From NCBI GenBank assembly GCA_016124745.1, contig WGNC01000010.1, positions 1-64,000 on the forward strand: 64,000 nt of DNA, given 5' to 3'. The translations under genes were made by a program, and so were the position numbers. Below are positions 1-64,000 of this stretch, one piece after another (the first letter of the stretch is position 1; the number at the start of each line of letters is the position of its first letter). Under the pieces are notes generated by a model. That model ran no database searches and was not told the origin of the DNA. It saw only the letters and a list, made by a program, of their open reading frames with translations. This stretch comes from Thiobacillus sp. Lineage in GTDB: Bacteria > Pseudomonadota > Gammaproteobacteria > Burkholderiales > Thiobacillaceae.

Positions 1-219
1 GAGGCGCTCCAGCTCTTCGGCGGCGTAATGACGATCATAGGCCAGCGCGAGCCGCTCATGGGTGGCGCTACCGGTCAGGTTGGCATACCAGTCCAGGGCG
101 GCGTTGATGTCGGATTCTTCAAACCCGGCGGCAAACAGGCGCTTTTCAAGCGCGTCGCGGTCGGGCGCGAGCTCCGCCATGCGAAAGCTTTCATACAGGT
201 AAACCAGGATGTCGAGCAT
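1..219 (-). CDS. smg: Smg family protein (DUF494), N-terminal part
   Basis: Reading the minus strand from an ATG at 219 gives a protein beginning MLDILVYLYESF and running open to the window edge, so only about 73 residues are seen. The start, the acidic helical composition and the FEESDINAALDWYANL segment match the Smg/DUF494 family, whose N-terminus in E. coli is MFDVLMYLFE. The biochemical role of the family is not established. It lies 4 bases after the dprA stop, so the two are very likely co-transcribed; dprA-smg is a conserved pair in beta- and gammaproteobacteria. Confidence 0.85.
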   Translation of the reverse strand, partial: MLDILVYLYESFRMAELAPDRDALEKRLFAAGFEESDINAALDWYANLTGSATHERLALAYDRHYAAEELERL

Positions 220-223
220 AGTG

Positions 224-1288
224 TCAGTGAATAATTTGGTAACGCCCGCCGGGCAAGGATGCGATCCGCCCATCCAGTTCAAGCGTCAACAGCTTCGCTG
301 AAAGCGCTTCCAGCGTCAACCCGGTCCTTTGTGCCAGGGTGTCGAGCGTAGCTGGCGACCCCTCCAGCGCAGCCAGCAAGGGGTCGGAAGGGCTTTCTGG
401 CAGCACGGGTGGCAACAGCCGTTGTTGCCAGGCCAATTCATCGAGTATGTCGGCGGCGGATTCGACCAGTTTGGCGCCCTGCTTGATCAGAGCATGACAG
501 CCGCGTGACAGCGGCGAGTGGATCGAGCCGGGGATGGCAAAGACCTCGCGCCCCTGTTCGGTTGCTACCCGGGCCGTGATGAGCGAGCCGCTGTCGGGGG
601 CGGCTTCCACCACCAGCACGCCAAGACTCAAGCCGCTGATGAGTCGGTTGCGGCGCGGAAAGTGGCCTGGCAACGGCGGAGTCCCGAGCGAAAGTTCCGA
701 CACGATGAGTCCGCTTTCGACCAATTGGTGCGCCAGCGTCTTGTTTCGCGCAGGGTAAATCCGGTCGAGTCCGGTGCCAATCACGGCGATGCTCGAGCCC
801 GCCCCGGCCAGCCCGCCGAGATGCGCCGCCGCGTCGATGCCGAGCGCCAGCCCGCTGACGATCGTAAGCCCGGCGTCGGACAGCGCATGGGCAAAGGCTT
901 CAGCGTCACGTAAACCTTGCGGGGTGGCATTGCGGCTGCCGACGATACCGAGTCCGGGCTGGTTCAGCAAGGCGCGCCGCCCCTTGCAGTACAGCACCGC
1001 GGGCGGGTCGCCGATTTCCAGCAGAGTGCTTGGGTAGTCCTCGTCCGCCAGCGTCATCAGGGAGTTGCCGGGCTGGCCAAGCCAGGCATGGACGGCGTCA
1101 AGCTGCGCCGGGTCGGGCGCGTCGAGCAGGGCGTCGCACTGGGCAGAAGAAACATGCACTGCCAGCGCACTGCGGCCAGATGCCAAAACGGCCTCCGGAG
1201 AACCGAAGGCCGTCAACAGGCGGATGAGGCTGGTATTGCCAACCCCCGGCGCGAGGGCGAGGCGTAACCAGGCGTCGAGCGAACTCAG
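224..1288 (-). CDS. dprA: DNA-processing protein DprA (Smf)
   Basis: A Rossmann-like DprA that binds single-stranded DNA and loads RecA during natural transformation. The core IVGSRNATPQG, SGLALGIDAAAHLGGL and PLPGHFPRRNRLISGLS motifs are present, followed by a small C-terminal winged-helix-like domain (about 65 residues). The first ATG/GTG/TTG-type start is TTG at 1216, but family-like sequence (SLDAWLRLALAPGVGNTSLIRLL) continues upstream to 1288. There a CTG overlaps the stop of the LysM gene as CTGA, with AGGA just before it. I take this CTG as the likely start; 1216 is the conservative alternative. LysM-dprA-smg form one transcription unit. Confidence 0.88.
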   Translation of the reverse strand: MSSLDAWLRLALAPGVGNTSLIRLLTAFGSPEAVLASGRSALAVHVSSAQCDALLDAPDPAQLDAVHAWLGQPGNSLMTLADEDYPSTLLEIGDPPAVLYCKGRRALLNQPGLGIVGSRNATPQGLRDAEAFAHALSDAGLTIVSGLALGIDAAAHLGGLAGAGSSIAVIGTGLDRIYPARNKTLAHQLVESGLIVSELSLGTPPLPGHFPRRNRLISGLSLGVLVVEAAPDSGSLITARVATEQGREVFAIPGSIHSPLSRGCHALIKQGAKLVESAADILDELAWQQRLLPPVLPESPSDPLLAALEGSPATLDTLAQRTGLTLEALSAKLLTLELDGRIASLPGGRYQIIH

Positions 1289-2478
1289 GGATTCCTCACC
1301 GTGTCGAGCAGGTACACGGGTCCATCGGATTGCATGATGAGCGCGTAGGACACGCTGTCATACACCCGGTAAACCATGACCAGTCCACTCTTGGCATCGG
1401 GCATCTTGACGGCGCGTTCGCTGTTGTCGCCAAGGCAGGTGCCACGGAAGTTGTCGCGCACATCGGCGGCCTGATCGTAGGTAACCTTGCTGTACTGGTT
1501 CAGACAGCGGACATCGCTATACAGCCACGCGCCTCCCTCTGGTATGCCTGCCGATTTCTCATTGACCCACTTCATCCGGTCGGCCTCATCCTTGGTCAGC
1601 GTGGCCGCCATGCCTTCGCGGTAAACCGCCAGCACATGGCCGGGCTCCAGGCCGTCACGGCTGCCGCGGTTGATCACAACGGTCTGGTACACGCCGCTGT
1701 CGGCCAAGCCGCCGTAAGCCGAAATAATCCGGCCGCTGATCTCTTTCTCGGGTGCATGCGGAATGTATTCGAACGTGGCGCTATCGTCGGCTGCCACCAG
1801 TTTATCGTGGGGAAGGATTTCCTCGACTGCGTTGGTGATGCGGATTTTCTGCGGAGCGCCCTCCGCCAGGGTGCGTGCGTCGCCCAGATAGATGACCTCG
1901 TAACCCAGCAGTTCGCCCGTTACCGGATCCGTCAAAGCGTGGCCAGGACGTAGAATGTTCCAGTGCGAGACACCGGGTTTGCCACCCGTGGCGATGGCAT
2001 CGTCGCCCGTTCCCAGCACATAGCGATCCGTGTTGCTGCCGAGAATGAAAGGCGCATCATCGAGCGCACCGTGGGGAACCACGCGGGGCTGCGACAGGAA
2101 AGGATGAATCACGCGGATCGGAATCGGCGGAATGCCCGTATCGCTGATCTCCGTCGAGCGCATCCCGGGGGACAGCTTCACGGTCGGCAGGCTGCCCTGG
2201 TCGCCTTTGACCAGCGATAGGCGGGGCTCCGCACCGCTGCGATCGAGCACGATCAGATCGCCAGGGTAGATCCAGTGTGGATTCTTGATTTCCTCGCGAT
2301 TCATGTTCCAGATCTGGGGCCAGCGCCACGGATCCTTGAGGAATCGTCCGGAAATGTCCCAAAGCGTGTCGCCCTTGACCACGACATACTTATCCGGTGC
2401 GTTGTCCTGCAGTTGAATGGAATCGGCCAGCGCAGGCATGGCCAGCAACAGGGCAAGAGAAAGAACGAGTTGACGCAC
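1285..2478 (-). CDS. Secreted LysM peptidoglycan-binding protein
   Basis: Starts VRQLVLSLALLLAMPALA, a typical Sec signal peptide, followed directly by one LysM domain (YVVVKGDTLWDISGRFLKDP to IYPGDLIVL, roughly residues 30-80). The other 300 residues form a conserved domain of unknown function. Proteins of this type next to dprA are common in betaproteobacteria and are thought to be cell-wall associated. The GTG at 2478 is preferred over the ATG at 2493 because GGAGGG (2486-2491) sits 7 bases upstream of it. A TTAGAC/GTCTAA inverted repeat lies just upstream. First gene of the LysM-dprA-smg unit. Confidence 0.85.
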   Translation of the reverse strand: MRQLVLSLALLLAMPALADSIQLQDNAPDKYVVVKGDTLWDISGRFLKDPWRWPQIWNMNREEIKNPHWIYPGDLIVLDRSGAEPRLSLVKGDQGSLPTVKLSPGMRSTEISDTGIPPIPIRVIHPFLSQPRVVPHGALDDAPFILGSNTDRYVLGTGDDAIATGGKPGVSHWNILRPGHALTDPVTGELLGYEVIYLGDARTLAEGAPQKIRITNAVEEILPHDKLVAADDSATFEYIPHAPEKEISGRIISAYGGLADSGVYQTVVINRGSRDGLEPGHVLAVYREGMAATLTKDEADRMKWVNEKSAGIPEGGAWLYSDVRCLNQYSKVTYDQAADVRDNFRGTCLGDNSERAVKMPDAKSGLVMVYRVYDSVSYALIMQSDGPVYLLDTVRNP

Positions 2479-2493
2479 GGGGGAACCCTCCAT

Positions 2494-2508
2494 TTAGACC
2501 TTGTCTAA
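2494..2508. promoter_or_regulatory. Inverted repeat upstream of the LysM gene
   Basis: Perfect 6-base arms TTAGAC and GTCTAA separated by CTT, immediately upstream of the LysM ribosome-binding site. Its position in the 5' leader fits an operator. No known regulator site is recognised. Confidence 0.35.
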
Positions 2509-2581
2509 TTTTGCGTTGAAAATATACTGTGCGCTTAGCTTACGGCTATATGCAGCCTTATATTTAGGGCGGCACGCATTA

Positions 2582-2602
2582 TTGATGCAGATTTTGCATC
2601 AA
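2582..2602. promoter_or_regulatory. Perfect 8-bp inverted repeat in the LysM/def divergent region
   Basis: Arms TTGATGCA and TGCATCAA are separated by GATTT in the 350-base divergent region between the LysM gene and def. This stretch is clearly more AT-rich than its flanks and must hold the promoters of both units. No protein-coding gene is visible from 2509 to 2831. The repeat may be an operator; no consensus -35/-10 pair could be assigned with confidence. Confidence 0.35.
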
Positions 2603-2831
2603 AGTGTGCGCCCAGCCCATTCATTCGTAAAGCTTTTATTGTTGGGGCCAGGTGATGTTGGAGGATTCCATCCTGAAGCACGAGGTGGTTTCCGCGTTTT
2701 GTTTGCCTTGGCCGCACCCATTCAGAAGCTGTTTAGTTTGCTATTGATCCAGAACACCATGCCGCAATTCTGCACCACGTGGACACCCCCCCTGCAAACC
2801 GCTTCTAACTTCACCGTGGCGAATCAATAAC

Positions 2832-3365
2832 ATGGCCAGACTCGACATTTTGCATTATCCCGATGTGCGCCTGCACACGGTTGCCAAGCCCGTGGCCCTG
2901 GTGGATGCGCGCATCCGCAAACTGATCGACGACATGGCGGAAACCATGTACGCCGCCCCGGGTATCGGGCTGGCCGCCACCCAGGTCAACGTCCACGAGC
3001 GCGTCATTGTCATCGACATTTCCGAATCCCACGACCAGTTGCGCGTGTTCATCAATCCCGAAATCATCGCTCAGTCCGGCCGCGAGGAAAGCGAGGAAGG
3101 CTGCCTGTCAGTGCCCGGTGTCTTCGACAAGGTCGAGCGCGCCGAGCAGGTTACGGTGCGTGCGCTGGATCGCGATGGCAAGCCGTTCGAACTCAAGGCC
3201 GACGGCCTGCTGGCAGTCTGTATCCAGCACGAAATGGATCATCTGATGGGCAAGGTCTTCGTCGATTATCTGTCCAATCTAAAGCGAAACCGCATCAAGG
3301 CCAAACTGGCGAAGCAGGCACGCGAACATCGTCCCGACGCCGCTCCCGTGCGCGCGTCGCTCTGA
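2832..3365 (+). CDS. def: Peptide deformylase
   Basis: Removes the formyl group from the N-terminal methionine of nascent proteins; a metal-dependent cytoplasmic enzyme. All three family motifs are intact: GIGLAATQ (residues 44-51), EGCLS (89-93, metal Cys) and QHEMDH (132-137, two metal His and the catalytic Glu). At 177 residues it has the normal length. First gene of the def-fmt-rsmB run, 9 bases before fmt. Confidence 0.97.
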
Positions 3366-3374
3366 GCCATCTCC

Positions 3375-4328
3375 GTGCGCATCGTCTTCGCCGGCACGCC
3401 GCCGTTTGCGGCTGCGGCCCTCAACGCCCTGGCGGACGCCGGCCATGAAATCGTCCTGGTGCTGACCCAACCCGACCGACCCGCCGGGCGCGGCATGAAA
3501 CTCACGCCGAGTGCGGTCAAGCAGGCGGCACTGGCGCGGGGCCTGCCGGTATTCCAGCCGGCCAGCCTGAAGACGCCCGAGGCCCAGGCCGCACTGCGCG
3601 CAGCGGATGCCGATGTCATGGTGGTTGCCGCCTATGGCCTGATCCTGCCACAAGCCGTGCTCGACCTGCCTCGCTTCGGCTGCCTCAACATCCATGCCTC
3701 ATTGCTGCCGCGCTGGCGCGGGGCGGCGCCGATCCAGCGCGCCATCCTGGCAGGAGACACGGAAACCGGTATCACCATCATGCAGATGGATGCCGGCCTC
3801 GACACCGGGGCCATGCTGGCAAAGACTGTTTTACCGATACGCGACAACGACACGGCGGGTAGCCTGCATGAGGTCCTGGCGGAGGCCGGCGCGCGCGCCA
3901 TCGTCGCCGCGCTGGCGAACTGCGCCGCGTGGGCTCCGCAGGCACAGGACAACGCCCTGGCCACCTATGCGGCCAAGCTCAGCAAGGAGGACGCCAAACT
4001 GGACTGGAGCCGGCCAGCTCTCGAACTCGAGCGCGCGGTGCGTGCTTTCAACCCGGTCCCGGGGGCATGGACGCTGCTGGATGGCGTACCGCTGAAGGTC
4101 TGGTCGGCGCAGGTTGTTGCCGACGCGGGCGCGCTAAGGCCTGCGGCGCATACCGGATCGTATGCGCCGGGTGAAGTCCTGCCTGCGGATGGGGAACGAT
4201 TGGTGATTGCCTGTGGGGACGGCGCGCTGAATATTCGGGAGTTGCAGCCTGCGGGCAGCAAGCGGATGCCGGCTGCCGCATTCCTTGCCGGGCGTGTGTT
4301 GACACCGGGAAGCCGGGTCGGCTGCTGA
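3375..4328 (+). CDS. fmt: Methionyl-tRNA formyltransferase
   Basis: Formylates initiator Met-tRNA using 10-formyltetrahydrofolate. The N-terminal formyltransferase domain carries the HASLLPRWRGAAPIQRAI signature near residue 108, with the catalytic Asn/His/Asp region intact; the C-terminal OB-like domain is present. At 317 residues it is full length. The start is GTG (MRIVFAGTPPFA). It is paired with def, so the genes that add and remove the formyl group are co-expressed. Confidence 0.97.
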   Translation: MRIVFAGTPPFAAAALNALADAGHEIVLVLTQPDRPAGRGMKLTPSAVKQAALARGLPVFQPASLKTPEAQAALRAADADVMVVAAYGLILPQAVLDLPRFGCLNIHASLLPRWRGAAPIQRAILAGDTETGITIMQMDAGLDTGAMLAKTVLPIRDNDTAGSLHEVLAEAGARAIVAALANCAAWAPQAQDNALATYAAKLSKEDAKLDWSRPALELERAVRAFNPVPGAWTLLDGVPLKVWSAQVVADAGALRPAAHTGSYAPGEVLPADGERLVIACGDGALNIRELQPAGSKRMPAAAFLAGRVLTPGSRVGC

Positions 4329-4407
4329 ATGCAGATCGATCAGCCCATGATTTTCGCGTTCGCCTCCACCTTGCTGCCCCACGGCCAAAGCCAGTGGATG
4401 AAAACGC

Positions 4408-5664
4408 ATGCGTAACCTGCAAAAGCTGGCCGCCGGTGCGCTGGAAGAGGTGCTCGCAGGGGCGGCGCTGCATCAGGTTTTGCCGCGGCGGCTGCAGCAA
4501 TTGAATACGCCGGGCGAACGCGGCGCGCTACAGGACATCGTGTATGGCAGCCTGCGTCAGCTCGGACGCCTGGACGCCTGGCTGGCCGCGCTGCTCGAAC
4601 GTCCGATGACCGACCCGCAGCTGGGCTGGCTGCTGCGCGTGGCCTTGTTCCAGTTGGCCTATACGCGTGCGCCGGCCCATGCCGTGGTGCATAACGCCGT
4701 CACGGCGGCAGGACAGGGCTGGCGGCGCGGTCTGGCCAATGCGGTGCTACGCAATTTCCAACGACGCCGCGCCGAGCTGGAAAAAATCGCGGACGAACAG
4801 CCGTCCGCACGCTGGTCGCATCCGGACTGGTGGATTGCCAAAGTTCAAACCGAGCATCCTGCGCACTGGCAGGACATTCTCGAGGCCAGCCTGCTGCATC
4901 CTCCATTCACCCTGCGCGTGAATGGCCGCCATGGCGACGTCGCAAGCTATCTGCGACGATTGAATGAAGCCGGATTGCCGGCGCGACAAACCGGCGAGGA
5001 CGCCGTCACGCTCGACAAGGCTGTGCCGGTGCACAACCTGCCTGGCTTCGAACAGGGCGACGTTTCGGTGCAGGACGCGGGCGCGCAGTGGGCGGCATGC
5101 CTGCTCGATGCCCAGCCCGGCGAGCGGGTGCTGGATGCCTGCGCGGCACCGGGGGGCAAGACCGGCCACATCCTCGAGCGCGCCGACGTCATGCTGACGG
5201 CGCTTGACGTGGATGCAGCGAGGTTGGCGCGGGTGCAGGAAAACCTTGACCGTCTGCGGTTGCAGGCAACGCTGGTCGAAGGGGATGCTGCCGAGCCCGA
5301 AGCCTGGTGGGACGGCAAACGGTTCGACCGCATTCTGGCTGACGTGCCTTGCAGTGCATCCGGCGTCGTGCGCCGCAACCCGGACATAAAATGGCTACGT
5401 CGCCCCGACGACATCGCTCAATTTGCAGCGCAGCAAGCCGTTATGCTAGAGAGACTCTGGCCGTTGCTGGCCGTGGGTGGTACATTGCTTTACGCGACCT
5501 GTTCGATCTTCAACCAAGAAAACGATGGACAGGTGAAGGCATTTCTGGCGCGTCATGGACAGGATGCCGAGCGCTGTCCGCTTCCTGAAACCCTGTCCGA
5601 CGGATCACTGTTGCCTGATGCCGAGCATGATGGTTTTTTTTACGCCCTGCTGCGCAAAACGTGA
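4408..5664 (+). CDS. rsmB: 16S rRNA m5C967 methyltransferase RsmB
   Basis: Methylates C967 of 16S rRNA using S-adenosylmethionine. The N-terminal NusB-like RNA-binding domain covers about residues 1-140. The Rossmann methyltransferase domain has DACAAPGGKTGH (SAM binding) and both catalytic cysteine motifs, VPCSASG and ATCSIF. At 418 residues it is the usual size. It follows fmt after 79 bases, which contain only a 28-codon open frame of doubtful value. Confidence 0.95.
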   Translation: MRNLQKLAAGALEEVLAGAALHQVLPRRLQQLNTPGERGALQDIVYGSLRQLGRLDAWLAALLERPMTDPQLGWLLRVALFQLAYTRAPAHAVVHNAVTAAGQGWRRGLANAVLRNFQRRRAELEKIADEQPSARWSHPDWWIAKVQTEHPAHWQDILEASLLHPPFTLRVNGRHGDVASYLRRLNEAGLPARQTGEDAVTLDKAVPVHNLPGFEQGDVSVQDAGAQWAACLLDAQPGERVLDACAAPGGKTGHILERADVMLTALDVDAARLARVQENLDRLRLQATLVEGDAAEPEAWWDGKRFDRILADVPCSASGVVRRNPDIKWLRRPDDIAQFAAQQAVMLERLWPLLAVGGTLLYATCSIFNQENDGQVKAFLARHGQDAERCPLPETLSDGSLLPDAEHDGFFYALLRKT

Positions 5665-6262
5665 TCCCGCTGTTCGCTGGCTCGTCGGGCTATTGTTCGG
5701 CTGTTGGCTGGCACTCGGGGGCAGCGCGCTGGCGGCGGACAAGAGCGTCGTCAGGCATGCCGCCATCCGCGCGGTCCCGCAAGGCTACGTGTTGGATGCG
5801 GATGCCGATATCTTCCTCAATCCCACCCTTGAAGACGCCCTGACCAAAGGCATCAACCTGTATTTTCTGCTGGAACTGGAAATCACCCGGCCGCGCAACT
5901 GGTGGCTGGACGAAGACATCGCCGAGCCGGTGCGCAAGATGCGGATTTATTACCATCTGTTGTTGCGACGCTATGTGGTGGAATCGGGTTACACCACCCG
6001 GACCGTCGCCACACTGGGCGAGGCACTGGCGATGCTCGGTCGGGTGGACGACTGGCAGGTGCTGGAGCGTGGTGCCCTCCGGACGGGGGAACACTACGAA
6101 GCGCGCCTGCGTTTACGCCTCGATACCTCGAAATTGCCCCGACCGCTATCCATCGGTGCGGTGACCGGTGACAAGTGGGAAATGGTCACGCCCTGGTATG
6201 GCTGGTCGTTTGATGCGCCTGCGGCCGCCCCCTCAGCCTCCTCCTCGCAGCCTTTGCCCTGA
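5630..6262 (+). CDS. DUF4390 exported protein
   Basis: A conserved betaproteobacterial protein found between rsmB and ntrY. After a hydrophobic signal-like segment (VRWLVGLLFGCWLALGGSALA) the mature part is a beta-rich domain of about 170 residues with the NLYFLLELEITRPRNWW segment typical of DUF4390. Function unknown. The start is uncertain: the frame is open far back into rsmB, but ATG codons at 5627/5630, just before the rsmB stop, give a sensible leader. The stop overlaps the ntrY start (TGATG), so it is translated together with the nitrogen sensor and may modulate it. Confidence 0.8.
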   Translation: MVFFTPCCAKRDPAVRWLVGLLFGCWLALGGSALAADKSVVRHAAIRAVPQGYVLDADADIFLNPTLEDALTKGINLYFLLELEITRPRNWWLDEDIAEPVRKMRIYYHLLLRRYVVESGYTTRTVATLGEALAMLGRVDDWQVLERGALRTGEHYEARLRLRLDTSKLPRPLSIGAVTGDKWEMVTPWYGWSFDAPAAAPSASSSQPLP

Positions 6263-8400
6263 TGCGCAGTCTGATCGCTGTCGCATTGATCATTGGCGTC
6301 GTGCTGCTCGCGCTGCTGTTTTATGCGAGCGGAAGCAGCAGTGCTTTTTCAGACACCTTGCCCACCCTGTTCATCGGCGGTGGGGTGCTGGGCATGGCGC
6401 TGCTGGCGCTGCTGGGCTGGCGCCTGTGGTGGCTGCAAAAGCGGATTCGTCGCGGCGTATTCGGCGCCAAGCTCACGCTCAAATTGCTGATGATGTTCGG
6501 TGTCGTCGCCATGCTTCCCGGCCTGGTGGTGTATGGCGCGTCGGTCTTCTTTCTCAACCGCTCGATCGAAACCTGGTTCGATGTCCGGGTCGACAATGCG
6601 CTGACCGCAGGCGTCAACCTGGGGCAAGCCGCACTCGACGACCTGCTGCGCGAACTGGACAAGAAGGCCGACCGCATGGCGCTGTCGCTGTCGGACGAGG
6701 GCATGGGATCCGTCATCACCAGCCTTTCGACCCTGCGCGAGCAGAGCGCAGTGCAGGAGCTGACCCTGTTCGACGACCGTGGTGGCGTGATTGCTCACGT
6801 CGGGAGCGAGCGTGGAACCTTGCTGCCGTTGCTGCCGGAACGCAATGCCCTGTGGCAGGTGCGACAGCAACAGCCTTACAGCCGCATTGAGGAGGTCGCT
6901 GAGCGCGGACTCATCATGCACGTCATGGTCCCGGTCTACACCAGTGCGCTGACAGGCGAAATACGCGTCCTGCAACTGGTGCAGCCGGTGCCGGCCAAGC
7001 TTGCTCGCGACGCACAGGCCGTGCAGTTGGCTTACCAGGAATACCAGCAGATCGCGGTGTCGAGACTGGGGCTCAAACGCATCTATGGCGTTGCCCTCAC
7101 CCTCACCCTGATGCTGGCATTGTTGATGACCTTTGTCATCGCCTACTTGTTGTCGGATCGTCTGGGTGCGCCGCTGCGCACGCTGGCACGAGGAACCCGG
7201 GCCGTGGCCAAGGGCGATTTTTCGCAGATGCCGTCCGTGTCCAGCCGCGACGAACTGGGCGTGCTGATCCAGTCATTCAACCGCATGACTCGCCAGTTGT
7301 CAGACGCGCGCGAGCAGGTTGCGCGGAACCATCAGGAGACCGAGCAGGCCAAGGCCTTTCTCGAGCGCGTGCTGGCCAACCTGTCGTCTGGCGTGGTGGT
7401 GCTGGATGATGCCCTGCGGGTTCGCACAATGAACAGCGCAGCAGCGCAAATTCTGGGGGTGGAAGTGTCGGTGCTGGATGCGCAGCCGCTCACCGGGCTG
7501 GGTCAGCCCGGGGATGCACTTTACACGTTCGGCGAGACCGTCGCGGCGCGCTTTGGCGCGCTGGAAGGCGAATGGCAGGAACAAATCGATTACACGGACC
7601 ATGGTAGCAGCAAGACGCTGTTGCTGCGCGGCACCCGCCTGCCGCCAGGAGTCGAGCGCGGTTATGTGCTGGTTTTCGATGACGTGACCAAGCTGATCAA
7701 TGCCGAGCGCAATGCCGCGTGGAGCGAAGTGGCGCGCAGGCTGGCCCACGAGATCAAGAATCCGCTCACGCCGATTCAGTTATCGGCCGAACGCATCGCC
7801 CGCAAGCTGGTTGATCGACTGCAACCGTCGGACGCCGAGTTTCTCGGGCGGGCAACACAGACCATCGTCAATCAGGTTGCCGCCATGAAAAGCATGGTGG
7901 ACGCATTTGCCGGCTATGCAAGGATGCCACGCGCCAAGCTCGAGGCGCTGGACCTCAATGGGCTGGTACATGAAGTGCTGGCGTTGTACGACACCAAAAC
8001 GCTGGGACTGCAGCTGCACCTCGGTGACGATCTGCCCCCAATCGCGGGTGACTCAACATTATTGCGTCAAGTGATACATAATCTCCTGCAAAATGCGCAG
8101 GACGCCCTGGTCGGCCATTCTTCACCCAGGGTCGAGATCCTCACGCGCCTACGAGAAAATGAAAATGCAGTGTGTTTATCCGTAACAGATAATGGAGCCG
8201 GGTTTCCGGAGCATCTGATGACGCGGCTGTTCGAGCCATACGCAACCACCAAGGCCAAGGGGACGGGACTGGGTCTCGCCATCGTGAAAAAGATCGTGGA
8301 AGAGCATCAGGGCAAAATCCGGATTGAAAATCTGAAATCGGGCGGCGCGACAATCCAGATTGCACTGCCTGTTTATATGGCAGCAGGGGAGAGCAAGTGA
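6262..8400 (+). CDS. ntrY: NtrY-type nitrogen/redox sensor histidine kinase
   Basis: 712-residue membrane sensor kinase. Three hydrophobic segments lie near residues 1-22, 30-50 and 75-100, then comes a periplasmic sensing part, another membrane segment (~275-297), a HAMP linker, a PAS domain (~370-480), the HisKA box LAHEIKNPLTP (His near 495) and a HATPase domain ending in GTGLGLAIVKKI. NtrY kinases act with NtrX in nitrogen, redox and envelope responses. The stop overlaps the GTG start of the response regulator (GTGA), so the two are coupled. Confidence 0.93.
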   Translation: MRSLIAVALIIGVVLLALLFYASGSSSAFSDTLPTLFIGGGVLGMALLALLGWRLWWLQKRIRRGVFGAKLTLKLLMMFGVVAMLPGLVVYGASVFFLNRSIETWFDVRVDNALTAGVNLGQAALDDLLRELDKKADRMALSLSDEGMGSVITSLSTLREQSAVQELTLFDDRGGVIAHVGSERGTLLPLLPERNALWQVRQQQPYSRIEEVAERGLIMHVMVPVYTSALTGEIRVLQLVQPVPAKLARDAQAVQLAYQEYQQIAVSRLGLKRIYGVALTLTLMLALLMTFVIAYLLSDRLGAPLRTLARGTRAVAKGDFSQMPSVSSRDELGVLIQSFNRMTRQLSDAREQVARNHQETEQAKAFLERVLANLSSGVVVLDDALRVRTMNSAAAQILGVEVSVLDAQPLTGLGQPGDALYTFGETVAARFGALEGEWQEQIDYTDHGSSKTLLLRGTRLPPGVERGYVLVFDDVTKLINAERNAAWSEVARRLAHEIKNPLTPIQLSAERIARKLVDRLQPSDAEFLGRATQTIVNQVAAMKSMVDAFAGYARMPRAKLEALDLNGLVHEVLALYDTKTLGLQLHLGDDLPPIAGDSTLLRQVIHNLLQNAQDALVGHSSPRVEILTRLRENENAVCLSVTDNGAGFPEHLMTRLFEPYATTKAKGTGLGLAIVKKIVEEHQGKIRIENLKSGGATIQIALPVYMAAGESK

Positions 8401-9671
8401 GCGGGCATATTCTCGTCGTGGACGACGAAGTGGGCATTCGTGAATTGTTGTCGGAAATTCTTACCGATGAGGGTTATGACGTGCATCTGGCGGAAAATGC
8501 CGAGGCGGCACGTGCCTTTCGATCGGAGCGACGCCCCGACCTGGTGCTGCTCGATATCTGGATGCCGGATACGGACGGCGTGACGCTGCTCAAGGAATGG
8601 GCGGGCAGTGGCCAGCTCACCATGCCGGTCGTCATGATGTCCGGACACGGCACCATCGATACTGCGGTCGAGGCCACCCGGCTCGGCGCGGCCGATTTTC
8701 TGGAAAAGCCGGTGGCCCTGGCCAAGCTCATCGATACGGTCAACAAGGCGATCAAGCGTGGGGTGGCGCTGCCCCGGCGCACTCCCGGCATGGATCTATC
8801 CGCGCTTGGAAAAAGCCCCCTGATTCTCGAGCTCAAGAAACGCCTTACCCAGATCGCAGGCAATACCGCTCCGGTGCTGCTGCAGGGCGAGCCCGGCAGT
8901 GGTTTCGAAATCTGTGCACGTTTTCTGCATCAGTCTGCTTCCCCCTGGGTCGAGATCAGGGATCGCGCGCGTCTGGTGACTGATCCGCTGAGCTTTGTCG
9001 AAACGCTTGGTAACGGCACGCTTTACCTGCCCGACATCTGCGAACTGGCGCGCCTGGAGCAGAAGGGTCTGGGGTTGCTGCTCGACCGGATCGAGGGCGG
9101 CGGTGCACGCCTGGTGTGCTCCACGGGCCGCAGTCTCGACGCCATGGTCACCGCGGGTGAGTTCGACAGCCGCCTGTTCTACCGCCTTTCCAGCCTCGCG
9201 ATTCAGGTCCCCCCCTTGCGCGAGCACCGTGAAGACATTCCCGATATCGCCAATTTCATGCTGGCGCAGCTGGTCGAGGAGGGGGCATGCCCGGTTCGTC
9301 GACTGACTACCCCATGCCTGAATCAATTGCGCAATTTCGACTGGCCGGGCAATCTGCCGCAGCTCAACAATGTGGTGCGGACACTGGCGGTCACGGCCTT
9401 GTCGAATGAAATCGACGCTGCCGACGTCAATCGCGTGCTTGCGCCGATGAAGCAGTCGGCCCCCGCGGTTGCGCATGGCATCCCGCTGGATATCCCCCTT
9501 CGCGAGGCGCGCGACACCTTCGAGCGGATGTATTTTGAGCACCTGATCCAGAAGGAGGGCGGTAGCATGACGCGGGTCGCCGACAAGTCGGGGCTGGAAC
9601 GCACCCATCTCTATCGCAAGCTGAAACAGCTGAATATCCGGCATGGGCGGCGGCTGGAAGAAGACCTCTAA
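8397..9671 (+). CDS. ntrX: NtrX-type response regulator with degenerate AAA+ domain
   Basis: The receiver domain is complete (VVDDE, phospho-acceptor Asp in LLDIWMPD near residue 53, Lys in EKPV). The C-terminus has a Fis-type helix-turn-helix (MTRVADKSGLERTHLYRKLKQL). The central sigma-54 AAA+ domain is altered: the Walker A position reads GEPGSGFE where the family has GExGTGKE, so the ATP-binding Lys is gone. The loop that normally carries GAFTGA is missing, and Walker B reads LYLPDI rather than LFLDEI. It should therefore not activate sigma-54 polymerase by ATP hydrolysis and more likely acts as a DNA-binding regulator or repressor. The frame is open throughout. Confidence 0.9.
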   Translation: MSGHILVVDDEVGIRELLSEILTDEGYDVHLAENAEAARAFRSERRPDLVLLDIWMPDTDGVTLLKEWAGSGQLTMPVVMMSGHGTIDTAVEATRLGAADFLEKPVALAKLIDTVNKAIKRGVALPRRTPGMDLSALGKSPLILELKKRLTQIAGNTAPVLLQGEPGSGFEICARFLHQSASPWVEIRDRARLVTDPLSFVETLGNGTLYLPDICELARLEQKGLGLLLDRIEGGGARLVCSTGRSLDAMVTAGEFDSRLFYRLSSLAIQVPPLREHREDIPDIANFMLAQLVEEGACPVRRLTTPCLNQLRNFDWPGNLPQLNNVVRTLAVTALSNEIDAADVNRVLAPMKQSAPAVAHGIPLDIPLREARDTFERMYFEHLIQKEGGSMTRVADKSGLERTHLYRKLKQLNIRHGRRLEEDL

Positions 9672-9686
9672 GCTCGAGGAAGCCGC

Positions 9687-11060
9687 GTGAAAATAATCAT
9701 CCTCGGGGCGGGCCAGGTCGGTGCGAATCTGGCCGAGAGTCTCGTTGCCGAAAACAACGACATCACCGTCATCGACCTCGACACGACACGACTGGCGCTT
9801 CTGCAGGATCGCTTCGACCTGCGCACCGTTCGTGGCCATGCGGCGCATCCCTCGGTGCTGAAGCAGGCCGGTGCCGATGACGCCGACATGCTGGTCGCGG
9901 TTACCCAAAACGATGAAACCAACCTGGTGGCATGCCGCATAGCATCCACCCTGTTCAACGTGCCCACACGCATTGCGCGCATTCGCTCGAGTGACTTTCT
10001 GGGGCTTCCAGCGGGATTTCTGTCAGAGCATTTTGGGGTCGATGATGTCATCAGTCCGGAACAGGAAGTGACCAATACGCTGCGACGGCTGATCGAGCAT
10101 CCCGAAGCGTTGCAGGTGCTGGATTTCGCAGATGGCAAGGTGCGGCTGGTCGCGGTGCGCGCCTACCATGGCGGACCGCTGGTAGGACACGAGTTGCAGG
10201 ATATCAAGCGACATATGCCTAATCTGGAGTGCCGTATCCCGGCGATTTACCGGCGTGACCGTGGCATCGTGCCGAAAGGGATCACCGTCATCGAGCCGGG
10301 CGACGAGGTGTTCTTTCTGGCACGCAAACAGGACATCCCCACTGTGATGCGCGAGTTGCGCCGCATGGAACGACCGGTCAAGAAAGTCATGATTGCCGGC
10401 GGCGGCAATATCGGGCGACGCCTGGCGGCGCAAATCGAACGCGATTACGACGTGAAAGTCATCGATCACAACAAGACGGTCAGCAACCTGCTGGCCGAGC
10501 AGTTGCACCATACAATGGTATTGCAGGGCGACGCGACCGACGAGGAATTGTTGGAGCAGGAAAACATCTCTGCCATGGACGTATTCTGCGCGCTTACCAA
10601 CGATGATGAAGACAACATCATGTCCGCGCTCTTGGCCAAGAGAATGGGCGCAAGCCGCGTCATCGCGCTGATCAACCGTTCAGCCTACGTTGACCTGGTG
10701 CAGGGCGGCGAGATCGACATCGCCATCTCGCCGGCGCAGGCTACGGTTGGCCCTTTGTTGTCCAAGATTCGTCGTGGCGACATGGTGGCGGTCCATTCCC
10801 TGCGGCGCGGCGCGGCTGAAGTGCTCGAGGTGGCGGTGCATGGCGATGCCAAGACATCCCGGGTCGTGGGCAGGCTGGTCGGCGAGACCGATTTGCCCGA
10901 AGGGGCGACCATTGCCGCGATCATCCGCAACAACAATGTCCTTATTGCCCATCATGACACCCTGATCGAGGCGGAGGACCACCTCATCCTGTTCGCGCTC
11001 AACAAGCGAATCATTCCCAAGGTGGAAAAGCTTCTCCAGGTCGGCTTCAGCTTCTTCTGA
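9687..11060 (+). CDS. trkA: Trk potassium uptake regulatory subunit TrkA
   Basis: Cytoplasmic NAD(H)-binding ring protein that gates TrkH. Two RCK/TrkA-N Rossmann domains are visible (ILGAGQVGANLAE at the start and IAGGGNIGRRLA near residue 236), each followed by a TrkA-C domain. 457 residues is standard. It starts 15 bases after ntrX and its stop overlaps the trkH ATG. Linkage to ntrYX is common in alpha- and betaproteobacteria. Confidence 0.96.
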   Translation: MKIIILGAGQVGANLAESLVAENNDITVIDLDTTRLALLQDRFDLRTVRGHAAHPSVLKQAGADDADMLVAVTQNDETNLVACRIASTLFNVPTRIARIRSSDFLGLPAGFLSEHFGVDDVISPEQEVTNTLRRLIEHPEALQVLDFADGKVRLVAVRAYHGGPLVGHELQDIKRHMPNLECRIPAIYRRDRGIVPKGITVIEPGDEVFFLARKQDIPTVMRELRRMERPVKKVMIAGGGNIGRRLAAQIERDYDVKVIDHNKTVSNLLAEQLHHTMVLQGDATDEELLEQENISAMDVFCALTNDDEDNIMSALLAKRMGASRVIALINRSAYVDLVQGGEIDIAISPAQATVGPLLSKIRRGDMVAVHSLRRGAAEVLEVAVHGDAKTSRVVGRLVGETDLPEGATIAAIIRNNNVLIAHHDTLIEAEDHLILFALNKRIIPKVEKLLQVGFSFF

Positions 11061-12517
11061 TGTCCCGCATCGCCCCGGTTCTTAATGTTCTGTCAAAGGT
11101 GGTCATGCTGTTCTCGACCACTTTTCTTCTGCCGCTCACCCTTTCCTGGGCGCTCGATGACCCAGCGCAGCGTGCTTATGATGACGCCATCGTTATTACG
11201 TTTGTGGCAGGGGCGCTCACCTGGCTGTTTACCCGGAAATCGCAGCGCGAATTACAGACCCGAGACGGATTCCTTCTGGTTGTGCTGGTGTGGACAAGTC
11301 TGCCGGCATTCGCCACTCTGCCCTTATTGATATACATGCCGGGCCTGTCGTTCACCGATGCGTATTTCGAAACGGTTTCAGGTATTACCACGACTGGGGC
11401 CACCGTTCTTTCAGGTCTGGATTCACTCCCCCTTTCCATCAATTTGTGGCGTGGCCTGCTGGTATGGTTTGGTGGCATGGGGCTCATCGTTCTTGCGGTT
11501 GCCATCCTGCCGCTGTTGGGCGTGGGCGGCATGCAGATCTACAAAGCCGAAACACCGGGGCCAATGAAGGACACCAAGCTCACACCGCGCATTACCGAAA
11601 CCGCCAAGGGCCTGTATCTGGTCTATGTCGGCATTTCGATTGCGTGTGGCCTCTCATACTGGCTGGCTGGCATGACGCCATTCGATGCCGTCATGCATAC
11701 TTTTGCAACAATGGGGCTGGGCGGGTTTTCCTCGCATGATGCAAGTTTCGCCTACTGGAATTCTCCAGTAATCGAGAACGTGGCGATCTTTTTCATGCTG
11801 GTCGCCGGAATCAATTTTTCCACCCACTTCATGGCGTGGCGTCAACGTTCGGTGTCGGCTTATCGGCTTGACCCGGAGGTGCGCTGGTTTCTGATTGTCG
11901 CGCTGGGAAGCGCACTCCTGATCGCGGTCTATCTGTCGGTCATGCACGTCTACCCCGATTTTTCGCAGTCATTACGTTTTGCGCTTTTCAATACCGTGTC
12001 GATCGCGACCACGACCGGGTTCGCCAATGCCGACTACAATCAGTGGCCCATTTTTGCACCTCTATGGATGTTGCTGCTGTCGTCGTTTGCCTCCTGCTCC
12101 GGCAGTACCGGCGGCGGCATGAAAATGATGCGCGCGCAACTGCTTTTCAGGCAGGGGCGGCGCGAACTGACCCGACTCATCCATCCGTCAGCACGCCTGC
12201 CGGTTAAGCTTGCCGGACAGGTGGTGCCCAACAATGTGATCTATGCGGTGCTCGCCTTCGCGTTTTTGTATGTGTTCTCTATCATCACGATGACGCTTGC
12301 AATGACCGCAAGCGGGCTTGAACTCATCACGGCCTTTTCTTCGGTTGTTGCTTCCATCAACAATACCGGGCCGGGCCTGAATCAGGTCGGCCCTGCTACA
12401 AACTATGCGAGCCTCAACGATTTCCAGACCTGGATTTGCACCATTGCCATGTTGCTGGGGCGACTCGAACTGTTGACGCTCCTGGTGGTCTTTACCCGGG
12501 CTTTCTGGCGTGCCTGA
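11060..12517 (+). CDS. trkH: Trk potassium transporter membrane subunit TrkH
   Basis: Integral membrane K+ channel-like subunit, 485 residues, with about ten membrane segments and the four pore-loop repeats. Selectivity-filter-like segments include SGITTTGATVLS, MGLGGFSSHD, TTTGFANAD and NNTGPGLNQVG. It partners with the preceding TrkA. The stop overlaps the start of the following TPR gene by 8 bases. Confidence 0.96.
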   Translation: MSRIAPVLNVLSKVVMLFSTTFLLPLTLSWALDDPAQRAYDDAIVITFVAGALTWLFTRKSQRELQTRDGFLLVVLVWTSLPAFATLPLLIYMPGLSFTDAYFETVSGITTTGATVLSGLDSLPLSINLWRGLLVWFGGMGLIVLAVAILPLLGVGGMQIYKAETPGPMKDTKLTPRITETAKGLYLVYVGISIACGLSYWLAGMTPFDAVMHTFATMGLGGFSSHDASFAYWNSPVIENVAIFFMLVAGINFSTHFMAWRQRSVSAYRLDPEVRWFLIVALGSALLIAVYLSVMHVYPDFSQSLRFALFNTVSIATTTGFANADYNQWPIFAPLWMLLLSSFASCSGSTGGGMKMMRAQLLFRQGRRELTRLIHPSARLPVKLAGQVVPNNVIYAVLAFAFLYVFSIITMTLAMTASGLELITAFSSVVASINNTGPGLNQVGPATNYASLNDFQTWICTIAMLLGRLELLTLLVVFTRAFWRA

Positions 12518-12848
12518 GCCGCTGGAAAGTTTTGTCGCGATGCTCGCGAGTGGTCGCGACAATGCGCTGCTGCGGTTTTCGCTCGGTAACGAGTATCTGA
12601 AAGCGGGCGATGCGGCAACTGCCGCTGAACACCTGCGCCGTGCGGTCGAGCATGACCCCAAATATTCCGCCGCGTGGAAATTGCTGGGCAAGTCGCTGAC
12701 CGACCTTGAGGCGTGGCCAGATGCGCTCGCTGCCTACCGGCAGGGCCTCGCCGTGGCCGAAGCGCGTGGCGACAAGCAGGCGGCGAAGGAGATGGGCGTT
12801 TTCGCGCGCCGAATCGAAAAGCAGCTTGGGTTAAAATCCGGCGATTGA
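12510..12848 (+). CDS. Small TPR-repeat protein
   Basis: 112 residues, with two to three tetratricopeptide-like helix pairs ([43 protein letters not shown]). Soluble, with no signal peptide. Overlaps the end of trkH and lies 19 bases before the iron-trafficking gene. Probably a protein-protein interaction module; no partner can be named. Confidence 0.85.
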
Positions 12849-12867
12849 TATTTTCAAGGAGCAGCAA

Positions 12868-13143
12868 ATGACGCGGATGGTGAACTGTGTGAAGCTCGGA
12901 CGTGAAGCCGAAGGTCTGGCCTTTCAGCCGGTGCCGGGAGACCTGGGCAAGAAGATTTTCGAGAATGTTTCGAAAGAGGCCTGGGGCGGCTGGCAGCGTC
13001 ACCAGACCATGCTGATCAACGAGAACCGCCTCAACCTGGCCGATCCGCAGGCGCGCAGCTATCTGATGGACCAGATGGAGCGCTATTTCTTTGGCGGCGG
13101 CAATGTCGATGCCGCCGCGGGTTACGTGCCACCGAACAGGTAA
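12868..13143 (+). CDS. yggX: Probable Fe(2+)-trafficking protein (YggX family)
   Basis: 91 residues beginning [17 protein letters not shown], with the family Cys at position 7 and the [14 protein letters not shown] block. The family protects labile iron and Fe-S clusters from oxidation and interacts with MutY in enterobacteria. AAGGAG lies upstream of the ATG. Last gene of the def-to-yggX run and followed by a terminator. Confidence 0.95.
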
Positions 13144-13159
13144 ACCCGGGTCGCATGGC

Positions 13160-13189
13160 AAAACGGGCTCTCTGGGGAGCCCGTTTTTA
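13160..13189 (+). terminator. Rho-independent terminator after yggX
   Basis: ACGGGCTC and GAGCCCGT form a stem over a short loop, followed by TTTTTAT. A-rich sequence on the other side means it may also end the minus-strand phoU transcript. Confidence 0.85.
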
Positions 13190-13206
13190 TTGGTGTGCAG
13201 CGGAAT

Positions 13207-13908
13207 TCACAGCACTTCTTTTTCGATCTCTTCAAGCGAAGTGTGGCGCACGTCCTTGCCCTTGACCATGTAGACCACGTATTCCGACATGTTCTTGGCA
13301 TGGTCACCCATGCGCTCGATCGCCTTGGTGACGAACAGGATGTCGATGAAAACCGAAATGGTGCGCGGGTCTTCCATCATGAACGTGATGAGGTGGCGCA
13401 GGTTGAGGCGGAACTCCTCGTCCACCGACTGGTCCTGCCGCGCAATGTCGACAGCCTTGGTCGCGTCAAGCCGGGCAAAGCCGTCGAGTGCCTTCCTCAG
13501 CATGTCGAGCACCAGATCGCCCATGTATTTAACTTCGGAGAAGCGCGGCAGGCTGATGCGCTCGGCTTTGTGGATAAGCTTGGCCATGCGCGCGATCTTG
13601 GCCGCCTCGTCACCGATGCGCTCGAGATCCGTGATGGTCTTCACCACCATCATCACCATGCGCAGATCGGACGCGGTGGGCTGCCGCCGGGCGATGATAT
13701 TGAGGCAGTCCTCGTCGATGGCCACTTCCAGCGCATTGACGTTGTGGTCGTTGGCATCCACCTGGTCGGCCAGTTTCAGGTCGCCCTTGATGAGTGCCTC
13801 GATTGCGCTGGTTATCTGCTCTTCGACCAGGCCACCCATTTTCAGCACGCTTGCGCGCACGGCTTCCAACTCGGCATCAAACTGCTTGTAGGTGTGTTCA
13901 GTTGGCAT
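13207..13908 (-). CDS. phoU: Phosphate-signalling protein PhoU
   Basis: 233 residues with the two three-helix-bundle PhoU repeats. Each carries the E/DxxxD metal-binding pattern (DLERIGDEAAKIA and AIERMGDHAKNMSEYV). PhoU represses the Pho regulon with PstB and PhoR and limits phosphate uptake. Here it stands alone with no pst genes beside it, although a polyphosphate kinase lies 46 kb away in the same window. Confidence 0.96.
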   Translation of the reverse strand: MPTEHTYKQFDAELEAVRASVLKMGGLVEEQITSAIEALIKGDLKLADQVDANDHNVNALEVAIDEDCLNIIARRQPTASDLRMVMMVVKTITDLERIGDEAAKIARMAKLIHKAERISLPRFSEVKYMGDLVLDMLRKALDGFARLDATKAVDIARQDQSVDEEFRLNLRHLITFMMEDPRTISVFIDILFVTKAIERMGDHAKNMSEYVVYMVKGKDVRHTSLEEIEKEVL

Positions 13909-13985
13909 TGTGTTGACCTTTCCAGTAAACCACTTTCAATTATATGTCCCGGATTGTTACGGTTAGGTGATAGGTACGACAGGTT

Positions 13986-14396
13986 TTACTGTGTACTGAA
14001 GGGCAGCGCGTAGTGCGCACCGTCGATATCGAGGAACAAGGTCCAGTCGCGGCGACCGCTGACGCACACCGGCAGGGTAACTTTCGAGGCGAAAACGCCG
14101 TCGCCAGGGCGCAGGTCGTAGCGATTGAAGCCCATTTCCATGGCGTTCATCTGGAACTCTGCGCTGACCCGGGCTGCGCCCGGCGCCCGGACCGTCAGCA
14201 CGAAGGGCTCGAGTGGTGCCGGCTTGACTGAAAAAAGGACTTCCGCGCTTGTGCCGCGATGCTTGAAGCGGCAGCCTGCCAACGGATCGTCGCACGCCAC
14301 GGCCCGAGCTTCGGCCGGGCGCTTCAGCGAGTAGCCGGCCACGGCGATGGCGAGCAGAGCCAGTGCCAGCAGCAGGGGCGCAGCCACCTGTTTCAT
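13986..14396 (-). CDS. Small exported or membrane-anchored protein of unknown function
   Basis: 136 residues: an N-terminal hydrophobic segment (VAAPLLLALALLAIAVAGYSL) followed by a beta-rich domain with two Cys (CDDPLAGC) that ends DWTLFLDIDGAHYALPF. The ATG at 14396 overlaps the stop of the Nudix-ThiE gene as ATGA, which fixes the start and shows coupling. The mature part faintly resembles FixH/YtkA-like domains, but I would not name it. Confidence 0.75.
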   Translation of the reverse strand: MKQVAAPLLLALALLAIAVAGYSLKRPAEARAVACDDPLAGCRFKHRGTSAEVLFSVKPAPLEPFVLTVRAPGAARVSAEFQMNAMEMGFNRYDLRPGDGVFASKVTLPVCVSGRRDWTLFLDIDGAHYALPFSTQ

Positions 14397-15466
14397 GTCC
14401 ACGCGCCTCGCAACAGTGCTACGCCATGTGCACCATGTGACTGCGCCAACCCCACGTCGTCGCGCCCCAGGCCGCCCAGGCCATAGACCGGAATCGGGCT
14501 GGCGGCCGCCAGTTCGGAAAAGTGCTCCCAGCCCAGCGTGGCAGCGCCCGGATGGGTGAGCGTCGGCAGCACCGGCGAGAGCAGCGCAAAATCGGCTTCG
14601 ATCGAGGCCGCATGGTCGAGTTCGGCCGCGTCGTGGCACGATGCCCCCACCCACGCGCAGTCGGGACGCACCGTCAGTTTGGCCGCCGCAGACGAATCGA
14701 GATGCACGCCATCGGCGTCCGACGCACGCGCCAGATCCAGGCTGCCGTTGACCAGCACGCGCGCGCCATGCGGACGGGCCCGGCGTACCGTTTCGCGCGC
14801 CAGCGCCAGACGTTCATCCTGCGGGAGCGATTTGTCGCGCAGCTGAATGAGCCGCAGGCCGTTGTGCAAGGCGACATCGAGTCGGGCCAGGAAGGTGTCG
14901 ACGCCGAGCGACTCGGCGTGGGAAATCCCCAGCAGCGGTGGCAGCGACAGCGCCTTCAGAATCGGAAAATTGGCCGGTAGCAACGGTGTCACCTCGACCG
15001 CGTCCGGCCGCTGCCAGGAAAAAACCTGTCCCTCGTGCGGATGCGGCTCGCCCTGCCACGCGAACACGCGGAAGAAGTTCAGCCGCACGCTGGCGTGCGG
15101 ATAGTCGAACACGCGGGTGATCCAGCGATGGGCGCGACTGACGACGATTCCAAGCTCCTCGTGCAACTCGCGCGCCAGCGCCGTTTCCAGCGATTCGCCC
15201 GGCTCCACCTTGCCGCCGGGAAACTCCCAGTAACCCGCGTAGACCTTGCCCGGCGGGCGTTGCGCCAGCAGCACCCGCGAGGGGTACGCCGGCGGGGACC
15301 CCGCTGCCGTGCAGCGACCCTCCCGCAGCACCCGGCCATCGGGCAAGGTCAGCACCGCCGCGACGACTTCGATTAAATCGCTCTTGGTATGACGTTCGCC
15401 CCCTCCCCCATCCGGGGGGAGGGTTGCCCCCTGTCGGGGATAAAGGGAGAGGGCGGTGGGGTTCAC
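14393..15466 (-). CDS. Nudix hydrolase / ThiE-like fusion protein
   Basis: An N-terminal MutT-type Nudix domain (GYWEFPGGKVEPGESLETALARELHEELGI is split here by position: GKVEPGE then REL-HEEL) cleans oxidised nucleotides in related proteins. The C-terminal TIM barrel resembles thiamine-phosphate synthase (GLRLIQLRDK, DGVHLDSS, VYGLGGL). This fusion is widespread in proteobacteria; whether the ThiE half is active is unknown. The GTG at 15466 overlaps the DUF815 stop as GTGA. Two repeat sequences sit in frame: about 20 codons after the start, and a 57-base unit that separates DGRVL from LAQRP inside the Nudix core. Confidence 0.88.
   Translation of the reverse strand: MNPTALSLYPRQGATLPPDGGGGERHTKSDLIEVVAAVLTLPDGRVLREGRCTAAGSPPAYPSRVLLAQRPPGKVYAGYWEFPGGKVEPGESLETALARELHEELGIVVSRAHRWITRVFDYPHASVRLNFFRVFAWQGEPHPHEGQVFSWQRPDAVEVTPLLPANFPILKALSLPPLLGISHAESLGVDTFLARLDVALHNGLRLIQLRDKSLPQDERLALARETVRRARPHGARVLVNGSLDLARASDADGVHLDSSAAAKLTVRPDCAWVGASCHDAAELDHAASIEADFALLSPVLPTLTHPGAATLGWEHFSELAAASPIPVYGLGGLGRDDVGLAQSHGAHGVALLRGAWT
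15269..15334 (-). repeat. 57-bp palindromic repeat inserted in frame in the Nudix domain
   Basis: A 57-base unit bounded by direct CAGCACCCG copies (15269 and 15326). It encodes the extra residues REGRCTAAGSPPAYPSRVL between DGRVL and LAQRP, which are adjacent in ordinary MutT proteins. The interior GGGGACCCCGCTGC...GCAGCG is self-complementary. A near-identical sequence lies at 32116-32172. The insert length is a multiple of three, so the frame survives. Confidence 0.75.
15389..15462 (-). repeat. Palindromic repeat forming the N-terminal codons of the Nudix-ThiE gene
   Basis: The plus strand reads GACGTTCGCCCCCTCCCCC at one end and GGGAGAGGGCG at the other, with G/C-rich inverted segments between. 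The same ends (GACGTTCGCTCCCTCTCCC and GGGGAGAGGGCG) bound the insert in glcE at 38422-38544, so the two belong to one repeat type. It lies just after the GTG start and is translated as a Pro/Gly-rich leader. Confidence 0.65.
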
Positions 15467-16299
15467 TGCCGCCCCGCCCAGTCGCGCGCGAACTGCCACG
15501 CTACCCGGCCATTGCGCGCGCCGCGGCCGAGCGCCCATTGCAGCGCAGCGCGTTCGAAGCGCTCGTTGACGGATGCCCCCAGCAAACCGGCCCAATGCCG
15601 GGCGACCGCCAGATAGGTGTCCTGGTCCATGCCATGAAATGAAACCCACAATCCGAAGCGGTCGGACAGCGAGATTTTCTCCTCGGTCGCCTCGCCCGGA
15701 TGCAGCTCGCCGCCGAGGTACTTCGTTTCCAGGTTTTCCGCCATGTATTCGGGCATCAGGTGGCGACGGTTGCTGGTGGCGTAGATCAGCACGTTGTCCG
15801 ACGGCCCGGCCAGCGAGCCGTCAAGCGCGGCCTTGAGGCTGGCGTAACCTGCCTCGTGCTCGGCGAAGCTGAGATCGTCGATGAAAACGATAAAGCGATA
15901 GTTCTCGTCAGCCAGCAGATCGAACAGATCGGGCAGGTTCGGCAGTCCCGCCTTGTCCACTTCTATCAGGCGCAGCCCCTTCGCGGCGTATTTGGCATGC
16001 ACGGCCTTCACCAGCGAAGACTTGCCGCAGCCGCGTGCGCCGGTGAGCAATACGTTGTTGGCCGGCTTGCCGGCGACGAACTGGCGGGTGTTGGCGTCGA
16101 TGCATCGTTTCTGTTCGTCGATGGCCAGCAGATCCTTCAGGGCCACCCGCTGGGGGTGGCGAATCGGTTTCAGCCCGCCTGACTGCGCCGACCAGCGCGC
16201 GGCGCGCACAGTCTTCCAGTCCGCGCTGGAGAGAACAGGGGGGTCGAGGCGGGCGAGCAGACTTGCAAGACGCGGCAGCAGTGTTTCCAGTTCACTCAT
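15463..16299 (-). CDS. DUF815 AAA+ ATPase
   Basis: 278-residue P-loop ATPase. Walker A is GARGCGKSS (residues 87-95) and Walker B is FIVFIDDLSF (~139). A sensor-like ATSNRRHLMPEYM follows, and the C-terminus is helical. DUF815 proteins are conserved in beta- and gammaproteobacteria beside Nudix-ThiE genes; their cellular role is not known. No signal peptide, hence cytoplasmic. First gene of a three-gene unit with stop-start overlaps. Confidence 0.9.
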   Translation of the reverse strand: MSELETLLPRLASLLARLDPPVLSSADWKTVRAARWSAQSGGLKPIRHPQRVALKDLLAIDEQKRCIDANTRQFVAGKPANNVLLTGARGCGKSSLVKAVHAKYAAKGLRLIEVDKAGLPNLPDLFDLLADENYRFIVFIDDLSFAEHEAGYASLKAALDGSLAGPSDNVLIYATSNRRHLMPEYMAENLETKYLGGELHPGEATEEKISLSDRFGLWVSFHGMDQDTYLAVARHWAGLLGASVNERFERAALQWALGRGARNGRVAWQFARDWAGRQ

Positions 16300-16343
16300 G
16301 GCGTGATTCTAGCGGATGCGACGCGACTGTCTTTCCACTGCGG

Positions 16344-16381
16344 ATTAAGAAAAAATTAAGTGCTGCCTAGCAAAGACTTAG
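16344..16381 (+). promoter_or_regulatory. Phased TTAAG array upstream of cytochrome c
   Basis: ATTAAG occurs at 16344-16349 and 16355-16360, exactly 11 bases apart. Weaker CTAG (16367) and TTAG (16378) elements continue the same phase. This is the layout of PmrA/QseB-type response-regulator boxes. It resembles the three CTTAAG boxes at 47084-47111 beside a two-component system and another cytochrome. It lies about 80 bases upstream of the cytochrome start. Confidence 0.45.
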
Positions 16382-16458
16382 CAACGCGCGATGGAAAAGC
16401 GGCCTAAGCTGATTTCATTCGGACACAGGGTGTGCCCGTCGAAACCATAGGAGAGAAC

Positions 16459-16956
16459 ATGAAAACGACCCTGTCATTTGCAGCAATGCTGCTGGCGGGC
16501 TGGGCGGGCCTGGCCTGGGCGCAGCCCCCCGCCGATGATGCCGATATCCGCCACGGCCGCTATCTTGTCATGACATCGGGCTGCAACGACTGCCACACGC
16601 CAGGCTACATGCAGAAAGACGGCAAGGTGCCCGAAGATGAGTGGCTGACCGGCGACAGCATGGGCTGGCACGGGCCATGGGGTACGACCTATCCTGCCAA
16701 CCTGCGCCAGCTGGCCCGGTTGATGGACGAGAAAGCCTGGCTCGCGCGCGCGCGCCAGCCGATGCGTCCGCCGATGCCTGCGCCGTCACTGCGGGCGATG
16801 AGCGATGCCGACCTCAGGGCAATCTATGTTTACCTGCGCAGCCTGGGCGCCAGGGGTCAGATGGCGCCGGCCTATGTGCCCCCGGGCGGCAAGGTGGCGA
16901 CGCCGTACCTGGACATGATCCCGAAAAACCTGCCGCAGATGACCAGCAAACGCTAG
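16459..16956 (+). CDS. Periplasmic monoheme cytochrome c
   Basis: 165 residues with a signal peptide (MKTTLSFAAMLLAGWAGLAWA) and one CNDCH heme site at residues 42-46. PPMP-type methionines further on could supply the distal ligand. The ATG at 16459 is preferred because AGGAGAG lies just upstream. Such proteins carry electrons in the periplasm; the partner is unknown. Its 3' end meets the convergent GAF-domain gene with a 4-base overlap and no terminator between. Confidence 0.88.
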   Translation: MKTTLSFAAMLLAGWAGLAWAQPPADDADIRHGRYLVMTSGCNDCHTPGYMQKDGKVPEDEWLTGDSMGWHGPWGTTYPANLRQLARLMDEKAWLARARQPMRPPMPAPSLRAMSDADLRAIYVYLRSLGARGQMAPAYVPPGGKVATPYLDMIPKNLPQMTSKR

Positions 16957-18260
16957 CCCGGACTCAGGGTCAGCGGACGTTCCAGAACCAGGTGGAAGCG
17001 CCCGCGTCCCGTCTTTTCCAGCGCGATCGCTGAGCAGCGTTCGGCGAGCCGGCGCTGCAGCAGAAGCAGGCGCGTTTCCAGGTTGTGGCCGAAGTCGGGC
17101 AGTTGCAAACGCGGGTCGCGCCGCAGTTCGCGGTTGCAAAAGTCGAGCCGGCCGGTTGCCACGTGCTCGTTGAGGAGCGTCCACAGGATGCTGCCCGCCA
17201 CCCCTTTGATCAGGTAGTCGTTGTCGATGAAAATGCTGTGATCTGCTGGAAAATGGCGGATGTGGAGCGGGACGCCGCTGGGCCGGGCGCTGGTTTCGGT
17301 GCGTGCAGGCGCGGCGTCGTCCGGTTCGCACGGCACCTGGGAGATGAGCATGGCGAGGTGGCGGGCGTAGACTACCAGCGCGTCCTCGTCGGCGTGGCTG
17401 AAGCAGGTGTCATGCTCGCTTTCGGCATAGAGTACGCCGACGAGCTGGCCGCCCCGGATCAGCGGCACCGCGATTTGGCTGTGCGGTTCGGCCAGCACCG
17501 GCAGCGGAATGCGCGCCTCGCCCGGACGCGTCGCGCGCATCGCAGCCTGATAGCTGTAGTCGCCGGTGCGGTAATTGATGCGCACCGGGATCTTCTCGCG
17601 CGCGGCGACGCCGATGATGCCTTCGCCGACCTTCACTTCCGCGCCGATCCCGGAATTGGCATAGCCCAGGCTTGCCAGCGTGTAGAGTGCGTCGCCCGCC
17701 TCGTCCAGCATCAGCAACAGGGCGTGGTGAATGCAGAAATTGGGGCTCAGCGCGACGAGTGCACCGTCGGCGAGTTCGGACAGGTCCGCAGAATCGTCCA
17801 GCAGTTCGAGCGCGCGGCGCAGCCTCAGGAGGGCATCGGAAAGAGCGGGTGCAGGGGGCAGCTCGGGGTCGACGACCTCGATATCGAGCACCCGGTAAAT
17901 GTCCGCGCCGCGCAGCACGAACACCTTGTCCATGCCGGTCTGCGAGGCGATGCCGGCGAGTTGTGCCTTCATGTATTCAAACAGCGGGCCCGTGGTTTCG
18001 GTGCGCAGGTAATGCAGGCGCAGGCGAAAATGGCGAAAACTGCCGGGTTCGATCACTTGCGCCTGTGCGTAGGGATGCGCCAGCACGTTCTCGCGCGTCT
18101 TGCTGAAGAACTGGTACGACAGCGCCACGTGTTCCGTGTCAACGTAGTGCACTTGCGAAGCGTAGGCCACGTTGGGCGTACCATCCTCCGCGCAGGTCGC
18201 GATGACAGCGGGAATCGCGCCGTCCAGGCAGGGCCGCAAGGCTTCGAGGGCGAGTTTCAT
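16953..18260 (-). CDS. FMN-binding-split / GAF / winged-helix-like regulator
   Basis: 435 residues in three parts. The N-terminal ~130 residues are a pyridoxamine-phosphate-oxidase-like split barrel (AVIATCAEDGTPNVAYASQVHYVDTEH). Residues ~150-310 form a GAF domain (VGEGIIGVAARE, SQIAVPLIRGGQLVGVLYAES). The C-terminal ~100 residues resemble an output helix domain with a predicted winged helix (IFIDNDYLIKGVAGSILW; FCNRELRRD). The architecture suggests a flavin- or redox-sensing regulator. ATGA overlap with the upstream split-barrel gene shows coupled translation. The exact ligand and target are unknown. Confidence 0.75.
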   Translation of the reverse strand: MKLALEALRPCLDGAIPAVIATCAEDGTPNVAYASQVHYVDTEHVALSYQFFSKTRENVLAHPYAQAQVIEPGSFRHFRLRLHYLRTETTGPLFEYMKAQLAGIASQTGMDKVFVLRGADIYRVLDIEVVDPELPPAPALSDALLRLRRALELLDDSADLSELADGALVALSPNFCIHHALLLMLDEAGDALYTLASLGYANSGIGAEVKVGEGIIGVAAREKIPVRINYRTGDYSYQAAMRATRPGEARIPLPVLAEPHSQIAVPLIRGGQLVGVLYAESEHDTCFSHADEDALVVYARHLAMLISQVPCEPDDAAPARTETSARPSGVPLHIRHFPADHSIFIDNDYLIKGVAGSILWTLLNEHVATGRLDFCNRELRRDPRLQLPDFGHNLETRLLLLQRRLAERCSAIALEKTGRGRFHLVLERPLTLSPG

Positions 18261-18742
18261 GCCGCCACCAGTACGCGCCCTGCGGCAGGACCGGGCGTCT
18301 GGTCGAAAACGATTTCAGGAGCAAAGCGCAGCGCAACCAGATCGGTCGCTGTCATCATGGCGATCAGCCCCTGCCCCAGATCGGCGCCGTACCCCAGCAT
18401 CATTAGTTCGTCGGCGAGCCCGCGCGCATAAAGGGTTGCGCAGTTCCTGTGCACCGTCTTTAGTGCCGTGCGCGCAGCGTGTCCGGCCTTGAGCTGCAAA
18501 GTCGCGTGTGTGGCCGGCCGACTGAACACGACGGCGATGCCGCCGCCGCCATCCAGCGCGTCCAACACTGCCTGCCCGCGGCGGGCCGACAGCAAAACCG
18601 TCACCGCCTTGCGATCATGCGCCACCATGCAGCCCTGCGCGCGGCACACGCACGGCCAGCCGTCACGCCCGGCGGTGGCAACGTTGATCGAAACCGGGCC
18701 CTGCAGGAAAACGGACTGTTCGACGGTCAGCTTGACGCTCAT
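18257..18742 (-). CDS. FMN-binding-split barrel (pyridoxamine phosphate oxidase-like) protein
   Basis: 161 residues with the split-barrel pattern FLQGPVSINVATAGRDGWPCVCRAQGC and the HATLQLKAG strand. Members bind FMN, F420 or heme, but most are uncharacterised. Its stop overlaps the start of the GAF-domain gene and it begins 4 bases after argJ, so the three are one transcript. It probably works with the following three-domain protein. Confidence 0.78.
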   Translation of the reverse strand: MSVKLTVEQSVFLQGPVSINVATAGRDGWPCVCRAQGCMVAHDRKAVTVLLSARRGQAVLDALDGGGGIAVVFSRPATHATLQLKAGHAARTALKTVHRNCATLYARGLADELMMLGYGADLGQGLIAMMTATDLVALRFAPEIVFDQTPGPAAGRVLVAA

Positions 18743-18746
18743 GGCA

Positions 18747-19973
18747 TCAGGTTCGGTACTCCGCGTTGATCTTCACGTAATCGTAGGAGAAATCGCAGGT
18801 CCATACCGTCGCGGCGGCATCGCCACGATTGAGTATGACCCGCACGGTGATATCGGCCTGCTGCATCACCGCTGCGCCCTGTGCCTCGGTGTAGCTCGCC
18901 GCGCGGCCACCCTTTTCGGCCACCAGCACGTCGCCAAGATAGACCTGCAGGGTGGTCACGTCGAGGTCGGTCACCCCAGCGTAGCCGATCGCTGCGAGGA
19001 TGCGCCCGAGATTGGGATCGCTGGCGAAGAATGCCGTCTTGACCAGCGGCGAGCGGGCGATGGCGTAGGCGATCTGCTTGCATTCGGCGTGATCGCGCCC
19101 GCTTTCGACTGCCACGGTGATGAACTTGGTTGCACCCTCGCCGTCGCGCGCCATCGCCTGCGCGAGTTCGATGGCAACGGCGCTGACGACGGCCTTCAAT
19201 GCAGCGTAGTCGGGACTGGCGGTGGCGGTGATTTCGTTGTTCCCGGCCTGCCCGGTGGCGATCAGGATGAAGCTGTCGTTGGTCGAGGTGTCGCCGTCGA
19301 CGGTGACGCAGTTGAACGAGATGTCGGCGACCTCCTTCACCAGCTGCTGCATCAGGGCGGGGGCGATGGCCGCGTCGGTCGCCACGTAGCCCAGCATGGT
19401 CGCCATGTTGGGATGGATCATGCCGGAGCCCTTGGCGATGCCGGTCACGGTAACTGTCTTGCCGCCGACCAGCGCCTCGCGCGATGCACCCTTGGCGACG
19501 ATGTCGGTGGTCATGATCGCGTGCGCCGCTTCCGGCCAGTGGTCCGGCGCCAGATCGGCCAGTGCCGCCGGCAGGGCGGGCAGGATCTTGTCGACCGGCA
19601 GCGGTTCCAGGATCACGCCGGTGGAAAACGGCAGCACGCTTTCGGCCGCACAGCCCATCAGCTGCGCCACTGCTTCGCAGGTCTGGTGCGCCCGCCTCAA
19701 GCCTTCCTCGCCGGTGCCGGCGTTGGCGTTGCCGGTGTTGATCACCAGCGCACGGATATGGCCGTGCGCCAGATGTTGCTTGCACAGCGTCACCGGAGCG
19801 GCGCAGAAGCGGTTTTGCGTGAACACGCCGGCTGCTCTTGAGCCAGGCGCGAGTTCGATCAGGGTGATGTCGCGCCGACCGGGCTTCTTGATGCCGGCGG
19901 ATGCGATGCCGAGGCGAACGCCCGCAACAGGCAACAGCGAGGCGGGGTCGGGAGTGGTGAGGTTGACGGGCAT
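18747..19973 (-). CDS. argJ: Arginine biosynthesis bifunctional protein ArgJ
   Basis: Transfers acetyl from N-acetylornithine to glutamate (and may also make N-acetylglutamate from acetyl-CoA), closing the cyclic arginine pathway. 408 residues. The self-cleavage site is [11 protein letters not shown], where the Thr near residue 190 becomes the N-terminal nucleophile of the beta chain. [12 protein letters not shown] and the final [15 protein letters not shown] are typical. The start ATG gives [16 protein letters not shown]. Confidence 0.97.
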
Positions 19974-20037
19974 GGCGGCTTCGCAGGACGGAAAGCCGCT
20001 ATTTTATGCCGGGCTGCCGGCAAATTGACGGCGTGAA

Positions 20038-20277
20038 TTAAGGGGTGCGCCCCAGCAGCGCGTTCACGGCACGGCGAAAGCCGGGCCGCCACGGCCATAC
20101 CGGATCCAGTTCGATCGATCTTGCCAGCGCTGCCAATGATATGAGTGCGAATACGGAAAACAGCAACTCCGAGATGAACTGGCGCGAAGTTAGCAAGCCC
20201 AAGGGGATGTCCAGAAAGCCGGGGACATAAAACAGGCTGGCAAACGCCGCGAAGAGGAACGCCGGTCCGAGGTACAT
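20038..20277 (-). CDS. Small membrane protein, unknown
   Basis: 79 residues with two hydrophobic segments (LGPAFLFAAFASLFYVPGF and LLFSVFALISLAALA) and a basic C-terminal tail. It resembles the small YggT/DUF-type membrane proteins seen downstream of secretion or translation genes, but I cannot assign a family. It lies upstream of argJ with a 64-base gap. No function is claimed. Confidence 0.55.
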   Translation of the reverse strand: MYLGPAFLFAAFASLFYVPGFLDIPLGLLTSRQFISELLFSVFALISLAALARSIELDPVWPWRPGFRRAVNALLGRTP

Positions 20278-20411
20278 GATTTCCGCAATGCTAGGTTGTT
20301 GTACCGAAAGCCAAGCATCTCTCGTGCCTGGTGTAATAATTGCATGAAATACAAAGGCTTGTGTTCTTCACGGCGGGCGCATGCTGGCAGCAATGTAAAT
20401 TAAGTCGACAG

Positions 20412-20750
20412 CTACTTGCCGATCGGGGGGGCGGCCAGCTTGCGCAGGATCTCGTGCGACAACGAGTAGAACTGAGGCGTTGGACCGAGATCCTCATATA
20501 TCGGATCACCATAGTCGTCCTCGGCGATGATGCGGTTGCCGGGGATGTAGGGCATCGCGACTTCGAGCTCATCGAGGGCGGCGCTGATCAGGTCGGCCAT
20601 TAACTGGGAGTCGCTGCGGCCGGGGTACATCACGCGCAAGGCTTCAATGCGCGCAGCATCGCGCAATGGCAGGTGGACCGTGTAAAGACGTACCGTGGTG
20701 CGGGAATGCGGCTGCTTGCCCCAGCGTTGAATCAGTTCGGCGATGCGCAT
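20412..20750 (-). CDS. Conserved hypothetical protein (pili-tip-like annotation family)
   Basis: 112 residues starting MRIAELIQRWGKQP, behind an excellent GGAGGTTCC ribosome site that decides the start over an upstream in-frame codon. It has the MYPGRSDSQLMADLISAALDELE helix pair seen in a conserved proteobacterial family often labelled type 1 pili tip component; that label is unsupported by anything here. No signal peptide is seen, so a cytoplasmic, possibly DNA- or protein-binding role is as likely. Confidence 0.7.
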   Translation of the reverse strand: MRIAELIQRWGKQPHSRTTVRLYTVHLPLRDAARIEALRVMYPGRSDSQLMADLISAALDELEVAMPYIPGNRIIAEDDYGDPIYEDLGPTPQFYSLSHEILRKLAAPPIGK

Positions 20751-20831
20751 GGAACCTCCTCTGCCACACGATGTTTTTGTTATAGCAAACCGATCCACAA
20801 GGCAAAGCGGAAATGAGGATGCCGACGTAGC

Positions 20832-21431
20832 CTATTCCGTGCGGCGCCATACGAGTGTGCGGTTGTTCGCCGGCATGGCGACATCCTGCTGCAGTTCCAA
20901 TCCCCGCGCACGCGCCAGCGCGTCTACTGCCTCGAAGTCGCGCACCCCGGAGGCAGGGTCGCGCGATTTCAGCCAGGCGTCGAAACAGGCATTGCTTTCC
21001 GATGTGAACGCGCCTTTGTAGTTGAAGGGGCCATAAACAGCCAGGATGCCGTTCGTTTCCAGTACTTCGCCGACACCCCTAAAAAAGCCTTCAACCTCGA
21101 CCCAGCTCATGATATGCAGGGTGTTGGCTGAAAATACGGCGTCATAGCGGCCCTCGTGCCATGACTGCCGATTCACGTCGAGCGCGATAGGGGGCAGCAC
21201 GTTGGCCAGGGCAGCCTCATCGAGCCAGAGCCGGATGCCGGGGTGGTGCACTGGCAAATCGGCGGTCTGCCAGCGCAGATGGGGCAACTCGGCCCCGAAG
21301 TACACTGCGTGCTGACCCGTGCCGCTGCCGACTTCCAGCACATGGCTGCGGTCCGCAAACACCTCGCGCAGCACCGCCAGAATCGGTGCCCGGTTTTGCT
21401 CGCAGGATTCGGAATAGGGCTTGTCGATCAA
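20832..21431 (-). CDS. DUF938 SAM-dependent methyltransferase-like protein
   Basis: About 199 residues with a class I methyltransferase fold: VLEVGSGTGQHAVYF (SAM loop), DLPVHH, and FSANTLHIMSW. The family is conserved but its substrate is unknown. The proposed TTG start at 21431 yields the family-typical IDKPYSESCEQNR and overlaps the lipoprotein stop as TTGA; ATG at 21461 is an alternative that would overlap the upstream gene by 34 bases. Confidence 0.85.
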   Translation of the reverse strand: MIDKPYSESCEQNRAPILAVLREVFADRSHVLEVGSGTGQHAVYFGAELPHLRWQTADLPVHHPGIRLWLDEAALANVLPPIALDVNRQSWHEGRYDAVFSANTLHIMSWVEVEGFFRGVGEVLETNGILAVYGPFNYKGAFTSESNACFDAWLKSRDPASGVRDFEAVDALARARGLELQQDVAMPANNRTLVWRRTE

Positions 21432-21658
21432 ATCTGCGTCCCCGGTTGCTTGCATTGGCACTGATAGTTGAACCCTTCATCTGGTGCCGCCTTGCATGAA
21501 AATGCCTGAATGCCCGCGCTGCCACAGGTGTCCCTGCATTGCGCCTCTTTTCCCTGGCAGAGCGAGGCGTAATCTGGCGCTGAGGGTGACTTGGTGGAGC
21601 TGAAGGAAATACAACCGGCGAGCAGGGTCGTCATCCATAGCAATAAAAGGGGTCGCAT
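21428..21658 (-). CDS. Small lipoprotein, unknown
   Basis: 76 residues beginning MRPLLLLWMTTLLAGCIS, a clear lipobox (LAGC), followed by a Cys-rich domain (LCQGKEAQCRDTCGSAG, FSCKA, YQCQCKQ) that probably forms disulfides in the periplasm. AAGGAGAACCCG precedes the ATG. Overlaps the methyltransferase start. No family recognised. Confidence 0.7.
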   Translation of the reverse strand: MRPLLLLWMTTLLAGCISFSSTKSPSAPDYASLCQGKEAQCRDTCGSAGIQAFSCKAAPDEGFNYQCQCKQPGTQI

Positions 21659-21734
21659 CGGGTTCTCCTTGGAATCGTGACAACACGCAGTGTGGCTGAG
21701 CACGCGGAAATCTGGGGCGCAGGGGCACAATTTT

Positions 21735-24700
21735 TTACATTGTGTGAACAGGCTCCAGCTTGACCAGCCGGCCATCGGCTAGCAGCAGGGCGATCCGCAC
21801 CACCTGATCAGGATACAGTCCTGCCAGCAGCGCCTGGTAGCCGGCCAACTGGCGCTGATGGCGCTCGGCCAGCTGTTCGTCCGTCAGGGCACGGCTATCG
21901 TCCCCGGTTTTGTAGTCGAGCACCCATACCGCATCGTCGAGTTCCACCACGCGGTCGAGCCGCTGCATCTGCCCTCCCGCATCCAGCAATTCCAGTTCGT
22001 TGAACGCGCGCCGGTATTGCGCCGGGTCGAAGAACTGCGCCAGGTGGGGCTGCCCCAGCAGGGAACGGGCGGCGGCCTCGATATGCGACAGCTCGGCAGC
22101 CATGCCCAGGCGTTTCGCCAGCGCCGACAGATTGCGCGGCCGGCCTGGTGGGGCATGGTGTTCGAGGCAGGCATGAAACAGCTCGCCCTGGGCGGCGGCC
22201 GGATGGACGGGCGTGGGGGGACGCCGCTGTCCGATAGCCGATGCGCCGATGCGCGGCGGTGGCACGACAGCTTGGCTGGCTTCAACCGAACGGGCCAGTG
22301 GCAGGTCGGCCGGCAAGTCCAGGTCCTGCCAGGCTTTTTCGACACGCTGCAGCCAGCTGTTCTTGTCTGCTGCGCCGCTCACGATCAATCCCTGTTCGGC
22401 GCGCGTGAGGGCCACATACAAGAGGTTGTCGGATTCGCGCTGCGTCAGTGTCGCTTCTACCGCGAACCAGCGATCACGCCAGGTGCCGCGCTCGTCCTGC
22501 CTGCCGAACAGCGAGAAATGCTCGGGCCGTGGTGCCTCGGGCGGCCACGGCGCCAGCACGCCATAGCTCTCGCTGTGCGTATGGTCGCTACCGCCGAGCA
22601 GCCAGACGATCGGCGCTTCCAGGCCTTTGGACCCGTGAATGGTCAGCAGCCGCACCGCGTTCTCGCCGTCGGCCGCGAGGCCCTCGCCGGGCGCGGCGTC
22701 GGTGTCGTCGGTGAGCGAGGCCAACTCGCGGATGAAGCCGGCCAGTGTCGGGTAGCGCCCCGCGTCCTGTGTCAGCGCCAGTTGCATGAATGCACGCAGG
22801 TTGGCCGCCACCTGCGGCCGCAGCGCAGCGGGTACGGCCGCAGCGTAACGCGCTTCAAGGTCTCCTTCGAAATAGAGGCGGTCGAGCAGGTCGTGTACCG
22901 GCAGCGTGCCGCAATGCGCCCGCCAGCCGCCGAGCAGTCGCGCAGCGCGCGCGAGCGTCGTTGCTGGCGCATACGATTCCACGCGGGCCTCAGCACGGAG
23001 TGGATCGATGTCCTTGAGGGCTTCGGCGTCTTTACAACCACGGCCTGCCTCGTGCGGGTGGAGCATGGCCGGGCAGTCGGTCTGGCCCGCGAGCGCGAGC
23101 AGGCGCTCCCAGCCGCGGGTTTCGTCAGGGGGCCGTGGCGCAAACACCTGCAGCAGGTCTGCGTCGCTGCAGCCGAAAATCGGGCTTTTCAACACGTGGG
23201 CCAGTTTCAGCTCGGCGTGCGGCAGCAGCAGGGTTTCCAGCAGCGCGATCAGGTCCTGCGCCTCCAGCGCGTGCAGCAGGCCGCCGCGCCGCGAGGTGAT
23301 GAACGGAATGCCCGTCGCCTCCAGCGCACGCTCGTACAAGCGGAGGTGGGTGCGCTTTTTCACCAGCGCCAATACATCGCCGGCGCACGCCGGACGGCTG
23401 CGCTGCGTCTTCCTGTCCATCACGCTCCAGCGCCCCAACACCTGATCGCGCAACACCTGGGCAAAGGCTTTGGCTTCCACATGCACGACGCGGTCATCCG
23501 CTTCGGCCAGCGGCGTCAGCAGGGGGTTGCGTAATCCGGCAGCGGGGGCGGCCTCCGTTTTGTCCACGCTGATCGGCAAACACCGCAGCGCGCCGGGGCG
23601 GCTGTCGTTTTCGGGGGCATGTGCGTGCGAAGCAAAACCTTCGAGGTCGGCAAATACCGGATTGATCGCCTGAACCAGCGCGGGCGAGAGGCGCCGCGTC
23701 ATGTCGTTGCTGAAACGGGCGGCCTCGAAATGCTGCTGCAAGAAATCTGCCGCAGCGTTGAATACCCGTGCCTCGCCGCGGCGGAAGCGGTAGATCGCCT
23801 GCTTCGGATCGCCCACCATGAAGACCGTCATGTCGCTGTCGGCCGTGCGCGCCTCGGCCAGCCAGGTGGAAAGCGCCTGCCATTGCAGCGGGTTGGTGTC
23901 CTGAAATTCGTCGAGCAGCAAATGCCGGTAGCGCGCATCAAGTTTCAAGGCTAACCCCGGCGCGTGTTCCTCGCTTTGCAGCAGGCCGCATGCGAGCCAT
24001 TCGGCATCGGAAAAGTCGATCACACCCTGCTGCGCCTTGGCATCCTGATAGCCCTTCACAAGCGCGTGGCCGAGCAACAGGCCGTGGCGGTTGAGGTTCC
24101 AGATGCGCTGGTCGGTCTGGATCGTGGCGACCGTTTCGAGTGCGGTTTCCAGGGCGCCGTAATCGCACAAAAACGTGTCGGCCTCTGCGCCCATTGCTTT
24201 CAGGGTGGGCGCGTTGGCCTTCTTCACCCGCCGCCCCCCATCCTTCTTGAGTATGGTCACGCGCAAGCGATCAAAGTCAGCATCGGCTAGTGCCAGATGG
24301 ATCGAGGTGCTGGTTTTGCGCTCGGCCTCGCTGCCCTTTTCCAGCGCAAGGCCCACCCGCTTCGCACGTGCCACCATTGATTCATTGGCCCAGAACGCTG
24401 CCACAGCATCACTATCCAGATCCGGATGCAACCCCTCCCGCAAGCGTTGCAGGACATGACCCACGGGATCAGCCGCACCGTCGGTGCAGGCCCACCACTC
24501 TGCGCGAGCATCGACAAAATGCGTCAGCAGCGCGTTCAGGTTGTGCTCGCCAATGTCGGCCAGCAAGGCCAACAGGGACGCACCTTCGGGAGAATCCGGA
24601 TGGGCGGACCACTGTGCCAGCAGGCCGTCGCGCACCTCGTCCTGCAGCAGCCGGTTGCGGCCAAGCAGTGGCGCTCCCCACGGCAGCCCCGCTTCGAGCG

Positions 24701-25094
24701 GCGCGCGCTTCAGCAGATCGAGAAACCAGCCATGGAAGGTCGTCACCGTCGGTCCGGGTTGTGCGGTCAGCACCGTTTCCAGCAGGCCGCGTGCGCGCGG
24801 CAGCAGGCCATCGATTTCGTGTTCCGGGATTTCGCGCTCGCGCAAAAACGTCCTGACTGTCGCGTCGTCTCCCAGCGCCAGCACCCGCAGCCAGTCGTGC
24901 AGCCGGTCGGTCATCTCCTGCGCCGCCTTGCGCGTGAAGGTGATCGCGAGCAGTTCCGAAGGCGCCGCACCGGCCAGCAGCAGCCGGATCATGCGCGACA
25001 CCAGCAGCCAGGTCTTGCCGCTGCCGGCACAGGCTTCCACGACTGCCGAGCGGGTGGGGGACAGCGCGATGGCCTTGTCCAGCGGTTCACTCAT
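21735..25094 (-). CDS. addA: AddA/RecB-like UvrD-family helicase-nuclease
   Basis: 1119 residues from MSEPLDKAIALSP. Walker A is ACAGSGKT (21-28); ITFTRKAAQEM (motif Ia), LLDEFQDTNPLQW (Walker B), VGDPKQAIYRFRR (motif III), LLTIHGSKGLE and LYVALTRAEQGLI (motif VI) follow. The C-terminus has a PD-(D/E)XK nuclease with LDYKTGD. With AddB it resects double-strand DNA ends for RecA-dependent repair and degrades linear foreign DNA. The start lies 8 bases inside addB's end, so they are coupled. An in-frame repeat-derived stretch sits mid-protein (see 22969-23066). Confidence 0.93.
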   Translation of the reverse strand: MSEPLDKAIALSPTRSAVVEACAGSGKTWLLVSRMIRLLLAGAAPSELLAITFTRKAAQEMTDRLHDWLRVLALGDDATVRTFLREREIPEHEIDGLLPRARGLLETVLTAQPGPTVTTFHGWFLDLLKRAPLEAGLPWGAPLLGRNRLLQDEVRDGLLAQWSAHPDSPEGASLLALLADIGEHNLNALLTHFVDARAEWWACTDGAADPVGHVLQRLREGLHPDLDSDAVAAFWANESMVARAKRVGLALEKGSEAERKTSTSIHLALADADFDRLRVTILKKDGGRRVKKANAPTLKAMGAEADTFLCDYGALETALETVATIQTDQRIWNLNRHGLLLGHALVKGYQDAKAQQGVIDFSDAEWLACGLLQSEEHAPGLALKLDARYRHLLLDEFQDTNPLQWQALSTWLAEARTADSDMTVFMVGDPKQAIYRFRRGEARVFNAAADFLQQHFEAARFSNDMTRRLSPALVQAINPVFADLEGFASHAHAPENDSRPGALRCLPISVDKTEAAPAAGLRNPLLTPLAEADDRVVHVEAKAFAQVLRDQVLGRWSVMDRKTQRSRPACAGDVLALVKKRTHLRLYERALEATGIPFITSRRGGLLHALEAQDLIALLETLLLPHAELKLAHVLKSPIFGCSDADLLQVFAPRPPDETRGWERLLALAGQTDCPAMLHPHEAGRGCKDAEALKDIDPLRAEARVESYAPATTLARAARLLGGWRAHCGTLPVHDLLDRLYFEGDLEARYAAAVPAALRPQVAANLRAFMQLALTQDAGRYPTLAGFIRELASLTDDTDAAPGEGLAADGENAVRLLTIHGSKGLEAPIVWLLGGSDHTHSESYGVLAPWPPEAPRPEHFSLFGRQDERGTWRDRWFAVEATLTQRESDNLLYVALTRAEQGLIVSGAADKNSWLQRVEKAWQDLDLPADLPLARSVEASQAVVPPPRIGASAIGQRRPPTPVHPAAAQGELFHACLEHHAPPGRPRNLSALAKRLGMAAELSHIEAAARSLLGQPHLAQFFDPAQYRRAFNELELLDAGGQMQRLDRVVELDDAVWVLDYKTGDDSRALTDEQLAERHQRQLAGYQALLAGLYPDQVVRIALLLADGRLVKLEPVHTM
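22969..23066 (-). repeat. Composite of two repeat types inserted in frame in addA
   Basis: Encodes HPHEAGRGCKDAEALKD followed by DPLRAEARVESYA. On the minus strand the first half matches 32059-32099 (36 of 41 bases by eye, around AGGCCGTGGTTGTAAAG). The second half (22969-23012) matches 27704-27747 at the addB 5' end (35 of 44). Both halves lie between ordinary AddA sequence, before PVHDLLDRLY. The composite keeps the frame. Confidence 0.75.
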
Positions 25095-27723
25095 GCCACA
25101 TCCCCTTGCGACACAGCCCACGTGCCTCGCAGTACTGGCACGCCGCGTCAATGCCGTTTGCACGCAGCGCTGCGCCGGCGACGATAGCTTCGAGCAACTG
25201 TGGAAGTCGGCGGCTGATGGCGTCGACATCGGTTTCGCCATTCAGTTCGATCGGGGTGACGGGGGTCTCGTTGATCGGCAGGTAGGCGGCGGCGGCGTCA
25301 CTCAACCATGCGTAAAACGGCAACTGGATGGCTTCGGCGGGATCATTGAGTTTCTTCCTGAGGCCTTGTGCCGCGCCGGTTTTGTAATCGATGACGATTC
25401 GGGCCTCCCCACCGTTCTGGTCGATGCGGCGGTCAACGCGGTCGACACGGCCATGCAGGGTGATGTCGCCAAGACCGGGGACATTGAACGGCACTTCGAA
25501 CGCCGCCTCGCCGCATTCATAACGCCAGCCCTGGGCGACCCAGTCCAGCCAGGCGTCGATGTAGGCCGGCCGGATGGCTGCCCACCTGCTGCGCCAGGCC
25601 GCGGCGGTCCAGGCAGGCAGGGTGGCGAATTCGGCGTCGGAAATGTCACTCAGGAGGGCCAGCGCGGCATCGCGCTCGGGTGGCGGGGCGTTGTCGTGAA
25701 AGGACTTGAGAATGCGATGCAGGGCGTTGCCGTAATCGCTCTTGTCTAGGGCGTCATCGGCTTCGTCGAGTTCGCGAATGCCGAGCACGTTCTTGACGAA
25801 AAACCGGTACGGGCAGTCGAGCAGGGTCTGGTAAGCGGTCGGCGAATAGCGGCGCGGCAGCTGCGCGGCAGACACGGTCGGCGCGGGCTGCATGCCGGGT
25901 TCGGGCAACGGGCCGGGCCGGGTCGGTGGAACGCCACTTGTTTGCATGGGCAAATCGCTGCCCCACGCAGCCTGGTGCAGTGCCCGCAGCCGCAGCACCA
26001 GCGGCGAAGCGGGATTGGGTTCGTCGTCGTTCCAGGCCTGCCAGCTCATGAGCGCCGGCCCTTGCCCCAGCAGGTGCATGAGGTCGGCGGTTGTGGCGTT
26101 GGCTTCGTCGCCTGCAGTGGACAGGCCCAGCTGCGCACGGGTGGACTGGCTGAACAGACCGGGTGCGGGACGCGCGGGCAGATGCCGGGCATCGGCGCCG
26201 ATCACGGCCACCGCGTCGAACAGGCGGCCGCGCGCAGCAGGCAATGACGTCAGCACGATCGGGCTGTCGACGCTGGCGTCGATGAAACTGGCGGATTCCA
26301 GTGCCAAGTTGAGCCAGCGCCGCCATTCGCCGAAGCTGTATCTTTCGTTGTCGGCGTCCAGATCACCGCGCAAGCCATCGAGCGTGTCGAGCACCTTGGC
26401 TCCGGCAGCGTCGGCGCTCAGCGCGGCCGTAGCATCGATCTCGCCGAGGCTGGAGCTCAGCCTCGCGAGCCAGATGGAAAGGGGTGCGCGGCTTTGCGCA
26501 AAGTTTTGCCGGGCGCCAAACAGCGTTGCCAGCCAGGGCGGCAGTTCGCCAAACCGGGACTCGGCCAGCCGCAGCATGTCGGCCATGCCGCGCGCCACGC
26601 CCTGCCGCCGCAGCGCGATTTCGAACTGCAACACCTGATCCTGTCTTGCCACCAGGTCGCCCAGCACGAACGGCGATTTCAGCAGGTCGAGCAATTCGAC
26701 GTGCGGGAAATCGCTGACCACGCATTCCAGCCAGCGGTCGATGACCGCAGCGGCGGCGGTGGTCGACAGCGTCCAGCCGGTTTCGTCGGCGACCATTACG
26801 TTCAGGCGATCGAGCAGCGCGCGCACCCGGCGTGCGGCTTCGCGGTCGAGTGCGATCAGGGCGAGGTCGCGCTGGCCGGCCTGCAATTGTGTCGCGACCC
26901 AGATGGCGACGGCGCGTGCCTCGGCTTCGAGGTGCGGCGCGGGACAGAGCGTGAGGCGCGGGGGAAGAGGCGAATGCGGGAAGGCTTCCGCCAGCGTGGC
27001 GGCGCGTTCTCGCAGCGGTGGCGTTGTCAGCTGCCATGCCTGGTGCAGGGCAAACGCCACCGCGTCGGTGGCATCGGCAGCCGGTTCGAACAGCGTGACC
27101 GGGGCACGTTCGGCGCAGCGCTCTAGAAACTGTCGCTCGACCGCAGTCAGGGTGCCCAGCGCAAAGCCATAAATGGGTTGCCGCTGCAATCCGACTTGCT
27201 CGAGCAGCGCGTCGAGGGCACGGGCATAACGGGCCTGCGGGTCGTCACCGTCCTGATTGAGCGTCCGCCACACGGCTTCGATCAGCGAAGTTTCGCGGTC
27301 GAGCGCATCGGCCCGCAGCGCACGGATTTGCGAGCCGATGTTTCCACCCAGGCGCGCGGCGGAGAGCTCATCCGCCAGTTGCAGCAGCTCGTTGGCGAGC
27401 GACCACTTATCAACGGTGCCAAGCCAGGACTCGTGACGAAGCACGCTGTGAAGGCGCGCCAGGCGCCGTGCCTGCGGCTCGATGCGGTCGTCGGCGACGC
27501 TTTCGGCCCAGCTTTTCAACGGGATGATCTGCGGTGGAATCAGCACAGGCCGGCGCGCGGCCAGGGCTAGCGCGCGGGCAAAATCCTGCCCCGCGCGGTG
27601 GTTGGGGACGAGCACGGTCAGCCCGGACAGATCGGGAAGGTTGTCGGCATGGCGGTCGAGCAAGGTGCGGGCGACGGCGTGCGGCAGCGCCCCGCCGCCC
27701 AGGGCATACGACTCCACACGCAC
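25087..27723 (-). CDS. addB: AddB-like PD-(D/E)XK nuclease subunit
   Basis: About 878 residues if started at GTG 27723. The N-terminal helicase-like part (LTVLVPNHRAGQDFARALA) lacks a P-loop Lys, as expected for many two-subunit AddB-like proteins. The C-terminus is a RecB-type nuclease (RVDRVDRR, IVIDYKTGA). Four cysteines placed for an Fe-S cluster are present: one in LLDCPYRFF and three in CQYCEARGLC. Works with AddA downstream. The start is uncertain because the region 27704-27837 is repeat-derived; a GTG at 27837, just after the fdxA stop, is the other candidate. Confidence 0.88.
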   Translation of the reverse strand: MRVESYALGGGALPHAVARTLLDRHADNLPDLSGLTVLVPNHRAGQDFARALALAARRPVLIPPQIIPLKSWAESVADDRIEPQARRLARLHSVLRHESWLGTVDKWSLANELLQLADELSAARLGGNIGSQIRALRADALDRETSLIEAVWRTLNQDGDDPQARYARALDALLEQVGLQRQPIYGFALGTLTAVERQFLERCAERAPVTLFEPAADATDAVAFALHQAWQLTTPPLRERAATLAEAFPHSPLPPRLTLCPAPHLEAEARAVAIWVATQLQAGQRDLALIALDREAARRVRALLDRLNVMVADETGWTLSTTAAAAVIDRWLECVVSDFPHVELLDLLKSPFVLGDLVARQDQVLQFEIALRRQGVARGMADMLRLAESRFGELPPWLATLFGARQNFAQSRAPLSIWLARLSSSLGEIDATAALSADAAGAKVLDTLDGLRGDLDADNERYSFGEWRRWLNLALESASFIDASVDSPIVLTSLPAARGRLFDAVAVIGADARHLPARPAPGLFSQSTRAQLGLSTAGDEANATTADLMHLLGQGPALMSWQAWNDDEPNPASPLVLRLRALHQAAWGSDLPMQTSGVPPTRPGPLPEPGMQPAPTVSAAQLPRRYSPTAYQTLLDCPYRFFVKNVLGIRELDEADDALDKSDYGNALHRILKSFHDNAPPPERDAALALLSDISDAEFATLPAWTAAAWRSRWAAIRPAYIDAWLDWVAQGWRYECGEAAFEVPFNVPGLGDITLHGRVDRVDRRIDQNGGEARIVIDYKTGAAQGLRKKLNDPAEAIQLPFYAWLSDAAAAYLPINETPVTPIELNGETDVDAISRRLPQLLEAIVAGAALRANGIDAACQYCEARGLCRKGMWHE

Positions 27724-27837
27724 TTCAGTTCGTAGTGGATCGGAGTCCCCCTGTGAGGCATGGGAGGCCGCCCCGCTTTGCGGGATTTCAACGCCAGGTG
27801 GACTGGAGTCCTTCGGGGGAATCCTTGCGATTCCCAC
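27704..27837 (-). repeat. Repeat element at the addB 5' end
   Basis: Lies exactly between the fdxA stop and the conserved start of addB. It contains short inverted pieces (GGAATCGCAAGGATTCC; CCCGCAAAGCGGG; GGACTCCAGTCC) and ends in the GATCCACT...GTGGAGTCGTATGC segment that recurs inside addA. It stays open in the addB frame (DPLRTEVRVESYA), so it may be translated. Confidence 0.6.
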
Positions 27838-27842
27838 CGGGC

Positions 27843-28166
27843 TCAGCGTTCCAGGTACTTGAGCTTGTCCTTGACGCCGGCCCACTCGTCGGCGTCGGGC
27901 AGCGGGTCCTTGCGCTCGATGATGACTTTCCACTGCTTGGCGAGTTCCGCGTTGAGCGCAATGTAGGCGCGCTGGTCGTCCGGCACGTCATCTTCGGCAA
28001 AAATGGCCTCGACCGGACATTCGGCCACGCACAGGGTACAGTCGATGCACTCTTCGGGATCGATGACAAGGAAATTGGGGCCTTCGTGGAAGCAGTCCAC
28101 CGGACAGACATCGACACAATCGGTATATTTGCACTTCACGCAGGCGTCAGCTACAACGTAGGTCAT
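27843..28166 (-). CDS. fdxA: Seven-iron (3Fe-4S/4Fe-4S) ferredoxin
   Basis: 107 residues starting [18 protein letters not shown]. The Cys spacing at positions 9, 17, 21, 25 and 40, 43, 46, 50 fits one 3Fe-4S and one 4Fe-4S cluster, followed by the helical tail typical of Azotobacter FdI-like proteins. A low-potential electron carrier. It lies just upstream of addB on the same strand; the addAB link is not known to be functional. Confidence 0.95.
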
Positions 28167-28323
28167 TCGTGTTTACCCAGAAATTTGAGAAATGCCCGGA
28201 TGCTTGCAGGCGGCGATTTTGATGTAGCATATCGGCACAAAACCGAATTTTCCAGCTTTACCACATTCCCAAACCATCCAGGCCGCATCCGGCCATCCGC
28301 ATTCTTCAACAGGAGCAACACCG

Positions 28324-28650
28324 ATGAGCGAGCATGTTCATTACATATCCGATGATTCCTTCGAGCAGGAAGTTTTGCAGGCCGGTGTCCCCGTGCTGGT
28401 GGATTACTGGGCGGACTGGTGCGGTCCCTGCAAGATGATCTCGCCGATCCTCGACGAGGTCGCCAAGGAATACGCCGGCAAGCTCAAGGTGTGCAAACTC
28501 AATATCGATGAAAACCAGGCCACGCCGCCCAAGTTCGGCATTCGCGGCATCCCCACCCTGATGATTTTCAAGAACGGCAACGTCGAAGCCACCAAGGTCG
28601 GCGCCCTGTCCAAGTCGCAACTCACCGCTTTTGTCGACAGCAACATCTGA
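28324..28650 (+). CDS. trxA: Thioredoxin 1
   Basis: 108-residue thioredoxin with the WCGPC active site at 32-36 and the cis-Pro loop GIPTL. Reduces disulfides of many proteins, including the reductase and sulfur enzymes. AGGAGCAAC precedes the ATG. trxA-rho is a conserved order. The 157-base gap after divergent fdxA must hold both promoters; it is AT-richer but no clear boxes were assigned. Confidence 0.97.
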
Positions 28651-28663
28651 TCCCAAGCTTTCC

Positions 28664-28706
28664 CCGGACGGCGCACCGGCGCGCCGCCGCCAGCAGCACC
28701 GTCCGG
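28664..28706 (+). other. Hairpin between trxA and rho
   Basis: Perfect 8-base arms CCGGACGG and CCGTCCGG around a very GC-rich 27-base loop, followed by a pyrimidine-rich run (CTTCTCCCCTCCCC) rather than a T tract. It could slow polymerase or protect the trxA mRNA end. The C-rich, G-poor stretch after it resembles a rho-loading (rut-like) leader, which would suit autoregulation of rho. Confidence 0.4.
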
Positions 28707-28762
28707 CTTCTCCCCTCCCCCCACGTCCGGCTCTTTCAAGCGAGCCCACTCAGGCCCATCCC

Positions 28763-30022
<1,260 letters not shown>

Positions 30023-30105
30023 CGTTCACTGAAGGGCGCCTCCCTGTCGCGCCCGCTCCGAGGTCGCACGTGCCGAGGCTCTGCTCCCCGCGGGTGCACA
30101 CTCCG

Positions 30106-30173
30106 GCGATGGAATTTCTGCTGGACACGATCCGCGCGACCAAGAACAACAGCGAGTTCTTCGACTCGATGCG
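30106..30173 (+). repeat. Partial duplication of the rho 3' end
   Basis: 68 bases repeating 29945-30012 at an offset of 161 with about three differences. Reading them in frame gives [23 protein letters not shown] against [23 protein letters not shown]. Two of the three changes are silent. The 83 bases between the copies are unrelated. The copy runs on into different codons (WLMCFRG) before a stop and has no ribosome site, so it is a fragment, not a gene. Confidence 0.85.
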
Positions 30174-30194
30174 TTGGTTAATGTGTTTCCGGGG

Positions 30195-30223
30195 TTGATC
30201 GGGGCTTGCGTCTCCGCTATACT
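30195..30223 (+). promoter_or_regulatory. Sigma-70 promoter for rpmE
   Basis: TTGATC (30195-30200) and TATACT (30218-30223) are separated by 17 bases, 38 bases before the rpmE start. This is the best housekeeping promoter seen in the window. Confidence 0.7.
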
Positions 30224-30260
30224 CCCGCGTTCTCCGAATTCAACCATTTAAGGAATTGCC

Positions 30261-30467
30261 ATGAAAGCCGGCATTCACCCCAATTACAAAGAAGTTTCCG
30301 TGACCTGCTCCTGCGGCAGCACCTTCAAGACCCGCTCCACGCTGGGCAGGGATGCGCTGCACGTCGAAGTCTGCTCTGCCTGCCATCCGTTCTACACCGG
30401 CAAGCAGAAGATCGTCGATACCGCTGGTCGCGTCGAGAAGTTCCGCCAGCGCTACGGCATGAAGTAA
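30261..30467 (+). CDS. rpmE: 50S ribosomal protein L31 (zinc-binding type)
   Basis: 68 residues, [12 protein letters not shown]. The zinc ligands C16, C18, C38 and C41 are all present, so this is the C+ form; many bacteria carry a second, zinc-independent form used in zinc starvation. AAGGAATTGCC precedes the ATG. Single gene between its own promoter and terminator. Confidence 0.97.
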
Positions 30468-30498
30468 GCAGGTCTGCGCTGCAGGCGTGATGCAATTC

Positions 30499-30520
30499 AA
30501 AGCGGCTTCGGCCGCTTTTT
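30499..30520 (+). terminator. Rho-independent terminator after rpmE
   Basis: AAAGCGGC, TTCG loop, GCCGCTTTTT: a classic tight stem followed by a T tract. Confidence 0.9.
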
Positions 30521-30584
30521 GCATTTTTGCGGCGCTGCAACGGTATCATTTCGTGCGCTGCCTCCAGACAATAAAGAGATCCAT

Positions 30585-32036
30585 TTGAATCCTCACGTAT
30601 TTCGCCGCATTGCAGTGATCGCACTCGGCGCGCTGGTGCTGACGCACTGCGCGCAAAACCCGGTTACGGGCGACAAGGACTTCGTGCTGATGTCCGAGCA
30701 GCAGGAAATCGAGATGGGTGCGCAGTCGCACCAGGATGTCCTGAAGGAATACGCGGCGCTGGACAACCCCGCGCTGCAGGCCTATGTGAACGAGGTCGGT
30801 CAGCGGCTGGCCAAGCAAAGCCATCGTCCCAACCTGGAGTGGCATTTCACCGTGGTCGACAGTCCCGACGTCAATGCGTTTGCCCTGCCCGGCGGCTACG
30901 TCTACATTACGCGCGGGATCATGGCGTATCTGAATTCGGAGGCCGAACTCGCAGGCGTCGTCGGGCACGAGATCGGCCATGTCACCGCGCGCCATGGCGT
31001 ACGTCAGCAGAGCGCGACGACCGCAGCCGGCCTCGGCGCGGTGCTGGGGTCGATTCTAGTGCCGGGGATGAACAACCAGGCGGGCGCCACCCTGATGCAA
31101 TCGCTGGCGCAGGCCTGGACCGCCGGTTACGGTCGCGATCACGAACTGGAGTCGGATCGTCTCGGCGCGCAATACCTGGCCAAGACCGGCTACGATCCCA
31201 GGGCGATGATCGAAGTGATCGGCGTCCTGAAGGATCAGGAACTGTTCGCAGCCGAGCAGGCCAAGCGCGGTGGCCGTCAGCCGCGCACCTACCATGGCAC
31301 GTTCGATACCCACCCCAGCAACGACGCGCGACTCAAGCAGGTGGTGGGCGAGGCGGACAAATATGCCGTGGCCAACCCGCGCGAAGGCCACAATGAATAC
31401 CTGCAACACATGGCGGGCGTGGTGTTCGGCGATAGCCCGGATCAGGGCGTGATCCGCGACAATGCCTTGCTGCATGAAAAGCTCGGTCTGGCCATTCAGT
31501 TCCCGCAGGGCTGGCAGGTGCAGAACCGGCCCGACCGGGTGGTGGCCGTCAGTCCCCAGGGCGATGCGCTGGTCGAGGTACAGCAAGGGCCGAAGAGCGA
31601 CAAGCCGCTGGCCACCTTGCAGAAAGGACTCAAGCTGGATGCCGGCGCGCGCTATGGCAGCGGCGATCTCAGCGGCTATCCGGCTGCGTTTGCTGCCGGT
31701 TCGCAGCAGGGCAAGCCCGTGGTGGTGGCCGCCGTGGTGTTCAAGGGCACGCAGTATCTGATCGCGGGCATGGCCAAGGACAAATCCACCTATGACCGTG
31801 AACGCAGCACCCTGCGCGCGGCTATCAACAGCTTTCATGCCATCACGCCCGCCGAGCGCAAGGCAGCCCGTCCCTTCGTGTTGCAACTGGTGACGGTGCA
31901 GCCGGGCATGACGATGGCGGGTCTGGCCCGGCAGTCGCCATTGGGTGCGAATGCCGAAAGCCAGCTTCGCCTGATCAACGACCTCTATCCCAGCGGTGAG
32001 CCGAAGCCGGCTCAACTCATCAAAATTGTCCAGTAA
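30585..32036 (+). CDS. M48-family metalloprotease lipoprotein
   Basis: 483 residues from a TTG start (NPHVFRRIAVIALGALVLTHC), which gives a clean lipoprotein signal with lipobox LTHC. NPVTGDKDFVLMSEQQE and the zinc site GHEIGHVTARHG (HExxH) with the downstream ELESDRLG glutamate define an M48/BepA-LoiP-type periplasmic protease for outer membrane quality control. The C-terminal ~160 residues (FAIQFPQGW domain and a LysM-like VQPGMTMAGLARQSP) are common in this subfamily. The frame continues upstream of the TTG, but that part carries no signal. Confidence 0.9.
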   Translation: MNPHVFRRIAVIALGALVLTHCAQNPVTGDKDFVLMSEQQEIEMGAQSHQDVLKEYAALDNPALQAYVNEVGQRLAKQSHRPNLEWHFTVVDSPDVNAFALPGGYVYITRGIMAYLNSEAELAGVVGHEIGHVTARHGVRQQSATTAAGLGAVLGSILVPGMNNQAGATLMQSLAQAWTAGYGRDHELESDRLGAQYLAKTGYDPRAMIEVIGVLKDQELFAAEQAKRGGRQPRTYHGTFDTHPSNDARLKQVVGEADKYAVANPREGHNEYLQHMAGVVFGDSPDQGVIRDNALLHEKLGLAIQFPQGWQVQNRPDRVVAVSPQGDALVEVQQGPKSDKPLATLQKGLKLDAGARYGSGDLSGYPAAFAAGSQQGKPVVVAAVVFKGTQYLIAGMAKDKSTYDRERSTLRAAINSFHAITPAERKAARPFVLQLVTVQPGMTMAGLARQSPLGANAESQLRLINDLYPSGEPKPAQLIKIVQ

Positions 32037-33705
32037 GCGCGCGCTTTCCCTCCCGCAGCACCCGCAAGGGGTAGGCCGTGGTTGTAAAGGCGCTGAAGCG
32101 CCAACAACCACGCTCCACCCGCAAGGGGTACGCCGGTGGGTGCCCCGCTGCTGCGCAGCGACCCTCCCGCAGATCGGCCTGCTATTGCTCTTCGCGGCCT
32201 GGCTGTTGCCCGGACTGGTTGGACATGCGCCCTGGAAGGGCGGCGACGGCGAGCACTTCGTGCAGCTGTGGCTGCTGCAGCAAAGTGGAGCGTCCCCGCA
32301 GACCTTGTCTGCCACGCCGCCCCTGTATTACTGGGTGGCGAGTGCGACCGCCTGGCTGACTTCGCCCATGCTGTACCTGGCCGATGGCGCAAGGCTGGCC
32401 TCCGGGCTTTTTGTCGCGCTGGCGCTGGTCTTTGTCGCGCGCACGGCCCGGGTACTGTACGGGGCAGAAACCGGCTGGGCAGCCGCGCTGACCTTGCTGG
32501 GCTGCATGGGCCTGCTGCTGCGTGGTCACGAACTCAATGCCTACACGGCCCAGTTTGCAGCAGCTTCGATCATGTTGTACGGCCTTGCGAGCCTCGGGCA
32601 GGAACGACGTGGCGGCTGGGCGCTGGGCGGTGGTGCGATATTGATGCTGCTTGCCGGCGGTGCCGTGGAAGCGGCGCTGTTTCTGCTGCTTGCCGGGTTG
32701 CAGGTTATGCGCCTAGAGGGCTACACCAGCCGGGCGGCACGACGCGAGTTTGCCTGGGGAGCGGGTCTAGCGCTTCTGGGGGCGACGGCATGGCTGGTTT
32801 ACCTGGCCACCCAGGGGATTCCGTTGATGCAGGCAATCAACCTGCAGCGCTGGCTCGGCAATGCAGGGCAACGCCCGGCCTTTTATCTGTGGACGCTGGC
32901 CTGGTATGCCTGGCCGGCGTGGCCGCTGGCGGCCTGGACGCTGTATCGGAGCCGACGAAACTGGCGCACGCCGGGCATCGTATTGCCGCTCGGCATGCTG
33001 CTGATCCTGCTCGTCCTGTATGCCTTCGATGCCGACCCCGGCGAGGAACAGGGCCTCATCCTGCTGCTGCCGATCTCGCTGCTGGGCGCGTCCGGACTCT
33101 ATACGCTGCGGCGCGGCGCGGCCAATGCGCTGCTGTGGTTCGCCCTCATGCTGTTCGGCTTCATCGCGCTTGTGCTGTGGGTCTACTGGGGAGCGCATGA
33201 TCTCGGCATTCCGGCGCGACTGGCGGCCCGGCTCACCAAGCTGGGTGGGACCGATGTGGGCGAATTGCGGCCATGGACCCTGATGCTGGGCATCGTCGTG
33301 ACGCTGGCCTGGATCCTTTTCCTGTCCCGCGTCAAACGCTCGCCGCTGCGTCCCATGCTGGTGTGGACGTCGGGCATGACCTTTGTCTGGGCATTGCTGA
33401 TGGCCCTGTTTCAGGCGCCGCTCGACCGTCGCCTGAGCTATGCCAGCGTGGGCGAAGTGCTCGCAGCACAGGTGCCTCCCACGGAGTGCATCCAGTCCCA
33501 TCAGGTTCGCAGCCAGCAGCGATTGCTGCTCGCCTATCACAGCGGTCGCCTGATCGTGCCGGATGATGCCGACTGCAACTGGCTGCTGATCGAGACACGC
33601 CACAATGAGGACGTGCCGCCGCTTGCGGAAGGCTGGGTCGAACAGTGGGCCGGGGCCCGCCCTGGGGACCGCTCGGACCGTTTCCACCTGTATGCACGCC
33701 ACTGA
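31996..33705 (+). CDS. ArnT-like (GT39/83-type) membrane glycosyltransferase
   Basis: A polytopic membrane protein with about ten hydrophobic segments. The first (IGLLLLFAAWLLPGLVG) is followed by HAPWKGGDGEHFV, equivalent to the acidic periplasmic loop that binds the lipid-linked sugar in ArnT-type transferases. It may modify lipid A or another envelope polymer; the sugar is unknown. The start is uncertain. GTG at 31996 overlaps the M48 gene by 41 bases and adds ~48 low-complexity residues made from a repeat, while GTG at 32140 gives a compact N-terminus. Overlaps mobA by 14 bases. Confidence 0.75.
   Translation: MSRSRLNSSKLSSKRALSLPQHPQGVGRGCKGAEAPTTTLHPQGVRRWVPRCCAATLPQIGLLLLFAAWLLPGLVGHAPWKGGDGEHFVQLWLLQQSGASPQTLSATPPLYYWVASATAWLTSPMLYLADGARLASGLFVALALVFVARTARVLYGAETGWAAALTLLGCMGLLLRGHELNAYTAQFAAASIMLYGLASLGQERRGGWALGGGAILMLLAGGAVEAALFLLLAGLQVMRLEGYTSRAARREFAWGAGLALLGATAWLVYLATQGIPLMQAINLQRWLGNAGQRPAFYLWTLAWYAWPAWPLAAWTLYRSRRNWRTPGIVLPLGMLLILLVLYAFDADPGEEQGLILLLPISLLGASGLYTLRRGAANALLWFALMLFGFIALVLWVYWGAHDLGIPARLAARLTKLGGTDVGELRPWTLMLGIVVTLAWILFLSRVKRSPLRPMLVWTSGMTFVWALLMALFQAPLDRRLSYASVGEVLAAQVPPTECIQSHQVRSQQRLLLAYHSGRLIVPDDADCNWLLIETRHNEDVPPLAEGWVEQWAGARPGDRSDRFHLYARH
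32049..32172 (+). repeat. Tandem palindromic repeat at the start of the ArnT-like gene
   Basis: Begins CCCTCCCGCAGCACCCGCAAGGGGTA, continues through AGGCCGTGGTTGTAAAG and a TTGTTGGCGCTTCAGCGCC-type inverted segment, then a second CACCCGCAAGGGGTACGCC unit ending GCAGCGACCCTCCCGCAG. The second unit is nearly identical to the insert in the Nudix gene. The first matches, inverted, the insert in addA. Confidence 0.75.
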
Positions 33706-34264
33706 GCCGGTGGCCGCGGTCATCCTGGCGGGTGGCCGGGGCAGCCGCATGGGCGGCGCCGACAAGGGGTTGGTCGCCTACCGGGGACGACCGCTGGTCG
33801 AATGGGTGCTGGCCGCCATTGCGCCGCAGGTCGAAGAAGTCGTCATCAGCGCCAACCGCAATCTCGAGCGCTATGCAGCGGATGGGTGCCGCGTGCTGCC
33901 CGACACCCTGCCCGATTATCCGGGTCCGCTCGCCGGTGTGCTGGCGGCCTTGCAGGCCGTGAACGCCGAGTGGCTGCTGGTGGTGCCGTGTGACACGCCG
34001 CATCTGCCCGCCGATCTTGCAGCGCGCCTGCTTGCGGCGGCGCGACAGGAAAACGTGCCGCTGGCAATCGCAGCAGACGACATGCGCATGCACCACACCT
34101 GCTTCATCGTGCGCAGCGATCAGCGCAGCGGTCTCGCCGAGTATCTGGAACGGGGCGAACGCGCGGTGCGGCGCTGGCAGGCGAAACTCCCGTCTGCCGA
34201 GGTTCGGTTTGATGCCGCGCCTTTCGCGAACCTGAACCGCCCGGAAGATTTGTCCAATACCTGA
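33692..34264 (+). CDS. mobA: Molybdenum cofactor guanylyltransferase
   Basis: 190 residues from MHATEPVAAVILAGGRGSRMGGADKGL, the nucleotide-binding signature of MobA. VPCDTPHLP and the final NLNRPEDL are typical. Adds GMP to molybdopterin to give the bis-MGD cofactor of the DMSO-reductase family, for example nitrate reductases and some sulfur enzymes. Overlaps the ArnT-like gene in another frame. Confidence 0.93.
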   Translation: MHATEPVAAVILAGGRGSRMGGADKGLVAYRGRPLVEWVLAAIAPQVEEVVISANRNLERYAADGCRVLPDTLPDYPGPLAGVLAALQAVNAEWLLVVPCDTPHLPADLAARLLAAARQENVPLAIAADDMRMHHTCFIVRSDQRSGLAEYLERGERAVRRWQAKLPSAEVRFDAAPFANLNRPEDLSNT

Positions 34265-34271
34265 TTATTCC

Positions 34272-34302
34272 GGGCGTCTGTCTTTACCAGAAACAGACGC
34301 CC
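34272..34302. terminator. Hairpin after mobA
   Basis: Perfect 10-base arms GGGCGTCTGT and ACAGACGCCC around an 11-base loop, 8 bases past mobA. No T tract on either side, so termination is likely but not certain. The remaining bases to 34489 hold no gene I can support. Confidence 0.5.
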
Positions 34303-34489
34303 ATTGATGCGAGATCATCGGCAGGAGTTCGGCCAACGCAGCCGCTTGCGCTCGCTTGTCAGAAGTCCCTTTCAAAGTCCGTGATCAACGGCCAACAACG
34401 GAGGGCGAAGCCGGCAATTACAGGTCAGGCGCATCACGCTGTTGGGCCACGCAAGCTCGCCGGGGCAGCGAGCGAACAACGTCGCGACA

Positions 34490-36031
34490 TCACATCTGCA
34501 ATTCCAGGTCACCCGGGCGCCAGCTCTGATTGAACCACGGCTCCAGCGGCCCATACAGCCGCAGAAGGACGTTGAAGCCCTTGCCCGACATGGTCTGCAC
34601 CCAGTTAGCTTCGTTGCCGGGCGGCGCCTTCGGCCCGAACCAGATGGTCGCGCCACCGTCCGCGTTCTTCTTCAGCCCGGGAACGTTGCTGTCCATCCCG
34701 GCCGATTTCTGATCGGTCGGCAGCAGCGAGCGCGTCTGGTTGTCGTAGACGGTAAAGGCCCAGAAGTTGTTCACCGGAATCGGCCCCGGCAGGGTCACCT
34801 TGTAGGTGCGGCCGCCATCGAGGTAGTTCCCGGCCGCATCGCGAAAGACGCCCGCATAGGCGGAGCCGGTGCCCGGCTTCGCTTCGCTCATCGCCGGCGT
34901 GATGCCCGTCGCGTAATAGAAGAACATCGCCTCGGCGTCGAGCAGCCGCTCCGCGCCCGAGAGGAACTCGTAGCTGCCTCCCACGAAAGGCGTGAGCCAT
35001 TGCCGGTCGCCGAAGATCCGGGTGTGCGGGTCGCGCGACGCAAACAGGTTCGAGCGGGCGTAGGCATTGGCCACCGCGACCGCTTCCGTCAGCGTCTTCT
35101 TCATGCGCGCGTCCGGCGCGAACGGCTGGCCCTTGCGGATGCCGATGGCCGCGTACAACCCAACGGTGTCCGGGTCCACCCAGTCGGCGGGCTCATTCTG
35201 CACCACCGCGTTCAGTTCCTCGTAGAAGCTGAAGTCGTTGGCGCTGATGGTGTTGAACGTCACGCCCGACAGGTTGACGAAGCTCGTCGCCGGGGGGGTG
35301 GCCGCCTGAGACAGCGGGAATACCGCGGCCTTCGTTTTGACACTGGCCGTCGCCGCCGCGAGATCGCCCTTCTCTACGAATACGCGATAGAAGACGACGA
35401 GCCGGTTGGTACGCGGCTTCGCGACGTGAAAGCCCATCGTGGGCAGGGTTCCCTGGTAACCCGGCGGCACGAACAGATAGTCCCCGCCTGCGCCCTTGTC
35501 GGGCCCGGTCAGGCCGACGTCGGTGACCCAGCGGAAGTCGGCGTCGTCGACCGGGCCGAGCACGCGCGGCGGCACGCGCACGACCACGGGCCCGTCCTTC
35601 AGGTTGACGCACATCAGCACGTAGACGGTGGTGGTGTTGGGCGTCAGGAACAGCGAGCGGGCGTCCATCAACTGTTCGGTGATGCCGATGCCCTGGTTGG
35701 ACTTGACCCCTGCCTCCTCCAGGCCGCGACAGGCCGCATACACCGAAGTGGCCGACATGCCTTTGACGAAGGCATCGATGCCGCGCGTGAAGTCGATCTG
35801 GTCGTAGGCGAGCTGGACCGTCGCCGGATCGGGCGCGCCGTCCCTGAAGCGCAGCGTGCCGATACGCGTCGATACCGAATCGGGTGTGGTGATCTTTGCT
35901 GGCACGTCAGGCGCGTACTTCGGCGCAGCGACGGGCACATCGCCGGGCGTCTGCGCGCCACTTGCAGCTGACGCGATCGCGATCATCGCGGCGAATGTGA
36001 TGTGGAGGAGACGTCGTTGATGGGCTGTCAT
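34490..36031 (-). CDS. DUF1254/DUF1214 exported protein
   Basis: 513 residues with a signal peptide (HITFAAMIAIASAASGAQ), an N-terminal DUF1254 domain (RFRDGAPDPATVQLAYDQIDFTRG) and a C-terminal DUF1214 domain (VNNFWAFTVYDNQTRS, GPKAPPGNEANWVQT). These large periplasmic proteins are spread through environmental bacteria, often in several copies; no activity is established. It stands alone between two intergenic gaps with no operon partners, a setting compatible with horizontal transfer. Confidence 0.85.
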   Translation of the reverse strand: MTAHQRRLLHITFAAMIAIASAASGAQTPGDVPVAAPKYAPDVPAKITTPDSVSTRIGTLRFRDGAPDPATVQLAYDQIDFTRGIDAFVKGMSATSVYAACRGLEEAGVKSNQGIGITEQLMDARSLFLTPNTTTVYVLMCVNLKDGPVVVRVPPRVLGPVDDADFRWVTDVGLTGPDKGAGGDYLFVPPGYQGTLPTMGFHVAKPRTNRLVVFYRVFVEKGDLAAATASVKTKAAVFPLSQAATPPATSFVNLSGVTFNTISANDFSFYEELNAVVQNEPADWVDPDTVGLYAAIGIRKGQPFAPDARMKKTLTEAVAVANAYARSNLFASRDPHTRIFGDRQWLTPFVGGSYEFLSGAERLLDAEAMFFYYATGITPAMSEAKPGTGSAYAGVFRDAAGNYLDGGRTYKVTLPGPIPVNNFWAFTVYDNQTRSLLPTDQKSAGMDSNVPGLKKNADGGATIWFGPKAPPGNEANWVQTMSGKGFNVLLRLYGPLEPWFNQSWRPGDLELQM

Positions 36032-36392
36032 GGATCCTTCCTTCCGTCAGCAGGTTGATGGGAGTTGGCATGATGGATGCGGCCCGGCAATTGGTCAATA
36101 GACCCATGGGGGCCAGAAATTTTCTATTTATAGACAGGCCATTTGTGCCGCCAAGTCATTGTTTACATGCCGGTAGCGGCTCCCCGGGTTTCGATTTTCA
36201 GCAATGAAATGTGGCGACCGACGAAGCGTTGATGCAGGCGGACATTCAGTGTCTGCTTCGTCCGCGCCACATGACCGGTGAAATTCTCCGCCTGCGTAGC
36301 GTGACAAAGCAGCGACGGTCAATGGGTGCTACTCGGCCACATGGGCCGGGCCTGCCCGTTGAGCGTCACACACTGTGTGCGGATGCTCAGGA
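36032..36392. other. Intergenic region between DUF1254 gene and glcF
   Basis: 361 bases with no supportable gene. The part near 36100-36160 is AT-rich and probably holds the DUF1254 promoter. A CACACTGTGTG palindrome near 36370 and GCGGAC...GTCCGC arms near 36238-36268 are visible, but neither fits a known site or a terminator for glcF. Confidence 0.4.
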
Positions 36393-37622
36393 TCAGGACG
36401 TCGACAAAGCGGTGTCCAGCAGCTCGACCCAGTGCCGGACGGGAATCGGGCTGCCGGATTGCAGGTGGGCAAGACAGCCGATGTTGGCGGTGGCGATCAG
36501 TTCGGGCCTGCCAGCCTGCAGGTGGCCGAGCTTGCGTGCCTTGAGCTGGCTGGCCAGCGCGGGTTGCAGGATCGAATAGGTGCCGGCCGAGCCGCAGCAC
36601 AGGTGCTTTTCTGCGACCGGCGTAAGCTCGAAGCCGGCATCGGTGAGCAGGGCCTCGACACCGCCGCTGAGCTTCTGGCCGTGCTGCAGCGTGCACGGCG
36701 GGTGATAGGCGATGCGCTTCGGCGCCGCATGCGCGGCCAGCGCGCTCAGAGCCTCGCGTTCGGTGATCAGCACTTCCGAAATATCCTTCGCCGCAGCGGA
36801 GATGCGCGCAGCCTTTTCCGCATACGCGGAATTGTTGCGCAGCAGCCAGCCGTAATCCTTCACCATGACGCCGCAGCCCGAGGCCGTCATCACGATCGCT
36901 TCCATGCCGGCATCGAGATGCGGGATCCAGGCGTCGATATTGCGGCGTGCGGCGGCGAGACCTGCGTCGCTGTCGTTGAGGTGGTGCGGCAGCGCGCCGC
37001 AGCAGCCGGCTTCATTCGCCGTGATCAGCGAGATGCCGATATGGTCGAGAACGCGCGCGGTAGCGGCGTTGATGTTGGGCTTGAGGCCGGGCTGCACGCA
37101 GCCCTGCAGCACCAGCATGCGGCGGGTATGGCGAGACGCCGGCCAGTCGCCCGCGGCTTCGGCGGCCGGAATGCTTGTTTTCAGGGAGGCGGGCATCAGG
37201 CTGCGCACGCTCTGGCCGAGCTTCAGCGCCGTATTGAACAGCAGCGGCGTGCCGAGACCGGCTTTGAGTGCGGTGCGTGTTGCGGTTTCACTCACGCTGC
37301 GCCCGACTTTTTCCTCGACGACGTGGCGCCCGATGTCGAGCAGCTTGCCGTATTCCACGCCCGACGGGCAGGTGGTTTCGCAGTTGCGGCAGGTCAGGCA
37401 GCGGTCGAGGTGCAGCTGGGTCTTAGCGGTGGGGGTCGCGCCTTCGAGCACCTGCTTCATGAGATAGATGCGGCCGCGCGGCGAATCGAGTTCGTCGCCG
37501 AGCAGCTGATAGGTGGGACAGGTGGCCAGGCAAAACCCGCAATGCACGCAGCTGCGCAGGATGCGCTCGGCGGCGTCGCCATCGGGGGTGTTGCGGAAGG
37601 AGTCGGCGAGATGGGTCTGCAT
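36393..37622 (-). CDS. glcF: Glycolate oxidase iron-sulfur subunit GlcF
   Basis: 409 residues from MQTHLADSFRN. Two ferredoxin-type clusters (CVHCGFCLATCP near residue 25 and CLTCRNCETTCP near 78) and two CCG domains (EAGCCGAL, HLCCGSAG) match GlcF. It passes electrons from the GlcD/GlcE flavins to the respiratory chain. The start lies 1 base after the glcE stop. Confidence 0.95.
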   Translation of the reverse strand: MQTHLADSFRNTPDGDAAERILRSCVHCGFCLATCPTYQLLGDELDSPRGRIYLMKQVLEGATPTAKTQLHLDRCLTCRNCETTCPSGVEYGKLLDIGRHVVEEKVGRSVSETATRTALKAGLGTPLLFNTALKLGQSVRSLMPASLKTSIPAAEAAGDWPASRHTRRMLVLQGCVQPGLKPNINAATARVLDHIGISLITANEAGCCGALPHHLNDSDAGLAAARRNIDAWIPHLDAGMEAIVMTASGCGVMVKDYGWLLRNNSAYAEKAARISAAAKDISEVLITEREALSALAAHAAPKRIAYHPPCTLQHGQKLSGGVEALLTDAGFELTPVAEKHLCCGSAGTYSILQPALASQLKARKLGHLQAGRPELIATANIGCLAHLQSGSPIPVRHWVELLDTALSTS

Positions 37623-37623
37623 G

Positions 37624-38805
37624 TCAGAAATCCGGATACAGCCGGCCCCGATTGAGGATGCCGCCGGGGTCGAAGCGCTGCTTGAGATTGCGGTGCAGGA
37701 CCGACAGCGGCGGCGAGAGCGGCGTGAATGCACCGTCGACCGGTGCCGTGCCGCGGAACAGGGTGGCGTGGCCACCAGCGGTTTTCGCCACCTTGCGCAG
37801 CGTGTCGGCGGCTGCGTCGGAGATCAGCCAGCGCACGGCGCCGCCCCATTCGATCCATTGCGCGTCGCCCAGATGCAGTGGCGGCGCGGTCGGTTTCACC
37901 GACAGTCGCCACAGGCCCTGATTCGAATCCGGCGCGCGCTTGTCGAAAAACGGCGTGGTCTGGTCGCGCAGGCGCTGCCAGAAGGCGGCGGCGTCCTTCA
38001 GGGTTTCGCCACCGAGCCTGGCCTGCGCGGCCTGCACCGCGGAGGCCGCGCCCGACAGCCGCAGCGTCAGCAGGCCGGCGTGCCACGACGTAGCCGACAG
38101 CGGCAGCGGCTGTCCAGCCCACTGATTCATCTTCAGGATGGCGGCGGGTTCGTCGAGTTCGAATTGCAGCGTGGTTTCAGTCGCCGGCTTCGGCAGCACC
38201 TTGAGCGAGACTTCTGTGATGAGGCCGAGCGTGCCGAGCGCGCCGACCATCAGCCGCGACACGTCGTAGCCGGCGACGTTCTTGATCACCTGGCCGCCGA
38301 AGCGCAGTGGCTGGCCGCTGCCGTCGATGATGCGCACGCCGAGCACGAAGTCGCGCGCGGCGCCGGCGTAAGGTCGGCGCGGGCCGGACAGGCCGGCGGC
38401 GATGCTGCCGCCGAGCGTGGCATGGGTCGGTTTGGGCGTGACGTTCGCTCCCTCTCCCGCAAGTGGGAGATAAGCAGCGACTTGCCCGCTTGCGGGCTTA
38501 GTCGATTGCTTAGCAGTTCCATCAGGGTTGGGGAGAGGGCGCTCTCCGAAGTGGGGCGGCTCGAACGCCAGCATCTGACCCTGCTCGGCAAGCAGCGCTT
38601 CGATTTCGGCGAGCGGGGTGCCGGCGCGCGCGGTCAGCACCAGCTCCTTCGGCTGGTAGTCGACCACGCCCGTGAGCGTGCGCGTGGCGAGCACCTCGCC
38701 TTCGTCGGCGTTGCCGTAGAAGGTCTTGCTGCCGCCGCCCTGGATGACGAGCGGGGTGCCGCTCGCCTGCGCGGCCTGGATGCGGTCGATGAAGGCGTCC
38801 AGCAT
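37624..38805 (-). CDS. glcE: Glycolate oxidase FAD-binding subunit GlcE
   Basis: 393 residues, about 40 longer than usual for GlcE. The FAD-binding part (VIQGGGSKTFYG, GVVDYQPKELVLTARAGTPLAEIEALL) and ATLGGSIAAGLSGPRRPYAGAARDFVLG are conserved. Between EPPHFG and ATLGG, normally joined or nearly so, sit 41 extra residues translated from a repeat (38422-38544). The ATG shares one base with the glcD stop (TGATG). Forms the glycolate:acceptor oxidoreductase with GlcD and GlcF. Confidence 0.93.
   Translation of the reverse strand: MLDAFIDRIQAAQASGTPLVIQGGGSKTFYGNADEGEVLATRTLTGVVDYQPKELVLTARAGTPLAEIEALLAEQGQMLAFEPPHFGERPLPNPDGTAKQSTKPASGQVAAYLPLAGEGANVTPKPTHATLGGSIAAGLSGPRRPYAGAARDFVLGVRIIDGSGQPLRFGGQVIKNVAGYDVSRLMVGALGTLGLITEVSLKVLPKPATETTLQFELDEPAAILKMNQWAGQPLPLSATSWHAGLLTLRLSGAASAVQAAQARLGGETLKDAAAFWQRLRDQTTPFFDKRAPDSNQGLWRLSVKPTAPPLHLGDAQWIEWGGAVRWLISDAAADTLRKVAKTAGGHATLFRGTAPVDGAFTPLSPPLSVLHRNLKQRFDPGGILNRGRLYPDF
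38422..38544 (-). repeat. 123-bp palindromic repeat inserted in frame in glcE
   Basis: Exactly 41 codons, encoding ERPLPNPDGTAKQSTKPAS and the rest up to PTH. Contains TCCCGCAAGTGGGA and CCCGCTTGCGGG hairpins and ends GCTCCCTCTCCC / GGGGAGAGGGCG. These ends match the repeat at 15389-15462. It breaks a conserved FAD-binding loop but leaves the frame open. Confidence 0.8.
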
Positions 38806-40259
38806 CAGAACCTCGGCAACTCGGGATGCGGCAACTGGCCGCCGTGGACATGCATCGCGCCCCACTCGGCGCAGCGGTGCAGTTCGGGCACGGCCTTGCC
38901 GGGGTTGAGCAGCCTGTCGGGGTCGAACGCGGCCTTCACCTCGTGGAAGCGGGTCAGTTCCGGGGTGGCGAACTGCGTGCACATCTGCCTGATTTTCTCC
39001 AGTCCGACGCCGTGCTCGCCGGTGATGGTGCCGCCGACTTCGACGCACAGTTCCAGGATCCTGGCGCCGAATTCTTCGGCCTTGTGCAGGCCATCGGGCT
39101 GGTTGGCATCGAACAGGATCAGCGGATGCAGGTTGCCGTCGCCGGCGTGGAACACGTTGGCGACCGCGAGGCCGAATTCCGCGCTCATCTCGCCGATGCG
39201 TTTCAACACGTGCGGCAATTGCCCGCGCGGGATGGTGCCGTCCATGCAGTAATAGTCGGGGGCCAGCCGCCCGACCGCCGGAAACGCCGCCTTGCGCCCG
39301 GCCCAGAACTTGAGACGCTGTTCCTCGCTCTCGGCAGTGCGGATCTCGATGGCGCCGGAGGCTTCGAGCACCTTGCGCACGGTGAAGATGTCGGCCGAGA
39401 CTTCCTCGTTGACGCCGTCGACTTCGCACAGCAGCAGCGCTTCGCAGTCGAGCGGATAACCGGCGTGGACGAAAGCCTCGGCGGCCTGGATGGCGAGCCG
39501 GTCCATCATTTCCAGGCCGGCGGGAATGACGCCGGCGGCGATGATGTTGCCGACCGCGGCACCCGCCATCGCCACGTCGTTGAACGCCGCCAGCACCACC
39601 TGCGCGCGCTCGGGGCGCGGCAGCAGCTTGACCGTGACCTCGGTGATCACCGCCAGCATGCCTTCCGATCCGGTCAAGAGCGCGAGCAGATCGTAGCCGG
39701 GTGCGTCGAGCGATTCGCCGCCGATTTCGAGCAGCTGGCCATCGATGGTCCAGGCGCGCAGGCCGAGGATGTTGTGCACCGTGAGACCGTATTTCAGGCA
39801 GTGCACGCCGCCCGAGTTTTCCGCCACATTGCCGCCGATCGAGCAGGCGATCTGCGAGGATGGATCGGGCGCATAGTAGAGGCCGTGCGATGCGGCGGCT
39901 TCGGAAATGGCCTGGTTGCGCACGCCGGGTTCGACTGTCGCGGTACGCGCCAGCGGGTCGATGGCCTTGATGCGGTTGAGCTTGGCCAGCACCAGCAGCA
40001 CCGCACCGTCGACCGGCAGGGCACCGGCGGAGAGGCCGGTGCCGGCGCCGCGCGCCACCACGGCCACCTTGTGCTGATGGCACAGCTGCAGGATCGCCGC
40101 CACCTGCGCCTCGTTCTCCGGCAGCGCCACGACGTCGGGCGTGTTGCGGTAGGCCGCCAGGCCGTCGCTCTCGAACGGCAACAGGTCCTCGCGTTCGTTG
40201 AGCACGCAGTGCGGCGGCAACAGGCGACGCAATTGGGAGAGGAAGGCGGGGCTGAGCAT
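38805..40259 (-). CDS. glcD: Glycolate oxidase subunit GlcD
   Basis: 484-residue flavoprotein of the FAD-linked oxidase family. VVARGAGTGLSAGALP binds the FAD pyrophosphate, IACSIGGNVAENSGG follows, and the C-terminal domain ends with GEHGVGLEKI. Oxidises glycolate (or D-lactate in relatives) to glyoxylate at the membrane with GlcE/GlcF. Glycolate is the product of RuBisCO oxygenation after dephosphorylation, so the gene fits an autotroph. Confidence 0.95.
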   Translation of the reverse strand: MLSPAFLSQLRRLLPPHCVLNEREDLLPFESDGLAAYRNTPDVVALPENEAQVAAILQLCHQHKVAVVARGAGTGLSAGALPVDGAVLLVLAKLNRIKAIDPLARTATVEPGVRNQAISEAAASHGLYYAPDPSSQIACSIGGNVAENSGGVHCLKYGLTVHNILGLRAWTIDGQLLEIGGESLDAPGYDLLALLTGSEGMLAVITEVTVKLLPRPERAQVVLAAFNDVAMAGAAVGNIIAAGVIPAGLEMMDRLAIQAAEAFVHAGYPLDCEALLLCEVDGVNEEVSADIFTVRKVLEASGAIEIRTAESEEQRLKFWAGRKAAFPAVGRLAPDYYCMDGTIPRGQLPHVLKRIGEMSAEFGLAVANVFHAGDGNLHPLILFDANQPDGLHKAEEFGARILELCVEVGGTITGEHGVGLEKIRQMCTQFATPELTRFHEVKAAFDPDRLLNPGKAVPELHRCAEWGAMHVHGGQLPHPELPRF

Positions 40260-40275
40260 GGCGTCGGGTGAAGGT

Positions 40276-41610
40276 TCAGGCCGCCAGTTTAGCCGGCCTC
40301 GTTTGCGCGTGCGAGGGCGCGAGGCGCCGGTAGGCTTCCGCCAGCGCGCCGTCGCCGCCGACGTTGCCGGGGAAGATCACCACTGGTATCTGCGGCAGGC
40401 GGTGTTCCGCAGGCGTCTGCACCACGGTGACGCCGGGCAGGATCTGCCCCAGCACGCGCGACGCGGTCAGCGCCAATCCTGTCGACAGCACGTCGTTGGA
40501 GGTGATGCCGCCCTTGCTGACGAGAAAGCCCAGCGTCGTCGGCAATCGCCGCACAACGTCCATCAGCGTGCCCGACACGATGTCGCCGAAGGCCAGGCGC
40601 TCGGCCACGCTGGCGAACTGCAATTCGGCACGGCTGGTAAACACCACCGGGGTGAGGCCGCTCGCATGGGCGTGGGCGATACTCGCCGTCAGTTCGTCGA
40701 CCAGCGCGGCGCGCTCTGCCGGCAGGCGTCCAACGTCGAGCGGCAGGCCGACCGTGCCGCGTTCCTTCAGCAGCGCCGACAATTGCGCGGTCGTCTTGGC
40801 GACGTGCGAGCCGACGATGACGGCCCCCGGTCGCTGCTCGCGCACCAGGGTCGAAAACGCGTTGGCGGGCACCGGCTGCGGCGGCAACTTCGCCAGTGCC
40901 GTCAACAGCGAGGCCGCGCTGCGGAAAAGCAGGCGCTTGCCGGCCGCTGCAGCCGCCAGCGCGGCATCGGCGAACAACTGGTAGTCGGCGGCCGTTTCGC
41001 CATCGACCACGCCGACCGCGTTGTCGTGCAGCGCGGCGAGCCAAGCGCCGGCCTTGCCACCGCGCAACTCGGCCAGCGACAGGCGTTGCACCGAATCGGA
41101 AGCGAGGCGGCCAGCTGTCTTTTCCGCTACGTAATCCGGCAAGAACGCGGTGCGGTAGCCGAACACCGAGTCGCGCGCGAATTCGGTGTCATGCGTCGGC
41201 ACCGGCTTGCCGTCGACCATCAGGTAATGCGTGCTGTCGCGCGTGATGCGCCCGCCCTCGAAGAATGCCGGCGTCAGGAGCGTCGCGTCGAACGGCCCGA
41301 GCACCGCGTCCATGACGTCGGTTTCCACTGGGTAATGGCCGCGCAGCGTCGAATCCGAGCGCGACACGAACAGCACCGGCCCGGCGTAATCGGTGAGTGC
41401 GGCCCTGAGGTTGACGCACACTTCGCGCGTCAGCTCGGTGGCGCGTGCCGCATCCATGCCGCGCGTGTTGGTGAGGATGAAGAACAGCGGTGCGGCGTCG
41501 GCCAGCGCCGTCTTCAGTGTGGCGACATCCCAGCGCGTCAGCAGCAGGCAGGAATGCACCGTCTGCGAGCCGGTGGGGTCGTCGTCGAGAACGATGATTT
41601 TCGGGTTCAT
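40276..41610 (-). CDS. DUF1537 four-carbon acid sugar kinase family protein
   Basis: 444 residues with the family N-terminal IIVLDDDPTGSQTVHS and RSDSTLRGHYP, and the C-terminal FLVSKGGITSNDVL nucleotide-binding part. Characterised members phosphorylate D-threonate, D-erythronate or 3-oxo-tetronate at O4. Here the neighbours are glycolate oxidase (downstream, 17 bases) and a TPP enzyme (upstream), not the usual dehydrogenase/aldolase partners, so the substrate is open. ATG start. Confidence 0.88.
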   Translation of the reverse strand: MNPKIIVLDDDPTGSQTVHSCLLLTRWDVATLKTALADAAPLFFILTNTRGMDAARATELTREVCVNLRAALTDYAGPVLFVSRSDSTLRGHYPVETDVMDAVLGPFDATLLTPAFFEGGRITRDSTHYLMVDGKPVPTHDTEFARDSVFGYRTAFLPDYVAEKTAGRLASDSVQRLSLAELRGGKAGAWLAALHDNAVGVVDGETAADYQLFADAALAAAAAGKRLLFRSAASLLTALAKLPPQPVPANAFSTLVREQRPGAVIVGSHVAKTTAQLSALLKERGTVGLPLDVGRLPAERAALVDELTASIAHAHASGLTPVVFTSRAELQFASVAERLAFGDIVSGTLMDVVRRLPTTLGFLVSKGGITSNDVLSTGLALTASRVLGQILPGVTVVQTPAEHRLPQIPVVIFPGNVGGDGALAEAYRRLAPSHAQTRPAKLAA

Positions 41611-41626
41611 GGTATTGCCTTGATTG

Positions 41627-41663
41627 ATCCGCGAATGCCCTTCGCGGGCATTCGCGGATTTTT
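41627..41663 (+). terminator. Strong hairpin in the spacer of the TPP-enzyme operon
   Basis: Perfect 14-base arms ATCCGCGAATGCCC and GGGCATTCGCGGAT around TTCGC, with a T tract on the plus side. Both flanking genes run on minus, where no T tract follows, so it is wrongly oriented for ending their transcript. It more likely stabilises or cuts the mRNA between the two genes. Confidence 0.55.
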
Positions 41664-41664
41664 G

Positions 41665-43905
41665 TTAAGCCGCTGCCTGCTGCAGCATCGCCAGCGCGCG
41701 TTCGTGCATCGCCTCCGCATTCATGCTGTTGAAGTCGAACAGCTGCTGCGGGTTGGCGGTGGTCTCGCCGCGCTTCCAGCAGAACACGTCGCGCTCGGCG
41801 GCCCGGCTGCGCAGCATCACCGGCTCGAGCGGCGCCGAGGGGCCGCCGCTGACGCCGATCAGCGCGTCGCCGTGGAACAGCGCCTTGAACGCGGCGTCAT
41901 CCATGAAGCGGCCGTCGGGTTCCGACACGCTGTTCCACAGCACGTCGCCCGGGCGGTACAGGCGGCGCGGGTTGACCACGGCGACGATGCGCGAGCCGAT
42001 GCCGGCGGCAGCCAGCTTGTCGGCAGCGGCGAACACCGGCTGCAGCGCCATGTCGCCGGTGACGGCGAACACCACGGTGCGCGATCCCGCTGCTTGATTT
42101 GAAGGCAATTCCCTCAGCACCATCGCGCCGTCGTCGATCGCCTGGCGGCTTTGCGCCATGGTGGTGTGGATTGGCAGCGGCGACTTCGAGGCGGTGATGA
42201 CGATGCCCTTGTTGTGCTGCTTGAGCGCCCAGTCGTAACTCGCCTGGATCATGTTTGCGTCGACCGGGAACAGCGGGTAGACGTTGCCGTTGCGCATCAT
42301 CGCGGCGAAGTAGCTCTCGATCTCGGGGCGCTGGTGGGTCCAGCCGTTGCGGCCCTGCTCGAGCGCGCCGGCGGTGAACAGGCACACCGTGGCAGGCGTC
42401 GGGCGACGCAGCTCGGCCATCGCCTGGGTCACCGTCTGCCAGATCGGCAGGCCGTTGATGGCGAAGGATTCGTAGCTCGCCCACAGGCTACGGCCGCCGA
42501 ACAGCGCGACGCCCACCGCGAGGCCGGCACAGGCGTCCTCGTTGAGCGGCTCGTAGACCTGTCCGGACGGGCCCTGGAAGTAGAGTTCGTCCGCGGTCGG
42601 ATGGCGGATCGTCAGCGCCTTGTTGATGTTGGCCATGGCCGAGGCCTCGTTGCCGTCGGCGTTGGTGACGACGAACATCGGGTCGCGCTTGCCCACTTCG
42701 CCGACCACGTGGCCGAAGGCGGTGGTGGGGATGTGGTTTTCGCCGACCGCGAATTCGGTCAGCGGCAGGCCGTCGAGGCTGGGCAGGTCGCGCACGCCTT
42801 CGGTCACCGCCACGCGCGCAGCCGGGCCGCCGCCGGCATGGCGGAAGTTCTCGCGCGTGATTTTCCAGGCCTGGATCGGCAGCGCGCGGCGCTGCAGGCC
42901 GCCCTTGACGTCGTCGGAATCGAGCGTGTGGTGCGCATAGAGATTGTGCGACTTGGCGCCGGTGGCGTGCACGCCGGCGCCTTTGAGTTGCTTGATGATG
43001 AGACAGGCGCGGCGGCCGTTCAGCGCGCTCTTCGCAGCGGCATCGGCAGCCTTGAGCACGGCGCCGGTGAAGGCCATGCGCGCGGCGAAGCCGAACGTGG
43101 TGCTGTCGGTATACACCGGCGCATCGGGCGTTTCGGCAAACTCGCGGGCATCGATCAGGTGTACCTCCTCGAAGCCGTGCGCGCGCCAGTAGTCGGTCAT
43201 GCGCGTGTTGTCCCACAGCGAGACCATGCTGTGGTGTTCCTGCGAATAGCCGTTCCACACCAGCACCGGCAGGTAGTTGGTGATGTCGGGATACGCGGTG
43301 GCGAAGTGCTGGAACGCGCTCATGATGTAGGGTTCGCCGAGGCCGCCGTCGCCGATGGTGACGGGGAACAGCTTGTCGCGGTTCAGGTAGGCGCCGGCCA
43401 TCGCGAAGTGTTGCCCCTGTCCGAGCGGGCCGGCGGGTGCCAGCAGGCCGGGGATCGCGCCCGACAGGTGCCCCAAAAGACCGTGGCGCTCGCGGAAGCG
43501 TGTGCGCATGTCGGCAACGGTATGGATGTCCATGTCCTCAAGCGAGGTGTCGAGGAACATCGCCGAATAGAAGCCGGGCGCATGATGCCCGACCTCGGTC
43601 ACCATGTTGCGGTGGCCCAGCAGGTGCAGCGCGGCGACCGCGTCGGCGCTCGAGGCGAAGCCGCCGGGGTGGCCGGAAGACTTGCTGCCGGTGACCTGCA
43701 GCGTCAGGTAGCGCAGCGCGTCGGCCGCCAGCAGGGTCTGGTAGATCGCGGCTTCGCGGGTCGCGTCCGGCAATGCGGGCTGGTTCGGGCCCAGCAGCGG
43801 CGCAGCGCCGAGGCGGTCGATTTCCGGGTAGCTGTCGGCGAAATACTGGATGCCTTCGCAGAATGCGGGGAGGTTTTCGGGGGTGGATTGCATCAGGGCG
43901 CTCAT
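41665..43905 (-). CDS. Transketolase/phosphoketolase-superfamily TPP enzyme
   Basis: 746 residues from MSALMQSTPENLP; AAAGGAACCGCG precedes this ATG, and the operator upstream excludes the longer reading. TPP features: SGHPGG, GHHAPGFYSAMFL, PAGPLGQGQ, and IGDGGLGEPY with VLVWNGYSQ about 30 residues on (the GDG-N diphosphate motif). SLWASYESFAINGLPIWQ and VFAVTGDM recall phosphoketolase C-terminal parts, but the protein is neither a standard transketolase nor a standard XFP. It probably cleaves or transfers a two-carbon unit. First gene of an operon with the DUF1537 kinase and glcDEF. Confidence 0.8.
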   Translation of the reverse strand: MSALMQSTPENLPAFCEGIQYFADSYPEIDRLGAAPLLGPNQPALPDATREAAIYQTLLAADALRYLTLQVTGSKSSGHPGGFASSADAVAALHLLGHRNMVTEVGHHAPGFYSAMFLDTSLEDMDIHTVADMRTRFRERHGLLGHLSGAIPGLLAPAGPLGQGQHFAMAGAYLNRDKLFPVTIGDGGLGEPYIMSAFQHFATAYPDITNYLPVLVWNGYSQEHHSMVSLWDNTRMTDYWRAHGFEEVHLIDAREFAETPDAPVYTDSTTFGFAARMAFTGAVLKAADAAAKSALNGRRACLIIKQLKGAGVHATGAKSHNLYAHHTLDSDDVKGGLQRRALPIQAWKITRENFRHAGGGPAARVAVTEGVRDLPSLDGLPLTEFAVGENHIPTTAFGHVVGEVGKRDPMFVVTNADGNEASAMANINKALTIRHPTADELYFQGPSGQVYEPLNEDACAGLAVGVALFGGRSLWASYESFAINGLPIWQTVTQAMAELRRPTPATVCLFTAGALEQGRNGWTHQRPEIESYFAAMMRNGNVYPLFPVDANMIQASYDWALKQHNKGIVITASKSPLPIHTTMAQSRQAIDDGAMVLRELPSNQAAGSRTVVFAVTGDMALQPVFAAADKLAAAGIGSRIVAVVNPRRLYRPGDVLWNSVSEPDGRFMDDAAFKALFHGDALIGVSGGPSAPLEPVMLRSRAAERDVFCWKRGETTANPQQLFDFNSMNAEAMHERALAMLQQAAA

Positions 43906-43921
43906 CGCGGTTCCTTTCATA

Positions 43922-43990
43922 ATGTGAAAATGTTTCACATCATGTGAAACGATGGCTGTATTGAAGCACCATTGGCCCTCAATTTCACAT
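43922..43990. promoter_or_regulatory. IclR-type operator array in the divergent promoter
   Basis: ATGTGAAA (43922-43929), TTTCACAT (43933-43940) and ATGTGAAA (43942-43949) form two overlapping palindromes. A further TTTCACAT lies at 43983-43990 and TTTTCACTTTATGAAAA spans the IclR start. This array sits between the TPP-enzyme operon and the IclR gene and very probably controls both. Confidence 0.8.
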
Positions 43991-44011
43991 TGCGTGATAA
44001 ATTTTCACTTT

Positions 44012-44776
44012 ATGAAAAACTCGGTCTCATCGATTCAGGTGCTCGACCGCGCCATGTCGCTGGTCAACATCCTCGTGCGTTCACCGGGGCCGATCAGCCT
44101 CACCCGGCTGGCCGAGCAGGCCGGGCTGCACACGGCGAGCGCGCATCGCATCCTCGGCGCACTGATGGCGCACGGCCTGGTCGAGAAAACCGGCGCCGGC
44201 GAATACGACCTGGGGGTGCGCTGGCTGGAAGTGGGCAATCGGCTGCGGGCGCGCCTGAACATCCGCCAGGTGGCGATGCCCTTCATGCAGAAGCTGGCCG
44301 AACTGACCGGCGAGACCGTCAATCTGATCGTGCGTCGCGGCGACGAGGCAGTGTACGTCGAGCGCGTGTCGGGCGGCCAGACCCTGATCCAGGTGGTCCA
44401 GGTGGTGGGCGCGCACGCACCGCTGCACGTCACCGCCGTCGGCAAGATCTTTCTCGCCGAGGACAGCGCCAGCGGCGTGATGGGCTACGCCGATCGCACC
44501 GGCCTGCCGGCCTACACGCCGAATACGCTGACCACGCTGGAACGCCTGCAGGCCGAACTGGAAACCATTCGCCGCGAGCAACTGGCACATGACCGTGAGG
44601 AAGCGGAACTGGGGGTGGCCTGCATCGGCGCGCCTATCCGCGATGCCGACGGCAAGCTGGTCGCCGGGCTGTCGATCTCCGCGCCGGCCGACCGCCATAA
44701 ACCGGGGTGGATCGAGGCGCTTCAGCATGCTGCCGCGCAGACCGGCGCCGCGCTGGGCTATCTGGCCGGGGCCTGA
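44012..44776 (+). CDS. IclR-family transcriptional regulator
   Basis: 254 residues from MKNSVSSIQVLDRAMSLV. Winged helix at 10-70 (ISLTRLAEQAGLHTASAHRILGAL), IclR ligand domain from ~85 (HVTAVGKIFLA, ACIGAPIRD, VAGLSISAP). IclR proteins respond to small acids such as glyoxylate. It is divergent from the TPP enzyme-glcDEF operon across the palindromic operator, so it most likely senses a metabolite of that route. Confidence 0.92.
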   Translation: MKNSVSSIQVLDRAMSLVNILVRSPGPISLTRLAEQAGLHTASAHRILGALMAHGLVEKTGAGEYDLGVRWLEVGNRLRARLNIRQVAMPFMQKLAELTGETVNLIVRRGDEAVYVERVSGGQTLIQVVQVVGAHAPLHVTAVGKIFLAEDSASGVMGYADRTGLPAYTPNTLTTLERLQAELETIRREQLAHDREEAELGVACIGAPIRDADGKLVAGLSISAPADRHKPGWIEALQHAAAQTGAALGYLAGA

Positions 44777-44817
44777 ACTTTTCAGCCTGAATCCAAACGC
44801 CCTTTCATCTGAGCTGC

Positions 44818-44848
44818 AAAAAAGGCCCGCAGCAAGCTGCGAGCCCTT
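44818..44848 (-). terminator. Rho-independent terminator after the nonaheme cytochrome
   Basis: On the minus strand: GGGCTCGCAGC, TT, GCTGCGGGCC, then TTTTTT. It lies 26 bases beyond the stop of the minus-strand cytochrome gene, in the right orientation for it. Confidence 0.85.
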
Positions 44849-44873
44849 GTCGCCGCCAAAGCGCTAACCCGGA

Positions 44874-47003
44874 TCAGTCACCGCCGGGGCCGTTGTGGCA
44901 GTCGTAGCAGCCCACTTTCTGGCCGGCCGTGTAGCTCACCGTCCTGCCCTCGACGCTGAAGCTGCGCGCGGCTTTTGCCGTGGACAGGGCGCCGCCGCGG
45001 TAGTCCGTGCCATGGCAGTAGGCGCAGGCCGACGCGCCATGGTCGGCAGTGTTGCCGTGCGCGCTCACCCAGGCGCTGCCGATGGTATGCATGCCGTGCG
45101 GGCCGCCGGTGGCGGTGGTGGGTACCGACTTGTGACAGGCCGTGCATTCGCCGATGGTGCCGGCACGCCCCTGGACATCCTGCGCCAGCAGGTTGTCGTT
45201 CCGATGCGAACTCGGATACTCGGCATGGGTGGCGCCATGACAGGCCTCGCACTGCAATCCGCCGTGGCCCTTGCTCATGCGGAACAGCGAGAAACCCGCC
45301 AGCGGCGTGTCGGGATTGCTGGCGTAGCGCGTGTCCTGCCATTTTTTCAGGATGCCGGTGCTGGAGACGGCCATGGTTTCGCGCTTGCCGTCGTGGTGGC
45401 AGGCCTGGCAGTTGGGCTGGTCGAGCCAGCCGACGCGGCCCGTGCGGCCGACGTTGGACATGTTGCCGTGGCAGGACTGGCAGTTCATGGTGGCGTTGCC
45501 CTGGGCGTCGACTGCGTTGCCCATGACGCCACGCAGGCATTTCGTCACCGAGCCCGGATGGCACTGATAGCAGGCGCTGCGGTTGTCGATGCTGTCCAGC
45601 GTAGCGCCGGTCTTGGCATCCTTGACCGAGGCATGGTGGCTGTGGACGGCCTCGGTCAGGGGGGTGATGCCGGTGATGCCGGTCCCCGGGAGTGCGTTGG
45701 AAGCATGGCAGGCGGCGCACAGCACGGGCTTGCCCTGCTTCGCCGAGGCCAGCAGCCCGGTGGACGGATAGCCCTTGGCCTGGAGGGCGCTGGTGTAGGC
45801 GGGCGTGCCCAACTGCTTTTCGTCATGCAGGCGCAGCACGTTCATCTTGTAGTCGCGATCCGGGTCGATCTGGTTGACCCATCCGGCCCGTGGCATGGCG
45901 TCGGGCGAGGAGTTGGAAGCATGACAGGCGGCGCAGCTCATTTCGTCCGAAACGGGCAGCACGACGCGCGCCTGCGCCAGCACCTTGCCGGTCGTGTCGC
46001 GGGCGACCACCTTCACCAGCGGGTAGGAGTTGAACTGGAGGGCATCATCGTAGGGCGTGATGGGAATGCCGTCAGACACGAACATCTTGTCCGTCGCGTT
46101 GAAGCCCATCGACTGCGGGACGAACGATGGCGTCATGTTGCCGGCGAGGCCGGTGTCCGGGGTCAGGTCGGCGCCGAACAGGGACTTCGCGTAATCCCAG
46201 AAATTGCTCTTGTTGTAGGAGCGGCTGTTGACCGAGCCGTCCGGGTCGGCCATGGCCTCATAGGTCATGCTGACGCCCTGGGTGACCACCTGGGTGCTGG
46301 TGTTGTTGACGAGTTGTGCGCGCAGGTTGTTGAACGGCGGCAGGATCGAGAAGACCGAGTAATCGGCGTCCATGCAGTGCATGCCGAGGTCGTTCCAGGC
46401 CAGCAGCGTGAAACCGCCCTGGGTCGTCGTGCCGCCCGTGCCGGTGGTGGCTTGCACGGTGATCTGGACGACGACCGTCCGGGCGCTGTCGCGCACAGTG
46501 ATAGAAGTGGTACCCACTGCCTTGGCCTTGACCAGGATGGTGGACCCGCTCAAAGAGACCGTGGCCACATCGCCATTGCTGATGGAGATGGAGACGCTGC
46601 CCGACGCGTTGGCGACGCTGAAGCTGCCGCTCTGGCCGGGAATCAGCATCAGGTTGGCAGGCGACACGGTCATGCCCGTCCCTGAACTGGCGGAGGTGAC
46701 GGTTACCGTGACCTTGACGCTTCGGACGGAGTCCCTGACGGTGACCGTGGTCGTGCCGGCTTTCTTGCCTTCGAGCTTCAACTGGCCATCGCTGATCTCG
46801 GCGGTCACCACATTCAGGTTGGAAGAAGTCGCCCTCACCTCGCCGCGCGCATTGGACACCTTGGCCGAGCCATGCTGCCCGACCTGAAGCGTAACGCGCG
46901 TGGGGCTGACCGTGAGGCCACTGGTGGCTGCTTCGGCCATGACGGCCCCGATCAGCAGTAACAGTGGCAACAAAAGCCACCGGATGTTGAATATGCTATG
47001 CAT
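44874..47003 (-). CDS. Exported nonaheme cytochrome c with two Ig-like domains
   Basis: 709 residues: signal peptide (WLLLPLLLLIGAVMAEA), two related BIG2-type beta domains (VSPTRVTLQVGQ, VSPANLMLIPGQ, each ending in TSITVRDS-like strands), a conserved AWNDLGMHCMDADYSVFSILPP domain, then nine CxxCH heme sites: CAACH twice, CYQCH, CQSCH, CQACH, CEACH, CTACH, CAYCH, CYDCH. Probably an outer-surface or periplasmic electron conduit. The ATG at 47003 has AAGGAG upstream. Divergent from a two-component system that likely controls it. Confidence 0.85.
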   Translation of the reverse strand: MHSIFNIRWLLLPLLLLIGAVMAEAATSGLTVSPTRVTLQVGQHGSAKVSNARGEVRATSSNLNVVTAEISDGQLKLEGKKAGTTTVTVRDSVRSVKVTVTVTSASSGTGMTVSPANLMLIPGQSGSFSVANASGSVSISISNGDVATVSLSGSTILVKAKAVGTTSITVRDSARTVVVQITVQATTGTGGTTTQGGFTLLAWNDLGMHCMDADYSVFSILPPFNNLRAQLVNNTSTQVVTQGVSMTYEAMADPDGSVNSRSYNKSNFWDYAKSLFGADLTPDTGLAGNMTPSFVPQSMGFNATDKMFVSDGIPITPYDDALQFNSYPLVKVVARDTTGKVLAQARVVLPVSDEMSCAACHASNSSPDAMPRAGWVNQIDPDRDYKMNVLRLHDEKQLGTPAYTSALQAKGYPSTGLLASAKQGKPVLCAACHASNALPGTGITGITPLTEAVHSHHASVKDAKTGATLDSIDNRSACYQCHPGSVTKCLRGVMGNAVDAQGNATMNCQSCHGNMSNVGRTGRVGWLDQPNCQACHHDGKRETMAVSSTGILKKWQDTRYASNPDTPLAGFSLFRMSKGHGGLQCEACHGATHAEYPSSHRNDNLLAQDVQGRAGTIGECTACHKSVPTTATGGPHGMHTIGSAWVSAHGNTADHGASACAYCHGTDYRGGALSTAKAARSFSVEGRTVSYTAGQKVGCYDCHNGPGGD

Positions 47004-47083
47004 CTTGAAACTCCTTGATCCGATAAAGGGAGATGGAGCTGACTCCATGTTGAATCAGCTTAAATCCCTCAAATTAACGGGGT

Positions 47084-47111
47084 CTTAAGGCAGCCTTAAG
47101 GCAAGCTTAAG
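47084..47111 (+). promoter_or_regulatory. Three phased CTTAAG boxes (PmrA/QseB-like)
   Basis: CTTAAG at 47084, 47095 and 47106, each separated by five bases, giving an exact 11-base period. PmrA-type regulators bind CTTAAG-N5-CTTAAG. They lie 12 bases before the response-regulator gene and 80 from the divergent cytochrome gene, so the regulator may control both. Confidence 0.75.
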
Positions 47112-47122
47112 ATAATGAAGCC

Positions 47123-47785
47123 ATGCGCATCCTGATCATCGAAGACGATCTGCAACTGGGGGACGGCCTCAGCAGTGGCCTGCGTTCGCTGGGCTTTGCG
47201 CCGGATTGGGTCTGCGAACCGGTGGCGGCCTGGCATGCCTTGATGGGCGAGGACTATGACGCCGTGGTGCTGGATCTGGGTTTGCCCAAGGAGGACGGCG
47301 TCTCCCTGCTGTCGCGCCTGCGTGCCCGCCACGACCCGGTCCCGGTCCTGATCCTGACGGCGCGGGACGGCAAGGCGGACAAACTGGCAGGGTTCAATGC
47401 CGGGGCGGATGACTACGTGGTCAAGCCGGTGGACATGGAGGAACTGGCGGCCCGATTGCATGCCCTGATCCGGCGCACCCAGGGGCAGTTGCGCGCCCGT
47501 CTGGCGGCAGGGGGCATCGAACTGGATCCGCAGGCGCGACGGGTCTGGCTGGACGGTGATCCCGTCAACCTGTCGGTGCGGGAATACGCGCTGCTGGAAA
47601 AGCTGATGTCCAACATCGGCCGCGTCCTCTCCAAGGCCCAACTGGAGGCGGCACTGTACGGCTGGGGGGAGGGTGTCGAAAGCAATACCGTTGAGGTCCA
47701 TATCCATCACCTGCGCCGCAAGCTGGGCAGCGAGCGCATCGTCACGCTGCGCGGCATCGGCTACATGATCGAGAGCGTGTGCTGA
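47123..47785 (+). CDS. OmpR-family response regulator (QseB/PmrA type)
   Basis: 220 residues. Receiver domain with D51 as phospho-acceptor (VVLDLGLP), the conserved Lys in VVKPVD, and a C-terminal winged helix (VNLSVREYALLEKLM to LRRKLG...TLRGIGYMI). It overlaps the kinase gene (GTG inside its last codons). The CTTAAG boxes immediately upstream fit its PmrA-like type and imply autoregulation. Confidence 0.93.
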   Translation: MRILIIEDDLQLGDGLSSGLRSLGFAPDWVCEPVAAWHALMGEDYDAVVLDLGLPKEDGVSLLSRLRARHDPVPVLILTARDGKADKLAGFNAGADDYVVKPVDMEELAARLHALIRRTQGQLRARLAAGGIELDPQARRVWLDGDPVNLSVREYALLEKLMSNIGRVLSKAQLEAALYGWGEGVESNTVEVHIHHLRRKLGSERIVTLRGIGYMIESVC

Positions 47786-49176
47786 GATCCCTCCAGGCCC
47801 GGCTGATCACGGCGGCCGTTCTTGTTCTCGTGCTGTGCGCCCTGCTCGCCGCGCTAGGGAGCTACCGGGCGGCCATTACCGAGGCGGACGAGATTCTGGA
47901 CGCCCAGCTGGCCCAACTGGTCAAGACGCTGCTGTTCCTGAGCCAGGTCAACGGTGGCCGCGCCGCGGGGGACATCGGCAACGGCTTGCAGTCGGATCAC
48001 AGCTACACGACTTTCCAGATCTGGCAACTCAAGGAACCCGGCCCGGGGGGCGTAGGGGTCTACCTGTCCAACCCAGCCGACACGCGGCCCTTTCCCCGGC
48101 TCATGCTGCGTTCGGGGGACATGGACAATCAACGTTCGTTCGACCGCAAGGATGGCTTCAGCCAGGCCGAAAGCGACGGGCGCACCCTGCGGGTCTTGGC
48201 CAGCACCTCGGCCGATGGCGTCTATCGGGCCATTGCCGGTCAGGATCTGCGCGACCGGCGAGAGATGGCGGAGGGCATCGCCCGCAGCAACGTTCGACCC
48301 TATCTGCTGGTACTGCCGCTGGGAATCCTGGCCCTGGTCGGGCTCATCTACCAGAGCCTCAGGCCGATTCGCCGCCTCACGCTGGAAGTCTCGTCCCGCG
48401 AGCCGACCCATCTTGCTCCCCTGGCAATCAGCGATGTGCCGAAGGAACTCGTTCCGCTGATCCGGGCCCTGAACGACCTGCTGCAACGTTTGCAGACCGC
48501 CATGGAATATGAGCGCCAGTTTACCGGCGCCGCCGCCCACGAGCTGCGCACACCGATCGCCGCCCTGCACGCCCAGCTCGATGCCATGCGTCTCGCGGGC
48601 GACAAGGAAACCCGCATTCGGGCCCATCAACAGGCTTCCGCCACGGCAATCCGGCTGGCGCGGCTGGTCAATCAGCTGCTCACCCTGAGCCGGTTTGATG
48701 CCGAGTCCCTGCCATCCGGACACACGACGGACCTTGCCGAGCTGGCGCGTGAGCTCTGCCAGGACATGGGGCCGGCCGCCATCAAGAAGGACATCGATCT
48801 GTCGCTGCACGCCCTGACCGCCCGGGTGCGCGGCGACGAAGACGCCATGCGCATCCTGCTGCGCAACCTGCTCGACAACGCCCTGCGCTACACGCCCAAG
48901 GGCGGACGTGTCGAAGTCAGTGTCGGGGCGATGGACGGCATGGTCCGCCTGGTGGTGGCAGATAGCGGTCCCGGCGTGCCGCCGCAACGACGCGCGGCCC
49001 TGGGGCAGCGTTTCAACCGCCTCGACCAGATGGATGGCACCGGTGTCGGCCTGGGGCTCTCCATCGTGCTGGGTATCGCCGATCAATTCGAGGGCCGGAT
49101 CATTTTCGGAACGGGTCTGGACGAGCAGGGTCTGGCAGTGACGGTCGAGTTTCCGGGAAGTGGCGAAGCGAATTGA
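47779..49176 (+). CDS. QseC/PmrB-type sensor histidine kinase
   Basis: 465 residues: N-terminal membrane segment, periplasmic domain (~30-170), second membrane segment (LVLPLGILALVGLIYQSL), then HAMP, the HisKA box AAAHELRTPIAAL (His near 254) and HATPase (NLLDNALRYTPKGG, GVGLGLSIVLGI). Partner of the preceding regulator. The stimulus is unknown; the divergent multiheme cytochrome suggests a metal or redox cue. Confidence 0.93.
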   Translation: MLRSLQARLITAAVLVLVLCALLAALGSYRAAITEADEILDAQLAQLVKTLLFLSQVNGGRAAGDIGNGLQSDHSYTTFQIWQLKEPGPGGVGVYLSNPADTRPFPRLMLRSGDMDNQRSFDRKDGFSQAESDGRTLRVLASTSADGVYRAIAGQDLRDRREMAEGIARSNVRPYLLVLPLGILALVGLIYQSLRPIRRLTLEVSSREPTHLAPLAISDVPKELVPLIRALNDLLQRLQTAMEYERQFTGAAAHELRTPIAALHAQLDAMRLAGDKETRIRAHQQASATAIRLARLVNQLLTLSRFDAESLPSGHTTDLAELARELCQDMGPAAIKKDIDLSLHALTARVRGDEDAMRILLRNLLDNALRYTPKGGRVEVSVGAMDGMVRLVVADSGPGVPPQRRAALGQRFNRLDQMDGTGVGLGLSIVLGIADQFEGRIIFGTGLDEQGLAVTVEFPGSGEAN

Positions 49177-49255
49177 CCACCTGGCCGGGAACTGAAAACA
49201 ACGCTTCAGCAGCGAGTCCTTGCCGAGCGGGGGCTTTGTTGGCATGGTGGCGGCC

Positions 49256-50272
49256 ATGACGACGCCCGCCCCCGTGACGCGATACCAGATTGCAGCCTGG
49301 CTGTTGATGGCGGTCGCCCTGATCCTCACGCTCACGGTCCATCTGCTGCCCGCGCTGCTGGCGGGCCTGCTGGTGGTCGAACTGGTGCATCTGCTGGCGC
49401 CGCGCTTTGTCATCGGCAGGCTCGACCACTACTGGTCCAAGCTGCTGGTGGTTTCACTCATTACCCTGATCGTGCTGGGCGTGCTGGGCGGGTTCACGAC
49501 CGGCCTGCTGCTGTATCTGCGGACCGAGGGCGGGCTCGCCGGGCTGCTGACCAAGATGGCCGAAACCATCGAGAATTCCCGTCAGCTGTTGCCGCCGTGG
49601 GCAGCGGCCTGGCTGCCGCAAGGCAACAAGTCGGGGATCCGTGCCGACCTGGTCGAATGGCTGCGCATCCACGCGATGGATATCCGCCAGCTCAGCGGCA
49701 ATGCCGGCCGTGTACTGCTGCATTTCATCATCGGCCTCATCATCGGCAGCTTCATCGCGCTGCGCGGGGCGACGCCGCACCAGACGCTCGCGCCGATGGC
49801 GCAGGCCATGAGCGAGCGGGTGCATCGTCTGGGCGAGGCGTTCCGCCGCGTGGTGTTCGCACAGGTGCGCATCTCGGGGCTCAATGCGCTTCTGACCGCC
49901 ATTTATCTGACCATCGTGCTGCCTGCGTTCGGGGTGTATTTGCCCTTCACCAAGACGATGATCGTCGTCACCTTCGTCGTCGGTCTGCTGCCGGTGCTGG
50001 GCAATCTTGTCTCCAACACGGTCATCGTCGTCATTTCACTGTCGCATTCGCTCAATGTCGCCTTCGCTTCGCTGGCCTTCCTGATCGTCATCCACAAGCT
50101 CGAATATTTCGTGAATGCCCGTATCATCGGTGGGCAGATCAAGGCACGTGCGTGGGAACTGCTCATCGCCATGGTCACCATGGAAGCGGCCTTCGGCGTG
50201 CAGGGCGTCATCGCGGCGCCGATCTTTTACGCTTACATCAAGAAAGAACTGTCAGACAGGGAGCTTATTTAA
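49256..50272 (+). CDS. AI-2E (TqsA/PerM) family membrane transporter
   Basis: About 338 residues with seven to eight hydrophobic segments and the conserved C-terminal block (FVVGLLPVLGNLVSNTVIVVIS, EYFVNARIIGGQIKARAWELL, FGVQGVIAAPIFYAYIKKEL). Members act as exporters or Na+/H+-type transporters; the AI-2 role is not general. ATG 49256 is preferred over a TTG at 49220. Overlaps the ACT-domain gene by one base. Confidence 0.85.
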   Translation: MTTPAPVTRYQIAAWLLMAVALILTLTVHLLPALLAGLLVVELVHLLAPRFVIGRLDHYWSKLLVVSLITLIVLGVLGGFTTGLLLYLRTEGGLAGLLTKMAETIENSRQLLPPWAAAWLPQGNKSGIRADLVEWLRIHAMDIRQLSGNAGRVLLHFIIGLIIGSFIALRGATPHQTLAPMAQAMSERVHRLGEAFRRVVFAQVRISGLNALLTAIYLTIVLPAFGVYLPFTKTMIVVTFVVGLLPVLGNLVSNTVIVVISLSHSLNVAFASLAFLIVIHKLEYFVNARIIGGQIKARAWELLIAMVTMEAAFGVQGVIAAPIFYAYIKKELSDRELI

Positions 50273-50811
50273 TGTCCAACGACGCAGAATCACTCGTCAT
50301 CACCGCTGCCGGCGAAGACAAGATCGGCCTGGTGGAAGGCTTCACCCGGCGCATCAGCGAATCCAGCTGCAACATCGAGGAGTCGCGCATGGCGGCGCTG
50401 GGCGGCCGCTTCGCGCTGCTGATGCGGGTGAGCGGCAACTGGGATGCGCTGGCCAAGCTGGAGGCGCGGCTGCCGTCCGTCGGCGAAGAGCTGGGCCTGT
50501 CGATCATCCAGCAGCGTACCCGCCCCACGCGCGCCGACAAGCCGCTGATCCCCTACACCGTCGAGGTCGCCGCGCTCGACCAGCCCGGCATCGTCAACAG
50601 CCTGGCCAATTTCTTCGCGCGGCTGCACATCAACATCGAGGCGCTCGATACCGAGACGTACCCCGCCCCGCATACGGGCGCGCCCATGTTCGCCGTCCAC
50701 ATGACCCTGGGGATTCCGGCCGATGCGCATATCGCCACGCTGCGTGGCGATTTTCTGGATTACTGCGACGACCAGAACCTCGACGCGACCTTCGAGCCGG
50801 TGCGCATGTAG
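50272..50811 (+). CDS. GcvR-like tandem ACT-domain protein
   Basis: 179 residues with two ACT domains: LVITAAGEDKIGLVEGFTRRISES and YTVEVAALDQPGIVNSLANFFARLHINIEAL. Related to GcvR, which senses glycine and regulates the glycine cleavage system. It has no DNA-binding domain. The ATG shares a base with the preceding stop. Confidence 0.88.
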   Translation: MSNDAESLVITAAGEDKIGLVEGFTRRISESSCNIEESRMAALGGRFALLMRVSGNWDALAKLEARLPSVGEELGLSIIQQRTRPTRADKPLIPYTVEVAALDQPGIVNSLANFFARLHINIEALDTETYPAPHTGAPMFAVHMTLGIPADAHIATLRGDFLDYCDDQNLDATFEPVRM

Positions 50812-50821
50812 CGGGCTGGAA

Positions 50822-50860
50822 ATAAAAAACCCGCCCGTCCTTGCGGATGGTGCGGGGCGC
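50822..50860 (-). terminator. Terminator of the DsrE gene
   Basis: Minus strand CCCGCACCATCC, GCAA, GGACGGGCGGG, then TTTTTTATTT. The stem has one bulge. Correctly placed 20 bases past the stop of the minus-strand DsrE gene. Confidence 0.7.
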
Positions 50861-50880
50861 GGAACTCAAGAGAACTCTTA

Positions 50881-51549
50881 TCAGGGCTGGATGTAGGCGT
50901 ACCCCAGGGCCTCGAAATCTGCAATCGAGGTCAGGCCGGCGGTGGAGAACTGCACGCCATCGATCATCTGTCCTGTGGCTGAACGCCCAGCCCCATCAGT
51001 CTGGAAGTCCGGCAAGGTGCCATTGGTGATATACCCGCGCGTGGTGTTCTGGCAGAAGTAGAATTTCACCCCGCGTTCCATCAGGGCCTTGACGTCAGTT
51101 TCGAACTTGTTGCGGTCGGAGAGCAGTACCCCTGCCTTGTTATAGGATTCATTCTTCAGCATCAACGTCCCTCCACCGTTGTGGACTACTGCGACCAGTT
51201 CATAATCCCGGCCCACCTTCATGCCGTGGGTGATCTCGTAGTCGTCCAGGATGTTGGCGATGTTTCCAAGGGCGTAAGGCTTAGAGCAAGTTGCTGCGGT
51301 CGTGGCGGTGGCTGGTGACGCACAGAGCTGGTTGATCTGCACCACCATCTTGACGTTGTGCCGCTTCTTGAGACAGCGGGTCAGTTCTTGTGCGCCGGGC
51401 CCGAATTCCTCATCCAGGGTCAGGCCCTTGACGAGCCCTACCGGACATTCATTGTTTCCGCCTTTGCGGTTGCTGTCATTGTCTGCAAGAGCCGGGCCGG
51501 CAATTAGTGTGGCAAAAAGGGCGCACAGGGTGAGTTGGGGGATCCGCAT
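50881..51549 (-). CDS. Exported DsrE-family protein
   Basis: 222 residues with a signal peptide (LCALFATLIAGPALA) and a DsrE-like domain (MVVQINQLC, YELVAVVHNGGGTLMLKNE, ALMERGVKFYFCQNTTRGY). Periplasmic DsrE homologues are linked to sulfur oxidation, where cytoplasmic DsrE carries sulfur on a conserved Cys. Cysteines in KFYFCQN and NQLCAS may play that role. Single gene with its own terminator. Confidence 0.85.
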   Translation of the reverse strand: MRIPQLTLCALFATLIAGPALADNDSNRKGGNNECPVGLVKGLTLDEEFGPGAQELTRCLKKRHNVKMVVQINQLCASPATATTAATCSKPYALGNIANILDDYEITHGMKVGRDYELVAVVHNGGGTLMLKNESYNKAGVLLSDRNKFETDVKALMERGVKFYFCQNTTRGYITNGTLPDFQTDGAGRSATGQMIDGVQFSTAGLTSIADFEALGYAYIQP

Positions 51550-52000
51550 CAGTCTTCTCCTCGAGGTTTTGGATCATTGTTGGATGGCCCGGTCAGCGCA
51601 GGGCCTTACGCTCTATGAGCCAGGAAATTGGCGCGTAGAATCGATAGACGCGATCTCTTGTCGCTTTATTCCATTAATTTATGGACATTGAAATAATTTC
51701 TATACCTTGCCGGCCGGCGAGGCCTCTGAAAGCCGCCCGTGCCTTCGCGTGAGGGTCATTCAGGTTGACCCAGGCGGGGTGTCTGATTCGGTCTGGTACA
51801 TGGGCTGAGGGATCCGCGTGGCAGAGGTTTGATCCGCCGAGCGGATAATTGCGTGGGCGCGGTCGGCGGGCGTGGGCGGGTTGGCTGGGCCGATGCGTGG
51901 ATACAGGGGGGCAATCAAGCTTCCGAGCTTGCTTACAGCGCGGAACCTCCGGCTAAGATTCGGCTCACTGTTGCTCACCCTTTTGAACGAGATTCCTGCC
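51550..52000. other. Intergenic region between the DsrE gene and cbiX
   Basis: 451 bases with no gene I can support. The AT-rich run near 51655-51705 is the likely DsrE promoter zone (minus direction). The rest is GC-rich, with short open frames but no ribosome site or family signal. CGAGCTT repeats near 51920 form a weak hairpin before cbiX. Confidence 0.4.
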
Positions 52001-52360
52001 ATGCCCAGCTTGCTCATCATCGCCCACGGCAGCCGCCGTGCCGCTTCCAACGACGAGGTGCGGCGACTGGCCGAACAGGTCCGCGCCCAGCCGGAGCAGG
52101 CGTACACTCATGTCGAGGCGGCCTTCCTGGAACTCGCAGAGCCGGGCATTGGGGACGGGCTGGCCGCGCTGGCGGCAAAAGGGGAAACCGAAATCGTGGC
52201 GTTTCCCTACTTCCTCGCCGCCGGAACGCATGTGGCGCAGGACATCCCCAAGGCCATCGCCGGCTTTTCTGCCGCCTATCCCGCGGTAGAGGTGCGGGTG
52301 ACCCCGCATCTCGGCGCCTCGGCCAGCTTGCCTGCCACCATTCTCAACGTCGCGGCCTGA
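52001..52360 (+). CDS. cbiX: CbiX/SirB-type chelatase-like protein
   Basis: 119 residues, MPSLLIIAHGSRR. The metal-binding His at 9 lies in the family AHGSR motif. A single-domain form such as this inserts Co2+ or Fe2+ into sirohydrochlorin as a dimer. Cobalamin matters for the class II ribonucleotide reductase in this window and siroheme for sulfur enzymes. The start at 52001 is set by the AHGSR spacing. Confidence 0.85.
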   Translation: MPSLLIIAHGSRRAASNDEVRRLAEQVRAQPEQAYTHVEAAFLELAEPGIGDGLAALAAKGETEIVAFPYFLAAGTHVAQDIPKAIAGFSAAYPAVEVRVTPHLGASASLPATILNVAA

Positions 52361-53323
52361 TCATTCCTCGCTGACGTTGAGCTCGATATAGAACATCGGC
52401 ATTGCCTCGTCCTGCTGGGACGAACGCGGCTGGCTGCGCACCAGCGCGGCTTCCACGCGCGCGGCCTGCAGCGCGGCGCGGTCGATCATCGCGGGATACA
52501 GCCGGCAGTGCTTCTCGACCGATTCGGCCTGCTCGCAGGCCGCCAGTTCCAGCGCGCTGCGGGTGGGCGCATCGAGATGCGGCAACAGCAGCATCCATGG
52601 CGCCTGCCAGGCGTGATAGTCGCGCACCAGCTGGGCATGCGCGGCGTCCATGTAGGCGGTGGCGACGAACAGCGGCGGGAAGGCGTCGGCGTCGAGCACC
52701 CGGCCGTGCAGGCTGTCACCGCCCCTGAGCGTATGCAGGCCCAGTCCGGCGCCGTCGTCGGAGCGGCGGAACCATTGCGCCACGCCGCGGGAAAGGCTGT
52801 TCACATAACGCGTGAGATAGGCCCCGGCGGGCTCGGCCAGATCGGAGATGGCGGCGCTTCTGAATTTTTCCTGCGCCGCCATGCCGGCTCGCCAGTCGAG
52901 CGGCGGTTTGGTGTCGGTTTCGCTGTCGGCGCGCACGCTGTGCAACAGGGCCAGCGGCCGGTCGTTGCGGTCAAGCAGCCACAACTCGAAGCAGTCGCGA
53001 AACTTGAATGGCACCTCGCGATGCACCTTGAGCAGATGCTCATACACCAGGGCGCCCATGTGCTCCAGCCGCATGAAGTCGTCTGACGGGAACAATGGCC
53101 CGCGCTTGAGTCCCTTTTCCGCCGACCAGTGGCCGTAGCGGATGTCGGATATCATCGCCCGCCTGCCGGCACGCCCCAGGCCGTCGAGCAGCGCGTCGTT
53201 GGCCACATAGATGTCCCACTCGATGCCGTCGGTGGTGACCGCCTCGGCCGACTGGTAGCGAATCGTATGCATCACCCCGCGAAACGGGTTGAGCAGGCGT
53301 TGGGCATAACACTCGATCTGCAT
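52361..53323 (-). CDS. Conserved hypothetical protein
   Basis: 320 residues from MQIECYAQRLLNPFRGVMHTI. It is soluble and rich in aromatic residues (DIRYGHWSAEKGLKRGPLFP; FKFRDCFELWLLDRNDRPLALLHS), with no signal or membrane segment. It looks like one conserved betaproteobacterial family, but I cannot name a fold or role. Ends against cbiX (convergent). Confidence 0.6.
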   Translation of the reverse strand: MQIECYAQRLLNPFRGVMHTIRYQSAEAVTTDGIEWDIYVANDALLDGLGRAGRRAMISDIRYGHWSAEKGLKRGPLFPSDDFMRLEHMGALVYEHLLKVHREVPFKFRDCFELWLLDRNDRPLALLHSVRADSETDTKPPLDWRAGMAAQEKFRSAAISDLAEPAGAYLTRYVNSLSRGVAQWFRRSDDGAGLGLHTLRGGDSLHGRVLDADAFPPLFVATAYMDAAHAQLVRDYHAWQAPWMLLLPHLDAPTRSALELAACEQAESVEKHCRLYPAMIDRAALQAARVEAALVRSQPRSSQQDEAMPMFYIELNVSEE

Positions 53324-53360
53324 GAGACTCAACTCTACAACAGCTACGGGCACTTTCGAA

Positions 53361-53981
53361 TCACGGCTGGATTTTGCCGGCTGTATCTTTCTTGCCGGCC
53401 GTGCTCATCCAGGCAAACATCGAAGCGCGCATCGCTTCTTCCACCGACACATTGATCGGCTGCACCCAGTCGCGCGGAACGAACACCGTGTAGCCGCCGA
53501 TCATATAACCCATTGGCAGGTAGACCGCCACACGATCGCCCTGCAGGAAGCCGGCCGGCAGGTCGTCGACGCGCTGGCGTGTGACCAGACCAACCACTTC
53601 AAGGTCTTGCCCCGGCAGTTTGAGGATCACCACGGTTTGCTGGGCATCCTGCTTGCGCTGGGGCGAGAAATAAGCGGCGAATTCCTTGAACGAAGAATAA
53701 ATGCTCTTGACCACCGGCAGGTTGGTGAAGGGCAGTTCCACCAGCAACAGCAGCTTGGCCACGCCGCGCTGCGACACCAGAAAACCGAGCAGGAAAATGC
53801 AGACGATCCCCAGCAACAAGCCCATTCCCGGCACGTAGAAATCACCGATGAAAGGCCGGATCAGCTGCATCGCAAGGGTTTCGCTCCAGTTGAGGAAGAT
53901 GTATAGCAGGTAGACAGTGAGTCCGAGCGGAAGGGCGGTGAGCAGGCCGCGAAGGAAATACTGATAGATATTCTTGGTCAC
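53361..53981 (-). CDS. DUF502 membrane protein
   Basis: 206 residues from a GTG giving TKNIYQYFLRGLLTALPLGLTVYLL. Two membrane segments, then LPVVKSIYSSFKEFAAYF and GYTVFVPRDWVQPINVSVEEAM typical of DUF502. Role unknown; members are inner-membrane proteins found in many bacteria and plants. Confidence 0.88.
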   Translation of the reverse strand: MTKNIYQYFLRGLLTALPLGLTVYLLYIFLNWSETLAMQLIRPFIGDFYVPGMGLLLGIVCIFLLGFLVSQRGVAKLLLLVELPFTNLPVVKSIYSSFKEFAAYFSPQRKQDAQQTVVILKLPGQDLEVVGLVTRQRVDDLPAGFLQGDRVAVYLPMGYMIGGYTVFVPRDWVQPINVSVEEAMRASMFAWMSTAGKKDTAGKIQP

Positions 53982-54090
53982 GATGGGCCCCAGGACGGCG
54001 GAAAGAAAAATTCGCGCCAATGCGGTCAAGCATAGCAGCGAGTTGTTGCTAGAATTTGCGCCCGACCTATTGCACGGAGGATTCTTGACC

Positions 54091-54672
54091 ATGAAAACAC
54101 CCGCTCTGATCACCCTTGCACTGCCCGCCCTGCTCGCCGGCTGTGCCAACAGCCCCAGCGCCGAGGAGCAGGCTGCCATGGCAGCCGACGCGCGCAAGAC
54201 GAGTGGCGCCCTGATCCAGAAACTCGGCGGCGAACTGAAGGCGTCAATGAGTGCCAAGGGCCCGGAAAGTACCATCGTCGTGTGCAAGGTGCGTGCACCG
54301 GAGATCGCTGCCGAGGTGTCGAAGCAGTCCGGCTTCGAAGTCAAGCGCGTCAGCCCGAAGAATCGTAATCCGGCAGGCGTGCCAGATGCATGGGAAGCCG
54401 AGGCCCAGGCCAGCCTGGAGAAGCGCATGGCCGCCGGCGAAAAACCGGAAACGCTCGACACCTGGCAAGTCGTCAGCACGCCGAACGGCAAGGTGTTCCG
54501 CTACGCCAAGGCGTTGCCGGTGCAGCCCGTATGCCTGAGCTGCCACGGCGACCCGGCTGCGATTCCCGATGGCGTGAAGGCAGTTCTCGCCACCGAATAT
54601 CCGCAAGACAAGGCCATCGGCTACGCCCCAGGCATGATTCGTGGCATCGTTTCGGTCCAGCGTCCGCTTTGA
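54091..54672 (+). CDS. DUF3365 (Tll0287-like) heme lipoprotein
   Basis: 193 residues with lipobox LLAGCAN and a single CLSCH heme site near residue 150. The rest is the alpha/beta Tll0287-like domain. A photosystem-associated homologue binds heme this way. Probably a membrane-anchored heme sensor or electron carrier. GGAGG precedes the ATG. Confidence 0.85.
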   Translation: MKTPALITLALPALLAGCANSPSAEEQAAMAADARKTSGALIQKLGGELKASMSAKGPESTIVVCKVRAPEIAAEVSKQSGFEVKRVSPKNRNPAGVPDAWEAEAQASLEKRMAAGEKPETLDTWQVVSTPNGKVFRYAKALPVQPVCLSCHGDPAAIPDGVKAVLATEYPQDKAIGYAPGMIRGIVSVQRPL

Positions 54673-54717
54673 TCGCCGAAGCCGCGGCTGCAGGAACCCG
54701 GGTCAGGGGACGGGTGG

Positions 54718-54996
54718 ATGAAGGCCGCGCATGACCGTTCGGAGCCGTGGATCGTCTACATGGTGCGCTGCGCCGATGGCACCCTCTACACCGGTATCAC
54801 CACCGACGTCGTGCGCCGGGTCGCCGAACACAATGGCGAAGGGCGGCTGGGCGCACGTTATACGCGCAGCCGTCGTCCGGTGAGACTGGCCTACATGGAG
54901 CCTGCCTGCAACCGGGCTGCCGCCGCCCGCCGCGAGACGGTGATCAAGCAACTCGATCGCGCAGGCAAGCTGGCGCTGTGCGCCGACACCCCATAA
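54718..54996 (+). CDS. GIY-YIG nuclease-domain protein (UPF0213 type)
   Basis: 92 residues: WIVYMVRCADGTLYTGITTDVVRRVAEHN carries the GIY-YIG strand pair (VYM...YTG), the catalytic Arg and the following His. Single-domain forms may act on DNA, but no role is known. Short intergenic gap after the heme lipoprotein. Confidence 0.85.
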   Translation: MKAAHDRSEPWIVYMVRCADGTLYTGITTDVVRRVAEHNGEGRLGARYTRSRRPVRLAYMEPACNRAAAARRETVIKQLDRAGKLALCADTP

Positions 54997-55008
54997 GCGG
55001 CCTGGGTT

Positions 55009-55941
55009 TCAGTGCCGTTCCGCGCCGCGCAGCAGTTCCTGCAGTTGTGGCAGGACGTGCTCGACGGCGTGGCGACCGACTTCGATGGCGAGGCTGGCAC
55101 GGTGAAACTCCATCAGGCCGAGGTCGGCGAGACGTGGCGTCACGAGCACGTCCGCCGGCTCGCCTGCCAGCCGGCTGCGCGTGATCTGTACCTGCATGAT
55201 GTTGATGCTGCTGGCCAGCACGTCGAGCATGGCGGGAGGGACTGGCCCATCGTCGCGATCGAGTCCGAGTTGCGCCATGGTGGACTGGATGCGTGCCACG
55301 ACCGTATCGGCAAGGGTTCCGGATTCGGGCAAGGCGGTCTGACGCGAAACACGCACAGGCTGCGTTTTGAGATGGCGGCCCAGCAGGTCGGCATTGAGGT
55401 CCACGGCGATCACCAGGTCGGCCCCCATGGCCCGGCACAGCGACACCGGCACCGGATTCACCAGTCCCCCGTCGACTAGCCAGCTGCCATCCCGCTGGAC
55501 CGGCGTGAACAGCCCGGGCAACGCGATCGAGGCACGTACCGCGTCCGACACCCTGCCTTCGCGCAGCCAGATTTCACGGCCATGCTGCAGATCGGTGGCG
55601 ACGGTGCCGAAGGGACGCGCCAGTTCAGGGATGTCACGGTCGACGAAATGGCTGCGAAAAAACGCGATCAGTTTCTCGCCCTTGATCAAGCCGCTGCCGA
55701 GCGAAAAATCCAGGAAGCTGACCACGGTCTGCAGGCTCAGGCTACGCACCCAGTCTTCCAGCCGGTCGAGATCACCGTCCACATAGGCGGCGCCGACCAG
55801 CGCGCCGATCGAAGTGCCGCAGACGATGTCCGGCACGATACCGGCTTCCTCCAATGCACGGAGCACGCCGATGTGGGCCCAACCGCGCGCCGAACCGCCG
55901 CCAAGTGCGAGGCCGATGCGGGGTGTGGTCGAGTCGTTCAT
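55009..55941 (-). CDS. Patatin-like phospholipase (RssA type)
   Basis: 310 residues. The oxyanion motif GGGSARG (14-20), nucleophile elbow GTSIG with Ser near 44, and DGGLVNPVP with the catalytic Asp are all present. No signal peptide. Bacterial patatins release fatty acids from phospholipids. It follows the RNR gene by 4 bases on the same strand. Confidence 0.92.
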   Translation of the reverse strand: MNDSTTPRIGLALGGGSARGWAHIGVLRALEEAGIVPDIVCGTSIGALVGAAYVDGDLDRLEDWVRSLSLQTVVSFLDFSLGSGLIKGEKLIAFFRSHFVDRDIPELARPFGTVATDLQHGREIWLREGRVSDAVRASIALPGLFTPVQRDGSWLVDGGLVNPVPVSLCRAMGADLVIAVDLNADLLGRHLKTQPVRVSRQTALPESGTLADTVVARIQSTMAQLGLDRDDGPVPPAMLDVLASSINIMQVQITRSRLAGEPADVLVTPRLADLGLMEFHRASLAIEVGRHAVEHVLPQLQELLRGAERH

Positions 55942-55945
55942 GAAG

Positions 55946-57679
55946 TCAGTCGGCCTCGCGTTCGATGCCGCAACACTGTTCGCGCTCGGTCGCCGGCGCG
56001 CTCAGGATGGCGCCGGTGACCGGGTTGGGACGGAACACGGTGCAGCCCTTGAGGCCCAGCGCATGGGCCTGCCGGTAGAGATCCGCGAAGCGCTCGAACG
56101 GGATGTCGGCGGCGACGTTGATGGTTTTGGAAATGGCGTTGTCGACAAATGGCTGCAGCGCGGCCTGCATCTGCAGATGCGCGAGCGGATCGACTTGCCG
56201 CGCCTCGACGAAGGCGGGCGGCAAGCCATCGCCTCGCTGCCGCCGCCACAAGTGACAGGCGTGATCGAGCACGCGGTGGGTGCGATAGCGACCGTCTGTT
56301 CCCAGCACGCGACGCTCCGCCTCGGCGGCGAAGATCGGTTCGATGCCGCTGGAGCAGTTGTTGGCGAGCAGGCTGATGGTGCCGGCCGGTGCGATGGCCA
56401 GAAGATGGCTATTGCGGATTCCATGTGCCGCGATGGCCTCTCGAATATCGGGCGGCAGGCGGCAAGCGAAGCCGCTGGCCAGAAATGTGTCGGCATCGAA
56501 AGTGGGAAAGGCACCCTTCTCGCGGGCGAGTCCGATCGACGCGCGATAGGCGGTGTCGCGCAGCGTCTGCATCGCGGTGGCCGCCAGTGCCCGCGCGGCA
56601 TCGCTGTCGTAGTCGAGGCCCAGCATCACCAGCGCATCGGCGAGACCGGTGACGCCGAGGCCGATGCGCCGCGTTGCCCGCGCCTGTGCTGCCTGGGCAG
56701 GGAGCGGATAGCGTGAGACGTCGATGACGTTGTCAAGAAAACGCACCGCCAGCGTCGCCGCGTCGCCCAGCGCAGCAAGGTCGAGGCGGGCATCGGTATC
56801 AAAAGGCGAAGCCACGAAGGCGGTGAGGTTGAGCGAACCGAGGTCGCAGGCGCCATAGGGTGGCAGCGGAATTTCGCCGCAGGGATTGGTGGCGGTCAGC
56901 GTTTCGCGGTGGGCTAGCGTGTTGTCGCGGTTGATGGTGTCGACGAACAGCACGCCGGGTTCGGCCGTATCGTAGGCTGCGCGCAGGATGCGCTGCCACA
57001 GCGCGCGAGCCTTCAGCGTGCGCGCACCGGCAAGGCCGGGAAACACCAGCGGCCAGTCGCGGTCTTGCGCCACCGCAGCCATGAACGCGTCGCTGACCTG
57101 CACCGACAGGTTGAAGTGCCGCAGCACCGCCGGGTTGCGTTTGGCGTCGACGAAGGTTTCGATGTCGGGATGGTCGCAGCGCAGCGTCGCCATCATCGCA
57201 CCGCGCCGCGCCCCCGTGGAAAGCATGGTGGCGCACATGGCGTCCCAGATGTGCATGAAGGAAACCGGGCCGGAGGCGATGCTGCCGGTCGCCTCGGCCA
57301 CCATGCCGGCCGGGCGCAGCGTGGAAAAATCGTAGCCGATGCCGCCACCGTGCTGCATGGTGAGCGCGCCTTCCTTCAGCGCCTCGAAAATGTGCTCCAG
57401 ATCATCGGCGATCTCGCCCATGACAAAGCAGTTGAACAGCGTGACCCGGTGCCCGGTGCCGGCGCCCGCCAGAATGCGGCCGCCGGGCAGGAAACGGAAG
57501 CCGTCCAGCAGGCCGCAAAAGCGTTCGACCCACTGCGCGTGTTCGCTCCCCTCGACGGCCGCAACGGCCTGCGCCACGCGCTGCCAGGTGGCATGTACAT
57601 CGCGCTCCTTCGCGGCCCGATAGCGGGTCTCCCAGATGTGCCGGGAGATTTCCATGCGGAAGGGCGGGGGTGACGTCAT
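55946..57679 (-). CDS. Class II (adenosylcobalamin-dependent) ribonucleotide reductase
   Basis: 577 residues. NPCGEIPLPPYGACDLGSLNL contains the thiyl-radical Cys and LFNCFVMG one redox Cys; QHGGGIGYDFS and STGARRGAMMATL are class II features. The C-terminus ends in an EQCCGIE pair for thioredoxin-type reduction. Shorter than many NrdJ (700-800), since the N-terminal ATP-cone is absent. Makes deoxyribonucleotides with or without oxygen using B12. No B12 riboswitch is visible upstream. Confidence 0.93.
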   Translation of the reverse strand: MTSPPPFRMEISRHIWETRYRAAKERDVHATWQRVAQAVAAVEGSEHAQWVERFCGLLDGFRFLPGGRILAGAGTGHRVTLFNCFVMGEIADDLEHIFEALKEGALTMQHGGGIGYDFSTLRPAGMVAEATGSIASGPVSFMHIWDAMCATMLSTGARRGAMMATLRCDHPDIETFVDAKRNPAVLRHFNLSVQVSDAFMAAVAQDRDWPLVFPGLAGARTLKARALWQRILRAAYDTAEPGVLFVDTINRDNTLAHRETLTATNPCGEIPLPPYGACDLGSLNLTAFVASPFDTDARLDLAALGDAATLAVRFLDNVIDVSRYPLPAQAAQARATRRIGLGVTGLADALVMLGLDYDSDAARALAATAMQTLRDTAYRASIGLAREKGAFPTFDADTFLASGFACRLPPDIREAIAAHGIRNSHLLAIAPAGTISLLANNCSSGIEPIFAAEAERRVLGTDGRYRTHRVLDHACHLWRRQRGDGLPPAFVEARQVDPLAHLQMQAALQPFVDNAISKTINVAADIPFERFADLYRQAHALGLKGCTVFRPNPVTGAILSAPATEREQCCGIEREAD

Positions 57680-57958
57680 GGCGTGTCAGGGCTGGCGGAG
57701 CGTTCGGGCATTATCTGCTTACCCTAGCTCAATAAGCATCACGGATTCAAAATTGAAGCGCAAGCCTTAGACGATGGGGAAATCGCGGATGTCCGGTCCC
57801 CCTTGCGGCATGGGCAGCCCGACCATGGCGTGGTCGTAGCGCTCGGCTCCGGCAGATGATCGCTCCCGCCTTGCTTGTGTCCTGCCTGCTTCGAGGGTAA
57901 ATTGAAAACGTTTTCTGTAGTCCGAGTTCGACAGCCTATCAACTTCTGGAGCCTATAC

Positions 57959-58882
57959 ATGAGAGCAGCCCCTTTCCTTTTGACTGTCCTTGGCGCGACC
58001 CTGATTTCTGCCGGGTCGGTCGTGGTCCATGCGGCCGAGGGTGTTTATTACGACCCCACCAACAAAGCCAGCCCGACTGGCTATACGACCGATTATGAGG
58101 ATTACAGGACGATCGGCTGCCCGGGCAAGCAAATTCTGGACGTGCCGTGCAAGGTGCCTGACAGCGATAAGGACGGTGTGCTCGACGACAAGGACAAGTG
58201 TCCCGACACGCCAGCCGGCCGCAAGGTCAATGCCGAGGGCTGTGAGCTCGACGGCGACGGCGACGGCGTCGTCGACGGCCTCGACAAGTGTCCTAATACA
58301 CCGGCTGGCCGCAAGGTCAACGCCCAGGGTTGTGAACTGGATAGCGACGGCGACGGCGTCGTCGACGGCCTCGACAAGTGCCCCGACACGCCCAAGGGCC
58401 GCAAGGTCAATGCCTCGGGCTGCGAACTCGATACGGACACGGACGGCATCGTCGACTCTCTGGACAAGTGCCCCACGGTCTATGCGAAGACGGCGGATGG
58501 CTGCCCAGTCCCCGTGGTTGAGCCGGCCCCGGCCGCCCCAGAGAAAAAACTGGTGCTCGGCGACGTGCTCTTCGCGACCAACGAGGCGACCCTGACCGAG
58601 GAATCCGTCGAAACGCTCGACAAGGCTGCGGCAAGCCTCAAGGAATGGGGTGACGTCAAGGTCGAAGTCGCCGGTTACACCGACAGCAGAGGCACCGACG
58701 AATACAATCAGAATTTGTCGGTGCGTCGTGCCGACGCCGTGCGGACTTACCTGATTGGCAAGGGCATCCCGGCAGACCGCCTGGCCGTCAAGGGGTACGG
58801 GGAGTCCAATCCGGTTGCAAGCAATGATACGGACGAGGGCCGTACCGAGAACCGTCGCGTCGAACTGGTGCCGATCAAGTAA
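57959..58882 (+). CDS. OmpA-family outer membrane protein with TSP3 repeats
   Basis: 307 residues from MRAAPFLLTVLGATL (signal peptide). Residues ~65-180 carry Asp-rich thrombospondin type 3 repeats (DSDGDGVVDGLDKCP), which bind calcium; residues ~200-307 form an OmpA peptidoglycan-binding domain (LFATNEATLTEESVETL, GYTDSRGTDEYNQNLSVRRADAVRTYL). It anchors the envelope to the cell wall. The upstream region 57680-57958 holds its promoter and no other supportable gene. Confidence 0.92.
   Translation: MRAAPFLLTVLGATLISAGSVVVHAAEGVYYDPTNKASPTGYTTDYEDYRTIGCPGKQILDVPCKVPDSDKDGVLDDKDKCPDTPAGRKVNAEGCELDGDGDGVVDGLDKCPNTPAGRKVNAQGCELDSDGDGVVDGLDKCPDTPKGRKVNASGCELDTDTDGIVDSLDKCPTVYAKTADGCPVPVVEPAPAAPEKKLVLGDVLFATNEATLTEESVETLDKAAASLKEWGDVKVEVAGYTDSRGTDEYNQNLSVRRADAVRTYLIGKGIPADRLAVKGYGESNPVASNDTDEGRTENRRVELVPIK
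58193..58477 (+). repeat. 90-bp tandem repeats encoding TSP3 calcium-binding units
   Basis: Three near-identical copies of a 30-codon unit (DKCPDTPAGRKVNA then GCELDGDGDGVVDGL) plus a diverging fourth. DNA identity is far above what the protein would require, with GACGGCGTCGTCGACGG shared, so the array expanded recently and may vary in copy number. Confidence 0.9.
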
Positions 58883-58902
58883 TCGTTTTTCAAGCCAGGC
58901 AC

Positions 58903-58928
58903 AACGGGGACTTCGGTCCCCGTTTTGT
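58903..58928 (+). terminator. Rho-independent terminator after the OmpA gene
   Basis: AACGGGGAC, TTCG, GTCCCCGTT followed by TTGTTT. Confidence 0.85.
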
Positions 58929-58944
58929 TTGAAGCGCTGCGGGG

Positions 58945-59703
58945 ATGATGTCGTTTCCGTCGATCGAGGCTATCATTCTTCAATGCGACAAAGCCTTGCC
59001 ATTTCGCGCCTTGGGTAGCCTGGACGTGCCTACGCTCATGGAACGAATCAAGCCGGGGAGAGTCTCCGTCGAAACGGAGTTTCGGCTTAACTTCGCCGCC
59101 AGTTCCCCGATCAGCAAGGTCGTTCTGACCGAGCGCGGTCTGATGGGCCATGTGCTCATACGGGGCGAGGACTATAGCGGGCGCACGCCCGCGGTTTCAG
59201 CACTGTGCGGCGATGCGGCGATGGCGGGTTTTGGCGTGATCTATATCAGCGAGGGGCTGGTTCCGACACTGGCGGCTACCTTGCGGACCAAGGCCCATGC
59301 GGCTTTCGGTGCGGGCCGCTATCACTCGCTGCATGTGGGCATCGAAAAGGGCAGGAAATTCAAGGTCAGCAGGCAGGCCGTATCGGTGCTTCATTTCAAC
59401 TCGCACACCACTGCCGGCAGCGTGGAAGAAGTGCGCCGTCGTATCCCCGGCATCTTGGACTGGATCAAACTGAGCAGCATCGAGTCGCCATTGCTGTTCG
59501 TCCTCGAAAACTATCACCTGTATTGCAAGGAATTCGTGGTCGATCTGCTCGACCGCGCCAACATGCTGAATTGCGCGGTGATCCTGACGACACTGGGTTC
59601 GGATCCGCGAGTCGAATCCCCCGCCATCGATGTGAAAGTGTTTGAAAAGTGCGCGACCATCCTGGATCTCAACCGCAGACGGGCGAGCGATCTCGCGGAG
59701 TAA
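58945..59703 (+). CDS. Hypothetical protein, possible degenerate RecA/VirD4-like ATPase
   Basis: 252 residues. PLLFVLENYHLYCKEFVVDLLDRANML then CAVILTTLGSD resembles the Walker B and following strand of VirD4/FtsK-like ATPases, but no P-loop Gly-Lys-Ser/Thr is present: the corresponding spot reads GEDYSGRTPAVSAL. It may be a structural, non-hydrolysing relative or an unrelated fold. No neighbouring conjugation genes. Single gene after the OmpA terminator. I do not recognise a family. Confidence 0.6.
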   Translation: MMSFPSIEAIILQCDKALPFRALGSLDVPTLMERIKPGRVSVETEFRLNFAASSPISKVVLTERGLMGHVLIRGEDYSGRTPAVSALCGDAAMAGFGVIYISEGLVPTLAATLRTKAHAAFGAGRYHSLHVGIEKGRKFKVSRQAVSVLHFNSHTTAGSVEEVRRRIPGILDWIKLSSIESPLLFVLENYHLYCKEFVVDLLDRANMLNCAVILTTLGSDPRVESPAIDVKVFEKCATILDLNRRRASDLAE

Positions 59704-59752
59704 GGGATGAGGGGCAATCGGACGAACATTCCTGTTCGCCCTTCAGTCCGGA

Positions 59753-60919
59753 TCAGATCAGAGGACTGTCGTGACGTTCGCCCTGCTCGTACACGACATG
59801 CGCGCGCCCGACCAGCAGCAGATCCAGCGGGCCGATACGCGAGGTGTCCTTGTTGGTGTAGGGCAGGCGGTGCAGCACATAGCGCATGGCGTTCAGCCGG
59901 GCCCGCTTCTTGTCGTTCGACTTGATGACCGTCCAGGGGGAGTCGGCGGTGTCGGTGTAAAAGAACATCGATTCCTTGGCCTTGGTGTAGTCGTCCCACT
60001 TGTCCAGCGAAGCGAGGTCGATGGGTGACAGCTTCCACTGCTTCAGCGGATGGACCTTGCGCTCCTTGAAGCGGCGGCGCTGTTCCTCGCGGCTGACCGA
60101 GAACCAGAACTTGATCAGGTGCACCCCGCTGCGCACCAGGTTGCGTTCGAATTCGGGCGACTGGCGCATGAATTCCATGTATTCGTCATCGGTGCAGAAG
60201 CCCATGACGCGCTCCACGCCGGCGCGGTTGTACCAGGAGCGGTCGAACAGGGCGATTTCGCCCGCGGTCGGCAGATGCTGGACATAGCGCTGGAAATACC
60301 ACTGGCCGCGCTCGGTTTCGCTGGGTTTCTCCAGCGCCACCACGTGCGCGCCGCGCGGATTGAGGTGTTCCATGAAACGCTTGATGGCGCCTCCCTTGCC
60401 GGCGGCGTCGCGACCCTCGAACAGGATCACCACCTTTTGTCCGGTTTCCTTCACCCAGGCCTGCAACTTGAGCAGTTCCACCTGTAGCTGGTATTTCTGC
60501 CGCTCATAGCTCTTGCGCGACATCAGGTTCTTGTAGGGGTAGCCACCCTCGCGCCAGTCTCCTGCCAGTTCGTCGTCGGGATTGAGCAGTCCCTTTCTGA
60601 AGCTGCTCCTTGGCTTGTTCAGCAGCGCGTCACGCAAGACCGCGGCGTCCTCGGGAGAAGCACCGGCAAGAATAGCCTTCAGCGATTCGATCATTTCAGG
60701 GTTGTCGCTGCCGCTCCGGGAGAGGATGTCCTTGACGGCGACGATCTTCGATTCCTGGGCGGCTTCGACGGATTCGCCCACGTTGAATGTCTCGATACCG
60801 CGCTTGCTGTGCAAGGGTGAAATATCCCCTGCGGCCGCGATGCGGGTTTTCGCATTACGGCGACGTGCGGGAACGCTCTGAGGTTTGACTTTGGCGGGGG
60901 GAGTGGGTTTGGTCGACAA
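59753..60919 (-). CDS. ppk2: Polyphosphate kinase 2
   Basis: 388 residues. A basic, low-complexity N-terminal region (~1-110) precedes the kinase domain: Walker A FEGRDAAGKGG, the DRSWYNRAGVE lid and the WKLSPIDLASLDKWDDYTKAKE block. PPK2 uses polyphosphate to phosphorylate GDP or ADP. Compared with PPK1 it favours nucleotide synthesis. An imperfect GGACGAACA/TGTTCGCCC hairpin lies beyond the stop. Confidence 0.95.
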   Translation of the reverse strand: MSTKPTPPAKVKPQSVPARRRNAKTRIAAAGDISPLHSKRGIETFNVGESVEAAQESKIVAVKDILSRSGSDNPEMIESLKAILAGASPEDAAVLRDALLNKPRSSFRKGLLNPDDELAGDWREGGYPYKNLMSRKSYERQKYQLQVELLKLQAWVKETGQKVVILFEGRDAAGKGGAIKRFMEHLNPRGAHVVALEKPSETERGQWYFQRYVQHLPTAGEIALFDRSWYNRAGVERVMGFCTDDEYMEFMRQSPEFERNLVRSGVHLIKFWFSVSREEQRRRFKERKVHPLKQWKLSPIDLASLDKWDDYTKAKESMFFYTDTADSPWTVIKSNDKKRARLNAMRYVLHRLPYTNKDTSRIGPLDLLLVGRAHVVYEQGERHDSPLI

Positions 60920-61211
60920 AAGAGATTCCTTTCGAGTGAACGAAGCTTACGCAAAGCTGTGGGTAGGTTAAGCGTTCGGGTTGAATGTGTGGCCGCTTTG
61001 CCAAAAAACGGCTACACGCCCTAAAAAAGACTCACAACTCCAATTAAAGACCAAAAATTCCTTTTTGTGAATGCAGCACGTGATAATTTTCACGGTGGGT
61101 TGTCCGCCTTACCGGCTGGGTTGAATCGGGCAACCATGCCCAGGCCTTATACTTGGCGCGCGTCTTGCTCATCCATGTTGCTGAATAGGCACGTTATCCG
61201 GACGAACACGA
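60920..61211. other. Divergent region between ppk2 and glmU
   Basis: 292 bases with no gene. Several A/T runs (CAAAAAACGG, CTAAAAAAGAC, AAAAATTCC TTTTTG) mark promoters for both genes. A TATACT at 61148-61153 is a plausible -10 for glmU, without a well-spaced -35. Confidence 0.4.
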
Positions 61212-62588
61212 ATGAATTTCAAGCTCGAAATCCTGATTCTCGCCGCGGGCAAGGGCACCCGCATGCGTTCCGACCTGCCCAAGGTGCTGCACAAACTGGC
61301 CGGCAAGCCCCTGCTCGGGCACGTGGTGGACACGGCGCATGCACTCGGTGCAACGCAAACCTGTGTGGTGTATGGCTTCGGCGGCGAAGCCGTGCCGCAG
61401 GCGATGGCTGACGACAAGCTGACGTTTGTGCTTCAGGCCGAACAGCATGGCACCGGCCACGCCGTGAAGCAGGCCTTGCCCTGGCTCGCAGACGACGGCG
61501 TAACGCTGGTGCTGTATGGCGATGTGCCGCTGACCCACATGGCTACCCTGCAGCCGCTGGTGGCGGCCGCGAAGGCGGGCAAGCTGGGCCTGCTGACCGT
61601 GACGCTGGCCCATCCCGATGGCTATGGCCGCATCGTGCGCGAGAACGGTACCGTCACGCGCATCGTCGAGCACAAGGACGCGACGCCTGCCGAGCGCGCG
61701 ATTCAGGAGGTCAACACCGGCATCCTTGCAGTGGCCACCCGCCACCTGAAGCAGTGGATCGCAGAACTGAAGAACGACAACGCGCAGGGCGAGTATTACC
61801 TTACCGACATCATCGCGCTGGCAGTGCGGGATACGGTCGAAGTGGAGACGCACCAGCCGGCATTCGAGTGGGAGGTGCTGGGGGTGAACAGCAAGGCACA
61901 GCTTGCGGCGCTGGAGCGCATTCACCAGAACGAGATCGCCCAGGGTCTGCTCGATGCGGGCGTGACCCTGCTGGATCCGGCGCGGCTCGACGTGCGCGGC
62001 ACGCTGGCGTGCGGCCGCGACGTGACGATCGACGTCAACTGCGTGTTCGAAGGTCTTGTGGAATTGGGCGACGGCGTGCAAGTGGGCGCCAACTGCGTGC
62101 TGCGCAATGTGCAGGTGGCGGCAGGCACGCGCATCGACGCCTTCACCCTGATCGACGAAGCCCGCATCGGCGAGGCCAACCGGCTTGGGCCCTTCTCGCG
62201 GATTCGGCCGGGCACCGTGCTGGCGCGCGACGTCCACGTGGGCAACTTCGTCGAGATCAAGAACAGTCAGATTGACGAGGGCTCCAAGATCAACCACCTG
62301 TCCTACGTCGGCGACACCACCATGGGCAAGAAGGTCAACATCGGGGCTGGCACCATCACCTGCAATTACGACGGCGCCCACAAGCACCGCACGGTGATCG
62401 AGGACGAGGTCTTCGTCGGCTCCGACACCCAGCTGGTGGCGCCTGTGACCGTCGGTCGCGGCGCGACGCTGGGGGCCGGAACCACCTTGACCCGTGATGC
62501 ACCCGCCGGCGAACTCACCCTGTCGCGGGCGAAGCAACTCACCATCAGCGGCTGGAAGCGGCCGGTCAAACAGAAAAGGGAAGGCTAA
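61212..62588 (+). CDS. glmU: Bifunctional GlmU (GlcNAc-1-P uridyltransferase / acetyltransferase)
   Basis: 458 residues. Uridyltransferase domain with [19 protein letters not shown], then the left-handed beta-helix acetyltransferase ([25 protein letters not shown]). Makes UDP-GlcNAc for peptidoglycan and LPS. glmU-glmS are adjacent, 2 bases apart, as in E. coli. Confidence 0.97.
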
Positions 62589-62590
62589 TC

Positions 62591-64000
62591 ATGTGCGGCA
62601 TTGTCGGCGCGGTTGCGCAGCGTAATGTTGTTCCCATCCTGCTCGAAGGCCTGCGGCGGCTGGAATACCGTGGCTACGACTCGGCCGGGCTTGTCACAAT
62701 CAACGGCGGTCTGAAACGGGTACGCAGTATCGGCCGTGTCGCCTCTCTGGCGGAAACCTGTGCAGCACAACAGGTGCATGGCCACCTCGGCATCGCGCAC
62801 ACGCGCTGGGCGACCCACGGGGCGCCTTCGGAGGCCAACGCGCACCCGCATGTCAGCGGCCATCTGTCGGTCGTTCACAACGGCATCATCGAAAACCACG
62901 AAGCCTTGCGCATCCGGCTCAAGGCAGCTGGCTTTGTTTTCACTTCGGAAACCGACACCGAGGTCATCGCGCACCTGATCGCGCTGCATTACCGCCAGAG
63001 CAAGGACCTGCTCGCCGCCACCCGCGCCGCAGCGGCCGAACTCGAAGGTGCCTATGCCATCGGCGTGGTGAGCGAAGAGGCGCCCAACCAGCTGGTATGC
63101 GCCCGCAAGGGCAGCCCGCTGTTGATCGGGCTGGGCATCGAGGAAAACTTCATCGCCTCCGATGTCTCGGCCCTGCTGCCGGTGACCCAGCGCGTGATGT
63201 ATCTGGAAGAAGGCGACGTGGCGGATATCGGCCTGCTGTCGGTGACTGTCTACGACGCCAGCGGCAACCGGGTCGACCGCAGTGTGCATATCTCCGAACT
63301 GTCGGCCGACATGGCCGAGCTCGGCAATTATCGCCACTTCATGCAGAAGGAAATCCACGAGCAGCCACGCGCGCTGACCGACACGCTGCTCATCGCGGTG
63401 GCGCAGGATCACATCCAGCCCGAGTGGTTCGGCTTCGACGCCGCCGCAGTGCTGAGCAAGGTGAATGCGGTGACGTTCCTGGCCTGCGGCACCAGCTTCC
63501 ACGCGGCCAAAGTGGCCACCTACTGGCTGGAGGAAATTGCGGGCATTCCGGCGCACGCCGAAATCGCCAGCGAATACCGCTACCGAACCAGCGTACCCAA
63601 CCCGGACGCGCTCATCGTCACCATCTCGCAATCGGGCGAAACCGCCGACACGCTGGCGGCGCTGAACCACGCCAAGGCGCTCGGCCAGGACAAGACGCTG
63701 ACGATCTGCAATGTGCCGGAGTCCGCCCTCACTCGAGCGTCGCGGCTGAAGTTCCTGACCCGCGCCGGACCCGAAATCGGCGTCGCGTCGACCAAGGCCT
63801 TCACCACCCAGCTGGCCGGGCTATTCCTGCTGACGCTGGTGCCGGCAAAGCTGCGCGGCAATTTGACGCCCCTGCAGGAAACCGCCCATCTCACCGCGCT
63901 ACGTGGCTTGCCGAACAAGGTGCAGCAGGCCTTGGCCCTGGAGCCGCTGGTCGAAGCCTGGTCGCAGCGCTTCGCCAACAAGCACCATGCGCTGTTCCTC
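62591..64000 (+). CDS. glmS: Glutamine-fructose-6-phosphate transaminase GlmS, N-terminal part
   Basis: About 470 residues seen of the usual ~608; the window ends inside the gene. MCGIVGAV starts with the catalytic Cys (after Met removal). RWATHGAPSEANAHPH and GYDSAGL mark the glutaminase domain; the first SIS domain (CGTSFHAAKVATYWLEE, SQSGETADT) is present. It makes glucosamine-6-P for GlmM and GlmU. Confidence 0.97.
   Translation, partial: MCGIVGAVAQRNVVPILLEGLRRLEYRGYDSAGLVTINGGLKRVRSIGRVASLAETCAAQQVHGHLGIAHTRWATHGAPSEANAHPHVSGHLSVVHNGIIENHEALRIRLKAAGFVFTSETDTEVIAHLIALHYRQSKDLLAATRAAAAELEGAYAIGVVSEEAPNQLVCARKGSPLLIGLGIEENFIASDVSALLPVTQRVMYLEEGDVADIGLLSVTVYDASGNRVDRSVHISELSADMAELGNYRHFMQKEIHEQPRALTDTLLIAVAQDHIQPEWFGFDAAAVLSKVNAVTFLACGTSFHAAKVATYWLEEIAGIPAHAEIASEYRYRTSVPNPDALIVTISQSGETADTLAALNHAKALGQDKTLTICNVPESALTRASRLKFLTRAGPEIGVASTKAFTTQLAGLFLLTLVPAKLRGNLTPLQETAHLTALRGLPNKVQQALALEPLVEAWSQRFANKHHALFL

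Follow-up and report, generated by a model that had tools for sequence, protein, structure and literature searches.

A conserved operon joining a transketolase-like ThDP enzyme and a DUF1537 kinase to glycolate dehydrogenase: a possible route of glyoxylate re-assimilation in Calvin-cycle autotrophs

What is the function of a glycolate dehydrogenase operon that opens with a thiamine-dependent enzyme and a kinase of the DUF1537 family? Phosphoglycolate salvage in chemolithoautotrophs had received "only scarce attention", in the words of an excerpt from a 2020 study devoted to one model organism (PMC7486775). In the window analysed here, a stretch of 64,000 nucleotides from a Thiobacillus contig, glcDEF genes lie beside an uncharacterised TPP (ThDP-dependent) enzyme and a putative kinase for four-carbon acids (Table 1), which hints at an undescribed form of recycling of photorespiratory carbon. 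A joint search for phosphoketolase, DUF1537 and glycolate in the open-licence PubMed Central literature, a weak guide to print overall, returned no match, and the TPP-kinase-glc gene set had none among open-licence titles and abstract starts in the same archive, among the matches listed.

Table 1. Features of the putative glycolate operon and its divergent promoter, with positions in the window
Feature	Protein	Coordinates	Strand	Remarks
TPP (ThDP-dependent) enzyme	P0005	43905-41665	minus	746 aa; transketolase/phosphoketolase superfamily, distinct family
DUF1537 kinase	P0004	41610-40276	minus	444 aa; PF07005 and PF17042; subfamily also present in cyanobacteria
GlcD-like FAD subunit of glycolate dehydrogenase	P0003	40259-38805	minus	484 aa; slightly under NCBIfam cut-offs
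GlcE, FAD-binding subunit	P0002	about 38805-37624	minus	393 aa from ATG
GlcF, iron-sulfur subunit	P0001	37622-36393	minus	409 aa
IclR-family regulator	P0006	43952-44776 (start possibly 44012)	plus	divergent; best NCBIfam model BhcR, below cut-off
Candidate operator		43932-43950		perfect 19-bp palindrome with 9-bp arms; divergent promoter

The gene order given in a preliminary description of this DNA, TPP enzyme, DUF1537 kinase, glcD, glcE and glcF with a divergent IclR gene, is the order read in the window, transcription running from the TPP enzyme to glcF. Successive genes are separated by 54 bp (TPP enzyme and kinase), 16 bp (kinase and glcD), a one-base overlap (glcD and glcE, the reading-frame translation of the latter taking in the codon that precedes the ATG) and 1 bp (glcE and glcF); because these gaps are so short, the five genes are predicted to form, and likely do form, a single transcription unit. 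No decarboxylase gene was seen in the operon. GlcE (513.5 bits, NCBIfam cut-off 284) and GlcF (672.4, cut-off 333) pass their models, and GlcD, matched over its full length, narrowly misses its two cut-offs (797.2 against 897, 537.8 against 567.9). The kinase passes both Pfam domains of its family, PF07005 with 174.4 (25) and PF17042 with 121.5 (28.3), and carries an invariant SRxDSTLRGH stretch and the fold of the structures 4xgj, 3dqq, 1yzy and 5dmh. It stays below the D-threonate kinase equivalog NF047819 (66.2 bits, cut-off 450) and matches E. coli YgbK at 25% over 179 aa (E 0.017).

The TPP enzyme had been described as only distantly like transketolase and phosphoketolase, and the NCBIfam models bear this out: its best transketolase score is 47.5 bits against a cut-off of 488, and its best phosphoketolase score is 91.3 against 777, all six models (NF003616-NF003621) being missed by far. 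The gathering scores of the Pfam models XFP (44.9; 22), Transket_pyr (35.6; 27) and XFP_N (26.4; 23.7) are exceeded, that of XFP_C (14.5; 23.4) is not, and phmmer relates the protein to phosphoketolase at 2.2e-24. The nearest solved structures are phosphoketolases (VIA-align Z 37.9, rmsd 3.5, 660 residues, 19% identity), with Z of about 29-32 for transketolases and 32.3 for pyruvate dehydrogenase E1. The catalytic residues H79, H107, H146, H320, H524 and E456 are present and invariant in 40 family rows, and the equivalents of the catalytic H26, H66, H100, H261, H473 and E411 of transketolase are kept. Transketolase R358, H461 and R520 (E. coli numbering), which we take to be its phosphate-tail residues, are replaced by T394, A512 and K574 when the three families are aligned with MAFFT (the column of S385 is unreliable in this alignment), and D469 is replaced as well, by N. 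Y478, N520 and K574 match phosphoketolase and not transketolase; these residues, presumably the ones that bind inorganic phosphate in phosphoketolase, are kept, and the TPP enzyme may therefore still have phosphoketolase activity. The QDHNG motif of the phosphoketolase of the same genome reads QGRNG in 40/40 rows of the TPP family. Two further arginines, R519 and R526, are invariant in the family and near the catalytic H524, a placement that a carboxylate acceptor could require; confidence in the predicted structure is low for the active-site loop 513-525. Elsewhere, the genome has a canonical-looking phosphoketolase beside a gene that reads as an acetate kinase. With the cut-offs missed, the residues changed and this separate phosphoketolase beside an ackA-like gene, an ordinary transketolase (the finding that would have spoken against the preliminary description) or a canonical phosphoketolase is rejected as a classification.

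The same description called for a search for conserved co-occurrence of the five genes and allowed that their order might be conserved nowhere, which did not prove to be the case. In a proteobacterial set of 38 loci with the TPP enzyme, 20 of them Thiobacillus-like, the kinase follows the TPP gene in 37 (at the remaining locus the contig ends), glcD follows in 32, and all three glc genes are found in 28; since the arrangement recurs in many genomes, it is not due to chance. A scan of 398 Pseudomonadota genomes found the kinase subfamily and the TPP enzyme in the same three and in no others (E <= 1e-30). Among 291 genomes of the cyanobacterial phylum, the TPP family occurs in 96, 95 of them with a matching kinase; one has the TPP enzyme only, seven a close kinase only, and 188 neither, Fisher values for these counts being descriptive only as they ignore relatedness. 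Besides the seven close kinases, 37 genomes have a diverged kinase (37-54% identity) without the TPP enzyme, so that the subfamily, close and diverged together, is present in 139/291 genomes; in the two phylum samples it was found in TPP carriers and in cyanobacterial genomes. An initial count by the whole DUF1537 family was rejected as uninformative, PF07005 being found in 279/291 genomes, and was repeated with the close subfamily. The TPP tree and the kinase tree each unite the proteobacterial rows in a single group (100%), and the subgroups within it are similar in the two.

In the surroundings of the TPP gene at 42 cyanobacterial loci, some of them with little flanking sequence, no kinase turned up, and glc genes did so at L061 alone, in the order glcE-glcF-TPP-FBA, the last a class I FBP aldolase. 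The flanking families here (P450, Uma2, COP23, LmeA, amine oxidase) were judged uninformative. Eleven small-genome cyanobacterial loci that lack the TPP enzyme, drawn from the 37 such genomes, place the kinase between glcE- and glcF-like genes in five cases and next to an FMN hydroxy-acid dehydrogenase in two. Small genomes that were examined also have another DUF1537 subfamily (23-35% identity, in short local matches) beside a pdxA-like gene, so named by eye. Within the operon, an F_bP_aldolase-family gene lies between the kinase and glcD at L066, the only aldolase inside an operon among 10 extra proteins scanned in other loci. Three gammaproteobacterial loci have a GST gene between glcE and glcF, and L072 has a gene for an aminotransferase. 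None of the 28 pattern matches obtained in a search for phage-borne copies is a relative by tblastn.

The metabolic setting was assessed in 24 genomes chosen as carriers. RuBisCO was found in 24/24, with at least 440 bits for a Pfam model that also matches control genomes with RuBisCO-like proteins, and endogenous glycolate is therefore the expected substrate. Glyoxylate carboligase (TIGR01504, cut-off 711.2 bits) was found over cut-off in 0/24, the best score being 371.8; one of the 14 control genomes passes, and gcl is present in E. coli K-12. Malate synthase was found in three carriers and not in the other 21, and a DUF1537 kinase in all 24. Tartronate-semialdehyde reductase passes its cut-off in 10/24, all betaproteobacterial, and is below it in 14, four of which (G437, which is a 1.4-Mb assembly; G440; G444, with a chromosome titled complete; and G448) have best scores of 22-63 bits.

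A role of the operon in glycolate or glyoxylate metabolism is highly probable. We prefer to read it as a module by which Calvin-cycle autotrophs re-assimilate glycolate and glyoxylate in 2-phosphoglycolate salvage, on the evidence of the gene set, its conservation, the co-occurrence and the active-site residues. GlcDEF would, as follows from its family, oxidize glycolate to glyoxylate; the steps beyond this are inferred. A ketose phosphate of the Calvin cycle (xylulose 5-phosphate, fructose 6-phosphate or sedoheptulose 7-phosphate) would donate a two-carbon ketol unit, which the TPP enzyme would transfer to glyoxylate; the products would be 3-oxotetronate and a correspondingly shorter aldose phosphate. 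The DUF1537 kinase, judging by the known substrates of its family, would phosphorylate C4 of 3-oxotetronate. The resulting beta-keto acid might then be decarboxylated to DHAP, either spontaneously or by an enzyme of the aldolase type. In one threonate pathway, an F_bP_aldolase protein beside OtnK is the last enzyme and makes DHAP, according to an excerpt of a recent paper (PMC12540250). By our own stoichiometry, glyoxylate, a C5 ketose phosphate and ATP would yield two triose phosphates and CO2, and the route as such would use no NAD(P)H. We put the probability of this full chemistry, within 2-phosphoglycolate salvage, at a little over 0.4. Weighing against it are an operon in which no decarboxylase gene was seen, the genomes that have the kinase but lack the TPP enzyme, the 42 cyanobacterial TPP loci with no kinase nearby, the conserved Y478, N520 and K574, the tartronate-semialdehyde reductase of 10/24 carriers, the low confidence of the loop 513-525 and the GlcD scores under the cut-offs. 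The salvage function suggested in the preliminary description has gained from RuBisCO in 24/24 carriers, Gcl in 0/24 and the recurring link between the kinase and glycolate genes in small-genome cyanobacteria; the two-carbon and C4-kinase chemistry that it joined to this function is still conjectural. More tentative again is the wider proposal of a new natural photorespiratory route, in which a dedicated "glyoxylate transketolase" would use Calvin-cycle ketose phosphates to make 3-oxotetronate, then 3-oxotetronate 4-phosphate and DHAP, common to sulfur-oxidising and related autotrophs and to roughly one in three genomes in the sample from the cyanobacterial phylum.

The TPP enzyme might instead be a non-homologous glyoxylate carboligase that makes tartronate semialdehyde from two molecules of glyoxylate with release of CO2, the reductase and glycerate kinase completing the glycerate pathway and the DUF1537 kinase acting on glycerate or a by-product. 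That none of the 24 carriers has a Gcl score above the cut-off would agree with this, as would the fold shared with pyruvate dehydrogenase E1, a decarboxylase, and the presence of the reductase in 10/24 carriers keeps this reading open; at L046 (Sulfuriferula), the reductase and a D-2-hydroxyacid dehydrogenase are directly upstream of the TPP gene, and at L049 the same pair ends about 1.8 kb before it. However, the reductase does not go together with the TPP enzyme, being below cut-off in 14/24 carriers as against a kinase found in all, and it is away from the TPP gene in all six genomes of the window's genus (about 20-67 kb in five, on another contig in G005); in the reductase neighborhoods L173 and L174, no operon query matched an operon gene beside it. 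The ketol-transfer histidines of the transketolase type are kept as well, and we consider the carboligase unlikely. Somewhat less likely still is a second phosphoketolase that makes acetyl phosphate from X5P or F6P, is co-regulated with glycolate oxidation and does not act on glyoxylate. Here the structural and phmmer proximity and the agreement at Y478, N520 and K574 are favorable, and the enzyme may correspond to the pket2 known from cyanobacteria: an excerpted source gives this name to Synechocystis sll0529 and Nostoc alr1850, with activity awaiting verification (PMC7744508), both being possible members of the TPP family. Against it stand the six NCBIfam models, the QGRNG signature in every row, the canonical-looking phosphoketolase that the genome already has, an operon with no acetate kinase or phosphotransacetylase, and malate synthase, which joins acetyl units with glyoxylate, not found in 21/24 carriers; the kinase would also be left unexplained.

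A third possibility, which we regard as quite improbable, is degradation of a four-carbon sugar acid such as threonate or erythronate, the GlcDEF-like complex oxidizing the acid, the kinase phosphorylating the oxo acid and the TPP enzyme cleaving a C4 intermediate. DUF1537 kinases do work on four-carbon acids, GlcD is just below both cut-offs, and a 2025 paper, citing Guo et al. 2024, states in an excerpt that cyanobacteria possess a three-step L-threonate pathway (PMC12540250). Yet GlcE and GlcF are over their cut-offs, RuBisCO is found in the 24 carriers, and in a partial search no scanned neighbor passes a threonate-dehydrogenase, isomerase or Aldolase_II model, one reductase at L046 reaching 196.5 of 350 with the first of these.

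Control of the operon may be exerted by the IclR protein, whose effector could be glyoxylate or another small 2-oxo acid. The palindrome GTTTCACATCATGTGAAAC lies between the IclR gene and the TPP gene, and the alternative IclR start (MKNSVSS...) fits better, because it leaves an intergenic stretch of 106 bp within which the palindrome would fall.

If re-assimilation by way of 3-oxotetronate is correct, the operon names concrete salvage enzymes for carriers in which no Gcl passes its cut-off and malate synthase was mostly not found, and it gives a testable function to the phosphoketolase-like enzyme and the four-carbon-acid kinase of cyanobacteria. The cyanobacterial TPP members, perhaps among them "pket2" should it belong to the same family, would then not be phosphoketolases, and the kinase subfamily would be a photorespiratory enzyme. 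A step that captures glyoxylate without itself requiring NAD(P)H and yields triose phosphates would also be of interest for the design of photorespiratory bypasses.

Compared with known systems, the TPP enzyme shares with phosphoketolase the fold, ThDP motifs, catalytic histidines, the Y/N/K of the anion site and the Pfam XFP and XFP_N matches; it differs in its low structural identity, NCBIfam scores and QGRNG motif and in its place beside glycolate dehydrogenase and a DUF1537 kinase. With transketolase it has in common the fold, the catalytic-residue equivalents and Transket_pyr, and it departs from it in the phosphate-tail residues, D469 and the missed cut-offs. Four-carbon acid sugar kinases of the DUF1537 family, OtnK and DtnK, were reportedly described by Zhang et al. 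in 2016, a study cited in PMC12540250; the kinase of the operon resembles them in both Pfam domains, SRxDSTLRGH and fold, but forms its own subfamily, far from YgbK and the D-threonate kinase model. BhcR, regulator of the beta-hydroxyaspartate cycle according to an excerpted source (PMC11323563), is likewise of the IclR type and provides the best-scoring NCBIfam model for the window's regulator (NF045644, 175 bits against a cut-off of 350, hence not passed); in contrast to the BhcR system, the operon showed no bhc genes. The ligand-site residues D212, S239 and S241 of IclR are kept in the regulator, and its positions 160/161 are A and V, as against G and A in IclR and G and I in BhcR. In Cupriavidus necator, excerpts of the 2020 study (PMC7486775) describe a glycerate pathway and a malate cycle for glycolate, a GlcDEF-type glycolate dehydrogenase supplying glyoxylate within a chemolithoautotroph much as proposed here; the carriers differ in having no Gcl over cut-off, in mostly having no malate synthase, and in the TPP enzyme and C4-acid kinase encoded beside glcDEF.

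The operon that the preliminary description had read as genes for a TPP enzyme, a DUF1537 kinase, GlcD, GlcE and GlcF with a divergent IclR gene is confirmed by open reading frames, Pfam and NCBIfam, and the TPP enzyme-kinase-glc set is a conserved module. A scan of genome contigs returned at least 539 stretches encoding TPP enzyme relatives, of which the best 80 loci, 38 proteobacterial and 42 cyanobacterial, were analyzed. The proteobacterial loci, assigned by record title or affinity and in some cases vaguely or doubtfully (L028 as Rhizobium), come from Thiobacillus, Sulfuriferula, Gallionellaceae, Thiogranum and other gammaproteobacteria; 20 of them (L024-L043) are Thiobacillus-like with 84-93% identity and therefore carry little weight as independent evidence. 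Among these 38 loci, the kinase lies within 0.6 kb after the TPP gene in 37, the exception being L040, whose contig ends in the TPP gene. A glcD match follows downstream in 32 loci, all three glc genes are matched in 28 (including L032, with partial glcD, and L050, with glcF cut by the contig end), and a divergent IclR match is present in 31, so that the gene order is conserved well outside the window. No glc match was found within the flanks of L041, L049 and L073 or on the remaining 3.1 kb and 1.5 kb of contig in L085 and L093, and contig ends limit the glc count in L025, L030, L079 and L081. The IclR match is absent in L044-L049, and L062 is too short to judge it. In L066, an F_bP_aldolase-family gene, which passes TIGR00167 as the only listed NCBIfam model (217.3 of 215.6), stands between the kinase and glcD.

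Features of the operon, its promoter and the adjoining genes in the window
Feature	Position	Strand	Remark
TPP enzyme	43905-41665	minus	first gene of operon
DUF1537 kinase	41610-40276	minus	Pfam/NCBIfam support
GlcD	40259-38805	minus	slightly under both NCBIfam GlcD cut-offs
GlcE	ends 37624	minus	Pfam/NCBIfam support
GlcF	37622-36393	minus	Pfam/NCBIfam support
IclR gene, divergent	43952 (or 44012)-44776	plus	faces operon
Perfect 19-bp palindrome	43932-43950		divergent promoter
Probable multihaem cytochrome	44874-47048	minus	two repeated N-terminal segments, nine CxxCH motifs (counted by eye)
ORFs reading as two-component system	47123-49176		beside the CxxCH protein

The window is contig C2 of a 3.35-Mb, Thiobacillus-like genome, and the best named match of its TPP enzyme is that of L024 (Thiobacillus, 92%). 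The 19-bp form is present in 7 of 30 upstream stretches (the window and 29 loci) and a 13-bp core in 2 more; these counts are descriptive.

Among the 42 cyanobacterial loci of the best 80, some with short flanks, no kinase match was found near the TPP gene. Matches to glc genes are confined to L061, where the arrangement is glcE-glcF-TPP gene-class I FBP aldolase; its aldolase passes NF006707 (644.6 of 327), its glcF-like protein scores 331.5 of 333 and its glcE-like protein 149.7 of 284. In the cyanobacterial genomes G640 and G656, less than 3 kb separates the kinase gene from the TPP gene, as spotted by eye with positions compared in part of the genomes. An iron-containing alcohol dehydrogenase-like gene that reaches no NCBIfam cut-off lies between the two in G656 (L131:2935-4110).

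The TPP enzyme occurs in 18 of 25 genomes of the window's genus, several of the remainder being incomplete, in none of 16 other genomes of the order, and in 3 of 398 genomes of the Pseudomonadota sample, the window's genome included. A co-occurrence search found enzyme and kinase together in both phyla sampled: at E <= 1e-30 the kinase is present in exactly the same 3 Pseudomonadota genomes, and 95 of 291 cyanobacterial-phylum genomes carry both. In the latter sample the TPP query matched 112 genomes, 16 of them weakly; these are read as canonical phosphoketolase, which leaves 96. A close kinase (489 bits or more) was found in 102, with one genome (G574) carrying only the TPP enzyme, 7 only the close kinase and 188 neither. 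A diverged kinase (37-54% identity) occurs without the TPP enzyme in 37 further genomes of the phylum, taken for putative alpha-cyanobacteria on account of their genome size, which shows that the kinase has no strict need of this enzyme. In five of 11 loci from these small, TPP-less genomes (L152, L155, L157, L160, L162) it lies, on the opposite strand, between glcE- and glcF-like genes 31-33% and 49-53% identical to those of L061, and in two (L158, L159) beside an FMN hydroxy-acid dehydrogenase, that of L158 scanning below NCBIfam cut-offs; L153, L154, L156 and L161 have neither beside the kinase. The loci with such neighbors tie the kinase to glycolate oxidation in part of the genomes and support a glycolate role. 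A distant DUF1537 subfamily adjoins pdxA-like and single-strand-binding-protein-like genes in L137-L142, L150 and L151, whose small genomes are probably those of non-photosynthetic members of the cyanobacterial phylum, and in cyanobacterial L130 and L132 the kinase gene directly precedes genes reading as minC-minD-minE (all named by eye).

In both the TPP enzyme and the kinase tree, the proteobacterial rows come together in a single group (100%), with subgroups that appear similar when judged without a formal test. Eight cyanobacterial rows neighbor this group in the kinase tree, comprising TPP carriers (L106, L130, L131, L132, L143) and non-carriers (L145, L146, L147), while L163 and L164, which lack the TPP enzyme, are placed outside, as are the small-genome rows. 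Joint transfer of enzyme and kinase between the two groups, in either direction, is plausible.

The distant likeness of the TPP enzyme to transketolase and phosphoketolase claimed in the preliminary description holds, as all listed NCBIfam models of these enzymes are failed; Pfam XFP, XFP_N and Transket_pyr are passed. PDB phosphoketolases are nearest in sequence (phmmer 2.2e-24; profile 1.1e-32), and a phosphoketolase is the best structural match of the AlphaFold model (mean pLDDT 80.8; Z 37.9, rmsd 3.5, 660 residues), followed by pyruvate dehydrogenase E1 (Z 32.3) and transketolases (Z about 29-32). Alignment with E. coli TktA and the own-genome phosphoketolase shows conservation of the residues for ThDP and ketol transfer (H79, H107, H146, D186, E191, H320, E456, H524), whereas the transketolase phosphate-tail residues are changed (R358 to T394, H461 to A512, R520 to K574), as is D469 (N520). 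Across 40 aligned members, Q517-G-R-N-G-W-T-H-Q-R526 does not vary; at this place the own-genome phosphoketolase has QDHNGFTHQD, immediately preceded by an arginine of its own, so that R519 and R526 stand at its H and D positions. These features mark a distinct family that is complete for catalysis. An ORF of 808 aa elsewhere in the genome (G000, contig C26; region L171:1680-5379) encodes the canonical-looking own-genome phosphoketolase; judged by eye, the adjoining genes read as those for acetate kinase and glycogen phosphorylase. Cyanobacterial pket2 (sll0529, alr1850), which PMC7744508 names as a phosphoketolase whose activity awaits verification, may belong to the TPP enzyme family.

A role of the operon in glycolate/glyoxylate metabolism of RuBisCO autotrophs is very likely. 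In 24 genomes chosen as carriers (17 proteobacterial, 7 cyanobacterial), PF00016 (RuBisCO large subunit) exceeds its cut-off throughout, with best scores of 440-474 bits; it also matches control genomes, whose members are taken for RuBisCO-like proteins. DUF1537 is present in all 24, malate synthase in 3, and glyoxylate carboligase over the cut-off in none (best 371.8 of 711.2). The main rival to salvage through 3-oxotetronate is that the TPP enzyme is itself a new glyoxylate carboligase making tartronate semialdehyde. Tartronate-semialdehyde reductase exceeds its cut-off in 10 of the 24 carriers, all betaproteobacterial, and in Sulfuriferula L046 it directly precedes the TPP gene together with a D-2-hydroxyacid dehydrogenase (nearby in L049), which counts against the 3-oxotetronate route; however, the best reductase match reaches only 22-63 bits in 4 carriers, and in the window's genus this gene and the TPP gene are about 20-67 kb apart in five genomes, while a sixth has them on separate contigs. 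The cluster in L046:3496-9826, L049 and L176 also holds transporter and methylmalonate-semialdehyde dehydrogenase genes; it adjoins the TPP operon in Sulfuriferula, and G436 has a related cluster whose contig lacks the TPP gene.

The preliminary description had envisaged a new route linked to glycolate/glyoxylate; its gene set and their association stand, while the specific chemistry is a proposal, to which we assign a probability of about 0.4. The TPP enzyme would transfer a ketol unit to glyoxylate, giving 3-oxotetronate, on which, according to PMC12540250, one type of DUF1537 kinase (3-OtnK) acts; there, decarboxylation of the phosphorylated product yields DHAP in a bacterial threonate pathway, and in a second pathway (2-OtnK and 2-OtnC) an F_bP_aldolase protein performs the last step. 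The ligand-site residues D212, S239 and S241, from a table in PMC11323563, whose accessible part also reports an effect of glyoxylate on BhcR, are kept in the window's IclR protein and four relatives, with positions 160 and 161 changed to A and V; this pattern would allow a small 2-oxo acid as effector. The proposed steps would connect glycolate with the Calvin cycle while dispensing with glyoxylate carboligase, the reductase and glycerate kinase, and by our own count would cost one ATP and no NAD(P)H per glyoxylate and recover half of the glyoxylate carbons. The glycerate pathway recovers three of four.
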